A stretch of DNA of 64,000 nucleotides, taken from contig OU015523.1 in NCBI GenBank assembly GCA_907165065.1, forward strand, positions 20,983,834 through 21,047,833. The letters are read 5' to 3'. The position numbers and the translations under genes were made by a program. The DNA comes from Caprimulgus europaeus (lineage: Eukaryota; Chordata; Aves; Caprimulgiformes; Caprimulgidae). Every line of letters starts with the position of its first letter. Position 1 is the stretch's first letter. Below, piece after piece: positions 1 to 64,000 of the stretch. The notes under the pieces are model-generated. The model did no database searches and was not told the DNA's origin. It saw nothing but the letters and a program-made list of their open reading frames with translations.

Positions 1-2649
1 GAGCTGAGTCTGGGTCTTCACAGCTCTCTGTCTTATCTCAGATGCCTTCAGGGTGATGCATGTACTGTTTTCCTTTCTTTTCACCTAAACATCCAAAAGC
101 ACTCCTGACATTGTATAGAAACAGCAGAGGAAACTCAGCTTGGAGCCTTTTATAAGGCTGAATATTCGCCTTGAATATAATATTCTTCTGTAAAGGAAAA
201 TTTACCAGATTTTCAGTTTTAAAATAATTTATTTTATTAATTCCTTGTTTAGACACACGCACACATGTATGTAGGTGTGTGTTAGACACTTTTAGTCAGA
301 TTCGCAAACCGATTAAATTGTTGTGTCATGTGAAATCAGCAGAGCTAAGCTGATTTGTAACAGATATGAATAGGGTGTGTAAGTAACATACTATCAGGGC
401 AAACATTGGTCTGGAAATGAAACAAAAAGCAAATGTCAGTTGTTCTAATTCCAGAGCTACATGTCCTTCCCAACTCTGTGGCTCACCAGCTGATATGTTC
501 TTACCTGCTTTTACATTATTGTTATCCTGCAAACCCAAGGGTCAGAATTCCTTAATTGCTCATACTAGTGGGATAACCAATATAGTGTTATGAAGAGGAG
601 ATACGGTATATGGTTATAGAAATTCAGAAAGCATTAGGATACATATGCCAATATGGATGATACAAGACTGATCTAAACACTTAGTATAAATCTTGCTAGA
701 CACAATTCCAGCACATCAATTTAACAAAAGTGTATTTGCTTGGGTCAAGAAAAATTTTCTAAGTATTAAAACCTGTAGGGTCTGCAGAATGAAAAAGTTG
801 CATAACTTAGGTAGTCAGACTCTTCTTCTACACTTAGCTTTAAAAATACACAGGTATACTGAGTATGATGTTTAGGCTAGGCAAGTACTGATCAGAAGTA
901 AGAAATATGCATTTTATTTGAATGAAATCTTAGATTCAGAAAAGTAGTTCTTTCACCTGACATGGGGTTTCTTCTATCTTCTTTCCTTGCAGCAAATGTA
1001 TCCCATCACCAATAATATTATCTTCTGTGAATGAGGACCAAAACAAAAAAAAAAAAAAGCAAATATACTTTAAAATGTCCTATTTTGAGTTATTCTGAGG
1101 AACATAATTTGAATTGCACTTGATGTTATATCATTTAAACATGCATTTTGTCTCAAACTGCTTTGAAGTAAGACTACGGAACAAACTGGCAAACTAACTC
1201 ACACAAAGAAAACTCATTTGTGCTTACTTCTTCATCCATACTTAGTCCTTTGTTTACTAACCCAGAACCTCACCAAATGCTTCCTCTTGCCCTGCTAATT
1301 TCCAGCAGGAGAATGTAGAACATTTATATAAAAAATGAAGCCTCTGGGCAAAATTTATCTTTGCAATTAAGCTCTGTTTATCTTAGATTGGATTAGAAAT
1401 TGCTTTCAAAGGATGAATGTCCTCCCATTTCTTCCTCTTCTCTTTGCATGGAAAGAGAATTTACCTTCACTACAATATGGAGCAATAACAGGTCAAATAA
1501 TTCTTTGAAAAGTTTACTTTTAGTAAGTCTACTTTGAAAGGTCTACTCTTACACCCCCTCTTAAGGCAAATCATTCACCATTATACTACTGGAGAAAGGT
1601 CCTAGGGATCAGATTCCATCAACACAGGTATCAGAGGCACTCAGTTATTTTGTGAGGGGAAAAAAACAAAATAAAAATTATCTGCTAATCACAGCCCAAA
1701 ATGCTATCCTATTTTTCCAAAGTTACTAGAAACCAGGAGGAATGTGTTGGGGATTTTTCCTCATGAATCTTAAATTGGCCTCCTTATTGCTGCTGAGGAA
1801 TATTTTACATCACTAATTCCCCTGTTCGCATATTTTATTTTTAAAGCAATTTCTGAGACTTTTTTTAGGATTCTTATTTTTCCCAAAAGAAAACCCTCTG
1901 CAAACAAAAATTATAATTTAATAACAAATATTTTTTCCTTATAATTTTGCAACTTGGACATTGTAAAACTGGGTCAAACCCCACAAATTATGATCTGGGC
2001 ATCAGACAAGAAAAGTAATGCTCTTTTTGTATCCTAGTTCTGCTTTGAAACCATTGGTCAGCTGCATAGAAAACCCCATCAAACAATTTCCTTTATTCGC
2101 CATGTGCGTCAACAGAAAGAGGAAAAATGAGTCACAGGAAAAAATGTTGCTCAAATTTGCCTTTGGAGGTTTCTGTGAGAGCTTCTATGATTATAGGACA
2201 GTGACTTTCTGCTGCAGACTTGCTGGTTACAATAAAACTAGAAGCTTTTCCAAATAATATATTACATTCCAAAACCTAATGTGACTGACCAGATTTTAAG
2301 ATGCCTCAAGCACCTGCAAATCTCCTTGAAGTCATTGAGGGCCAGATGTTTGACAATCCAGTTATTTATTTAAATATAGAGCTAGCTGGTCTTCTAGAAG
2401 CAGCATAAGTCAAGACAAGCAGTGCTTTATGCAATACTAGTTTCACATAAGTGGGCTGTGTCTGGTCCTCAGGCCAATTTGTTTTCATCTCCTGCAGGCA
2501 TCTCTGCACACTGTGCCCCTGTGCTCTGCAAGCTTACTCTAAAACTCAAGTCTTGCAGTGTTCAGTTCTGCACCCACAAGTCCTCTTACAGTCTTGTCCA
2601 AAAAGGTAAAATAGTATTATTTGGTAGCTGCTTGCAGTTGAATTACAAG

Positions 2650-2652
<3 letters not shown>

Positions 2653-2685
<33 letters not shown>
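2653..2685. repeat. Long A-run (about 33 A)
   Basis: An uninterrupted A tract after AAGGGGT. I looked for a retrocopy upstream (poly-A signal, open frame, LINE 3' end) and saw none, so I annotate it only as a homopolymer. Confidence 0.95.
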
Positions 2686-2687
<2 letters not shown>

Positions 2688-3087
2688 CAACAGATATTTG
2701 TAAGGTGCAGTGTTATTTTCTTCCTCATCTGGCAATGGGTACCAGTCACCTTACTGTGGAGTGAATTAGGAGCAGTGGAGAATTATGCCCACTGACTCTG
2801 TGAGGTGTCAACTCTTTTCTGTTTGTCTCCATAATACTCTTTTACGGAAGCCAAATGACTTTGACTTGCATAGTCAACTTTTTCAGCACTTATACTTTTA
2901 GGCTCCCAAATCTGGTACTGATGGTTTGGATTTGGGCTTGTGAGAAAAGACAGGTATTCCCACCACTGTGTCTGTGGAATAGATATGTTTTTACTGTCTT
3001 ATGATTTTGGAAAACTGTTTCTTGTATAAGTTATACACACAGCAGCATTAAGGATCTAATCCAAAGGCTAGCAGTGTCCATGGATGT

Positions 3088-3125
3088 CTTTTCATTGACT
3101 TCAGTGAGATTTGGATGAGGTCTGT
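3088..3125. repeat. Possible ancient sauropsid interspersed-repeat fragment
   Basis: CATTGACTTCAGTGAGATTT resembles the TGACTTCA(A/G)TGGRRTTT motif repeated in bird, crocodile and turtle DNA. It is too short to classify. Confidence 0.3.
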
Positions 3126-4844
3126 GAATATAGCTTTGAAGTAGGCAGAGAAGTCTATGCTGGCCACCACACATGGCTTATTATATCTAACAGAAATGCC
3201 TATTATGCAATAGATTTTCAGACCTTGAAGGATTATCTCTGTTAAGACTAAGGTTTGATCAATAGTAACAAATTATCTTGATCAATAGCGATACACTGTA
3301 AATCTCCTTGCAACGGTTTTCACCACTGTGTGAAGGGGACTTCCCTTACAACAATTTTACTGCAGTAGGGGAAAGGGAGATTTTTATTTAGCTGCCAGCT
3401 TCGCTTCCTGTTCCCTCTGGGCCCCTGCCCTTCAATTATAACACTTGTCAGCTTTTAAAATGTGCACTGCTTCTTCTGCATGCTTTGGATATTTAAAAGG
3501 GTAAAAAAAGTCTTGAGTAGAAAAGACTCTGGAGGAAGGTCAAAAAGTTCTATTTTTCTACCTCCACACTAACAACCTCTGTAGTAGTGTGAAGAATTAT
3601 TCCAAAATGTTTTTGGTTAAAAGTAAGGCTTGTCTGGAGAGAAATGCCTAGTTTGTTCTTCTCCTTTTATTGCAGACTTTTCCCTTCCAAGCCACTAAGA
3701 CTCACTAAAGGTCGCCTTTCACCTCATTGGTCTATCGCAAGAGCAAAGCTCCTCTAAATTTTCCTGTCATCTCTTCTTTATTGTTCTGGATCCAAGAAAT
3801 CCAGTTTGCTAATACTTGGGCAAATATACTAGGTGTAGCAAACTCAGATCTAATTTCCAAGCATTTAAGAGTTTATCTTCAAGTGGTGAAGTGAATGAAA
3901 CCCAGAGGGAAAGCTGGTGCCCTGTCCTATTCTTTGGCATGTTCAGGTAACAGCAGAATCTCCTAACAGTGGGTGATATCTACACCATTTTTCCAGGAGA
4001 TATTTTAATTTAAGTCACTGGCTATCTTCCCACCTTGTTGACTTAAGCAGAGAACAAAGCACACATCTACTTTAACCTCACATATCTTGGTTTCTGTTTC
4101 TGCTAAACCTTTTCTGGTTTGGTCTGATTAGGCTACAATGCATCTACCTTGACTTCAAAAAGTACAAAGAAAAATCCCATTAAATGGAAGCAACATTTAG
4201 TGGATTATCAAAGCATTTTGATTTTTAAAAGTCCATTTTATACTTAAATAGACAAGGTGATTACTCACTTGTTATTTTTCAGAGTTATTTTAATGAATTT
4301 AACTCTTAAGCAATATCACTAGCAATTTCCCATATATTAGCTGCAAGGTTGTTTCAATAAAGCTGGTCAAAACAGGGTTAGAAAGAGAATTGGACAAAAC
4401 AGTTGCCTGCAAAATTTTGCCAACTTTCTTTTGCACCTGTCACATGATTAATTTTTTTCCTGGGAAAAGTTACTGTTTCCTGGTTGGATACCTGGAGTGG
4501 TGTAAAGTATACAAGGAACGTGGATTCCTACTATAGGCTTATATTACAGTTGGCAAGCCCGATACAACAAGACTATGATAATTTACTGTAATGGAACACT
4601 TCTTTGGCCTGTGGACTACAGACTGAATTGCTCACTGAGTGTGGTCTTAGATTACCAGTTTTAAGGTAAGCTTTATTTTAACTACTTTTTTTTTTTTTCT
4701 TCCCCTTGAGGACAGAATAAATCTAAAAAGGACTTGACAAATTATTTAGCTAGATTATTGGTGAAAAATGAGAAATTTTCCTAGGTGCCCTTTAAAATAC
4801 TTTGTGGAAAATGCAAAATCAGCTGAAATATGTTTAGCAATTAC

Positions 4845-4927
4845 CTTCAAGCTGACAGTGCCTTCTGATATACGAATCATTCTCTGTCTTCCTGGAACCC
4901 TGCCAAAGCGTGCCATTCACATTTTTC
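4845..4927 (-). CDS. Candidate downstream exon, frame unresolved
   Basis: On the minus strand a long pyrimidine tract (TTCTCTATGCTTTTTACTTT) leads into AGACAG|GAAAAATG at 4928/4927, and the interval ends GAAG|GTAATTGC at 4845/4844. It is CpG-containing in an AT-rich neighbourhood. One frame is open throughout; it contains NGTLWQGSRK. A second frame gives MARFGRVPGRQRMIRISEG after an upstream in-frame TGA. Neither matches the phase 0 donor of the 14915-15052 exon directly: reading on from that exon hits a stop after 16 codons. If this is real, either an undetected exon lies between them or the exon is alternative. I recognise no domain. Confidence 0.25.
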
Positions 4928-4931
4928 CTGT

Positions 4932-7900
4932 CTAAAGTAAAAAGCATAGAGAACAGTCATCTGAATTCGTAGAAAACCTGCAAAATATCAGGAAAGTCTA
5001 TAAAAATAGCATCAGAATGCAAATCAAACAAGCTTGCAGAACACTGTAGCATCTGCTCAAACACAGAAACGAATTGATGATTTCACAATATGGGAAATTT
5101 GATGGACGGATGGTATTTATTGAGGGAAGACGTCAAGTTTTATCATCTTTTGCTGCTGTCTCATTAAACATAGTTAAAACATGATCACAATGATTGTTAT
5201 CTTAAAACTGGTTTTAAGACCTAGGAACCCACAGAACATCTGTGTCTTTATTTTGCTTCCAGGAACTGTATAAATATTATTTAAGTTTACAGTTAATCAG
5301 CTAATGTGTTAGCAAGAAATAGCATCAAAGATCCCCACATCCGTGTCACGTAGGTTCAAAGGCTACTACTATCTCAGATTCAATGGGAGAAACTTGGTTG
5401 GCTTTGAGAACAAGGAGGCCATTTTCCTGTTCTCAGTGAACTTCCAAATGGTCATGCCTCACAGCATATTGATAACTAGTAAGTTTTTGTGCTTTCTTTA
5501 TTCTTTTTCCATGTTAGGTTTCACTCTATGTCAGAAAATATTCTTCATGAAAGCACTTGTCAATTCTGTCAAGTGCTGGGAATTCATTACAGCCTGGATG
5601 CTGTAGACCAAATTATGTTGTTCTACATGAAAATCTTCCCAGTGCAGGGCTACTAAATGAAGTGTGAACACAGGGGAACTTTCAGCTCTCTGAGAGAGAT
5701 AGTTATGAAATATAGCTGCATTGTTATAGGCAGATATTATAACCTTTTTACTCATTAAGGACTAGATACAACAACTAAACCCAAACTCCAGAGAATAAAT
5801 AATAGAACGTTAACAGGAAGCTCTCAAAATCTCTTGAATTTCTTTGTTGAATTTGTTTGCAAAAGCAAAGTAGTTTAAGACGGGAATGGGCAGTGACCTG
5901 ATTTTGATTAGATCAGAGATATTTCAATTTTTTATTGAAAAGATTAAAAGAAACAGTGGACATGCAGAGTATTTCTCATGCTGTCCCATAAGAGGTTCTT
6001 TAAAACTCCATTTGGTTGCTATGTTTAACTAGTTTGTTTTCAATATCTACCTACAAATGTGTCTGTGGAAAGCGGGGATGGAGGGGAATAAATTGATAGT
6101 TTAACTGTATTTTTTCCTTTCCTTTGCATTTGCTCCAACAGCTGTAAAGCAAATCAGATCCTTAATTAAAGTTGGCTCTGTGAGATTAGCAAGTATATAG
6201 AAACAGATTTAAGCAGTTACTAACCAAATGCTTCATTTTCAGACATGGACTTCTGGATGGATCTAAAAGAATTAAAAGAATTTACCATTAGCTGAAAGTC
6301 AGAATGAAAAACGAAAGCACATTTAATCAAATATGGATATTTTCAACCTAATTCTTCAAAGCAGGGCACAGGGATTTAGCTGTACAATTCCCAGTGGCTT
6401 TAATTGGAGTTACTCGGCTTTTCTCATTCACCCAGACATCTACTCCCACATGCCGTGCAAAGCTCGAGTTTTTATTCTGTAAAAATACATTATTCAAGTT
6501 TCTTTTTGGAATGAAGAGTTTGTGACTGAATCAGGGAGTCCATCAGTAAAAAAAAAAAAAAAAAGTACTTTTCTTTAGACATGATCTGAAGTGTCCTACA
6601 ACCTTTAGAAATTAGTGTCTGAAGTTTGGCGACATAATAATGGATTGAACCAGAGTTACATATGAACATACCATTCCCACAACCTTGAGTGCCATTTTAC
6701 TACCCAAACGAACCTTGAACTTTTTGCACATTTAAATCAAGAAATACTCCTAACTTCTGCTTCTATCTGTGGTCAGTGGCGTATAGATGATAACTTAAAG
6801 AATATACTAATTTACAGAAGAAAAAGTAATCTTTGAATCAACAAAGATTTACCCTGTGAATTAATTTGTTTCACTTTATTCATAAAAATCCCAATGGATA
6901 GTAATTTATAAGCTAGAAGATGAAGCCAGAAGATTATACTAGATGAGATCAAAGACTCGCTAATCTTTGGTAATGATCAGTAGAAGGGAAAGAGCACAAA
7001 AATTAAGATCCATCTCCCAACTTCAGGCATGTAGGTTCTGAAGGGTTTCCTGAGCAAGAGAGTGTAACTTATTGTTTTTTTTAAGGAACTCGTCCATAAA
7101 CAGTAGTTCCTTTTGAAACCACTTGGATTTTTTTTTTGCTTCCAGGGTTCCACAATTTAATTCTTACTGTCTAAACAAGGCATACTTCTATTTATTTTAT
7201 TTTTGCTATTCTGTTTCCTTTTGTGCTTCGTTGTTGCCCCATTGTAAGAAAAAGATAATGATAATTCCTTATTCACTTTCTCCATATCTACAGAAAAGGC
7301 CAATGTGAAAATTTATGCTTTATCAGTGGGAATGTCACACCAGGTTAGTGATGGCTAGGCACTCACAATGAAATAATTTTCATTACAAAATCTTTTCACG
7401 TTGAGTAAAATTATTTTTATCTAGCTCACTCATTTTTTATATTGATTAGTCAAATGATCTAGAAAACCCTTCTAAATTCTGATAAATAATTTAGAATAGG
7501 ATTAATTTTAGAATAGAATAGTTTTATTTGCATTATAAGTTTTGGCAATGTGGCTATAGATTACTATTTCTTTTCTTGGGGTAGACTTAGTTCTGATCTA
7601 AACAGCAGCTAGGCGATTGCATTGTATTTGGTGGGGCTTGGCAGGGTAAACCTTGGATAAGGATTACTCAGCAGTTTGGTTTCCTTAAAAGTGTTAAAAA
7701 ATTGTGAGAAAACCAGAATAATGAGTTATGTCCATGCTTTAATTAATGGAATTTGGGAGGACTTTCACAGGGCCCTGGTCGGTCACAGATAACTGAGATC
7801 TCACAGTCTGAATGCACACATCTCTGTGTTTGCAGTTGATAAGTTACTAGTGTTTTTATCAGATGACCAGAAACAGATTAAAACTGTTACTTAAGACAAA

Positions 7901-10900
7901 GGAGTTCCTGATTGTCTTTACAATTTTTATCTACTTTGTAATTTCTCAGAAATAACCATAGATAAGATTGATGCTCTGAAGTTAGAGGCACCCCACCTAA
8001 AAAAAAAAAAAAAGAATAAAAAGTAGCCCAGGGTTTTTCATGCCATAAGATCTGTCTTTATCATTCCAGTAGTCAGGATTTCAGATTTCATCTGAAGGAG
8101 ACCACTTCAGTAATACAATAGCCTTCAACTTGAAGCAAAAAAAATGAATTTTGAAAATAAATTCCTCTGCTTACTAATAGATATTAATCATTAACCCAAA
8201 CCATACCATTGCGTCTTAACAAATGGATGCAAAGCATGGTGCTGTCACAAATATACTCAATAAAATACAGTCTCATCTGCTTTGTCTGAATCATTTTGCA
8301 AACCAATTTTTTTACTTGGATTAAAAACACAAACAAAAAACTCTTCAGGAGATTATCAGGTCAATGGTACAAACATGCTTTAAAATCAGTTACCACTTCA
8401 GTCTTTCAGAAAAGCAGACATATGGTTAAACCAAGCTTAGATTAACTGCATTTGGTTTTAGCCATTCGGGTTCTGATATTTTGGAAGAAATCTTTATGTG
8501 TATGAAAAAATCATGGCAAAAGAGCTTTAGTAATGCATTACAAGCTTTTTACTCGCTTCCCAACTGCAACATTAATACATGTACTCCGTGAGAATTAAAG
8601 CAACATTGGCAAACATTAATAAAACAACAAGGATGAAAGGTACAGACAAATATAGTGACACTGTGTAGACCTCAAACGGGTCTCAACTTACTTTCTTTTT
8701 TTGGTCACTGTGTTCTCAAAGTCAGGAAATTCCTTTTAAAAAGATAGAGAAAAAAAGTCTATGAAAATCAGAATTTTTTTATTCCAAATATAATGTTTTC
8801 CTCACTGGAAAGACAATGAATGATGTACTTCTGATGTGTGTTTTCAATATTCACTAATATTTCCAGCCTCTTTTTCAACATCTGAAGCTGTAGGGGACAC
8901 AGTGCAGCAGAGAATATATGTATTTATGTGTCCTGATTTTAGGAGGCTTCAATATTCATGCCTCCCAAGTAGCTGACAATTGTAATACCCCTGAAAAACC
9001 AGAGAAGAAGACTCTTAACCCAGGAAAGAATATAATATTTCTTCCATGGTATGATTCTTTTAAATTTTATGAGGATAAAATACCACATTACAACGGCATG
9101 TGGCTGTCTGAGGGACACAGAAGGATGCAGACTCTGTAACTCCATTACATGCAGAGGAATGTGGAAGAGAGCAAGAAACTCTGCAAGTAAAATTGAAAGT
9201 TGTGCAAGTTGGGCTGGCAAAGCTCTGAGGGACATCAAATCAGGATCAAGCATTGGCCTGGAGGCAAGATCACACAGCCCCCAGCACCCAGATGATACAT
9301 ACCCTGACAAGATGTGGGAAGGAAGAGAAGAGTGATGTGAATGTTGAAAGAGTGAACAAAAGGGTGCCTCACTCTGCAAGTGATGCCCAAACATCTCAGC
9401 GCATCTTTGCTGTCATAGTTACCCTGGGACTTGAAGTTAATTTTAACTTTAAGAAAGCCTGAGGATGTCATGCTAGGACAGAAGAGATCTCTGATCCCTA
9501 TACTATTTTGATATCTCCTGAGACAGAATATCAAAACACTGTAACACTTTCATATCTATTTCCTCCAGCCTGGAAAGCAGAAACTGGGATAAAAAATGTC
9601 TATGATGAATGCCACTTCAATCTGCTGTGCAACAAGAGACGTTAAAAAAAATATAAAACCATTCATTTTATAAATATGAGAACTTCAGTATATGAACCTA
9701 TTTCTCATATTCTTATGTTTAATTTATTTCCTTTGTGTAATACTATCTACATCTGCATGGCTCTGACCACAGTAATTTAAAAATGTCATCCAGGTTGCAT
9801 GATGAAATGCCAAAACATGTACTACATAAAACAATGTAAGTGCATAACAGAGCATTTTATATTTTCTCCCTCCTCTTGGTAAAACCCATCATAGATTTTT
9901 TAAGCTTCCTCAGGATAGTACATTAAGAAAAGGCTGGTTTGCTGCACTGAGGTGATTTTAGCTGAGTGTAGGAGCTCCTGTTACCACCTGGACATTCGTG
10001 AATATTAATAATTGTATGTGGTTTCCAAATAGGTTTTTTTCTTTGTATGTGTAGATTTTCTCACAGATGCTGTGTGCAGATCAAAAGAGTATACAGAATT
10101 TAAAATCTACTTTGAAATACTGCAAGCAATTTCTTGCTGAAAAGAAATTCAGCATTTAGTCTTGGGACACATCTATTCAATAGCTCTAAAGAAATGACTA
10201 GATGAGGTGCACATGCACACAGAGAAGTTGAAAAATGTTGAAAAGTTATTTTAAGACTTTTTTAAAAGGCCAGTGACAACATCTCATTAAAAAAAATTAA
10301 ATATTTTATTTCAAAGAGACTTGTTAAAAAAAGCATTATGTGTGGAGATCAGAGACCTTCCTTTAAGGATATTGTAAGCTAGAATCTGTGTATGACCAGG
10401 AAAAAATTGGAGACAGGGCCCTCTCTAAACCTCATTGTGGCTATTAACCCAGAAAGGCTATTAATTCATAACTTCACATGCCAGACACCTGGCGTGGAAG
10501 ATGAAACATAGAATTGTATGTTTAATCTTTTGCTCCACAATTTGAAACCAGTGTTTCATCATTAGTTTCTTAAAATCCAGGAAAAGATGCACGTATGGCA
10601 TTACATCATACAATGAGGTGATGCTGATGCGAGTTCACTGGATATCATGGGGTGCAGTGCCACAATGAAATACGAGAGTGGGTTTAAATAGCCATTTAAA
10701 AATGGCATCTTATATCTGACACATCTCTTCCTGCTATCTGAATAAACTGGCTAAATTGGGGTACAAGAATAAATTACACTTGTTTGTACTTTTTTCTAAA
10801 AGTATCTTTTCAGTATTTGACTACACTTAAAATTATATGTAACTTTAATCTGGAACTAAAAGTTAAGCAGTTTTAAAAACATGGTTTATCTTAGAATGTA

Positions 10901-11551
10901 AATTAAATTTCATCTAGACTCTACTCTCCACATTCTCCAAACTGCATAATTACCTTGTTTATGGGAACAATTATTTTTTTTCCCTATCCCAAATATGAAC
11001 GATCTGTTTCCTAAAACCTGCACGTGTGGAAACTCAGTGTTGTGAAATTATTAATAAAGTCCTTTCCTCCCTCCTTTTATCTAATAACTCTGAATTAAAG
11101 AATTGAAGGAGTCCCTTTGATGTTTACAAGCAGGCTGAGTAAGCTAGAGCTCCTCTGTCTGTTAAGACAGGAGTCTTAAGTCTTACAAACAGGGAAACAG
11201 TAATTTCAGATAACTAGCCCTCTTCTTTCCCTCACTGGAATCAAATGCCAGTTATAACATTGCAGATTAAAGCAAGTATCATGACTGATTGTGATTTTCC
11301 TGGCAGTAACTTAGAAATACTGATAAATTATTTGGCACTTTTATGATATACAGGGTAGTTAATCATATCCAAAAATGTGGTTTTTGTTCTTTCTGTCCGA
11401 GAATATTACTGAAGCTGAGCAACAGGCAAAGTAAACAAAATGTTAACAGGCCAATTCCCTGAGAGGATTAAAATCAAAAGGCAAGTGTGTGTAACAGGCA
11501 AAGACAAGTACCATACAAACCTGGAGTGGGAACATCCCAGGCAAAACATTT
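4932..11551. other. AT-rich non-coding DNA, presumed intron
   Basis: Nothing coding was recognised. Around 8918-9534 both strands carry overlapping open frames (up to 151 codons on the minus strand, 8939-9394). They have no recognisable domain, and the stretch looks like chance or an unrecognised old insertion. Minor A-runs lie near 6547 and 8000. Confidence 0.6.
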
Positions 11552-11620
<69 letters not shown>

Positions 11621-11710
11621 ATGCATGTATATATATATATATGTATGTATGCATGTATATATATATATATGTATGTATGTATGCATGTGTGTATATATAT
11701 ATATATATAT
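11552..11710. repeat. Compound (TA)n/(TG)n microsatellite, about 160 bp
   Basis: About 24 TA units, then about 9 TG units, then alternating ATGCATG, (TA)n and (GTAT)n blocks ending in (TA)n. The Tyr/Ile/Cys/Val-rich and His/Thr/Tyr/Ile-rich open frames across it on both strands are artefacts. Confidence 0.98.
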
Positions 11711-14700
11711 CTCAGGTCTGCTAAGTTATCTGGAGGAGAAGAATGGTGTGCATGAAAGAGAAGTTATTCTTCATCCAGGATGAGTCATTTGGGCAGATAT
11801 TTGGCCAGGAGGGAAAATAATCACAGTTCAAAAAGCTGCCCAAAGAGTATGCTCACTGAATTATGTCCTGCACAGCTTCAGTGACCACAGTACCCTGTAT
11901 TTCCCACATCTCCAGAAGAATGTCACATCCCACCTATGATTAGGATAAATCACAACAGACAAGATAACTGCAAGATAACTACCGTGCTGCAGGACAAGAA
12001 AGAATTTCCTCTAGCACTAACCTCCCTTTTTTAAGTTGAGGGGAGAAGACCTTGAACACCTGCTCTGTTGATTTCTGGTATATGGAGAAAAGGAAGCAGA
12101 CCAAGCCTACTAAGGAGCAAGTGTGCTGTGTCAGGCTGCTCCACCCTGAGGAGATTTAACAACTCTGTGGAATCTCCATAGCATTGGTTCAGCTGACCAT
12201 TTAAACACACACTCAAGCCCATACCTACTTAGCAGTGCGCTTAAGTATGTGCATTACTGAATAATGATAGATGGCTGAATCAGGGCCTGAGGGAGCCAAT
12301 AATGTTCCGAATTTATCACGCTGTGGGGACCTCCCTGCAGCCTGGTACCAAGTGCCGGAATTAAAAATGGGAGAGAAGTACAAATGGGTTCAGTTAATAA
12401 GCTTAACAGCTCCATCCAAGGTGTAGGTCTAATAACTCACATGCTAGAAATAGCAGATAAGATTACACATAGTCCTTTGGCCTTAGTGACATTTTTCCAT
12501 AGTTCTTACTGCTGGCACGTCATCACTAATCTTGTTTTCCATTTCTAGAAAGTACTTTATAAATAATCATGTTGATTCTACAGCCAGCACAGTGACACAG
12601 CATCCAGTCTTTATTTTTAGTTAAGTGTTGAGCTGAATATTCTCTCAAAACAGAACAAAATAAAACATACAGCCAGTCTTAGGAAGCTTCTTCTTTATAT
12701 CTAGTAAGACAATAGTTTTCTTACCCATTTAGCATTGCTTTTATGGATGATGAAATTTAAGTTTAGTGATGAATAAATATGCCATCACTAAAATAACCCC
12801 TTTAGGAAAACAAAAATATATAATAAGAGCTAGCACAAACCAAAGTGTTAGATTCTTCTATGTGCTGCTGTATATATATCTTCACTGACTATGCAGTGCC
12901 ATCCCACAAAACCAGCATTGAGCAATGTGAAAAATGTTTTGCTACCATTTGTTCAGATTAACGTTCAGGATTTTCTAATCCTACACTAGTAGCAAATCTG
13001 CTTCTCTAGGCTGGCTCAATGAAAATAAAGTTTTGTATTGGAAAGGTTGATTACTTTTATTTAGCCAAAAAATTTATGAAGCCTAACTCTAAACTAATAT
13101 AATAAAGAGTCTGGAGTAATGCTGCCAAATCAGAAAACAGAACAAAACAAGAAAAAGCAAGAAACAAAAAGCCTTACGTGAACCACCACTGCAATTTTAA
13201 TTCTTAGTCTTACACATTGTGAAAACCATAGCAGAGCACAGTGCTACGGATGTGTCTTTACTGTACCTTGACAAGATAAAAGATAATTTCTAGTAGTTAT
13301 CTATTGCAAAATGTATTAGGACATCATATGTCACATGCTGGGTACAAATCAAGAAAAAAACCTGCTTTTAATTTTCACTTTATTTTGTCTAAATACTGTT
13401 CCTAGCCGACAAACATCTCTTGGACAAGGAAATATTAATAGAGTTGTCATTAGCTATTAGGTTGATCTGTAGTCACAGAAAAGAGGAAAAAGACTGAATG
13501 GGTGTAGGAGCTGAACTCTAATGCCCACCTTTGTTAGCAGAATGGCATGTTTCAATACGGTTGACACAACTCTAGCCAAACAGCTAGAGCTTCACATAAC
13601 TGAAATACTGCAAGCCTGCAAGCATGTTATGACCAGGCTACAGCCATATTTCACAACCATGATTAAATGCTCTTAGCTGGAACAGTTTAGAGGTGGCTCA
13701 TCCTGATAGTAACCAGGTCACAACCTGATAATGGGGAGAAACCTGTCATACAGGAAAGCATCTCCTGCCTAGTGCAGTAAGGTTATAATGTAGGCATGTT
13801 TCAAGGCCCAGGCTCATAGATATGTGCTAACTCTATGAGGAATCATCTTGAGATCTCTGTACGGCTATGCTCTCAAAACCAGGACCATTATATAAAGCAC
13901 CAAGGTGATTAACTGGAAGAGACAGACTTGCACAGAGTGAGATGGTTGCAGCAGAAGAGTCTGAGAAGAACAAGTTATTTCCATTCCTCTAGGAATTCAG
14001 CAAGTGCACACCATGATTCCCCAGCCATTCTCCTATCCCACTGGCTCCAGCACTCTCACCACACAAGTCCTGTGTGCAGATCTGCTTTGTGATAGTGCAG
14101 CACCATAGATGCAGGAGTCTCATAGATATACAGTAACTAACCCAGAGAGCATATGGGTAAAGCTTGGGATAATTTCTGAAGGGAGTCTCTCTTCTTTGAA
14201 TAATGAACATCCTGTTTTTATTCCTTTACCAGACTGCACTGTATGTTGCTATAGATAGAGATAGCAATTATAAATGAAGGAGAATTGTAAAGCAGAGAAC
14301 AGAGATTACGAAATTAAAAAGATTATTAAATTTAATATACTATGTTAAAGTATTTGTCAAAGCCTCAATGATATATTATGCCAATAACATACCAATAATA
14401 AAGGATTAACTAGAGTAACATTATTTAGGAAGGAAAGACAAGACAACCTCCTCCGTCTGTTTGCCTAATGAGGGCTTGTAAAATGTCAAGGTTGTTCCAG
14501 TGGCCATCAGTTACAAAATTCATGCAAACCACACTTCAGAAATGCATTTTTTTGTTAATAAAAAGGACAAACAAAGACACCAATAGTATATCCTGCAGAG
14601 ACAAACTCCACTAATATCTGTACCCAGCATTTTCATATGCTATTACTTGCAAAGAGAAATTCCCTCAGCGAAGCTGCACTAATCTCACTTTGCTGCTAGA

Positions 14701-14914
14701 TGTATAGAAACTCATGACCTGTTTTTCAAGTGTGCTTGTTAAGACTGGACAGAAATCAGGTCATTGGCTACAGAGATGAGATTTGAGCAGTGGCTCTAAA
14801 GAGCCTAAATAGTTCAAAGCAGCAGTTAAGCCAGCTGAACACACATGTGCTCATATACAGAGTAATAGTTTTTTGCAAAATACATTTCATACTTTGCAAT
14901 TAAATTTTACTTAC
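11711..14914. other. AT-rich non-coding DNA, presumed intron
   Basis: No exon, RNA gene or transposon was recognised. Open frames of 63 and 73 codons (12031-12222 and 13989-14210, minus) lack supporting features. Confidence 0.6.
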
Positions 14915-15052
14915 CAAAGACACAGACCTATCAGGTGGTCCACAGTTTACATGCATGCTTGCTGGAGTGTTAGCCTGGCTGTCAATAGTATTTGTATCCC
15001 TGGGTTCTTGGTGTTCTGGGACAGGCTCATACAAGCTGTCCATTGAGCCCTC
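14915..15052 (-). CDS. Internal coding exon, 46 codons, of an unidentified minus-strand gene
   Basis: Minus-strand reading gives TATTCTAG|GAGGGCTC at 15053/15052 and CTTTG|GTAAGTAA at 14915/14914, a usable acceptor and a near-perfect donor. The 138-base interval is fully open in one frame, beginning EGSMDSLYEPVPEHQEP and ending PDRSVSL; the other two frames contain stops. Both ends are phase 0, so the exon could be skipped without shifting the frame. Composition is rich in Ser, Pro, Glu, Asp and Thr with few hydrophobic residues, as expected of a disordered N-terminal region. The YEPV near its start could be a phosphotyrosine-type motif, but that is inference. It joins in frame to the 8-codon exon at 25050-25073. 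I cannot name the family. Splice sites, an open frame and matching phases together make this the best-supported coding sequence in the window. Confidence 0.75.
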
Positions 15053-16559
15053 CTAGAATACATTTAAACAGATTTTCAAAGGTGAACACTTGTAAACACA
15101 TTAAAATAACAGTAATTAAAACACTAAGCAGTTTCTGTGATTTACAAAATGGAGCGTGATTTTCCTCCCCTGTCTTTTGAAATGCTGTATTTACTTCTTT
15201 ATCTAAAAAAGCATACAGAAATTGTTTATAGTAAGTACCCAGATGCTGGAGTTCACAGTATCATGGCTTCGATTCCATAGATTGACTGGGGTAAAGCTGA
15301 GGGTACAGCAAAAATGAATATTATCTGTTCAGAAAGAGTAAAACCAGGTGTATATCTTCACCTGAACAGGACATGAAAATTCATATGAAAACCATGAAAA
15401 ATATAAACCATGAAAATTTCTATATACACTATAAAAATATTTCATAGCTAGTACTTCTTTTTTATGGGAAAAAAGTCAATTTGTTGCAGAAAGATAACCC
15501 TACTCCTTAGAAATAAATGGAAACAACGCTGCCAAGCTCCCTGAATTTGAGTCATGATTCAGGCCCCCAAAATAATGAGAATTGCTAGAATTACAAATAA
15601 ATTCCATTTGCATTCAAATTTTTGAACTCTATGTTATAATGTGCATGTAAGGGCTCTTTTTCTTCAACCACCAAGAATATAAACATTTTGACAGAAAATA
15701 AGATTCTCACATTTATCCCACAACTCAAAGAGCCAGGATTACATATACACACCACCATTCCATAATTCAAAAATTAAATAAAGGCAGATGGCAAAACTAA
15801 AGACACTAAAATCTAGCTAATGGTCCTAGATTTTGGATGTTGCCACTTTGATCTGCACTGAATATTTTCTCAATGAATTTTGATTACTGATTTTAACTGC
15901 ATTAATTAAGGAATAAATTAAATTTATAGCAGAGTGCCTTACAGCAGAGCAGCACCATTGAAATTAACATGGAATATGATAATTTAAAAGCATTTGTTCC
16001 TCTAGTACTGTAGATAAACACAGATGCATATTTGAAGTTATATTGTTAGTATGTAAAGCTTTACAAACAATATTATTGACTGGTGAAAACAGTGCTTCGA
16101 AGTCATGACTAATTTTTGCAAGCACAATGTTTATCTACAGATCTTTATTTGTCTGGTAGAGTCTTGACAAGCCAAGGAAAATGTTGTGGGAGAAACATTA
16201 CAAACTGAACCTCTTGAAAATACTCCAGTTATATACTGGTGTTTATTCTAGGAACTAATGTGTTAATGCTTCTTGGGAAAGTGGTGCATGGCTTGTGAAG
16301 CATGCTACACATGGCTTGTGCTCCTAACAGCCAGGAGAGCCTGGGTTTTGACAGCAACTGCATTTATTCACAAGAACAGTATTTTTTCGCACTGTAAATT
16401 TGTTGCTGTGTAGCAATGATGTTTCAGGCTTTCAGTCTGAAGTTGCGCATTTCTAGACAAAAATGGCAAGTTTTGCCTTGTTATGCACTTCCAGGATTCT
16501 GCAATCTAAACTGTAACCATATACTTCTTCCTTAATCAGGACTTCAGTGACGAGAGTAT
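15053..16559. other. Unique AT-rich intron sequence between exon and purine array
   Basis: About 1.5 kb of ordinary AT-rich sequence. It provides the acceptor region for the 14915-15052 exon on the minus strand. No repeats were recognised. Confidence 0.6.
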
Positions 16560-19500
16560 TTAATCAAGAGATGAAAGCAAAAAAGAGAGCTTCTGTGAAA
16601 GAGATCATGAGAGAGATAAAAAGAGTGAAAAAAGAGAGGGTGGGGAAGAGTGAAATAGAGAGAGGAAGAGGGTAAAAAAAGAGAGGAAAAGAAGACAGAC
16701 AGAAAAATATGTAAAGCAAAGAAGGGAGACAAAAAGCCATAAAAAGACAATAAAAAGAGATGGGGAGATAGAAGAGTGTAGAGGGAAAGGGAGAAAACAT
16801 AAGGTAGGCATGTGAGAATACTCAAGAAAGGGAAAGAGGGACAGTATAAAAAAGAGATCAAAAAAGAAAGATGGAATGCAAAGGCGCAAGAAAGGGCAGG
16901 TGTGTAAGTAAAAGCAAGTATGCAGAAAAAGAGCAAGTGCTTGTGAGAAGGTGAGGGCATGAGGAGTAGAAGGTGAACAAAAAATAATGAGTATGAGAAA
17001 GAGGATGTGTGCAAATAGTGGAGCACGTGAGAAAGAAAACAAGAGAAAGTGAGTCCACAAGGAAGAGCAAGCACACAGAAGAAAGGGTGGGTGAAGAAGA
17101 GAAAGGAAGAGATGAGATAGGAAGACAGAGAAAATGTGTGAGAGCAAGTGAGAGAAACAGTGGAAGAGTGAATGAGAGTGAGAGAGGGCAAGAACAAGTG
17201 TATGAGACTGAGATATCGAATTAGAGAGAGAGCTCACCTGAGGAAAAGTGAGCATACGGGCATGGGAAAGGGTATGAGTGCATGAGGAATCACATAAGTG
17301 TGTGAGATGGAGGGTAAGTGCATGGGAAATAGCAAGTGTGTGTGAGGAAGAGCCAGGGATTGAGAAAGAAAGTGAGGGCACCACAAAGAGGGAGGGCACA
17401 CAAAGGAGAAAGGGTGTGAGAAACAGAGGGCGTTTGAGAAAAGGGAATGCATAGAAACAGTAGGAAGAGTGCTAAAGAATGGGTGAAAAAAAAGAGTGCA
17501 TGAGAAAGGTTAAATGAGAAAGAAAGCCCACATGAGAAACTGTGAGTGTGAGGGCATGGGGAGAAGTAGGCACAGGAAAGGAAGGCACCAGGGTGGGATA
17601 AAGCACATAACCATGTGAGAGCATAGTTGCACGAGAAACAGTAAGCATGTGCAAGGAAGAATGAGGGTGTGAGAGATGAGGGCACAAAAGAAGGCCACAA
17701 GAAAGGGGGAGCACTCCAGAAAGGGAATGCACAAGAAATAAAGAGGGAGATAGCATGAGAGAGAGAGAGAGCATAGGGGCAAAGAGATGGAATGAGAAAG
17801 CAAGCACGAGAGTGTGAAAAGGATCAAGCACAAAATTGTAGGAAAGGGTGTGAGGGCTCAAGAAAGTGACAGTGTGAGAAAAATCAAGGGCATGAGAAAA
17901 GGAGAAGGCATATGAAAGTACACCTGCATGCAAGGAAGAGTGAACGTGTGAGAAAGTGCACATGAGAGAATGAGAAAATATATACGAGTGAAAGAGAGAG
18001 TAAGCACACATGAGAGGGAATCCTAACATAAAAGAGAGCGCTCCTGCAAGAAAGAGGGAGCATGAGGGCACAGGAAAGGGTGGGTGTAAGAACGGGCAGG
18101 GTTGGGAGCAAGAGAGCATGAGAGCAGAAGAAAGCAAAAATGCAGGAAAGAGCAAAAGCGCAAGAAAGGGAAGAGCAGGAGAAAGGGCAAGTGCTTGAGA
18201 AGGAAAATGTGCAAAAACAGTGCAAGCATGTATGAACAAGAAATTGCACATGTGAGAGAAAGACAAGAAAAAGAGTGCAAGAAAGAGGGAAGGAGAGAAT
18301 GTGAGAAAGAGTGTGCTGGGAAAAGATGGTATATGAAAGAAATAGCAAGTGTGAGGAATCAAGCATGGGGGCATGAGAAAAATGGATGCAATAAAGGGTG
18401 TAAGGTCACAAGAAAGGGCACAATGGTGTTAGAAAGCACTGCCACAAGAAAGGTTGTCATGGCCTGAGAAAAGGAGCAGGCACAACAAAGTAAGTGTGTG
18501 TGGTAAAGAGATGCCCATAAGAGAAAAATAGGGGAAACAGAGTGGAAGAGCAAGAGAGAGGGAGAGGAAGAAGGAAAGAGTGGGAGAGAACATGAGACAG
18601 TTTAGAAAGAGGGAGATTGTATGAATAGTGCACCGAGAGAGCATGTGAGAAAGAAATGGAGAGCAAAAGATTATGCAAGAAAGAGAAAGCGTGTGCAAGA
18701 AACTGAGCACGAGGTCATAAGAATGAGTGATGGTGAAGTCTCAAGAAATTGAGTAAGGGCATGAGAAAGGTATGAGGGTGCAACAAAGAAAGTGACGTCA
18801 CGAGAAGAGGAGCAAGTGGGTGAAAGAGCAGAACCATGTTTGAGAAAGAGCAGGCACAATAAGAGGTAAGCTTGAAGGCACAGGAAAGGGAGCTAATGTG
18901 AGAAAGAATAAGTGTGCAAGAAAATTTGAGTGTGTGGGAGAAATGGCAAGAAAGAGATAGCGTCTGAAAGAGCATGAATGAGGAAGAATTAGGGGAAAGA
19001 GGACAAAAGAGGGAGAGACAAAGAGTGGGGGGAGGGAGGGGAGGGTAAAGCTCAAAAAGGGATTGAGAGAGGGACTGCACCAGAAACCAAGAGAGATAGT
19101 GTGGGAGAAGGAGATAAAGCACACATGAGAAAATTAGTAAGAGCATGAGAAAGAACAAGGATAAGGTTGAGAGAAAGAGTGTGAGGTCACAAGAAAGGAG
19201 GTGTGGTAATGAAAATGGGCATTGTCAGAAAGGGAGTGAGGATATGAGAAAGAGAACAGCCTGAGAGAAAGAGAACAACCACAAGAAGGAGAATTATCAA
19301 CTGAGAAAAAGAACTAGTGCATGTGAGAGAAAGAGAACTAGATAGAGGGGGGGGAGACAGTGAGAGAGATAAAGACTCCCCAAGCAAAGAAGCTCTTAAG
19401 AAAGATAGAGATAAAGCTTACATGAGAAAGAGTGGGCATGAGAAAGGATAGGTGTGAGGGCACAAAAAAAGAAAGAGCCAGCACACAAGAAAGGAGAGCA

Positions 19501-22006
19501 AGCATCCAAGAAGAGCAAGGTTGATAGAAAAGGGAAGGGCAAATTCCCACAAAAAAGAATAAGAACACAAGAAAGGGAATTAAAGAGTGAGCACATTAAA
19601 GAGTGACAGAGAAGTAGAGACAGAAGGGGAGATAAAAAGGAAGTAGATAATATGAGGTGAGAGATGGAAATTAAAAGATGATATAAGAATGAGAGAGCAG
19701 GGGGATAAGGGAGAGGAAGAAGGCATAAAGGAGAGAAAGAGGGGAGAGAGTGAGGCGGACAATGAGGAAGCGTGAACGAGAGATGTAGAGATTGTGAGGG
19801 AGACAGTGCACTAATAGGAGAGGGTGTTTAGGAAAGAGAGGTGTGAGAAAAAGCAAGCACAAAGTCATAAGGAAGAAAGAAAAAGGTTGCAAGAAAGGGT
19901 ACAAGGTCATGAGAAAGAAGGTAATATGGGAATGAGAGCATGGCCATGAGAAAGGGTACAAGGGCATGAAAAGGGGTACATTAGTGCAAGAAAAAGCAAG
20001 AGAATAAGAGTGAGTGAGCAAGGAAAAGCAGGATCCTGTGTGACAAAGCAAGTGCACATGAGAAAGTGCGTGTAAGTATGTGTGAGAGCAAGTGATTCAG
20101 AGGGACAAAGCAAGAAACAGAGAGACAGAGACAAAAGACACCGGAGGATAGGGGGTAGGAGACAAGGATATAGAAAATGAAAGAAAATGACAGAGGGGAA
20201 GAGAAAGGAGTGAGAAGTAGAAAGAGAACTTGAGAAAGAGGGAATGTGTGCACAAGAAACAGGGAGAGAGAGTGTGTGCATGAGTGACTGCAAGGGCATG
20301 AAAAAGATTGACTTGGAGGCTGCAAGAAAGGGCATGAAGGTGCAGGATAGGTTGTGAGGAAAAACATGATGTGAGAAAGAGAATGGCCACAAAGACTATA
20401 AACACCTGCAAGAAAAAGCAAGAGTGCACAAAGAAAGATAAAGAGGGAGAGGAGAAAGGGGAAGAGTGAGAAAGCATGCAATAAGGACAGGGGAGAGGGA
20501 GTAAGAAACAAGGAGAGTCTGGGAAATAAATGGCACAAAGGAGAAAGTTCGTGTGAGAGAGCTAGCATGACTGGATAAGAGAGAGTGAGCATGAGTTTGC
20601 AAGAAAGGACACAAAGGCTTGTATCAGAAATAGTGTGGCCAGCAGGACTAGTGAAACAATCATCCCCCCATACTCAGCACTGGTGAGGCTGCACCTCCAG
20701 TACTTCATTCAGTTTTGGACCGCTGACTACAAGAAAGACATGGAGGTGCTGGAGCATGTCTAAAGGAGGGCAATAAAGCTGGTGAAGGGTCTAGAGCACA
20801 AATCTTATGAGGAGTGGTTGAGGGAACTTGAGTTGTTTAATCTGGAGGAAAGGAGTCTGAGGGGAGACCTTCTCACTCTACAATTACCTAAAAGGAGGTT
20901 GTAGCAAGGTGGGTCTCAATCTCTCCCCCTAAGTAACAAGCAACAGGAGAAGAGGAAATGGCCTCAAGTTGCACCAGGGGAGGTTTAGATTGGATATTAG
21001 GACAAATTTATTCACCAAAAGGGTTATCAAGCATTGGAACAGGCTTCTCAGTGAAGTGGTTTTTAACTGGAGGTATTTAAACAGCGTAGATGTGGCGCTT
21101 AGGAACATGGTTTAGTGGTGGACTTGTCCTTGTTAAGTTTATGGTTGGACTCACTGATCTTGAGGGTCTTTTCCAATCTAAATTATTCTATGATACTATG
21201 ATTCTATGAAATAGTGAAGAGTCAAGAGAAAGGGCATGAGGACATGACAGCAAGCACAAGTGAGAAAAAGCAAGTATGCACAAGAAATAGTGCACATGAA
21301 GGGAAAAGGGAGAAGAAAGAGGACACAGCAGGAGACAAAAGATAAAATGGGGGGAGAAATGGAGAGAGAGCCCAATAGACTGAGCATGAGGGTGGGGGAA
21401 ACGGTGGAAATGAGAAAGCAGGGGCAAGGTTGCAATGTGTGTGGATATGTGAGAAAATGCAAGTGCGTAAAAAAGAGTGGGAGTGCACAAGAAAGCATGA
21501 ATGTTTAGAAGAAAGGGAGCACAGGAGAAAGAGAGGGTGTGAGCAAGAAACAGAGAGTGAGAGTACATGTGAGAGAGAGGTGGAAAGAGAAAGAGAGGGG
21601 CATGGTGCCAGGAATATTGTGTACCTGAGAAAGCAACCAAAAGGCTGTGAAAAAGACTGAATGTGAGGTTGCAAGAAGAGATGTGAGGTTGTTAGGTCAC
21701 AAGGTTGCATTGAAGGACATGAGGCTGCAAGAAAAGCCACAATGTTGTTAGAATAGAAAGAGCATGAGGCTGCAACAAAGGGTGTGAAGATATGAGAAAA
21801 GGAGCAGGCACAAGAGGGAGTGCATAAGAGAGAGAGGAAGAGATAGGGAAAGAGAGATAAAGACTGAGTGAGAAAGCAAGCACTCAAGAAAGAGAAAAAG
21901 CTTATGAATAAAGAGTGCTGGAAAGAGACTGCACGGGGAGAGAGGTGGCATGAGAAGTTGCATGCAAGGGCATGGCAAAGCACCAGAGCAAGGTCACAAG
22001 AAAGGA
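16560..22006. repeat. 5.4-kb strand-asymmetric purine-rich tandem array (GAGAAAG-type)
   Basis: The plus strand is overwhelmingly A and G. It is built from short degenerate units around ATGAGAAAGGGCA, AAGAAAGGG and GAGAGAGAG, separated by short GCATG, GTGTG, GCACAAG or GGTCACAAG spacers. Local spacing between cores is irregular, mostly about 14 to 20 bases and multiples. Long runs of Leu, Ser, Phe, His and Pro codons appear on the minus strand (open frames up to 300 codons at 17472-18374) because a pyrimidine-rich strand rarely contains stop codons. These are not genes. The array edges are sharp: ordinary AT-rich sequence resumes within tens of bases on each side. A CR1 element interrupts it at 20612-21209. 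It lies inside the 10-kb intron between the two supported exons. Confidence 0.9.
20612..21209 (+). mobile_element. CR1 LINE, 5'-truncated 3' fragment inserted in the purine array
   Basis: It begins GGCTTGTATCAGAAATAGTG and continues through the conserved CR1 3' ORF2 remnant and 3' UTR (GAGGAGTGGTTGAGGGAACT, GGGTCTTTTCCAATCTAAAT) to the terminal ATGATTCTATGA. Internal differences from the CR1 sequence as I know it (a TAA in the coding remnant, small indels) show that it is an old dead copy. Purine-array sequence continues on both sides, so it inserted into a pre-existing array. Confidence 0.95.
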
Positions 22007-25000
22007 CCCGCAAAAAAATTACATTAACTAAGGGACTTAATGATTCAATAATAGCTTTTATTTCACAGATTTGTAGTATGTTGTCAATTTTTTTTAGGCA
22101 GGGTATAAAAATAGATTGTTTGACAACATAATTTCTTGCAATTCATACAGAAGCAGTGCTTAATTTGGGCACCTCTCTGTATATTGTCTGTAATACAAAC
22201 TATTTTGTTCTGATTAAATTGTCTGACATGCTAAGCACCATAAGATGGAAAAGTTACTGCAAATTCAAGGTCTAAAATTGACCTTTTAACATGATATGTC
22301 TACAAAAGAAGGGACATTTATGCTTCTGATCATTTTGTAAATGGAAAAGGGACACAAGGTTTTGAAGGTAAATCTAATTTGTCTGCAAATCCCTTGAGAC
22401 CAAGGCAATAAGTCTGATGCAAAATTAATCTCAGTTGAGAAACCAAATCATTCTGAAGTCAACTCAGGACACAAAGTACTGTTGGGGAAACACCCCATGC
22501 TGAAGCACTCATACCAGGAGATCAAATGGCTCCCAGGTGGCAAAAGATTGGAATCATTTCAGTCTGCCTCCCTGGGAAAGGCAGAGCCCAGTCTAGCCTC
22601 CAAAGCCCTTTCAATCATTTTGTGACTCTCGAGTTTCTTCAGCCTCCACATCACCACTTGCTAGACTGGCCCATAACACTGTGTCTCTCATGGTAAATAT
22701 ATGCCCCAGTTTTATGGACAGGTATGAAATCAAACACACAGAGTCAAATCCGACAGCATAAACTGATGTTCCTTCAACTACTGCAGTGTTTCCACCACTT
22801 TGGATCAGCCAGAAGTCTGGTTCTACTCTGTTTTTAAATAGAATATTCTTGTCATTCTCTCAGGTTGTAGCTTACTTCAACCACTACACTTTGTAGGGTA
22901 GAAAACTATCGTTTTAGCTATAAAATAAAGTATTTTAAAAATATATGTATATGTACACACACACGTACACACACTCATTGCAGTCTGAAGTCTTGTCAGT
23001 CACTCTGTGTGAGGAAAACACTTCAATGAGAACAGTGGTTTTTTGGAGAGCTCTTTTTGTTTTGTCTGCTGATAGTCTAAACTTCTCTTTCATGGTTTCA
23101 GGTGTAGCAGTTACTCCAGATGTTCATTTGATGTAAATCAGCAGTGATTTCTATTAATCTGTGGTTATTTGCATCTACTAAGGAACTGTCTCCTCTAGTG
23201 CTTTTAAAAGATGTCTTTAAAGCCTAATTATTTTGTTGCTGTGCATTATTTCTGACCTCCTTCTCCTGAAGAGAAAAAGAGCCTCGTATTGACATTTCAA
23301 ACACTTCGTTGCCAGCCTTTTCACAGTCACAGGCTGACAGAGTAAAAGTAACTAGTGTACATACTTGGATCACCAGCTCATTTCTAAGCTAGACAATCTG
23401 ATTACAAAAATCAACTGCACTGTGTCACATGCAAAGGGAGGACTGGGCAGGGCTTTAGGTTTTACGAAACACATTAGTGACCTATGAATTATCTTGATAG
23501 CTTGTGAGATGTTTTTCCAGGCACTTGAAAGATTACCAGAGTGGACAGAATGGCTCCCATGGAAAGCTTATAAAGAATGGAGGTTATCTTCTTAACAGCA
23601 ATCTTTAAACAGTACTAATTATTTCATTACAGAAACTATCATGGCACTAGCTTTCACTTGTCTGAACCATCCATTATTACTGCAATCATCCCTTTCACAG
23701 AAACTCCACTTGCTGCACACCTGGTTTAATAGAGAAACTGCAACTTGACCTGCTCTCACCCACACAATCTATCCTGCATTTTGTCTAAAGGCTGATTTCT
23801 CAAATGACACAATGCTCAACACCTTTTTAAAAGGTGAACTACATAGAAAGCAAGAAGCTGTCCCAATGGAACAATAAAATATTGATACAACAGTTCTGTC
23901 CCAAAGAACTGCAGAAATTATTATTTTCAAGCTGTTACAGGTTGTATCACAAAGCCATTGTTAACTTTGAACAAATACACAGGGATTCACATTAAACTGT
24001 GATCAAAAGTGTCATTGAATTATCATAAAATTATTTTTTATGAGTGACTCTTGTCACAGAATCCTAAAATACCACTGGATTTTACTTCAAGTACTCCAAA
24101 ACCACTTTTAATCTTTATGATCTGGAGAACACCAGTACTCTGCAATAAGACAGCATTAGCAATCAGGAACAACAGTTTACACAAAGCAGCTCCCCTGTTT
24201 GAATTTGTGTCAGTGCAGTTTGAATATTGATTCATATTGGTCTTTCTAAATATATGGGGAAGATATACTAAACATCTGGGCAAAAGATGAAAAATGGGCA
24301 AACAGATCTATTGTGCTGTGTAAATACAGCAAATAAACTCATCTAATTACTACTACTAATACTGAGCATTGGTATTGGCAGACCGTTAAACTCTGAAAAC
24401 AGGAACAGTTTCTGTGGATTTCTATTCTGATTTACCTATTCATTCTGGCCTCTTGTCTTGGAGCCAGGAAAGGGGCAGGGGAGGAAGAAAAAGTGAAAAA
24501 AAACCCAAACCTAATAGAGTCTTAATCAACTCTTCTGTCTGTGAGTAAATATTGCCATATGACTGGGTTAGCCCTGTTGACTATGTATTTGTGCTTGACT
24601 AATGCTTGAAAAGTTCTAGCAGTTCTCCTAAACTACTTAAAAAGGAAAACAGATACTACTATCTCAAAAAAATAAAAACCCAACAAAAAAGCTTAAAATA
24701 AATTGTAGCATACATATATTTGTAATTTTAACATACATGTGAGATGTTTTACTGTGTTGGGGTCAAATGCCTCATGCTTAAAACTACTTGTTTTTGTAAT
24801 AATCACAGATAGTGCACAATACATTTATTATATTTTTTTGCTTAATCTTATTTTTACTGAATCGTATTTTGCTATGTATAACTTCTCATACATAAACTTT
24901 CATCTCTGCTACAGAGACACACTGTCATTATACAATCCTTGCACAGTTTGGAATATAACATCTTGATTTTTTTCCCATCTACACACACTCACCAATTCAC

Positions 25001-25049
25001 TTTACCTACTCAGCAAACCACTAAATAAAACATGTATGTGTACACTTAC
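22007..25049. other. AT-rich intron sequence between purine array and first coding exon
   Basis: Apart from the short TA/CA microsatellite at 22939-22975 I see no structured feature. Confidence 0.6.
22939..22975. repeat. Short TA/CA microsatellite
   Basis: ATATATGTATATGTACACAC followed by further CA units. It starts about 930 bp right of the purine array. Confidence 0.85.
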
Positions 25050-25073
25050 CAGAGAAAAACAGAAAAGATTCAT
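25050..25073 (-). CDS. First coding exon, 8 codons, of an unidentified minus-strand gene
   Basis: Read on the minus strand, an ATG at 25073-25071 opens the peptide MNLFCFSL and runs straight into a consensus donor (CTG|GTAAGTG) at 25049. The start has A at -3. The frame is closed upstream by a TAA that is the first codon of the exon, so translation cannot come from an earlier exon in this frame. The donor is phase 0 and the next exon (14915-15052) also begins in phase 0, so the two join as MNLFCFSL followed by EGSMDSLYEPVPE. Very short first coding exons are common in genes with alternative promoters. I do not recognise the protein. The hydrophobic octamer alone is too short to call a signal peptide. 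The alternative is a chance ATG in a non-coding 5' exon with translation starting at the Met in the next exon. Confidence 0.55.
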
Positions 25074-25187
25074 GCTGGTACTAAGATCCTCTCCAGGCAC
25101 ACCAAAATTCTGCTCCACAAGCTCCCGCCGCACAATGCAGCTCCTCCTCGCTCTCCCAGCTGTTTGTACATTTCTCTCTGGAGATTA
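25074..25187 (-). other. 5' untranslated part of the same exon
   Basis: On the minus strand the sequence before the exon ends in a plausible acceptor (GGATTTTATCTTGCAG) at 25188 and continues as 114 bases of leader up to the ATG. It contains a few CpGs in an otherwise CpG-poor area, which suggests constrained sequence. The frame of the ATG is open for 37 codons before it but begins with TAA. If the AG at 25188 is a true acceptor, this is an internal 5' exon and the promoter lies further right. If not, transcription may start near here. I see no CpG island or clear TATA box. Confidence 0.4.
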
Positions 25188-28100
25188 CTGCAAGATAAAA
25201 TCCCTGCAATAATCCACTGGATTCAGAGCCCATTATCAAATGAGACAGGCTTCCCCAGGCCAGTACAAACTGTTTTCTGAATTAAAGAACAATGTTTACC
25301 AACAAAACAAAAGCATGGTCTGAATTATTATGATGGACTTTGGGAAACACTCTCTTGCAGGCTGTTGTTTCCATTTAGTTTATCATCTAATAGAAATAAA
25401 ACTAATTCTGCCTAAAACCACTGGAACATATAGTTAACTCCAAGGCAAATCTTCTCAGATTGCTCCGATTATCAGAAGACACAGAAAAATAATTGGAAAA
25501 TGATTATTTTCTATACAGATAAATTAATTTACAAAATTCAGTAATTATTGTTGACTACAATTTGAAGGGAAGCATTTTACTTAGGGACCTTGGAAAAGAA
25601 AGCTGTGTGCCATGATCAAATTCTTTAAAAACAAAATAAACCCTACCAAACAAATAAACAAAAACCCCAAAACAAAAACCTCCTAATCTGGGCCTGTACA
25701 CTAAAGAATAATTACCTAACCGGTGTCTGACTGGTTGATGATGCAGATTAGGACTAAATCGAATTTGCTATTAGAAAACATGGCAAATCTGGAAATTAAA
25801 GAACTGTGAGTATTCAAAACTGATCTATGGGTTGTAGGGAATGGTATTATAGTCTATACAGGCAGGCAGATGAGGGATAAGCAATTGTAAAGAAAAACAG
25901 TAGTCTATGTAACTAACTGGTATAAATCAGCAAAACTGCATCACCTGTAGTGGAGCAGAACTACAGTATGAAGAAGAAATAATGGTGAAAGAACTGTGAA
26001 TCTCAAATCATTCCAGATTATGAAATACCTGAAGTTAGACTGGTTTTGGAGTAATGTTGCCTCCCAACCCACAATTAATTTCCTATAGCTCTTATGTGAA
26101 TACTATGATATTCGGCTACATGAACAAGCAACAGTTGATAGGAAAGAGATAAGCTAAAATTCACAACTGGAGAGGTAGTGTCATTTTGTGACCGAGATTT
26201 TGACTTCCTTTCTTTGGTCCCAGAGCTTCATATTTGTAAATGTCAAGTATCTCTTTCATTGCTCATACTTCTGACTATAGCTTATTCTAATTATTTTGCA
26301 TTTTGATCCTGCACCACATTGAATTTGAAACCTCTGTATTTTGTCAAGATTAATACATTTTAACAGAAGTTAGTTTCTACCCTGAACAAAACCCGAATAA
26401 GGCTCGAACAAAGGCACACCAGCAGACACTGGAGGAGAGATAAGATTCAAGATTTTAAAAGAAAAAATCTTCAGTTTGCACTTTTCCTTATTTACTGTGA
26501 AGTATATAAAAGTATTTTTTTGAAAGCTTTTCCCAGGTCTCCTTCTCAGTTATCCTATCAGGTTGGTTTCACATATTAGGGAAGCAGTTAGCTATGAAGA
26601 GCTTCATGAAAACCATTATAGATAAGAAGCCAATTAACGAGAGGCTTCTCATTTACTCTTCCTACAAACTTGAGGAATGCTAACAGATTTTGTTAATTAC
26701 CACCTAGTGACACTTTCCTAATGTGATTATACAAAAATAGACACCTGAGAGGCCTAGCTTGCCACAGATGGGCTTGCATTGGTTTTGTGGCTCACTTGCT
26801 AGTTTCACTGTAAGGGGGCAAGTCCTTAGCCTTTCTGTGCCTCAGGTTCTCCAGCTGGAAAAACTGAAATAACAGCACAAACCTCATGTGTAAAATATTA
26901 TTAAAGTAATGATCAAAAGTGCCCTGTTATGGAGAATGACTTTTTTTTTAATAGTAATAGCTATCTGGAAAACTCCAGAAAGACTGAGAAGCTAGTAAAA
27001 TGACAAATTATAATAAGGAACCAACATCTCAGTAACCCAGGAAAATGCGTTTTTCCTTCAGATGGATTTAATCTCTTGATTTTGGATTGTGCCTTTTGAG
27101 GGGTTTTTGTTACGCATATTTACTCTGGAACCTTTAGGAGGAGGAAGTTTCTTAATTTTATACCACAGATTCTCAAGGTGAGAGTAGCTAAGAAAGCACA
27201 GATCTTTTATTGAGCTACTCAGTTTTCTTTTTGCTTATATTTGTAGACATGCAGAAAAGAGAATAATTTAAGAAGAAAAACAAATTAAAAGATAGAAAGC
27301 AGCCTGTATCTACACTTACAGACATACTGTGGCAAGTGACTATGTAGGAAGGTAAAAATGCAGAGCTGTACAAGACAACCTTTTGTGAAGAGAGATAAAT
27401 GCTCATCTGGAAACTTTCTAGGGCGCTGGGCCAACTCTTGTTTCAGTTATTCTTGCTTCACCATTTGGACAGGTGCAATTCATCACATCAGGCTTGAAAT
27501 CTCATAAGCTAGGCACTGTTTCATTGAAGTAAAATGTGAAAAACAGAAGCAGGCTTTTTGTAAATACAGAGCTGGAGATTGAAACTGGGAGTCATATCAG
27601 CTTTGACTCTGTGGATGTGCCTCCTGAGTTCATGTCCCTTCATTCTCTGAAAGGCAGAACTCCAGCATTCGATTGCTCTCATTTCATATCCTGCTGCATT
27701 CATCCTTTTGTTTTCATCTGCATCAGCTCTCTGCATATACCTATACTGAAGAAATTATGGTTACAGCATTGGGTGGAAGTTATTCAAGTCAGGTTTAAAA
27801 TATTTAGTTCAAACATCCCACCTGAGAAACAGAAATTTAACCCACTGTGATTTCTGTTCTGCTGGGCTAATAATTTACAAAAAATAGCTTTCAGTGAAAA
27901 CTTCAAGTGGGATCCCAAAGCACTGCTGCAGATATTCTAGATGAAAGCCACTAAGACCTTAAAACTAAAGGCTGCAAATTTGTTATTACATGCTTTTGAA
28001 TACTTATAGTGTTAAGACTCCTCTTATGAAAAGGTAAAATTTTAGACTTCTACTAATTCACTGATATAGCCATCTGTAGGGATCAAGCTTGTTGATAGGC

Positions 28101-31100
28101 CTGAACTATACATGACATTACCCATCAGGTTCCAGTCCTAGACTAATGGATAGATTACCAGTTGTGAGGAAATACCTAATAAAATAATTAAAATGAGATG
28201 CAACAGCTTGTGATTGGTTGATCAAGATGAACAATATAAATAAAATATTTGGCAAGAGTTCTTAATGCCACTTGATATTATAGCTGTCTGTGTAAAGAAT
28301 TTGTGCTTCAAAATAATTAAAAACTAGTAACTAAGAAGAAAAAATTTAAAGGTAACATCAGTGTTGTGACAGCTATGTACATTTTCTCTGGTACAAGTAG
28401 AGGAATTTCCAGCAGCATACCAGAGCAATAAACCCACACTATAATGAGGGTACAGAAATAAGTTTTACCAAACAGGAAACACTTGAACCTTCACTTCCTA
28501 GCTCTAATCTTGCACTACTGTTAGCATTTAATTATCTTTCTTCACTGCTACATTACTTCTACAAACTTGGGCTCTTCATCCTTGCAAGTAGTTCTAACAC
28601 ACTGAAAAAGAAAAAATGTCCCCAAATTAAGACTTTCATATATTGAGGTTTCTATTCCTGCACAATGAAAAGACTTCATAGCTGAGATTCCCAGGCATCC
28701 TTGGCCTTTTGAGGAGACTGGATTTCAACTGTGAATTCACAGTAAGTGGCAACCCATAACATAGCCTGGCATACGAGCAGTTAAGGTTGAGCCATGATTC
28801 AGGTACTCGCAGTTCCTCCTCGGCTCCAGGCTCCCAGTCCTATGCTAGCCATTGTGCAACTCTCAGATTTCCTTGGTTTGCTGGAGAAAGGAAAAGATTG
28901 TATTAGTAGCTGTTAACCTGGACACATTTCAGTAAATCGGGAACTAATATTTACCCCTTTTATCATCTTCATTCCCTTTTTCCTCCCACAGCATATCTAT
29001 CCTTAATGAGAATGTGCATCTGCTTCTCCTCTGATCATCATCTATTTGTCATCTGAGCATCTTCACAGAGAATTAAAACTAAGAGCAACCATGGTACTGA
29101 TATAGTATTAGTGTTAAGTATATAACTAATCATATGTCAAGTGGTCACATTCCTCTATTCACTCCACATAAAAGGCTGAATCTTTACTTTATCATGAGTT
29201 CAAGGTAGATATAATGCACTGTTACTATGCTCCACAGGCTGTTCTGGTGGAAATTGGAAGATTCATAATTAAAGGCAGTTAGAGGCTTCCTATTTGCTCT
29301 CCGATTTCTTTGGAAAGAGACCGTGTGTCTCATTTCAGCAAGTGTCTACTCAATACACCGCAAATTCTCTAACATACGAAGGCAACCATGTAGATAGCAC
29401 ACTGGGTAAAACCCTTGCCTCATCTCACTTCCTTCTATTCACTTAAAATAAGCAGATGACAAAGCAATTCTATGCAGAACATTTTCCTTGTTGACCCACT
29501 ACCCAGGACCGAGTGCTTTATGAGAAGACACTATTTGAACCAGGAAACTGCTGTTATAAAACGTGTTTAACATTTTCTATCATGAACACCTCCTGAAGAT
29601 ACTCCAAACAGTAGAAAGCTCCATGGCAGACCACAAACACAAGAGTGTCTGTAACACAGAGCTAATAACATCTGATATTACTGAATCAAATGATCCAATC
29701 ACTGGCTCTAAATTACATCTACTTAATAGTTTGGAAAGGACCCATGAAGAACTAACTAAAAATCTGATTCTTTAAATGTTATTGATTTTTTTTTCTTTTA
29801 GAATCTCTTTCAATTTAGGGACAGCTTATTAATTTCCTCCTTTTACTTTCAGCAGCTAATAAAAAATTGGTAAGGAAAAAGCTTCACAACCCCCTTCACC
29901 CCTGCCAAATTGCAGTATTCCCCCCCTCCTCTGAAAAGACAATTTTGCAGACTCAGTGATCAATTCAACAAATCAGCTTTCACACCTTTGAAACAAGCAT
30001 TTGCAACAGAGTTAAGCTCAGTTAAAGGTTATCTTAAACTCATTCAGCATAAACAGCCGTAACATTTACTTCATCCCAGAAAATCAAGCAAATAAAGACA
30101 TGAAGAGCCAGTATTCTATAATTCAAAATTAAACAGGCAAGTAAAATGCTTTAACAATTTCCAGAATCCCAGGGAAAGTCTGTGCCTGTTAAAGTCACTG
30201 TCAAAATTCCCATCAAATCTAGTGCAATCAAAATTTCATGCATCTTCTCCTGCTAACTGATCACATATAATCACAACATCATAAAAACATATGGTGTTTC
30301 CAATACAATTCATTGTAACATTCATCCATGCCTTGAAGCTAATATTCCTTCTAGGATAAATAATCACATTGCTCTTTCCCTTGTCCCAGAAGACTTACAT
30401 TTTTTCAGATAAGTTATATTTCAATAGAAGGAAAAACTGCATCTCTGTTCTAGAGAGGAAATGTGTATTTCATAAATGGAAGGGCCAGATCCTCTGTTCT
30501 ATAATTTCAGTGAAACTCAATGAATCTGGCTCACACATTCTTTATTGCTATCCTGCAATTTGGAGTGAAAACTGCTAACTTCTATCATCGGGTCAATTTA
30601 TGTATTATCAGACAAAGCTGATGTCTACAGTGAATTATGGGTACAGGAGTCATTATCTTTCAGGAGCACCTTGAAAACGAGATGTCTAATCTCAATGATG
30701 TAAGTTTCCTGGTTAAATAAATCCCCTGTGCTTAGTAATTCTATGCATTTAGAGAAGAGATGTCACCCCTCCTCCCACCTCCTTAGACGTTAAAAAACAT
30801 TTTAAAGCCTCAAGGAGATTTGAATCCTCACTAAAAAAAAATTGATTTCTGTACTTACTACACAGTATTCTTAATCACACAGTTCATGCATTTTTGTTAT
30901 GCAATGGATTGGGAAATTCAAAGAAGCAGCCTGTTTTGCAAACATTTATCTTCCCATCACCTCACTTCACTTTTACTTTGATGGCTTTTTTTAATATCAA
31001 GATGACAGTCTTTTAAAGCCTACCTTGCTTGAAACAGCTCCAAACAATCAATGCTGCCCTCTGTGTTTGTAGCCTCCCAGGCCTTTTGTGAGCATTTAAG

Positions 31101-34100
31101 AGCAGAACTTTGAAAAAGTCCAGCAGGGGTTTTCCAATCCACTCTGCAAGAAAGATTGCCTCTCCACTTTTGCCTCTGAGAATTCATGTTAAGGACTTTA
31201 GTCATCTATTTCTTTCTTGAGAGCCTGATACAAAGCTAAATTAAGCCAAAAGGAAACCATCTATCCATCTGAACACTTCTGGCAACTTAATTCAGATTTC
31301 CTCTACCAATTTACACATTAAGTTGGATATAGCCTAAAGACAGTCTTTCTAATCTAACTGGCACCCACTCCCTGCAGCCACAGGCACCCACTCTTGTTCC
31401 CACACACCACCTTACCCCAGGAGATACCCACAGATGACTGCTGACAGCCCCAAGCTCCAGGTGAAACGGAACGAAACAACTGGCTCATACAGGCACCTGC
31501 ACCTAGATGAGTAACCTCTGAGCAGAATGTACTATTTTATCCATACCACCACCTTATCTGCAGTTTTCTGGGCTGAAGCTGCTTAACAGCCAGGCAGTTC
31601 AGACTTGCATCTGTCTGTATTTGTAGGCACAATACCTGATTAAAAATATTCTTCTGACCTTCAGGAGTTAACACTGATACTACTGGGTTTTGTCTCTGCT
31701 CTTTCTCGTACAAATTGGGAGTAGTTCAATGGAAGACAGTGAAGCTGCAGTAGCACCTAGAAGAGAAAAACTAAAGCCTAACAGTTTCATTGGTGAGCTC
31801 CTGGATTATATTTTAATTTTCTTAACAAGTTTGCGTGAGTCTCACCTTTTTGGAAATCAAAGTTAGGGACTCAGACATTCCTCATTCAGTTTTCATAAAT
31901 TTAATGGATGTTTAGCTAATTTAGGTACATACCTGTGGCCAGTAGCCTGTTCTTTTACAAATCATTCCAAATAAATTCTGCTGTACAAGCACCACATTTT
32001 GACCACACTAATTCTAAGTTAGACTCAGTAGCTTTTTACAACCATCTTCCTGATTAAAAAAACTTAATTTTTTTATACAACCAGAAAAGACCAGCAACCC
32101 ATATCAGTTATACATTAAAGGCTGTATAGTTGCTCTTGGGTCAAAGAAAGCTTTTCTCTAACACTCTGCAACTTAGGTTTCAATCTGTACTTAGAAAAAT
32201 ACAGTGATAAAACCTAATGTTCTAGACAAGTTCTGAAGTGTGAGTACCAACACTTCAGGTGTATACATCCAGGAAGTATAAATTTTGCTTAAAAGACAAT
32301 GGTCTAAACACTTTAGGACTGCAAATATAGCTGTGAGCTGGAATCAACCACATAAAATAGTTCATGTTACAGCAAGAAATACATGCTGCTATACAGAGAA
32401 CTTCTTCCCACCTTATTGTTTTACATAATTCAACAGCTCCACACTGTTTGGACAGGGCCTTTACAGTCTTTGGAAGTTAATCTGGATCAACCCTTAGTTG
32501 GTAGATATTAGCAGAGCTTCATATTTTTCATCTGAGCTATGTCAGCTCATCCAGTGTCACCAAACATTTACAGCCGTGTAGCTAATTTTTGCAACAGTGC
32601 TATTTTTCAGAGGCAAAGATACAACAACAGTGGCACAGTGGCAATTTGAGCTGTTTACATCCATATGCATGTGATTTGCAGAGCCTCCAGCTTGGAGTGT
32701 CCTCAGTTTTGACTCTCCATGACCCTGCTATACTGTCTTACTGCCTCTCCATGCGTTACAGCGATTTCCTTCACTTCTACAAACAAACTATGCCATGTGA
32801 GAGACGAACTGTGTTTGCCTCTTAGGGCTCCTTCAAAAAAGTGGCAGTCTTCACGCCCTATGGCAACTCACGCTTTTATATAATTATAAAATGTGCCCCA
32901 TCTGTACCCACTATTGGAGGAGTTACTGGCTTTTATTAAGGTAATTGAATATGCAATAGAGGCTGATGTTAAGGGGAAGAAGTCTGTACACTGCTGTTAG
33001 GATATGTCACAGGAACAAGACATACCAGGATATCAGTGTGTTCTAAAATACTTGGGAAAAACAAAGTTTAAACTTGATTATCCCATGCCAGTAAAAAATT
33101 GCATCAGCTACGCACTGTCTGCACCAGTGGCATTAAACTCAAGCTTATACAGTGGGAACAGTAGATGCCATCTGCAGTCCTGGAATAACCTTGGCAGCAT
33201 ACCAGCACATATTCATTTCTGTGGAGAACAGTCTTGCTTGCTGTAGCTGAGTCCTCATGGTACCTCAGACTGCCAAATTGTCTCAGAGCTAGTAACTGGA
33301 TATTATCATTCATTTAAATCCTAGTTAAACAAGATGCTTGGAGTTGGCAGTTCCTGAAACTTTATTAAAGGTTGAGTAGATAACCTTTCTCACCCCTCCC
33401 ACCCTGATTTAGCAGAACATGATTACCTCAGGCAACTCACCAAAAGCCTATGATGGATAACTTGAAAACTGGAACATACATAAAAAAGCAGTAGAGAGAG
33501 AAAAAAAAAATCCACTGTTGAGGAAATTTCAGTGGTGTTCTGCTTTAGGCAGAACAGAGTCTTTCAACAGGAGATTTAACTAACCTTAATGAGTTATAGA
33601 CACTGAGAGGAGAGAGAGGGGGGAAACTGCACAGCACAGTAGTATTTCTGTATTTGCATAGGAACTTCTATCAGGATAGGCTAACTTATTCTAACTTATA
33701 AGAAAAAGGAACAATCAATCAGGACAGTTCTTGAAGATAACTGGCATCCAGAGATCTGCAAAAAAGATACAAACAACAGATACAGTTACAGTTCAAAGCC
33801 TATACATCAAAGAGTGACCCATTCGCCTGTGACTCCCTCTGCTCTTTCACTCAAATTCTTCAAAGTAGGATTCAATGGAATATATTACTTTTTTATCCTA
33901 GATAACCATGGAACAGCCAAGATTTACTCTAACTCCATTGAATCCAGATGTGGTTCAACAACCTGAACCTAATAACACACAAAAGGAAACATTGCTCTAT
34001 GCAGAAAATAATGTCCATGAATAAGCTCCAAATGTCCATCAGGAACAGCTTAATGAATCGCACACATATTGGTTTCATGCTACAAGCTGCTAGAAACAGT

Positions 34101-34236
34101 TATACCCAGTTTAGTGTATAAGTAGGACTTCAGAGATAGCTCTGCTGGACATACATTCCCACCTTCATTGTAAGCACTCGGTGACATCATTGTCACATCT
34201 AAAATTTAACAATCTTTAGCACAATTATCCTTTGAA
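25188..34236. other. AT-rich non-coding DNA upstream of the start-codon exon
   Basis: No CpG island, confident exon or transposon was recognised. A weak minus-strand exon-like interval at 31024-31143 (CTTTCTTGCAG|AGTGG ... GCAAG|GTAGGC, 120 bases, open in one frame) has a poor donor and is only noted. A/C-rich low-complexity sequence occurs at about 25625-25682. Confidence 0.55.
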
Positions 34237-35100
34237 CACTCCTATGACAGGATATGTTGTATTATCCAGAGGGACCTTGGCAGGCTTGAGAGGTGGGCCT
34301 GTGCAAACCTCATTAAATCCAACAAAGCCAAATGCAAGGTCCTGCACCAGGGTCGGGGCCATCCCAAACATAAATACAGACTGGGAGATGAGTGGATTGA
34401 GACCAGCTCTGAAGAGAAGGACTTGGGAGTGGTGGTGGACGAGAAGCTCGACACGAGCTGGCAATGTGTGCTTGCAGCCCAAAGACCAACTGTATCCTGG
34501 GCTGCATCAAGAGAAGCGTGGCCAGCAGGTGGAGGGGGGTGATTTCTTCCCTCTTACTCTGCTCCTGAAAGGCCCCACCTTGAGTACTGTGTCCAGTTCT
34601 GGAGCCGACAACACAAGAAAGACATGCACCTGTTAGAATGAGTCCAGAGGAGGCCACGAGGATGATCCGAGCACTGGAGCACCTCTCCTATGAGGACAGG
34701 CTGAGAGAGTTGGGGCTGTTCAGCCTGGAAAAGAGAAGGCTCTGGGGAGATCTTATAGCGGCCTTCTGGTACCTGAAGGGGACCTAGAAGAAAGCTGGGG
34801 AGAGACTTTTTACAAGGGCAGGTAGTGATAGAACAAAGAGAAGTGGCTTTAAGCTGAAAGAGGGTAGGTTTAGATGAGATATTAGGAAGAAATTCTTTAC
34901 CATGAGGGTGGTCAGGCACTGGAACAGGTTGCCCAAGGTAGTTGTGCACGCCTCCTCCCTGGAAGTTTTCAAAGCCAGGTTGGATGAGGCTTTGAGCAAC
35001 CTGGTCTAGTGAAAGGTGTCCCTGTTGATGGCAGAAGGAGTTGGAACTAGACGATCTTTAAGGTCCCTTCCAACCCTAACCATTCTATGCTTCTATGATG
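34237..35100 (+). mobile_element. CR1 LINE, 5'-truncated (about 860 bp)
   Basis: Recognised from the run of CR1 landmarks: an AGAGGTGGGCC region, CTGCACCAGGGTCGGGG, GAGAAGGACTTGGGAGTGG, the GGAGCACCTCTCCTATGAGG block, the TTTAGATGAGATATTAGGAA block, GGAACAGGTTGCCC, and a 3' end of TTCCAACCCTAACCATTCTA followed by TGCTTCTATGATG. It holds the C-terminal part of ORF2, broken by stops and frameshifts. It is very similar to the elements at 35953-36461 (opposite strand) and 49739-50025, so these belong to the same or closely related subfamilies. Confidence 0.96.
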
Positions 35101-35166
35101 CCCATGCTGTCACACAGTTGAGCCTATTTTCTGAATCACTAAAAAATGTAATCATATACATGTCAG

Positions 35167-35525
35167 TGTGGTGGTTTGACCCGCAGTGGGACCATGCAGT
35201 CCTACATTCACTCCCTCCACCCAGCGAGATGGGATGGGAGACACAACAAAGGGGGCACGGGGTTAGGAATGAAGGACAGGGACGGCTCACTCACCACTTA
35301 TGGTCACGGGCAAAACAGACTCAACTTGGGGAAGAAAAATCAATTTAATTCATTGCAAATCATCCGAGTATACAAGACAATCACATCTTACAACATCTTT
35401 CCCCACCCCTCCCTTGTTCCAAGGCTCAAATCACTTTGCCCCCGATTTCTCTACCTTCCCCCTCAGTGGGGCAGGTTTTTCAAACCTGTAGATCACATTG
35501 CTCCCTCACTCTTCAGGTGCTTAAA
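35167..35525. mobile_element. Truncated endogenous retrovirus LTR (TGTGGTGGTTTGACC type)
   Basis: It starts TGTGGTGGTTTGACC and keeps the order of landmarks I associate with an ERVL-like LTR widespread in neoavian genomes: GGACAGGGACGG...TCACTCACCA, GGTCACGGGCAAAACAGAC, CAACTTGGGGAA, CTTCCCCACCCCTCCCTT (with a small variation), and CCGATTTCTCTACCT. Similarity fades after about 35475, and a weak match may run to 35525. The expected rest of the LTR, its CA end and any internal retroviral region are missing. It carries no viral genes. Which strand is sense is not clear from this fragment. Confidence 0.8.
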
Positions 35526-35907
35526 GATACTTTGAAATTGAAAGTCTGACTGTGAAGAAATCCAGATACTTCTCATCTTCCAGAGGTATCCTGCACTTGC
35601 ATGTTACCTGCTGATTTTTTATTAATCCTAGTAGTGGAAGATAAGCTAGAGTTCAGCCTACAAAAAGCCAGTGGGAGCAAAGATGAACAGAACAAAAGCT
35701 AGAGATGAGGAACAGATTTGGTAGCAAACATTTGCAGTGGCAACAGAGACAAAAATATCACATAACAGAGAGATTCAGTGCAGCTGTCCTATGAGAGGTC
35801 CAGGCTTTCATGCAGAACTCCCACTGAATTTGACAGAAAAATCTTATGGAAATTTTTTAAAGCAAGTTATCACTTTCAGAATGAAGTGTTTACTCTTGAG
35901 ACAGAGA

Positions 35908-35951
35908 AGTATATGTGTGTGTATACATATACATATATATATATACGTATA
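35908..35951. repeat. TG/TA microsatellite abutting a CR1 3' end
   Basis: Alternating purine and pyrimidine: ATATGTGTGTGTATACATATACATATATATATATACGTATAC. It stops where the 3' terminus of the minus-strand CR1 begins at about 35953. Confidence 0.9.
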
Positions 35952-35952
35952 C

Positions 35953-36461
35953 ATGGAATCATAGAACGGTTAGGGTTGGAAAGGACCTTAAAGCTCATCT
36001 AGTTCCAACCCCCTGCCATCAGCAGGGACACCTTTGACTAGACCAGGTTGCTCAAAGCCTCATCCAATCTGGCTTTGAACACTTCCAGGGAGGGAGCAGC
36101 CACAGCTTCTCTGGGCAACCTGTGCCAGTGTCTCACCACCCTCACAGTGAAGAATTTCTTCCTAATATCTAATCTAAACCTACCCTCTTTCAGCTTAAAG
36201 CCATTTCCCCCTGTCCTGTCATTAACTGCCCTTATGAAAAGTCCCTCCCAGCTTTCTTCTAGGTCCCCTTCAGGTACTGGAAGGCCGCTATAAGATCTCC
36301 CCAGAGCCTTCTCTTTTCCAGGCTGAACACCCCCAACCCTCTCAGCCTGTCCTCATAGGAGAGGTGCTCCAGTCCTTGGATCATCCTCAAGGCCTCCCCT
36401 GGACTTGTTCTAACAGGTCCATGTCTTTCTTGTGTTGGGGGCTCCAGAACTGGATGCAGTA
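35953..36461 (-). mobile_element. CR1 LINE, 5'-truncated, inverted relative to its neighbour
   Basis: The plus strand shows the reverse complement of a CR1 3' end: GGAATCATAGAACGGTTAGG, then GGACCTTAAAGCTCATCTAG, then GCAGGGACACC, GACCAGGTTGCTCAAAGCC, CAGGCTGAAC and AGGAGAGGTGCTCCAG, fading out after GGATGCAGTA. It is about 510 bp and inactive. It lies 850 bp from the plus-strand CR1 at 34237-35100, of which it is an inverted partial copy. Confidence 0.97.
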
Positions 36462-38794
36462 TATATGCTGGATTCCATAAATTGGTTTAAAATAATGTGT
36501 AGAAAGCCCCGCAAATATAGTTCTGCTGCTCTCTTTCTTATTAAAGTCCATGTCATATTAATGGGTTTATTTGCACACTGAATAAGAACTCTGGGGTGTT
36601 ACCTGTTTTACAGAAAATCACAGTAAACTTGCCACTTGGGTATTCTAGCTTTAGATTTGTAGAAACTCAGAAATAACTGAAAAACTTATGCAGTCATAAA
36701 GCTCTGCTAAATCTCAGTGCACAGCTTGAACAGAAGTGTCTAGGAAAAAATACCAAAGCATACAAGTGAAACCAAACATGAGTGGGGTATAATTACAAGG
36801 GATAACAAGACTTGGGTTGTAATCTCTGGCATGAATTGGCCTGATCCAAAGTCTGCTAAATGTTAATAAGGGTATTCCTTTTGATTTTAACAGATTCTGA
36901 ACTTAATCCTAAAACATTTTGGTTTTGTGATGTGATGCATGGTGTATGAACACAAACCTTCTATAACATGAAGTATCACAAATAGTGTCTCATTATTCTT
37001 TATTTGTAATGCAGCAAAAGTAGCCATTTTAGAAATAAAGACTTGAGAAAATAAGTTTTTCAGGAGTGCATTTCTTGGGTCCATGCACTTAAGTTTTGGC
37101 TTAGATGTACCATGATCAGTATTTCCAGCTGAAGCAATTAATTTTCTCTGTTTGGCATGTGAATAAAACTCTTGCAATGCAACTTTGACTTTCATTTTTG
37201 TTGGAGCCTGTTATTGCTAATGAAAAAAAAAAAAAAGTACTTCCTAGCTTTTCTAATGTATCAGCTATATAAATTGTTAACACTTAAGAACTCCCCAGGC
37301 ATTAAGGAATGACACAGTTTTCTGTGTTATCCCTGATAAAGTTTAGGATATGGAAAGCAGTTTAATCCTCTTTCTATACTCTCCCATCTGTGCTTTAGAG
37401 CTACCATAGTAAATTACTGCATACTGAAGCACTACTTCAGATGCAATTTCATATTTTCAAATCTGAGATAATTTTACTCCACAATGTATTTTTAATCTTT
37501 TTTAAAAAATTAAAATGATTAAGGAATCCAGGTCAGATAAAATTGTTGAATTTGAGGTGGATGGTAGTTTTCAGTGAAGTAAACCTTTCAGAAAGGTTGC
37601 TTGGTATACAGAGTTAAGCCAAACTAATCATGTTGTTTACAGAAAATCTGTAATGCAAAGTGTTAAGATTTAACTCAATTGTAATCTTTCCTTAATTATA
37701 AGACACTCTTTATGCAGGAATAGTTGCTGACAAATAAAAGAGTGCTTCAAGCCATAATTGTACCTTAAATATGCTGTTGCCTAAGCCTAATGTCTTTGGT
37801 TCTGCTTTCACATTGCAGAATGGATTTACTTGGTACAGCTTTGCCATTAACCTGTTCAGTCACGGTTAAGGCTCATTTCTTTCACTGTGAGGGAATCTTC
37901 AGTTTTGTGTTGGATTTCTCTACATTTTATCAGATGTGCATTTTGCTGCTGTCTAATCGTTACAGATAAAAGGGCTGATGTAGTATCTATTGGAGTAAAT
38001 TGACTGATTCAGTTCAAAGTCTGAGCATAAGCAGCTGCTCCAAGAGTAGAAGTGAATACAGAGAGAGAGACTGATTTAATAAACTTCTCTATCTTGCATT
38101 TTTCTGCATCCACATAAAAACCTACGTTCAATAACACCACAGAAATCCAGTCAGTTCAGTGTGTTACTGAGGTCACCATATGGTTGCAGAGCAGCTGGTT
38201 AATGTTAAACCTCAAAATTGAGATTATACTTACAGGAAGCAGCAGATACTTTGAAGAATCTGCAGCCACAGTGCAGCATCTCAGACAGACAGTCAAAATC
38301 ATCAAAACACTCTGACAAAGAAAGAGTTCCTCTGTAACTCGTTACTTTGAATTTCAAAAAAACATCTTACTATCTTATGTCCTGGGACTAACCTGAAGAC
38401 TATAGACCACCCCACCTGATGACCTAAACCCAGCTAAATTAATATCTGTCACCTTACAACCAGACTACGGCAACCCAACACTTTCTCTGAGACTTAATGA
38501 TTGCTTCTAAGACTACTGAATTGTCAAACCTGAGTTAAATCTCCCAAATTCAGGGTGGAGAAAGCGGGTCTGTGGATTTTTCTGTGGGGGCAAGTAACCC
38601 AGCTCTGCAGAGGACAGCCTGCTCACATTGAAACAGAGCTCCTTCACATTGCATATGCCAGTAGGATACTCCTCCTATTCTTTTTATTTTCCTCCAGGTC
38701 TTTATTGCCACATGTGCACTACTGGGATTGCTAAGGAATAGGCTCCCATCTTCACTGCCTTACCCACATGTATTGTTCCTCTGGTGCTGTGCAG
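36462..38794. other. AT-rich non-coding DNA between two LINE copies
   Basis: No gene or repeat was recognised. A 102-codon minus-strand open frame at 36887-37195 is AT-rich and has no domain. Confidence 0.55.
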
Positions 38795-39976
38795 GGTGGG
38801 CGGTGAGCAAGGAGCACCTCAGAAGGCAAACGGGGATTTTGTGAATGTTGTCTACCTTGATTTCAGCAAGGCTTTTTATACTGCCCCCCACAACGTCCTT
38901 GTAGTAAAGCCTAGAAGGTATAGCACAGATGAATGGATGGTGAGGTGGATTGAGAACTGGCTGACTGGCAGAGCCCAGAAGGTTGTGATCAGTGGTGCAG
39001 GATCTAGTTGGAAGTCTGTAACTAGCGGTGCTCCCCAGGGGTCATTACTGGGTCCGGTCTTGTTTAGCATCTTCATCAATGACCTGGATGTCATTGCATA
39101 GCATCCACCCTCAGCAATTTTGCTGATGATACAAAGTTGGGAGGAGTGGCTGACACACAAGAAGGCTGTGCTGCCATTCAACGAGACCTGGACAGAAAGC
39201 AATCTGATGAGGTTCAACAAGATCAAGTTCAGTCCTTCACCTGGGGAGGAATAACCGCATGCACCAGTACAGGTTAGGGGCTGACCTGCTGGAGAGGAGC
39301 TCTGTGGAAAAGGACCTGGGTGTGCTGGTGGACAGCAGGCTGGCCATGAGCCAGCAGTGTGCCCTTGGGGCCAGGAAGGCCAACAGTATCCTGGGGTGCA
39401 TTAAAAAGAGCGCTGCCAGCAGGTCAAGGGAGGTTTTCCTCCCCCTCTACCCTGCCCTGTTGAGGCCACATCTGGAATCCTGTGTCCAGTTCTGGGCTCC
39501 TCAGTTCAAAAGGGACGGGAATCTTCTGGAGAGAGTCCAGCGGAGGGCTGCAAAGATGATGAGGGGCCTGGAGCATCTGCCTTATGAGGAGAGGCTGAGA
39601 GAGCTGGGACTCTTCAGCCTGGAGAAGAGAAGACCAAGAGAGGATCTTATTCATGTCTATAAATACCTGAAGTGTGGGGGCCAAATGGATGGGCCGAGCT
39701 CTTTTCAGTGGTGCCCAGTGATAGGACAAGGGGCAATGGTCAAAAACTGGAACACCAGAAGTTCCAAACGAGCTTAACAAAAACTTCTTTACAGTGAGGA
39801 TGATGGAGCACTGGGACAGGCTGCCCAGAGAGGTTGTGGAGTCTCCATCTCTGGAAATGTTAAAAACCCACCTGGACACTTTCCTGTGCAATCTGGTGTA
39901 GGGAACCTGCTTTGGCCGGGGACTTGGACTAGGTGATCTCCCAAGATCTCTTCCAATCCCTACGATTCTGTGATTT
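38795..39976 (+). mobile_element. CR1-like LINE relic with reverse-transcriptase remnants
   Basis: The longest LINE fragment here. One open stretch (to 39101) encodes part of a non-LTR reverse transcriptase, with [34 protein letters not shown] and FINDLD. A frame shift follows at about 39100, after which SNFADDTK (about 39114-39137, holding the FADD form of the catalytic motif) reads in another frame. A second open stretch (39259-39777) gives the C-terminal part: [32 protein letters not shown] and [16 protein letters not shown]. The sequence linking them around 39185-39240 is shorter than in intact elements, so an internal deletion is likely. The 3' end is CTTCCAATCCCTACGATTCTGTGAT, a different terminus from the other CR1 copies here. 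It is not functional: the N-terminal endonuclease is absent and frames are broken. Confidence 0.95.
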
Positions 39977-42900
39977 GTCCTGACCGGTGGGGAAAGTAAC
40001 ACAAGGGGTTGAAGACAGCTTGGTGGCTGTGGAAAACTAGCCAGCATGGCTAAATTATAGTTTCATATTGTTGAAAGAATAGTGAAGTAGAACAGCTATG
40101 CCACTGTAAAGATGGAAGTTGAAGAAAGCTCTTGAAAAAAAATAGACATATCTGAATATAAGACATTCATGTGGTCCCAAGTTTGCCTATTTGGGTACCT
40201 AGTGTGATGTTATTGGTACTGACAGTAATCTAAGGGATCATGTAGGAGAAGCAGGGAGGGGTCTAAACCTCATTTCTAAGCTGATGTCTCAAGAAGCAAG
40301 AGAACAAATTACCTTGAGCCTGAGAAGGTCAGAGAATAGAGGAACTGCTGGCAACAGCCTGCTCCCCACTGCTTCCCACATCATCCCTATCCCAACACCC
40401 TCCCTGTGACCTGGGTGGTGGCCTGCAGGGCTTTGCCTCCCAGAGACAGTGTGCAGCTCCCCACTCTCATCACCTCTGAAGAACAGGGAGGGGAACAGAA
40501 AAAGGAGGGGGAGGGGCACCTGGCTACTCCTCCGCAGTTTGATTGAACAACAGATGCTTCTCAAGGGTGTGACACATTGTAGAGGCCTCTTCGAAGTAGG
40601 GGAACTACTAAAGTCTTCCAGCTAAGGTTGACAGATTTTCTGATAACAGAAAATGAAGCAATCTAAAAATATTATCTTCCAGCTACCCTACAATCACTTA
40701 CAGGTAGATCATAGCACGTTTCATAAATGCCAAAGCAAGTTGTCCTTTATACGATACTGACAGAAGAAGAGCTAATTATTTATGAATATTCAAAGTGCTA
40801 TTAGGACAAACAAAGAATGTAAGCAGGTTGATATGAGTACTCCTAATAAACTGATCCAAGGATAATTAATGGTTTCCAGTACTGACTGTTTTAAAAAATT
40901 TATTTTTGTGGATACGATACTATTTGACTCTGTGTTGTTGATTGTACTGCTCTATGCAATAATGATTTAGAAGTATACAAACAGAAAGCAAGCAGGCTTT
41001 TGAAACAGCTAGCTAATATTAACTTGTTTTTATAACTTGTCAATAAAAGAACAGAAATACTATACTTGGTATAGTAGAAATTAAGTTTGGGCCTTGGATA
41101 CAAGTATAGAGCAAGACACATGGTTTTCTTAACAGAACAATAAAAGTAGTTAACCTTCCAATTAATTTGTGTGTTAGGTTGAAAATCTTTGCAAACAAGT
41201 TAACTGAGATATTTTGGAACTAAGTATTCATATAAACTGCTTATGAAGTAATGCTGGGATTTCTGAGAGATGCAAAGTTACTACTGGAATAAATAACTCT
41301 GACTCTGCAAACATCACAATATAGGAGGGATGTAAATAAAATACTAAGTATATCCAAAATATTAGCTATTCAAAGTATATTGTGGAGCACATAGCCAATG
41401 GATGGAACACAAGTAGACTGCGATTTAGGCATAAAGCAGCAGGGAGTTCAGTCATAGGAGGATCTGTTTCGGTAAGACATTTTTGTCAAGCCTTGTGAAG
41501 CCACAGAAATCCTGACTGGGATATAGGAGTCTTCTTACTAGTAAAGAACTTCAGTAATAAACAGTGTTTAACTTATATGTTGCTATGTCTACCATGGAAA
41601 TGTACCACATTTCCTACTATTTTTTTTAATAACATTCATGGAACTGTTTAGAAGGAAGAGCTGTGTTCAACAGCCATCAGAGAGATTTACCTGGCCTACC
41701 ATTATCTGACAATCAACACCTCTTGAGTGGAGCTTGGGATACAGACAACCAGAGTCTCATTGTGAAACCAGAATATATGATGTGAAAAGCTGGGAGAATG
41801 TTTAGCAATAGAGTCAAATGAAATGTAAGGAGGTTTTGATAAAACTATGGAAGTAATTATTTGCTCCTTTTTTTAAAGGAAAATTTATGCTTCCTCTCAA
41901 AATGTTTTCCAGGAAATACTTATTTCTTAGCTCTAATCATAAGCTACTAAGAGTACCAGTCCTTTTTTCTTCATCTTACAAGGCAAAAAAAACCACAATT
42001 AAATGACACAGATGTCACTTGTTCTTATGAGCGTGTCCAACTGTTTCAAAATAGTATCACCCATAAAAGCAGCATTTGAAAATATTACTGTAACCAGACA
42101 GGGATGGATTTCATTCAGGCACATGAAGAACAAGATCAACAAGAAAGAAGGGGAGGGTGTGGACATTAGAGGAAGCAGGAGCAAAGGAGGATATGAGAAA
42201 GCTCCATTCATTCCCTGCCTCGAGTTCACTTGCGAACACCAGATGCAGTCTGTTTTTTTGCAGTTTTTTAGAAATGTCAAGAGTGTTGAAAGCAGTGTCC
42301 ATCATTTCACCAAAGGGGACAGGGATTTGACCTTACTCACTCATGCATTGGCCCACAGAGCTGGCTGCGTATGTATGCTGGATATGTATATGCACCCTAT
42401 TAAGAAGACTCTGTCAGAAGCTACCAGAGGGCTTTCAGGAGAACTGTGTAATGTTGTCTGAGTGACTCCTTCTGTTCTTTGGACATAAGGTGTCAACGTA
42501 GCCAGCCCAGACAGGCCCAAGAACTGTTGAACACTTTCACATTGGTTAATGCTGTGCTTTCCACATAGCGTGTCTAGCCAGCCTATACACTGAGTTAAAT
42601 AATGTGGTTAATCAGTGGCAGTCTTAATTAAACTTTTGCAGAGCAAATTTAGTTAATCTTTCAAAACACATTTGTGAGATTCTGCAAAATGAGCAGCTTA
42701 CCCTCCACCTTTGTGAAATTACTGTTAATCATTCACTAATGTCTGCATCATCCTATTTAAACCTTCCCCCTGTGGTTTTAGACTTCTTTCTGCTTGCTAA
42801 TCCACCACAGGGGAGTGATATGTAAACATGCAAGTACATTTTTATAGGCTTTTCCTATTTGTGGTGGTAGGTTCTATCAAGCCATATTTATAGCTTCACC

Positions 42901-43514
42901 AAGAATTATTTATAATTCATTCGTCTCATGTTCAATTGAATTAATTTAAAGGTATAATTCAATTTAACAAACATGCAGCTGAGTGTACTGAGCAGTAAGA
43001 CATACTGCGGCTCTTCAAGCATGCTGCACTTCACCCCATCTTTCTGTTTTCAGCCATCCTCCTGGCTCAGTGGTATTTTTACATATTAAACCAAGTACCA
43101 CACCAGAACAACAATGGAGCATAACAAGACAACAACAGCTTTTAAACCTCCAAGCTGTGTAATTGTTACCTGGCTCTTTCAAATTTCACTAAATTCTCCT
43201 TCTCTATGAAGAGTGTCCCCTTTACGGTGCAGCTCTCTATTACAAAATCCTGTTGATATGAACTACTGCACTCTTGCTCCTAACTCTACTGAAGTCCATC
43301 ATAGGCAAGCCTTTCCTGTGATTTACAACTCATTATAAAAAATCAAATTTCTTGGGTGTCAAAAGTAAATTGACTGCAGCAAGCTGAAAGAACTAACTCC
43401 CTGACATACAGAACCATCACACCAGTCTAAGGGTGTAACTTCAATGTGATGGAAGGATATCCTATAAATACAGAGCGGTCTTAGAAAGAAAAATGAAAAA
43501 CTGATTATCAGGTT
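39977..43514. other. Non-coding DNA between LINE relic and tandem array
   Basis: It contains the candidate exon at 40313-40475. A 152-codon plus-strand open frame at 42003-42461 shows no recognisable domain, no splice support and mixed composition, and is most likely chance. About 42540-43000 is rich in TTAAT and ATTTA motifs without a clear element. Confidence 0.55.
40313..40475 (-). other. Candidate upstream (possibly 5' untranslated) exon
   Basis: On the minus strand about 40 bases of nearly pure pyrimidine precede TTCTTCAG|AGGTGATG at 40476/40475, and the interval closes with CTCAAG|GTAATTTG at 40313/40312. The 163 bases are clearly GC-richer than their surroundings. One frame is open across the interval but its product (GDESGELHTVSGRQS...) is low in information and unrecognised. 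The exon at 25050 starts with TAA in the coding frame, so an exon here would act as 5' leader. The alternative is a chance pyrimidine tract or a piece of an unrecognised repeat. Confidence 0.22.
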
Positions 43515-45545
43515 GAGTGAAGAAAGTGCAAACTGTCTCTCCTAACTTTAACCCTAACCACCAGGATGGGCTGAGATGGCCTACACTCAGAAACCATCAC
43601 CCATACAAAAAAAGCTGTCAAGAGAGGAATTGTTCTACAGGATACTGCTCCTCTTGCTAGTCCTTTTGCAGCCCCACTACAGCTTAAATCTAGGCATTGT
43701 CTCTTTCCTAACACTAAACCTAATCTTCACTGTACTTACTGTAAGCCTAAAATGTGTTGTGCTCTGAGCCATAGCCTGGGACCTCAAGCAATGATTGAGG
43801 TGATATTGGTATTGCAAAAGAAATCTTTTCGTAGCCTACCCCTTCCCTTTGCAGCTCCCATGAAGCCTCACTCCACCCAGAGCACTCATCTCTCCTAACC
43901 CTTGGCCTAATTATAATGCTAATCCTAATGGTGGATATGGACTAACTTTCAGCTAAGGATGAATAGAAATGGCCCAGAAAATAAATATTTTGGCAACCTA
44001 TGTCTTCCCTTAGCAACCTCTCCGGAGTCATACTCCAATGGGAGACATAGGCTTTGTCTCTCTCCTAACCCTAACTCTAAAGTGAAGGATGAGCTGAGCC
44101 TTGACACAGGATACCAGCCACAGCCCAAATGAAAATTGTGTCAATCCTACCCTCAGCATTCTCTTTGCAGTCATACTGCAATGAAAGCTCAATGCTTTGC
44201 ACTCTCCTAACCCTAAACCAAAAGCAAGCCAGCATCATGGTGCTTGCCCACCATTGTCCCTGGTAGCTCCTTTCCAGCCACTTTGCAGCAGGAGAACAAG
44301 TTTCTGCCTCTTTCTCTCAAACTAAACATAACATCAATTATTTAGCTTGGCCTTGGCTCAGCACTAGCCTAAGACAACTGTACATGGTACAGATTAAAAA
44401 GTAGTCAGGACAGAAATCTTTCTGCAGCCTACCCCAATTCCTGGTATAGCTTTTTCACATCCACTCTGAGTTTTGTCTCTAAACCCAACCCTAACCTTAA
44501 ACCCAACCCTGGCCTCAAGTTGGCCTTTACTAAAGCTTAGTTAAGTATACCCTGTGCATGGCTAGATAAAAAAAAGTCAGGAGATTAATACTTTTCTAGT
44601 CCTCCACTTCCTTTGGCAGCCCCTTTGCAGTGTGACTCCAATGAGTCCTGGGCTTTGTCTTTATCCTGATGCTAACCCTAACCCCATCCCTAAGGGCTGC
44701 CCATTTTTCAGCACTAACCTGGCAATCCTGGTCATGAACAGAACTAAAAAGTCAGGGGAGTAAGGTTTTTGTAGCCCACCACATGCCTTGGCAGCTCCTT
44801 TGCAGACACAGTGTAAAAGAAAATTTAGGTTTTGTGCTTCTCCTAACTCTAAAACTAGCTCCAGTGCTAAGGGTGGTCTGACTCTTACCCTTTGAACCCC
44901 AGGAATAGCCCTAACAAAAAAATGTTCAGGGGAAAATTCTTTCTGTAACCTACTATGTTTCTTGACAAACACTTTCCAGTCCCTCTCCTACAGGCGTTCT
45001 AGTCTTTCTCTCCCTCTTAACCCTCACCTATCCCTAACTCTACATCTTGACATAGGCTGCACCTCGGGCAAGAACCCTCAGGCAGGGCCTAGGTGAAGAT
45101 ATTGTCAGGGGATGAATCTTTTTGTAGCCTGCTACTTCTTTTGTAGTCCTTTGCTGCTCTACTTCAAAAGTAGCTCTAGCCTTCGACTCCCTCCTAAGCC
45201 TAATGCTCACCATCATAGAGGGCCCAGGCACCATCCATATGAAAGTGTAGTCAGGGAAGAAGTTTTTCTGTAGCCCCTCACTTCCTTTGGAGGCCTCTTT
45301 TCCAATCCACTCCAATGGGAGCTCTTAGGTTTTTCTCTCACTTAACTGTGGCTTCAACACAAGTTCTGGGATGAGCCTTTCTCAAGGATCCCCAGCCATA
45401 GTCCAGGTGAAAAATTGTTCAGTAGAATAATCATCCTGTAGCCTACCATGTTCCTTGGCATCCCTCGTGCAGCCTTACTCTGGCACTCTGTCTCCTAAAC
45501 TCTCCCCTAAACTTAATCTTGGGCTGAGCCATACCCCAGGACCCT
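43515..45545. repeat. Degenerate tandem array, about 165-bp unit, about 13 copies, with telomere-like blocks
   Basis: The same ordered landmarks recur: a CTCCTAACCCTAA block, then a GGGCTGAGCC-like segment, an AGGA(A/C)CCCAGCCATAG-like segment, GTGAAAA..GTCAGG, TTTTTCTGTAGCCTACC, CTTCCTTTGGCAGC, TTTGCAGCC and ACTCCAATGGGAGC. CCTAA blocks start near 43541, 43707, 43896, 44065, 44207, 44325, 44482, 44658, 44844, 45014, 45193, 45340 and 45494, giving spacings of about 120 to 190 (mean near 165). Copies are well diverged and several carry internal deletions. Open frames inside (for example 43576-43767 plus, 44661-44972 minus, 45040-45315 minus) follow the repeat and are not credible genes. Confidence 0.88.
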
Positions 45546-45577
45546 GCTTTCTACCACTTACTTCACACCATACCCTC

Positions 45578-46175
45578 TGATGTGAAATAAGTAGTTTAAC
45601 TGAGCTGGCAGCCAAACAAGACACAGCCACTCACAGCCCCTCCCTGCCCAGGGAACTGGGGAGAGAATTGGAGGGGTAAAGGTGAGGAGACTTGTAGGTT
45701 GAGATAAAAACAATTTAAGAATTAGAGTAAATTAAAATTAAAATAATAAGAATAATAATTATTTTATATATATATATATGAGTGATGTAGAGTACAATTG
45801 CTCACCACCTGCTGATAACAATCCCGGAGGAGTGAAAAGGAACCCTAAACCCAAAATCGCAATCCCCAAAAAACCAAGCCTGGGCGATTCCCGAGAGAAT
45901 CCTCCCCCTTTCCAGTCAGCCCCGGTTAACATACTAAACATGATGCAATATGATATGGAATATCGTATTGGCATATCCAACTGTCAGTTCTGGGTTTTAT
46001 TAACTACTACACGTTTCTTCTCTACCCCCCTCTTCCAGTCCTCTGCTCTTGCAAACTGCACAGTGTCCTTGTAGTTATCAACATTGTTCTCATAGTAATC
46101 CCCACTGAAAACAAAACACAGTGCCTTTGAGCTACTAAGAAGAAAATTAACCCTATCCTAGCAAAACCCAGGACA
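45578..46175 (-). mobile_element. Solo retroviral LTR, 598 bp, with 5-bp target-site duplication
   Basis: Landmarks match a common avian ERV LTR: AGTTTAACTGAGCTGG, TTGAGATAAAAACAATTTAA, an AATAAT-rich tract, CAATTGCTCACCACCTGCTG, GATATGGAATATC, TAGTTATCAACATTGTTCTC, AGAAAATTAACCCTATCCTA and CCCAGGACA. The outer bases are TG...CA, and CCCTC lies directly on both sides (45573-45577 and 46176-46180). In the family as I remember it, the TATA box reads on the strand opposite to the one shown, so minus is the probable sense; here that region is degenerate. No internal retroviral sequence flanks it, so it is the product of LTR-LTR recombination. Confidence 0.88.
45761..45778. repeat. TA microsatellite inside the solo LTR
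   Basis: A TTATATATATATATATAT run following the AATAAT-rich stretch of the LTR. It is part of the LTR, not an independent element. Confidence 0.85.
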
Positions 46176-46180
46176 CCCTC

Positions 46181-49100
46181 TAAAAGATCACTGTGAAAAA
46201 CAAAGAAAATTATGTGTAACTATTTTAATTTGCGAGTAAGATTGCATTTTTGTTTTGCATGTAAACCATTTATATTTATAGCCAATTATTGGCTGAAACA
46301 AAATAAGAAGCACGGTATATGTTCAACAGGCTCTTAATTACATCTTTCTTCAGTGATCTAATCAACTGTTCCTCATCAGTGCTGAGCCTACTTATATCCA
46401 AGCTTCCTTACAATTATCAGCACTTCTAGCAAAAGAAAAATTTTTAAATTGACAGCAATATACTCTGCAGGCCATACATTTAAAATAAAACAAAGGATCC
46501 AGGCTTATATTTTTCCTTTCAAAAATAGAGATGTAATAATAAAATTATTTTATTTGAGATTTTTCCATTAAAATTAATGTCACTATTTGATTGGATAAAG
46601 ACATGTCTTTCTTACACACATATGTAAATATTACTGACTCTAGGCCCCAGTATATGTCCTCAAATTTTCTTAATTTTCCTCAGCTATTTTGCAATATTTT
46701 TAATTTTTAAATTATGTTTATTTATTTTTATGTGTATTGTTAGTTTTAAAACATTTTTTTCCGCTTCTATTTACTTTGAGGGCATGTAGTTAACTGTCTG
46801 AGTGCACCAATACTATTAGAGGTCTATAGGCTAGCCCATATATCCTGAACCCTTTGTTTCCAGAAGAGTAAAGTTACACCAGGTTCTGCAGAGAATAGCA
46901 CTGAAGGTATCATATAGCCAGCTGCATTTCTAACAGTCTTTGACTTTCCCATGCACATGACCAAGAAGGTATTGCCAGCAAGGTTAGCAGTAGACAACTT
47001 TGGGGCTGGATCTGGGACAAGGTTTGAACTCATATTTCTAGCTTCACAGAGAAACACCTTAGCTATCTCATCGAAAGATCACAGTTGAATTAAAAATGCT
47101 TGATATTTTAAAAAGTATATCCTTATGCTGCATATATTAAATGGTAGTAGATGACATGTAAAAACGTAGAACTTAATTTTTTCCTACTATCTTTCTGTAT
47201 GTAGGAAATATTAACACATTTACACTATCTACATAATTCTCCTTTTTCCCATAATTCCATTCTCTCTGTTCATGCACACATACAAGATGTCTCTTACTAG
47301 TTTTAGCTTCATTCTTATCTGTTATTCTTTATCATTACCGATCTACCTTAAAACTTGGAAAAAAGTCCTATGTTACAGTTACTGCTCTGTGTATCCCACA
47401 CCAACAGAGCAACCTACGTCATCAAAACAAAAAAACTGAATGTCAAATGCATTGCATGAACAAACTGAAAAAGAAGAAAGCATTTTCTTTACATTTTTCT
47501 GTTTTGATACTTCTAGACTTATTCATCACAGTAGAAGGGACCATATTTATACCGATAGATGGTTCTTGAGTTGATATGCTTCTTTAAGCTTCAAAGGCAA
47601 CCATTCTCTTAGCACAGATTCTGACTTTAGTAAAACCTGAAATTAGCAACTCTACCAGGTTTTGAACAAAAATGGTTTACTAGTGTTCCATCCTCCAACC
47701 CCATCATAGCTGAAGAATGTCAGGGCCTTACAATGCCACACTTTTTGAACCCTTTCCAATTTCAGATATTTCCTTTTTCTTTTAATATCTCATTGCTTTT
47801 GCATCAATTACAGCTTGACCTAAAGCCACACTGGCAGTGAATGTGATATATAGTAGAATCCATTTAAATGAATTTCTGATGAAAGAATAAAACTGTTAAA
47901 AGAATAAATTTACTACACAGATTTATACAAATCCTGTATATGCACTGAAATCCTCTTAAAAGAAAAACTGATGGAAGATTAAAATGTTAAATGAATTAAA
48001 GCCCAGCATCCTAGTGAAATATAATGATTATTTGACCTATTAAATGAATAGCTCCACTGACCATATAATGGTAAGTATTCAAATATATGTCAATTTTAAA
48101 TATGTAGTGAAAAAATATAAGGCAAACAGTGATCAATTAAACTTACAGAACGTCAGTGAAATGTTCTTGAAAGGCCTTTGTTCACCCAGGCATGGAACTA
48201 ACAAGTCCTTAATTTCTGTTGATAAATTAAAAAGAGAGACTTTTAATTATTATTAAAGTTATTAATTGCATAGCATTAATGTAATTTTTGATTTGCTTAA
48301 TTTCAATGTATTAAAACATCTGATCAAGCCATTCTCTTCCCTTCCAGCTGGTCTCTCCGCTTGTGATAAGGTTTAGGGATCTGTTTTTAAAAGGTGTTGA
48401 CCAACATTTGCTATTAAGGATGTCTCTACTCCATTTCATGGAAAGTATCCTTTAAAATTGTGCCAAATCTGTTGTCACTAGTGAAACATACAAAAACGTA
48501 TGTGTTGTGAGCACTGTAACATCTATTTAGCTTTTGTAATTTTAATGTATAGTCAAGAACATAATATTTATCAAAAATATCTCTGTACATTATGTCCATG
48601 TATTTAAATACTAAAATAAAAACAAAGCATTTTGTCTTTCCCCATCAAAAGCACTATTTTGGTAACAGTGAAATCCTGTGAAGTGATTTTATTTTGAAAA
48701 ATGCTTTATCTGTATATCTTGGGTTTGGACAGCTCTTCGAGTAACTGGTTTCAGGTTTAAATCTCAGATTAAACCACTAAAAACATGCATTCCAAATCCT
48801 CTGGCAATGAGTTGAAAATAATTTTATACATCAGCTTCCTACCTGAGAAGAGTTGAGTTCACATTCAGTTTAGGTCATAGGTGAAATGAGTTTGTGAGTT
48901 GGAATCTAGTCTGTAATGAATTCATATGTTGATCACAGAATTACTGTACTACCCAATTAAATATTGCCTGAAGGGACTGTTCATTAGAGATGAAGACCCA
49001 ACAATGGATATTAGAGGCTGAAGTACATTTTCAGTGTATGAAGAAGTGTACAATCCTTAGTTAGTCCTGTCTTGGTAGCAAGATGCTATGCATGGAAATG

Positions 49101-49738
49101 GCATCCTTCCTTCTGTCAGGTCTTCACATTTGCACTACTTAGCGTTTACACGACCTTACAAATTTCAAAAAATTCATATCAAGAAATAGTATAAACCTTG
49201 AGTCACAGCCTTCTCTGCAGGAAACGCTTTGCAGAAATTCGAGGGTTTTATTAGTGACTTCTTATGTGACTGTGATTATCCTTTTGCCATTCAGCTCAAA
49301 GCCTATCTTTCTGAAGGTTGTATGGATAAGGTGAAGCCTTTATTACAGGGGTCTGGCTGCTGGTGAAGCATGCTGAAAGCTATGATTTCCCCATACTGAA
49401 GGAACAAAGAGTATGTGTGAACTGCAGGCCACCAGAAAAATGCACATGTAAGGGTACAAATGTATCAGTCCTTTCTTACAAGAGAATATGTCTTCTGCCT
49501 GTACCTCTCCTGAAAATAAAACTGAGAGGATATGATAGGCCAGGAGGAATACTTAAGCCCCCTAGGTGAGGGTGGCTTCAAATCCTTTCAGTTTCCCTAT
49601 AACTCTACCATAAGTTTCAGAAAAAAATTGGTGAAGGAAAAATTTAACTAGCTGACTGGCAAAATGCGAGGAAAATTTGTCTTGGGAGGTATGATAATGG
49701 AATCCTTTCAAGGTAAAATTCCTCCCTAAATTTCCCTT
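46181..49738. other. AT-rich non-coding DNA
   Basis: No gene, RNA or mobile element was recognised. It starts at the right edge of the LTR target-site duplication. Confidence 0.6.
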
Positions 49739-50025
49739 GTTACAGGGCAGTTAATGACAGAACAAGGGAAAATGGCTTTAAGCTGAAAGAGGGGAAGTTT
49801 AGATTAGATATTAGGAAGAAATTCTTCCCTGTGAGGGTCGTGAGACACTGGCACAGGTTGTCCAAGGAAGTGGTGGCTGCCCCCTCCCTGGAAGTGTTCA
49901 AGGCCAGGTTGGATGAGGCTTTGAGCAACCTGGTGTAGTGGAAGGTGTCCCTGCTGCTGGCAGGGGGGTTGGAACTGGATGAGCTTTAAGGTCCCTTCCA
50001 ACCCAAACCATTTTATGATTCTATG
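49739..50025 (+). mobile_element. CR1 LINE, short 3' end
   Basis: A 287-bp fragment starting at ACAGGGCAGTTAATGACAGA, through GGCACAGGTTGTCCAAGG and GATGAGGCTTTGAGCAACCT, to the 3' end TTTTATGATTCTATGG. It is close to the 34237-35100 element. No coding content remains. Confidence 0.95.
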
Positions 50026-52002
50026 GGCCATATTCTCTTTGTCTTTCACTCGCACTGAGATCTGGGGCTACAAAGAAATTTTTAATTTACCAAAACTTCA
50101 TCCACTATTATGTACTGATAATCAATACACAATAACAGCCATAAGGAGGAAAGTACACAACACTTCACTCATCCCTAAAATTTGTTCTACTATACCTTAG
50201 AAAGCAAAAATTATACCGAAAATACAAATAGACTATAATAGGGAGACAGAGATTAACTCCACAAATACAAACATATTGGGTCAGAGTTCTGCAAATTTGA
50301 AGTCTGATGAGATGATCACATCTGAACTTTGACACTCATGTTAAAGCAGTCTGTGAGGCTACCTTGTTGAGAAATGCAAACTAGTTGAGAACTGGGAAAT
50401 AAACAGCTCCTGTTGACAAGCTGCTAGAGACACCAGCCACTGAAAAGAACAGGAGATGGCTGCACAAGGAACAGGGGGTATCCAAATTCAATTATTAGTC
50501 AGAAAGGCTCAAGTGAGAAGCTGCACAAGAAATATAGATATAGAACCCCCTTTTAGTTGTGGTTTTACTGGGCCAGACAGAAAGAGCACTTTCATTTAAT
50601 GATGTAGTTACAAACTAGGTGAAGTGGAATATATTCCCAGAAACATTTCAAAGCAAGGATAGAGAGGATGCTGCACACATATGCAATACTTAAATACCTT
50701 TTCAGAGATATACAAGTGTCATTAGCTTTATAGGACAGCAGAAAAATGTTCATGTAAGTGAGGTCTTGATTGTTGCATTGCCACACATCAACAACAGTTT
50801 GCATAATCCAATATTCACAGTAAAATCTTTGGCCACACTCCAGAGAAAACCACATTTCCATCCTCATCTCTTGGGACACCTCTTCTGAAAGACTCCTGAT
50901 TTTTCAGTTCAGCTCTTATCACTTTCTGTTAGTGTAAAAAGGAGAGTCAGCTCAACATAGCTGATCATTCTTCTGTTTGAACACTCAGATCAGGTAGTTG
51001 CAACCTATCCTTTAGCCCCTCTTTTGTCAAACTCTTCTTTTAAATCCTTGCTTGTCACAGTGGTGAAAAAGATTGAATCAACACAAGGTGGTCTTAAACA
51101 TCTTTGAGCCTTAGGAAAAGAAATAACTGAATCAGGATCTGAAACTATGAATGGTGCTTAGTGGGTTAATCTGATTTAATCCAGGAAAATCAGACTCAAG
51201 CCATGTTCATTAAGAGGACTTTAATTTTGTTTTGTGTTTTTAAACAACCTAGGAAATATCTGAACTCCCTGCCAATGATTTCTCTGTACTATTTAAAAAC
51301 ATTTTTGAAGGTGCTGATTACAGTGCTGAATGTCAATAGGATCCTATCTACTATTAATGTTATTACTGTTGTTGTGGTACTTAAAAGCTGCAATTATGGA
51401 TCAAGGTCTGACTAAGCTATTTGCTACACAGATCCAGAGTAAAAGATATGGATCTACACAAGGAAAAATGTGAAAGAGTGCTGGTCAGCATGACACAGGG
51501 GAGTTGGATCACCAATGCCTTCATTGACAAAGAGAATTTTAAGGAACATTTGAAACATGATAAAAACATCAGGTTTTTAGATATTTATTGGGATTGCTGC
51601 CCAAGGATGAGTGCCATTATGAAAAAGATTTGATACGTTTGAGACTTTATATGAATGCAATTGATATATCCAGAAGAATGAACCCTGAGTAACAGTCCTG
51701 GGCTTTTCTGAGTGAAAAGGTTTTAGTAAGTTCAGTGGGAGAGGCCTGATAAAGAAATATGGGAAGGAAAGTGAGGATATAACTGGAAAAGTAGACTTTC
51801 AGAGTTCTAAACAGCACTTTAAATTACACAAAAATGAAAAAGAGAAAGAAAATGGAGAAGGTACTTGTAAAGGCACATAAAGCTAAGGGTGAATATGCAA
51901 TTTTTATTGATAGGAAAGACTGAAGTATGATTGTACTGTGAAAAGAAAAACTTGAGCAGAGCAAGGGAACAGATAAAGTAAAGGAGGGAAAATATACAGA
52001 TA

Positions 52003-52138
52003 CAAGGCAGATTGATGGACAAAATAGGATTGTATCGAGGCAACTGGAGGTGACTAGTGAAGGAGAATAACAAGGCAGATTGATGGACAAAATAGGATGG
52101 TATTGAAGCAACTGGAGGTGATTAGTGAAGGAGAACAA
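52003..52138. repeat. 68-bp perfect-period tandem duplication (two copies)
   Basis: CAAGGCAGATTGATGGACAA starts at 52003 and again at 52071. Both units continue through CAACTGGAGGTGA and TAGTGAAGGAGAA with only a handful of substitutions. The minus-strand open frames here repeat the same peptide (DTILFCPSICL, YHPILSINLP), as expected from the duplication. Confidence 0.95.
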
Positions 52139-55100
52139 CTCAGAAACTTACACCTGAATCAAGGAAGATGACACTTGCAGAATCATTACAAAGACTGTAA
52201 AGAAATCTGAGATGGGGCAAGGAGGTCAAATGATAATTTCATGGAAGAAAGGCATATACAGTTTTCACTAGAATTAATTTCTATGGACATGTACAAAAGA
52301 ATGAAAAGTAGGGGTGTAGAATGTTTCAAAAGTGAGAGCATTGCGGGTAAAATGTGGCTGAGGTTGTAGGTACACAGTTCAGCTGAGCTGGAAAAAAAAG
52401 AACTGTTTAGCCAGGAAGACTTTAGAATGGAAACAGAAGAAAAATATTTTGTAGTAGAAGGAGACAGGAATGGAGAAGCATCTTTCATTGAAACACCGCA
52501 GTGTATATGCACAGCTGCAAGAAGCTGAATGCTGAAAGTGATTCCAAGTTGCAGCATAGTGGGGCATACCACACAATTAGAGAATGGTAAAAGAGAATGC
52601 AAAGGAAATGACACATCAATGTATAAGTTAAAATAAAACATTCAACAAACCAGACCCACCCCCTGAAAAAAAAGGAAGAGAATACTCTTGAACTAGAAAA
52701 AAACCTGAGAAGAGATGAGAAGTTATCTGCTTTTGGCTGTAAGAAATTATGGGGGAAAAGATCAAGAAAGAAAGCCTGTGGGTGACACTGACCTCAGTAT
52801 CCTGAGAATAAATACTTTCTTATCATGTGTTCTCCAGGGTGGAGAAAATACACACTTTAGATCAATTATATTGATGCAGAACAAGAATGCATAATGCCTA
52901 AATGATCTGTGTGAGGTGACACAGAAATTAGAGCCAAATGTTGATCCCAAGACCCCCGAATCCCAGGTCAGACAGTTTGTGAGTTAATAGCTGTTGGCTG
53001 GTACAGACAGAAGTCTGACATCCTCCAGCCCTCTGCAGAACCTCTCTTGCTTTTCCCAATACATATCTATTAAAAGAAGGGCATCTTAATTAAAGTGCTA
53101 ACTCAAGTGAAACTGCAGATTATGTCTCAAAATATTTTGTCTTTCTCAGTTTTCTGTATTCACTATGAACTCTGAAATTGTAGGAACAAAGGTACACCCA
53201 GAAATGGCTCTTTTTTTTAATCTGATGACAGTTGGGAAGAAAGGAAAGCAAATTATGCCCCATCACACCATGGAGTTCAATGTTTCCCATACCACTGAGA
53301 AAAAAAAAAAGGTAAAAATTCACTCCTCATGAAGTATCTGCCTATGCCAACAGCTAATTTAGGCCCAATATACGTGCTATGCAGAAAGAATAAATTCTTA
53401 TGACATATCAAGTCTGGAATCCAGGGCAGCCTGGTAGTGATATTAAAGTGACACACTGTTTGCATACTGATTTTTGTGGTACTTATATTTGTTTTGAAAA
53501 AAACATATTTATGCAGTTTCACTGGGAGCATAGTTGTCATATACAAATAAATGAGAAAATCCAGTCACAGTGGCCAGTTTGGTAACAGCTCATTCTATCA
53601 TTGGGGAAAGATGCCTTCTGGGGTTTTGAATTCTGTTTGTAAAATTAAAGTTAGGGATACTATTCTTGTTCTCCTTCCAGATTTTTGAGATATAAAATAT
53701 CTCCTTGTCTATTTTTATACATTCTGTGTACCCTGTGGAGTCATTAAATGCATAATTTTGATCTACTGAGAGTTCACTGAACATTCAGAAACAACATAAT
53801 TTACTGGCTTCTTATTTTTTATTTGAAGAAGTTTGAAACTTATCTTCTTCTTAGCTAAGTACTTCTTTAGCCCCATGTGTTTGGTATTTTGGCAGTTGCT
53901 TTTAATAGATCTGATCTTGCACACACTTCATATACAGAACTCCTCCTCAAGAAATCTATAGCACAATAAACTAATAAAAGAAATTCACCCCAGTGTATCT
54001 CCTCAGTGGTTTTGCATGACTTTTACTTCACCTCTTGAACATCTTCAACACACTGTCAAACTGACTGTACTCTCTGCTTATCTGAGATTACTTTCCCTCC
54101 ACTGAAATGCAGTTCGTTACTTCCTTCAATGGAATTCTGAATCTGTTCTCTAATAGATTTCTAATCCTTAGCAGGCCTATACATTACGAAGCAACCACTG
54201 TGCTTGCCATATGGTTAACCTGATCTTCAGTCACCCTGCCACATAATTTTCATTAAGAACATGTGATTAGGAAAATACCACACCAACAAGAATGTGATTG
54301 CCTTTTCTGGCTTTCCCTTATTATTCTGAGGAGATTTTGGTTATCACACACCCTCCAGTCTCTATGGAGAACTGTGATTGTTTCCCATCAGAAATCTCTT
54401 GTTCTTACTTTTAAGTATATTCAGGAGTATCAGAAGACCTTGCTTCTCACACACTGGTCCCTGGACTTTTGTAGTTCGCTTGCTTGTAGAAGAATCAATA
54501 GACTTTTGATCTATTCCAATAAGAATGGCACTATAATACAAAGTGTGTTTTGATACTAGCACACTGTTAAAATAAAAAAGTTACGTGTTATTTTTATCCT
54601 ATTTCTGACTGCGCAAAACGTTCTGACCACTTGTGATCATTAATAATCTCGCACAGCTTTTCATAGCAATAGAGGACTTCATCAAAATGTCCTTGAAGAA
54701 TTCCTGTTCATGTAACTGTATATCACCTCACTATATCCTTATTTCACCAACGGGGTTTCTAACTCATGTCCTGTTCCAAGCTGTCCTGTCCCGAGATGAT
54801 ACTGAATATTTTTTAATAGTAACAACTGTTAACCTCCAAAATACAGGAATTTGTGTGTTAGAAGGAGAGAAAAAACCACATATATGTATCAAAGGACAGT
54901 GATGCTTAAGTATCTGTTATGATATGAACACATCAATGAAACAAAAAAAAAGTTCTGCTTAGTATTCAAAGAAAACAAAATACCTAAAAATACAAATTAA
55001 TAATGTTAAAAATGACCACATTTAGCAAGGGTTTTGAAATCTTTAGGTGAAAGATATTATGTAAAAGTTGAAGTTTTCATGTTTTGTGGGGGGTTTTTTC

Positions 55101-56984
55101 GTTGGTTTATTATGATGTGGATTTCTTTTGAAGTAATTATTTTAATACTCATTTTAGGAATACTTCTGATGCTAGGATAATACCAATCATTTTGGGAATG
55201 AGTCCTGCTGAAGAAAGACGTTTAGAAAATAATCGTTAAGTACTCAGGTAGGTGAACACACTCTTCTTTTCACAATTAAAACACACATAACTTACTGTTT
55301 TCAATTAATATTCTGTTACCATGACAGAACAACTGTCCCTGATCTTGTATATTCACTGGAGACAGGACTAACAGTGTAACAGTGGCAAGAATCAGTCATG
55401 GAAAGTATACGATATGACAACAGTCCCAAAGCAATGACACAAACGTGTGATGATGCAGTGCTTGAATAAACTTCTCTCTCAGCATTTTTCGCATCATCAG
55501 CTATTTATTTCAATATTCTGTACGTCATTAGTGCTTTGGCTGACAGTCTGTTTTATTCACTTTAATACTCCTTTTGTATAAACAGCACATATAAAAGCTG
55601 AGTTTTGGAAGAGCTCATTAATCTTCACTTCTTAAAGGCTGGCTTGTCAAAATGCACTTGGTAGCTGCGTCATTTGTGTTATGACATCATCCAAACTTGT
55701 GAAAGTAAAAGCCATAAGAATTCAAATAAAGGTCTCCTAAATCTTGCATTTATATATTTGACCAATAATTTTGCAGTTGGAGAAATATCTGGGTCATCAC
55801 TTTCCAAAGGCACAAGTGTCTGTGTTTCTATTCCTAGTCAACACTAGGACGTGTTCCAGTGCTTTCTTGCATGGTGTTTTCCCAGCTAACATAACTAACT
55901 ACACAGGACAAAAATATGAATGTTACAAGATCCACAGTGATTCCCAAGCAGGAGTAGGGCTGTTAAGCATACACTACAAATTTTAGACAGGTTTAAACTA
56001 CCCTCCTTTGGCTCAAAGAAACCTTCAGAGCTTTTATTATAGCCTCTTGATTAGCTGTTTTTGTTGAAAGGGTAGGTTCTGACCTGCCACGGCCAGAGGC
56101 TACAGTGCTGCAAACAAGCTTCAGACAGGCTTTTAAAGATGCTCCCAGTTTGGGAACAAGTACCAAATCTATGTCAGCAGCTTAGTTTACCTGTAACTTC
56201 AGTGAGCAAAAACCAGCCCTAGACAATTTGAAGCGGCTCAGCTCCGTATGTTAAAATGAGATTGAAAACTAGCAATGGCACAATTCTCTCTACGCTTTTG
56301 ACTTGACTACTGATCTCAACAAATAGCACTGACTGTGGCAAAGGAGGATCTAGCACTAAAAGCTGGTTATTGAGAACCAGCTCCCTTAGAGAATATTCTT
56401 CTATTCCTCCTTGCTTCGTTAACACTTTAGTGAACCCAGCTGGGACAAGGACTTCCAGGGCACTCTGGGCCTTTCAGGACATGACGTTTCCCAGCTGCAT
56501 CTGTATCTGTTTCAATGAAAATAAAAAAGCAGGTGTATCTCATGGCTATTAAATCCTAAGTTTTTAATATGCATCCATCATTCATGCTGGTGACCTAATG
56601 CAAAGTCAATGTAAGAGAACAAAAGAAGACAATTCACAAACCCTAAAAGACTCACACACCTGTTCAGAAGTCTTCAACTTACACTACTTGCAGATGAGTT
56701 AAAATGTGAATTATTTGCCAGAAAAAATTGTCAAATAATTTAACATAAGGGGCAGTTCAGAAAACCACGTTCTCTTTCACAGACAGTTTATGAAGAAATG
56801 AACAGAAAAAGAAATATTCATAATTTACAATATACATGAATAATTACCCATCCAGCTTTCTTTTCTGTTCACTCACTGCCAGTGAGGAACATGCCATAAC
56901 CACAGCCACGTTTTTCTCGTTTCATATTTTTGTATCCTATGTTCTTCAGAAATGTTGTCAGACTTGCAATCAGTGATAGTAGGT

Positions 56985-57130
56985 ATCTCTCACTGACTTC
57001 AACTGAGTTATGTAATTTACACCAGTGAAGGATGGACCTATTTCCAGCTCTATTTTTCTCACATGAAGAATTTGTTAACTCGCATACACAATCCCACTGA
57101 ATTATTCACCAGTGTAAGTGAAGGTTACCT
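56985..57130. repeat. Possible ancient sauropsid interspersed-repeat fragment
   Basis: CACTGACTTCAACTGAGTTA followed by ATTTACACCAGTGAAGGATG, then again TTCACCAGTGTAAGTGAAGG about 70 bases on. This combination of motifs is typical of an old repeat seen across archosaurs and turtles. I cannot give its family name. Confidence 0.45.
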
Positions 57131-57194
57131 GATTAAGCTCTCTGAATCAAACTTCTGATGTGACTTTAGTTACAGAATTTATTTTATTGCTTCC

Positions 57195-57218
57195 AAAAAA
57201 AAAAAAAAAAAAAAAAAG
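57195..57218. repeat. A-run (about 24 A)
   Basis: A homopolymer A tract 40 bases before the first copy of the 240-bp direct duplication. The sequence between it and the duplication (GTGTATGGAAACAGAGATGC...) is unique. Confidence 0.95.
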
Positions 57219-57257
57219 TGTATGGAAACAGAGATGCATCCTGCATAAGTATATAAC

Positions 57258-57497
57258 CACTTCTGGTTTGTTCTCTAAACTGCATCCTTCCCTTCTCATC
57301 CTGCCCTCAGCAGCTCCATTTCTCACTGAAAGCCCTCTCCAGCACTAGCTTTCAGCTTTGTCAGGTATGCTTTAGGCCACTGTCAGCTTTCCTCACACTC
57401 AGAGCTCATCTTTCTCTCTGCTCCCCAAGTCTTCCCTCCTCCTCCAACAAGTACCAGGAGTTGCTATTTTCACATATATTTTCTTCCTTTGCAAGCC
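57258..57497. repeat. Direct duplication, copy A (about 240 bp)
   Basis: It begins CACTTCTGGTTTGTTCTCTA and shares with copy B (58866-59099) the stretch through CTGCCCTCAGCAGCTCCATT, AAAGCCCTCTCCAGCACTAG and TCATCTTTCTCTCTGCTCCCC. About five mismatches are visible over the first 170 bases. Past that, copy A carries an extra pyrimidine-rich stretch (AGTCTTCCCTCCTCCTCC) before similarity resumes at AAGTACCA. Both copies are pyrimidine-rich. I do not recognise a known element. Confidence 0.9.
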
Positions 57498-58865
57498 ATA
57501 ACCAGCTGCTTTTCCTTCCTTTTTCCCCTTTTGCTCTATATCCAGCCTTCCTGACTGACGGAAGCTGTGTGTGTGGAAGCATTTAGATTCATCTAGAACC
57601 TAGGAGAAAAAGGATCCTTTGAGTCCTACATATTAATTTGAAGCCTTGAGCTCTGTGGATATTACAATATACCCAAACTATGGTACACTCTGGAAATCAT
57701 GACTCACCTCACTCTCTCTTCATATCTCTGGACAGCTGATAAATACATATAAGTCACTCAAAGTGTCAGTACTCCTTGCAGGATTTTCACTTCCCATGGA
57801 GCACGGCACACACAACATTCATAAAATTAATGCCCACTTCCCACCATGCCTACTGACACCATATCTGCCAGCATATATCACTGAGACCCATAGCACTGTT
57901 GCCACCTGACTCCTGAAGATCACAGAACAGTCTGGGTTCAAAACTACAAAACGTTTCCCACTGCAGTCAGCTGAGCTCAAGATGTATTTCACCTGCTACA
58001 TTTGATATCCTTCATCCTCATTTACGATGCATAAAACTTCCTAATAAACATTGCTATTAGAGATAGGACTTTTATCTAACTGCCTTGAGAGAATTATCCA
58101 TCACTTGGAGTCTCTGAAAACAGCCTGTGCTATGAATGAACCTGGAAGCACAAAGAAGCCACAAGTACCAGAGGACTAGACCTTCATGTTCATAAATGGT
58201 GAGGCCAGAAAAAGACACACCACTAAGGAGGGAACTCCCTATTTAAGTCAGATAACTACTAAGGGTTCTAAAGCTAACCATGTATTGAACCCCTCCATTA
58301 ATATATTTGCATAACTGCTAGAAAGGCGCTAAAATACCAAGAGATGGTGAGCCCACTGTCCATAGGTCTTGCAGCAGTTACTGAAACTCACTTCTCAAAG
58401 TAGTGCCTTGGTTTCTTTCAGTCCTTATCTTTGGTGATATTGTTCAGGGAAGAGGACCAATCACTGGATAAACGGGTTATACAACCAGGTGCTGCTTGGA
58501 GAAACTGAAATACAAAGCTGAGCTCCAGACCCTGAGTTGCAGATGAAGACTCCTCATTGAGCTAGGGCAGTTTTAGGATCTCTTGAAGTTATGCTGAGGT
58601 TTTTTTCATGTCAGTGCATCTTAGAGCTATTTTTAATTTGAGTCTGCCAAAACCTCCAAGGGGCCATTGTAACAGCTAGAGGTTACCAATGAATAAAGAT
58701 TCCTGGTGTGTCTCCTTTGTAATACTTGCTGCAGGGTTGTAGGATGAAAATTAAGGACATTATCTCTTTAAAACTCTCCCACATTTTATGACTTTCCAGA
58801 CAAGCTTTCTCCTCCATATCCCTTTATCATTTTATCTCATTTGCCCTGGCTTCTTCCATTGGCCT
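57498..58865. other. 1.37 kb between the two direct-duplication copies
   Basis: Unique-looking sequence. I searched it by eye for retroviral or LINE coding motifs, primer-binding-site-like or polypurine-tract-like sequence at the borders, and found none, so the copies are probably not the two LTRs of one element. Confidence 0.5.
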
Positions 58866-59099
58866 CACTTCTCGTTTGTTCTCTAAACTGCATCCTTCCC
58901 TTCTCATCCTGCCCTCAGCAGCTCCATTTCTCACTGAAAGCCCTCTCCAGCACTAGCTTTCAGTTTTGCCAGGTATGCTTTAGGCCACTGTCAGCTTTTC
59001 TCACACTCAAAGCTCATCTTTCTCTCTGCTCCCCATCTCTACTCAATAAGTACCATGAGTTGTTATAAATTTTCACATGTATTTTCCTCCTTCACAAGC
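58866..59099. repeat. Direct duplication, copy B (about 234 bp)
   Basis: The partner of 57258-57497 in the same orientation, starting 1,608 bases later. Flanks on both sides differ from those of copy A. The 75-codon plus-strand open frame at 58841-59068 spans it and is also partly present in copy A (57160-57348), which explains two similar open frames (LHPSLLILPSAAPFLTE and LHPSLLILPSA-like readings) without implying a gene. Confidence 0.9.
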
Positions 59100-61659
59100 T
59101 TCTTCAACATATGAGCTGTATTTTCTCTCACATTATCCATAACCTTTGTTTCTTCTTCCCAGACAGCTTGCACCCAGTGGATGCTCTCTTCACCCATCTA
59201 GAACTATTTCTCCTCTGAATTATTCTTCATCTTTTTTTCTTCTGTAGTAATATTTGAAATTATCAATTCTCTTGAAACACTCTTTTATGGACCTACTGTC
59301 TTCTGCAATTCCAGTTTTATTTAATGGTTGGGATGGTGGTAGTATAATTTGTATAAACCTCTAATTTACCTACACCATTCATGTTTCAGTGACCTCAGTT
59401 CTATTCAACAACACCGTTTCCAATGAAAAGTAACATTCTGAAGCATGCACTGTATTAAGATTTTTCTTCAAATGTAGTGTCTCAGCTAAGAGTCAAGCAT
59501 GTTTTCACATTCCGTTAGACCTTAGAGAAGCTTTTTCTCCCATTCCTTGTCCCATGATCTAGAAGTACTCTCTCTCTTCCTTGCATTTTTTACTTTTTGT
59601 TTGGATATGGCTGTCCTTGGACAAAGTTATCCAAAAAAACACTGAATTAAATAATCCAGCAAAACTATGAGAATAAAGCAGACAAATCCCTGCTTAGTTA
59701 GATACATTAAAAAAACCCCAAACTAAAAAACACTAAATGACAAAAATACCCAAGGAATTCTGTGTGCCCACGTATCTTGGCTCCTCCTGAAGCCTTGTGT
59801 CACTTCCAATGGCAAAACACCTTACAGTAGTTTCACAAAGGTTAACATGCTGCTGCAGTAATATTTTCTTACCTTCCTTCAGTGGATTTACTTTGCCAAT
59901 GACTGTTCTCTGCCTCAGCAAAGCAGCTTCCTCTCTTTTCTCTATTTAGCTCATGTGGGGCTGAATCCTGCAGTACTAGTCCCAGTGAAGTCAGTGGGAG
60001 TGCTGACTCTGCAAGAACCAGATGTGTCCCATTGAATAATTATCCAGGGTTGAATGAACTCCCAGAAGTTGTGTGTTCAAACAATCATTCACATCTAGAA
60101 GTTGTTAACCAAAGCAGAAACCCTACTAAAACAACCTTCCCCACCACTTTCCAACAATGCTCTCCCTGACCTCTTCGAATAAATATTTCCACTAAAAGAA
60201 AAAAAAACCAACCCCCAAAATGAAAAAAACCTCAACAAGGTAGAGAGAAGATTTCAACAAAGAGAATGATGCAGTATTATTCAACAAAACGTTGGAGCAC
60301 TAAATCTTTCCCAACTGTAAGTCCATTTGATTTTTAAACAGAGTTCAGGTGTTTTTTTCTGCTGTGGAAATACATGCAATATTTCCTAGTAAAAACTCAC
60401 TTTCTGAATTTTTAATAAACCCAAGTATGTCAGAGGCATAGGAAGGTGGAGGTCTTATAAATGTTGAGGAGTATGTGGTGTCCACAGCATTTAGTAATTT
60501 TGCTATTAGAGTAGTACCTTATTGCCTCCTAGTTGCTGCCTTATTGCCACATACCTTCTAACTTATCTTCCACATTTTTCTTTCCAGCCAGTGCAGATAC
60601 ATTCTGTGAGTAAACAGGGGAGAAAATTTGTTTTGCTGGTGAAATCATTGAAGACTTAGTGTCTCCTTTTCATAAGAATTTAAAATTTACAATCAAATTG
60701 AGTGTTAAAGTAAAAAACAGTCTTCAAATTTTAAAATGTCTGTTCTGGTAAAAAAAAAAAAAGGAAAGAAAAAGAAAAGAAAGCATAAGCTGTGCAAAAC
60801 CTGAAACAGTCAGAAGATATTTCAAAGATACTTTGACTAACTTCTTAGTAACGATGCAACTCACTGGTAGATAAGGGTGCTGTTCACGTTATTTTTTTTT
60901 CACTTGTTCTCATAGGAGATGGAAATCTAACAACCCAGCAGAACCCTCCACAACTGGTGAGATAGGGGAGGATATGGAAAGAGAAGATCTAAAATTCTGG
61001 AGATTCATGCAAGGAACAAAATCTATTTTCTAGACTTTCTGGACAGGACCCACTGTTTCCCAAAGCACAAGGCAGAGGGCTATTCATTTGAGATTGAACA
61101 TTGGTGCAACACATTTTTTCTTGGGAAAGAGGAATTTTACACCTGAGAAAGCCTTTTTTCAAGTGAGAAAAAGAAACAGGGCAAAAATATAGTGTTCATT
61201 AAAAGACTCCCTCTGGGGCTGTTTCTTGAGAGGAATCTGCTTGTAAACTAACATGTTTTGGTTCTGACCTGCCACCTGAGCCCAACACATGTCCTCACCC
61301 TGAGCAGGACATTTTGCTGCAAACCAGAGGTTCCTCTGACTGCCACAGCTCTAGTTAAGCTGTTGTCTGAGTAACAGTATCAAAAAAAGATGGTATGGGA
61401 CAACAAATTCATGTTGTCGGAAGCTCCACGTGGCAAGGGAATAAAGGAATATATTTTTTCTTTACACTCAACATTTTTTTTTCATTACTGTCTTTCCCAC
61501 TAAGCTCATAAGGCATACGGGCCTGAGTATGTGCCAGGTTCTGACTCAGCTTCAGCTAGGTACATTGGATTCGCTAAACTCAGATGTTTAAGCCCATATA
61601 AAATCTGGGAAAGCACAAACTTATGAACATGTTCATAATCTGGGAGCTGTCCTGTTGTG
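59100..61659. other. AT-rich non-coding DNA
   Basis: Low-complexity A/C-rich stretches lie near 59707-59750 and 60195-60240, and an A-run near 60752. A good donor-like site on the minus strand (GGAAG|GTAAGAAA near 59870) has no convincing acceptor. Confidence 0.55.
59955..60020. repeat. Possible ancient sauropsid interspersed-repeat fragment
   Basis: GGGGCTGAATCCTGCAGTAC followed by TCCCAGTGAAGTCAGTGGGA, the same motif class as at 56985-57130 in the other orientation. Confidence 0.45.
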
Positions 61660-62360
61660 CATGTCAGGGGCCTGAGGGTATCCCCCTGGCCCCTGGACCC
61701 AAACAGGGCTTGGGGCCGGCTTGGGGCCAGCTCGGAGCAGGGGCATCCTTGTCCCACCAGGGCTATGGGGGCACCTGCAGCCAGGGCCCCTCCTGGAGCC
61801 AGGGCAGCTTGGGACCTTGGGGCAGCCCCCATGACAGGCAGCTCCTAGGGGAACAGGTCTTGCACAGCCCAGGGGCCAGGCCCTGCAGGACCAGCTCATG
61901 GGTTGAATGTGCCTGAGCTCACTCTCAGGGTGCAGTGCATCCAGCGGTGGCCCAGGGCAGCAGGGCTGTCAGGGCAGGACAGTGTTCTCCCTCTGAGGTC
62001 AACTAGCCCCATCCTGCAGCTCTGCAAGGCGAGCTGGGCCAGGCATGGGACAGGAACCAGGGCTGGCCACAGCCCAGCCAGCTCCAGGCACTACCCCAGT
62101 GCCCCAGGTTCAGCTGAGAAGGCAGCCCCTCAGGCTGAATGGGGCTGAGGCACAACTGTGTTGGGGTTGGAGCTCAGGCCTGGGCTAAATTCAGCTGAAA
62201 GCCCTCCCAGTGCCAGGATCTGTCCTGGCCACTTCGTGCCCCTGGCACAAGGCTGTCTGGCCGTGCTCCCCCGTGGCCCCAGGGGAACTGGCCTGCCAGC
62301 AGCAGCATGCTCTGAACTGGCCTTGAGCCCTGGCAAGGGGGTGCTGCCAGCACCCTGACA
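61660..62360. other. GC-rich, CpG-poor block of unknown origin
   Basis: Roughly 700 bases stand out sharply from AT-rich flanks, with recurring CAGGGC, GCCAGGGC, CCCAGG and GGGGC strings but only about seven CpGs. It contains a perfect hairpin, GGGTGCT-GCC-AGCACCC, at 62339-62355. Open frames on both strands (such as 61506-61832 minus, 62130-62690 minus, 61903-62148 plus) are rich in Pro, Gly, Ala and Ser and lack any domain I know. CpG depletion argues against a live CpG-island promoter. A decayed GC-rich mobile element or a decayed island are the alternatives. Confidence 0.6.
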
Positions 62361-64000
62361 GCCGGATCCCAGCACAGGGCATAATTTATTATCAAATAGA
62401 AAGTTCATACTAAAAGCTGTGACAATACAATAGGGCAGGGCTGCTTTTGCAGTGACTGGGGGCGAAAAAAAGGCGGGGAAAAAAAGGCATTGCTGAGGGG
62501 TTGTTAGGCAAGTGCCAAAGCAAACTTCATTTTTTCTGTCTATCACTCTGACTTTTAAAGTGTTGGTAACACAATGACCCAGGGCAGCTCTTATCTTGAT
62601 GCCAGTGGTGTCCATCCCCACCAAGACTGCGTAACCCTCAGTAAAATCATGCTGAGTCCCATGTCCCTCTTGCACCAAGCACAGCTGCACCTAGGCCGGC
62701 ACCACAGCACAGGGCTCCTGCTCCACTGCCTGCAGTGGGATGCTCACCAGCTAAAAATCATTAGAGCCGCCACCAACAGAGACAGCTTCATAAAGACAAT
62801 TGGATATTTTACACCACTAATAACCCTGCATAGCCCCCTTCTGACTAGTCAGTTGACTAGCAGTCTGTAATTGCACTTGGATTAAAACTTACAGGGCTTC
62901 TTTGATTTTATTTTTTTTCCAAAAGTCTCCATAAGGAAGCTAAAAAGGTAAAAAGCAAAACAGAACAAATTCTGTGAGGAGATTCAAATTAGTTCTCCTG
63001 ACAAACCCAAGAGTTAGTTATTCCCAACACTCTCTGAGGCTGCAGTGGGAGGGAGCAGGAGGTGGTCCTCTCACATCACTAACAACAAACACACCCCAGT
63101 GCATTTCATATTGGGACAGTTGAGTTATAACTAGAGCTTGGGTTTCAGATTAGACATTATTGATCTTTCTCTGGCTTACTTGAAAAGCAGGAGCTAAGAG
63201 CCATGCTGCCATGGAGAAATAGCTCAGCATAGAAGAATAAGGCTTTGATGTTATCCTGATCAAAATGGCATCCCAGACACGGTGATCAGGGGAGGGGGAA
63301 GCCTAGGTAGCTGGAGAGAGTGGTCGTGACCAAAGTTCATTCTCCAATTTCCTTCTGGGGCAGAGCTGGTATAATCTAGCCTTTAATATGCAAGTTACTG
63401 GTGGAGAGTACTATAAATATGGAACATCAAAATGTCATTTGCACAGTCATTTTAAACAGATATGTCCTAGTAATCTCTTCCTTCTGTGCAGGAAAGATAA
63501 TAATCTGTTAAACTTTCTACTGGAACCATATTTTAGCATTTTAATTAGAGACCCAACACATGCACTAAACACACTCTCAATAAAGGTCATGCCTTAATGA
63601 AGTCAGTACAGTATGCTTCTATAACCCAGCAAGGTCACTACCTGAGAGGAATCACCAACAAGACAAGTGGCTAACTGCCAGGACAACTAAGCAAAGTTAC
63701 CAGGGCCTATTCCGGGCCACTGCTCCTGTTGGCCAACAGAGAAGTGCAGGGAGGCAACATGCTACCACTTATCCATACCAGTGTTCATCCCCAGGAGAGC
63801 AAATTAATTTAAATGTAATTATTATTTCTTTCTGATGGAGGGCTGCTACTGGTCTGAATATTATTCACTGGGTTAATTACTGGTGACGGATGCCGAGGAG
63901 GAAGCCTATGCCTTTTTTCCTCCTTTGAGCACTATCTCCCTCTGCTGTCCCACCACTGCTCTGCACTTTGACTCCAAAGAGTGGCCTCTGAAATCTAACC
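62361..64000. other. Non-coding DNA at the right edge
   Basis: Mixed composition, slightly GC-richer than average to about 62760, then AT-rich. No exon or element was recognised. Confidence 0.5.

Follow-up and report, generated by a model that had tools for sequence, protein, structure and literature searches.

The window, the whole 64,000-nucleotide stretch of Caprimulgus europaeus DNA analysed here, contains a purine-biased tract that is probably a frozen, dead minisatellite: an ancient, CpG-bearing unit would have been amplified in tandem and then decayed, and is now apparently neutral. The tract is real, yet its earlier description was overstated. It is unusually legible. The positions of the features are given in Table 1.

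Table 1. Features of the purine tract (positions in the window)
Feature	Position	Strand	Basis
Purine-biased tract, interrupted by CR1 at 20618-21208	16566-22018	purine-rich on +	change-points
Left part, degenerate minisatellite, unit of ~20 bp	16566..20617	+	change-points, purine content, 19-21-bp band power, cyclic unit model
Old CR1 retrotransposon 3' fragment inside the array	20618..21208	+	sequence, tail, hits to other copies, tree
Right part of the array, beyond CR1	21209..22018	+	purine content, register, purity outside CA/TG/CG steps, held-out unit prediction
Segment aligning in order with P0002 and in parts with P0001 and P0003; not a gene	16566..18009	-	frameshift-tolerant alignment scores

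Composition of the tract and the embedded CR1 fragment

Purine content in the tract was 0.750-0.824 per 500-bp window (mean 0.773), whereas 500-bp windows outside the tract had a mean of 0.501 (sd 0.046, maximum 0.696, n = 1146). The strong strand asymmetry reported in the earlier note was thus confirmed. Its statement that one strand is nearly all A and G went too far: the purine share was 77.5% in the left part, 76.1% in the right part, and 75.0% in the whole interval with CR1 included, and the longest unbroken purine run was 29 nt. Pyrimidines made up more than one fifth of the bases, and the GC content of the tract was 44%. The interval is also not the single 5.4-kb array described before, being divided by the 3' fragment of CR1.

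The embedded fragment resembled CR1 3' ends and terminated in a short tail repeat of the ATTCTATGA type. Five matches linked it to four further CR1 copies of the window, and a tree was built of the five copies. Such an element fits a bird or another sauropsid. When the frame at the CR1 junction was used as a query, 0 relatives were found among 3169 candidates. The purine content of the embedded CR1 (0.532-0.554) showed no excess over that of its four relatives (0.542-0.562). Region-wide strand-biased mutation is therefore rejected, and the asymmetry is a property of the repeat, not of the region.

Repeat unit, two-base register, and CA/TG pattern

The power of the C/T indicator in the 19-21-bp band was 3.33-fold that of order-4 and 3.08-fold that of order-6 Markov nulls (z = 12.9 and 9.2; 40 simulations per null). 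A two-phase register model gained 298 log units on the array with 0.0116 flips per base, compared to gains of 139-213 and 0.055-0.067 flips per base in eight order-4 simulations; on four stretches outside the array, the gains were 3.7-10.7. In the cyclic unit model of the left part, even unit lengths of 16-24 fitted better than the odd lengths 17, 19, and 21. After training on the left part, five of the 13 unit lengths (10, 12, 20, 22, and 24) predicted the right part above the best Markov chain, and lengths 16 and 18 failed to do so; the held-out scores of the 20-bp (-901.2), 10-bp (-904.4), and 12-bp (-906.3) units were barely separated. The best period across eleven 600-bp pieces ranged from 11.5 to 20.25. 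Spectrum and unit model together place the tandem unit at ~20 bp, within the range of about 10-60 bp that defines a minisatellite.

The unit copies were too diverged for Tandem Repeats Finder (TRF) at default settings, which found no (GA)n in the tract; loose settings returned poor stretches. The best local self-alignments stayed within the range of an order-5 null (56 vs 43-60; 32 vs 27-35), and the hit counts were above it (387 vs 313-376; 748 vs 461-669). With looser scoring, the top score reached 319 vs 115-213 in five order-4 nulls, an excess that we attribute to common composition and periodicity. These results agree with the previous view, also borne out by tandem-repeat analysis, that the units are short and degenerate. 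The tract is likewise no classical satellite, as had been stated, with units poorly alike rather than near-identical and homogenised and with top self-alignments at the order-5 null level.

A spectral bump near 240-390 bp was borderline; C/T power at 380 bp was 8.2-fold that of the order-6 null, and the maxima of 60 simulations reached 9.1. A higher-order repeat was considered and rejected on this borderline bump and on the top self-alignments, which do not exceed the order-5 null.

The tetramers preceding AGAAA in the array (n = 126) included CATG (12), CACA (11), TGCA (11), and TGTG (9). The first pair was CA at 31, TG at 31, TA at 5, and CG at 3 sites, and the second was TG at 39, CA at 33, TA at 2, and CG at 1. 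CG and TA were depleted at both pairs, base frequencies predicting 16.6-18.0 of each. Both pairs were CA or TG at 43 of the 126 sites, compared to 12 of 400 outside (5/219 and 7/181 on the two strands) and to a maximum of 17 in any of 100 order-3 simulations. The two pairs were unassociated (Fisher p 0.76), adjacent sites shared the same state in fractions of 0.475 and 0.493, close to the expected 0.492 and 0.495 and hence without clustering of CA and TG, and the array-wide CA:TG ratio was 339:370 (binomial p 0.26). The bases remaining outside CA/TG/CG steps were 89.4% purine in the array (89.4% left of CR1 and 89.3% right of it) and 50.1% outside. Evidence for a CpG position following AAAGAG, the third candidate, was weaker, with CA or TG at 11 of 36 sites.

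The GCATG and GCACAAG motifs, once taken for spacers, belong to the unit itself and have the appearance of CpG sites after decay, whose expected products the tetramer counts resemble. The repeat was probably filled with CpG originally. Its ancestral unit would have been ~20 bp long and composed of dinucleotide steps, chiefly AG alongside CG and AA, with roughly the form GG-CGCG-AGAAAGAG-(C/A)(G/A)-AGAG, with the non-CpG bases almost all purine on one strand. This unit would have been amplified in tandem up to ~5 kb, we infer by slippage or unequal exchange. The two CpGs of CGCG, if methylated, would each have deaminated randomly to TG or CA, which would account for the mixture of CATG, CACA, TGCA, and TGTG. 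Substitutions and small indels would have blurred the rest until slippage or homogenisation was no longer possible, CR1 would have inserted into the array, and the array would afterwards have been passed on as ordinary, apparently neutral DNA. Among the sequences examined, none had intact CpG units.

Two other origins of the repeat were weighed. The four variants may predate amplification, so that an old mixed-unit minisatellite needs no CpG ancestor; CA/TG states that mostly match the sequences outside the window would suit this origin, as would the fact that decay was not caught in progress. It is nevertheless unlikely because neighbouring units should then be alike, yet the variants are unclustered, the pairs independent and near 1:1, and CG and TA, through which CA and TG would interconvert, both depleted. 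Decay of a plain (GA)n microsatellite, with pyrimidines as random point mutations, is hardly credible. GA (572/2009) and AA (381/2009) are the commonest in-register steps and the two-base register is strong, but the placement of pyrimidines is periodic and 737 of the 1097 array pyrimidines begin CA/TG/CG steps (30.5% outside). Unit model and tetramer counts disfavour this origin: a two-base period does not explain a sequence with a ~20-bp unit and CA/TG blocks, and the earlier note was right to separate the tract from plain (GA)n.

Relatives outside the window and possible activity

Three predicted proteins from contigs outside the window (P0001, P0002, and P0003) aligned with the tract. P0002 scored 641 over 18009-16566, P0001 scored 486, and P0003 scored 434, compared to maxima of 299, 198, and 235, respectively, in 12 Markov simulations each. 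Elsewhere in the array, the P0002 score fell to 277 for 18101-20617 and to 166 for the right part. Relatives were thus found for approximately the first 1.4 kb of the array alone, and none were found in viral contigs, phages, or prokaryote genomes. The divergence between the window and the outside sequences was ~0.30-0.35 substitutions per site as estimated by simulation, and the codon-based alignment had gaps of 18, 21, 33, 60, and 63 bp among many of 1-12 bp. Because these contigs carry part of the tract with its order preserved, an assembly artefact is unlikely. The simplest reading of the outside sequences is that they come from this locus in other species, and they may instead represent a second, paralogous copy of the tract within one genome. 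The order of units would still be traceable over this first part because the array has since been inherited as ordinary DNA.

The CA/TG states of the window and the outside sequences mostly agreed, which suggests that most CpG decay preceded their split. In a swap test biased by alignment scoring that penalises H/C swaps, CA/TG swaps were 3 of 46 same-or-swap positions against P0002 (control 22/326; no rise) and 8 of 39 against P0003 (control 14/227; a modest rise). Between P0002 and P0003, H/C exchange was absent beside 14 H-H and 11 C-C. Swaps were therefore rejected as proof of late CpG decay, being not raised for P0002 and weak for P0003. A bolder version of the decay account, in which a methylated ancestor with up to ~3 CpG per 20-bp unit (~59% GC) would be about twice as old as the split of the compared sequences, perhaps predating the diversification of living birds, and in which the decayed units would now act as a clock within one locus, is a tentative possibility.

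The match to predicted proteins raises the reading that the minus strand is or was a protein gene. Its open frames reach 318 aa, its frames contain 17, 15, and 12 stops where shuffled sequence averages 24, and the alignment of P0002 with P0003 spans 292 aa and has 9 gap positions. However, 10, 6, and 8 frameshifts were needed to align the window with P0002, P0001, and P0003, respectively, and all three minus frames are about equally open; a gene is therefore extremely improbable. No tRNA was found by a tRNA scan and no family by an Rfam search, and an exon scan using splice and codon signals returned five candidates, all weak, of which three overlap copies of CR1. These scans identified no host gene or transcription direction, and the intron setting given in the earlier note is putative. 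A working strand-asymmetric element, which would form R-loops or slow polymerases when the purine strand is RNA, or would resemble a switch region, is very unlikely. Both G and A are in excess on one strand across 5 kb and relatives of the first 1.4 kb exist elsewhere, but those relatives show frameshifts and indels, exact mirror repeats are absent, and 4 G4-type matches occur in the array. The mirror-repeat search covered exact repeats with 90% or more purine or pyrimidine, arms of 10 or longer, and a loop no longer than 8; it found 0 in 16566-20617 and 21209-22018, and neither part holds exact pure purine mirror repeats of the kind expected in homopurine H-DNA. The potential for intramolecular triplexes raised earlier is weak because such repeats are absent and pyrimidines exceed one in five bases. 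Inspection by eye of 88 open reading frames of at least 85 aa revealed none that looked immunoglobulin-like. The tract is apparently neutral DNA without function, in line with a dead minisatellite.

Significance and comparison with known systems

Minisatellites are usually regarded as short-lived and fast-changing. An array that no longer changes as a repeat, and whose order can be matched in diverged sequences, would be a test bed for the death of tandem arrays, and random CpG decay recorded in each unit would let it test CpG-decay clocks. Long purine bias does not have to imply triplex DNA.

Among the literature matches listed, no title concerned an array of this kind. The polypurine SspI family of the chicken W was also considered as a possible comparison. 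Degenerate minisatellites and cryptically simple DNA were reportedly treated by Tautz, Trick and Dover in 1986. Like cryptically simple DNA, the tract is locally repetitive, barely resolved by TRF, biased in composition, and periodic in its unit; unlike it, the tract is strand-asymmetric over 5 kb, keeps a two-base register, shows a factorial pattern of presumed CpG decay, and has a unit order that is matched in outside sequences where comparable.

The "sequence stuttering" of avian dot-chromosome introns is described as dynamic, GC-rich, and located in regions without interspersed repeats (PMC12954441). In both, imperfect tandem expansions tens of bases in size occur locally in non-coding bird DNA, but the 44% GC and internal CR1 of the tract speak against membership, and the tract appears frozen. 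Human PKD1 intron 21 reportedly contains a 2-2.5-kb polypyrimidine tract with many G4 and H-DNA motifs (PMC11696556); strand bias at the kilobase scale is common to both, whereas the present tract yielded 4 G4-type matches and not one exact mirror repeat. In chicken DT40 cells, polypurine repeats such as (GAA)n impede replication via R-loops (PMC6356060). By analogy with this purine-rich strand, an orientation-dependent effect of the tract is conceivable, but those repeats are pure and uninterrupted, whereas more than one fifth of the tract is pyrimidine.

Extent and composition of the purine-biased tract

Change-points in purine content set the tract bounds and the interruption listed below. 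Purine fractions in 500-bp windows were 0.750–0.824 within the tract, compared to a mean of 0.501 outside it (sd 0.046, maximum 0.696, n = 1146). The left and right parts, taken with bounds slightly different from the change-points, contained 77.5% and 76.1% purine, so the earlier description of the array as nearly all A and G was an overstatement. Pure purine runs reached at most 29 nt. The embedded CR1 fragment, which gave five matches to four other CR1 copies in the window (65–71% identity), was no richer in purine than these relatives. Therefore, the purine bias is a property of the repeat.

Features of the window, in window positions
Feature	Position	Strand	Remarks
Purine-biased array	16566–22018	+	degenerate minisatellite
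Left part	16566–20617	+	
CR1 3' fragment	20618–21208	+	old; interrupts array; matches other window CR1 copies
Right part	21209–22018	+	
Open minus-strand frame	17475–18428	−	query for protein matches
Interrupted TA microsatellite	11554–11710		
CR1 pieces	34585–35097; 35952–36461		inverted, 89% identical over 513 bp, <1 kb apart
Open frames	38742–39101; 39211–39777		resemble CR1 reverse-transcriptase pieces by eye
Short purine-rich stretch	51825–52147		holds tandem duplication
68-bp tandem duplication	52002–52139		93% identical
Direct repeat	57258–57496; 58866–59099		89% identical, ~1.6 kb apart; perhaps ends of an inserted element

Unit structure and probable decayed CpGs

Tandem Repeats Finder reported only small local pieces in the array at default settings and many competing periods at looser ones. 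The autocorrelation of 16560–20640 peaked at even lags of 18–22 and again near 34–44. At 19–21 bp, the C/T indicator had a band power 3.33-fold that of an order-4 Markov null (z 12.9) and 3.08-fold that of an order-6 null (z 9.2). The strongest fine spectral peak was at 19.02 bp, and the best period ranged from 11.5 to 20.25 across eleven 600-bp pieces. Pyrimidine density along 16566–22018 showed a possible 240–390-bp modulation, borderline against the nulls.

A two-phase model revealed a hidden two-base register. One position was 89% purine (G 0.545, A 0.343), and the composition of the other was A 0.525, T 0.191, C 0.145, G 0.138. The gain was 298 log units at 0.0116 phase flips per base; eight order-4 simulations gained 139–213 at 0.055–0.067, and four stretches outside the array only 3.7–10.7. 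In cyclic unit models of the left part, even lengths of 16–24 fitted better than odd lengths of 17–21. Held-out scores on the right part beat the best Markov chain (order 4, −910.0) for lengths 10 (−904.4), 12 (−906.3), 20 (−901.2), 22 (−900.5) and 24 (−904.8), and for none of the remaining eight lengths tried. It is therefore chiefly the spectral evidence that points to a unit of about 20 bp, and there may be a 10–12-bp subunit. The length-20 consensus was gG[C/T][A/G][T/C][G/A]AGAAAGAG[A/C]A[A/T]GAG.

At the 126 array sites of AGAAA, an anchor picked after the unit model had been seen, the commonest preceding tetramers were CATG (12), CACA (11), TGCA (11) and TGTG (9), which are all four combinations of two CA-or-TG pairs. 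The first pair was CG at 3 sites and TA at 5, and the second was CG at 1 and TA at 2, whereas base frequencies predict 16.6–18.0 each. Both pairs were CA/TG at 43 of the 126 sites, compared to 5/219 AGAAA sites on one strand and 7/181 on the other outside the array; none of 100 order-3 simulations gave more than 17. The GCATG and GCACAAG that the earlier note took for spacers are thus probably decayed CpGs. The choice of CA or TG was independent between pairs (Fisher p 0.76), unclustered along the array, and balanced over all 709 such steps (339:370, binomial p 0.26). Two methylated CpGs, deaminated at random on either strand, would produce these combinations. A third candidate position, after AAAGAG, was weaker (CA or TG in 11/36).

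Without CA, TG and CG steps, the remaining 3388 array bases were 89.4% purine, alike on both sides of the CR1 fragment, compared to 50.1% outside. If all CA/TG steps were once CG, the ancestor had ~3 CpG per 20 bp and 58.5% GC, an upper bound because some of these steps are expected to have other origins.

Relatives outside the window and timing of the probable CpG decay

The relatives of the array are known from predicted proteins alone. Among 4344 candidates, the minus-strand frame matched two proteins from contigs outside the window, P0001 (E 5e-13) and P0002 (E 1e-12), with 56% identity over 131 aa and an exact 18-residue stretch. Among the matches listed for P0002 as query (7994 candidates scored) were itself, P0001 and a third such protein, P0003 (73% identical over 292 aa). 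P0001 and P0002 were 99.5% identical over 193 aa and may come from one species.

Frameshift-allowing alignments of the predicted proteins, with maxima over 12 simulated versions of the left part (order 5)
Protein	Aligned	Score	Frameshifts	Simulation maximum	Score on 18101–20617	Score on right part
P0001	18009–17087	486	6	198	181	155
P0002	18009–16566	641	10	299	277	166
P0003	17700–16632	434	8	235	227	152

These matches, with the frameshifts they needed, indicate that unit order, but not the reading frame, is kept over the first 1.4 kb of the array. Most simply, the three proteins would represent the same locus in other species; alternatively, they could derive from a second copy of the tract within one genome. 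Gaps of 18, 21, 33, 60 and 63 bp occurred among many of 1–12 bp. Some lie near one and three units, a weak sign because codon-based alignment favours multiples of three.

Dinucleotide steps compared in well-aligned stretches (local identity <0.45 dropped, leaving 293/430 residues for P0002 and 212/314 for P0003; steps with a silent swap left out)
Steps, window against	Same	Swapped	Else	n
CA/TG, P0002	43	3	28	74
Control, P0002	304	22	160	486
CG and TA, P0002	7	0	17	24
CA/TG, P0003	31	8	23	62
Control, P0003	213	14	115	342
CG and TA, P0003	6	1	12	19

CA/TG states were mostly the same, and P0002 and P0003 shared 14 H-H and 11 C-C pairs with no H/C exchange, which indicates that most CpG decay is older than the split between the window and its relatives. 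Three of the five arginine pairs between P0002 and P0003 were R-C or R-H, which would fit CpG decay but are few.

Simulated decay with assumed rates placed P0002 at 0.30–0.35 substitutions per site. If all purine at the start, the non-CpG part has accumulated 0.119 transversions per site. With transversions assumed to be one third of substitutions, this gives an estimated ~0.36 substitutions per site since array origin, about twice the 0.15–0.17 per lineage since the split. The CR1 fragment had the longest branch in the five-copy comparison (0.37; three younger copies had 0.05–0.09 and the remaining one 0.30). This length gives no more than a maximum age for the insertion, because pre-insertion divergence is also included.

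Overall reading of the array

Triplex formation, which the earlier note considered possible in principle, is not indicated, and neither is G4 behaviour, because neither array part contains an exact mirror repeat and only 4 G4-type matches occur in the array, all in the left part. No convincing exon was found in the 64-kb window. The array is best read as a dead minisatellite, probably inherited as neutral DNA.
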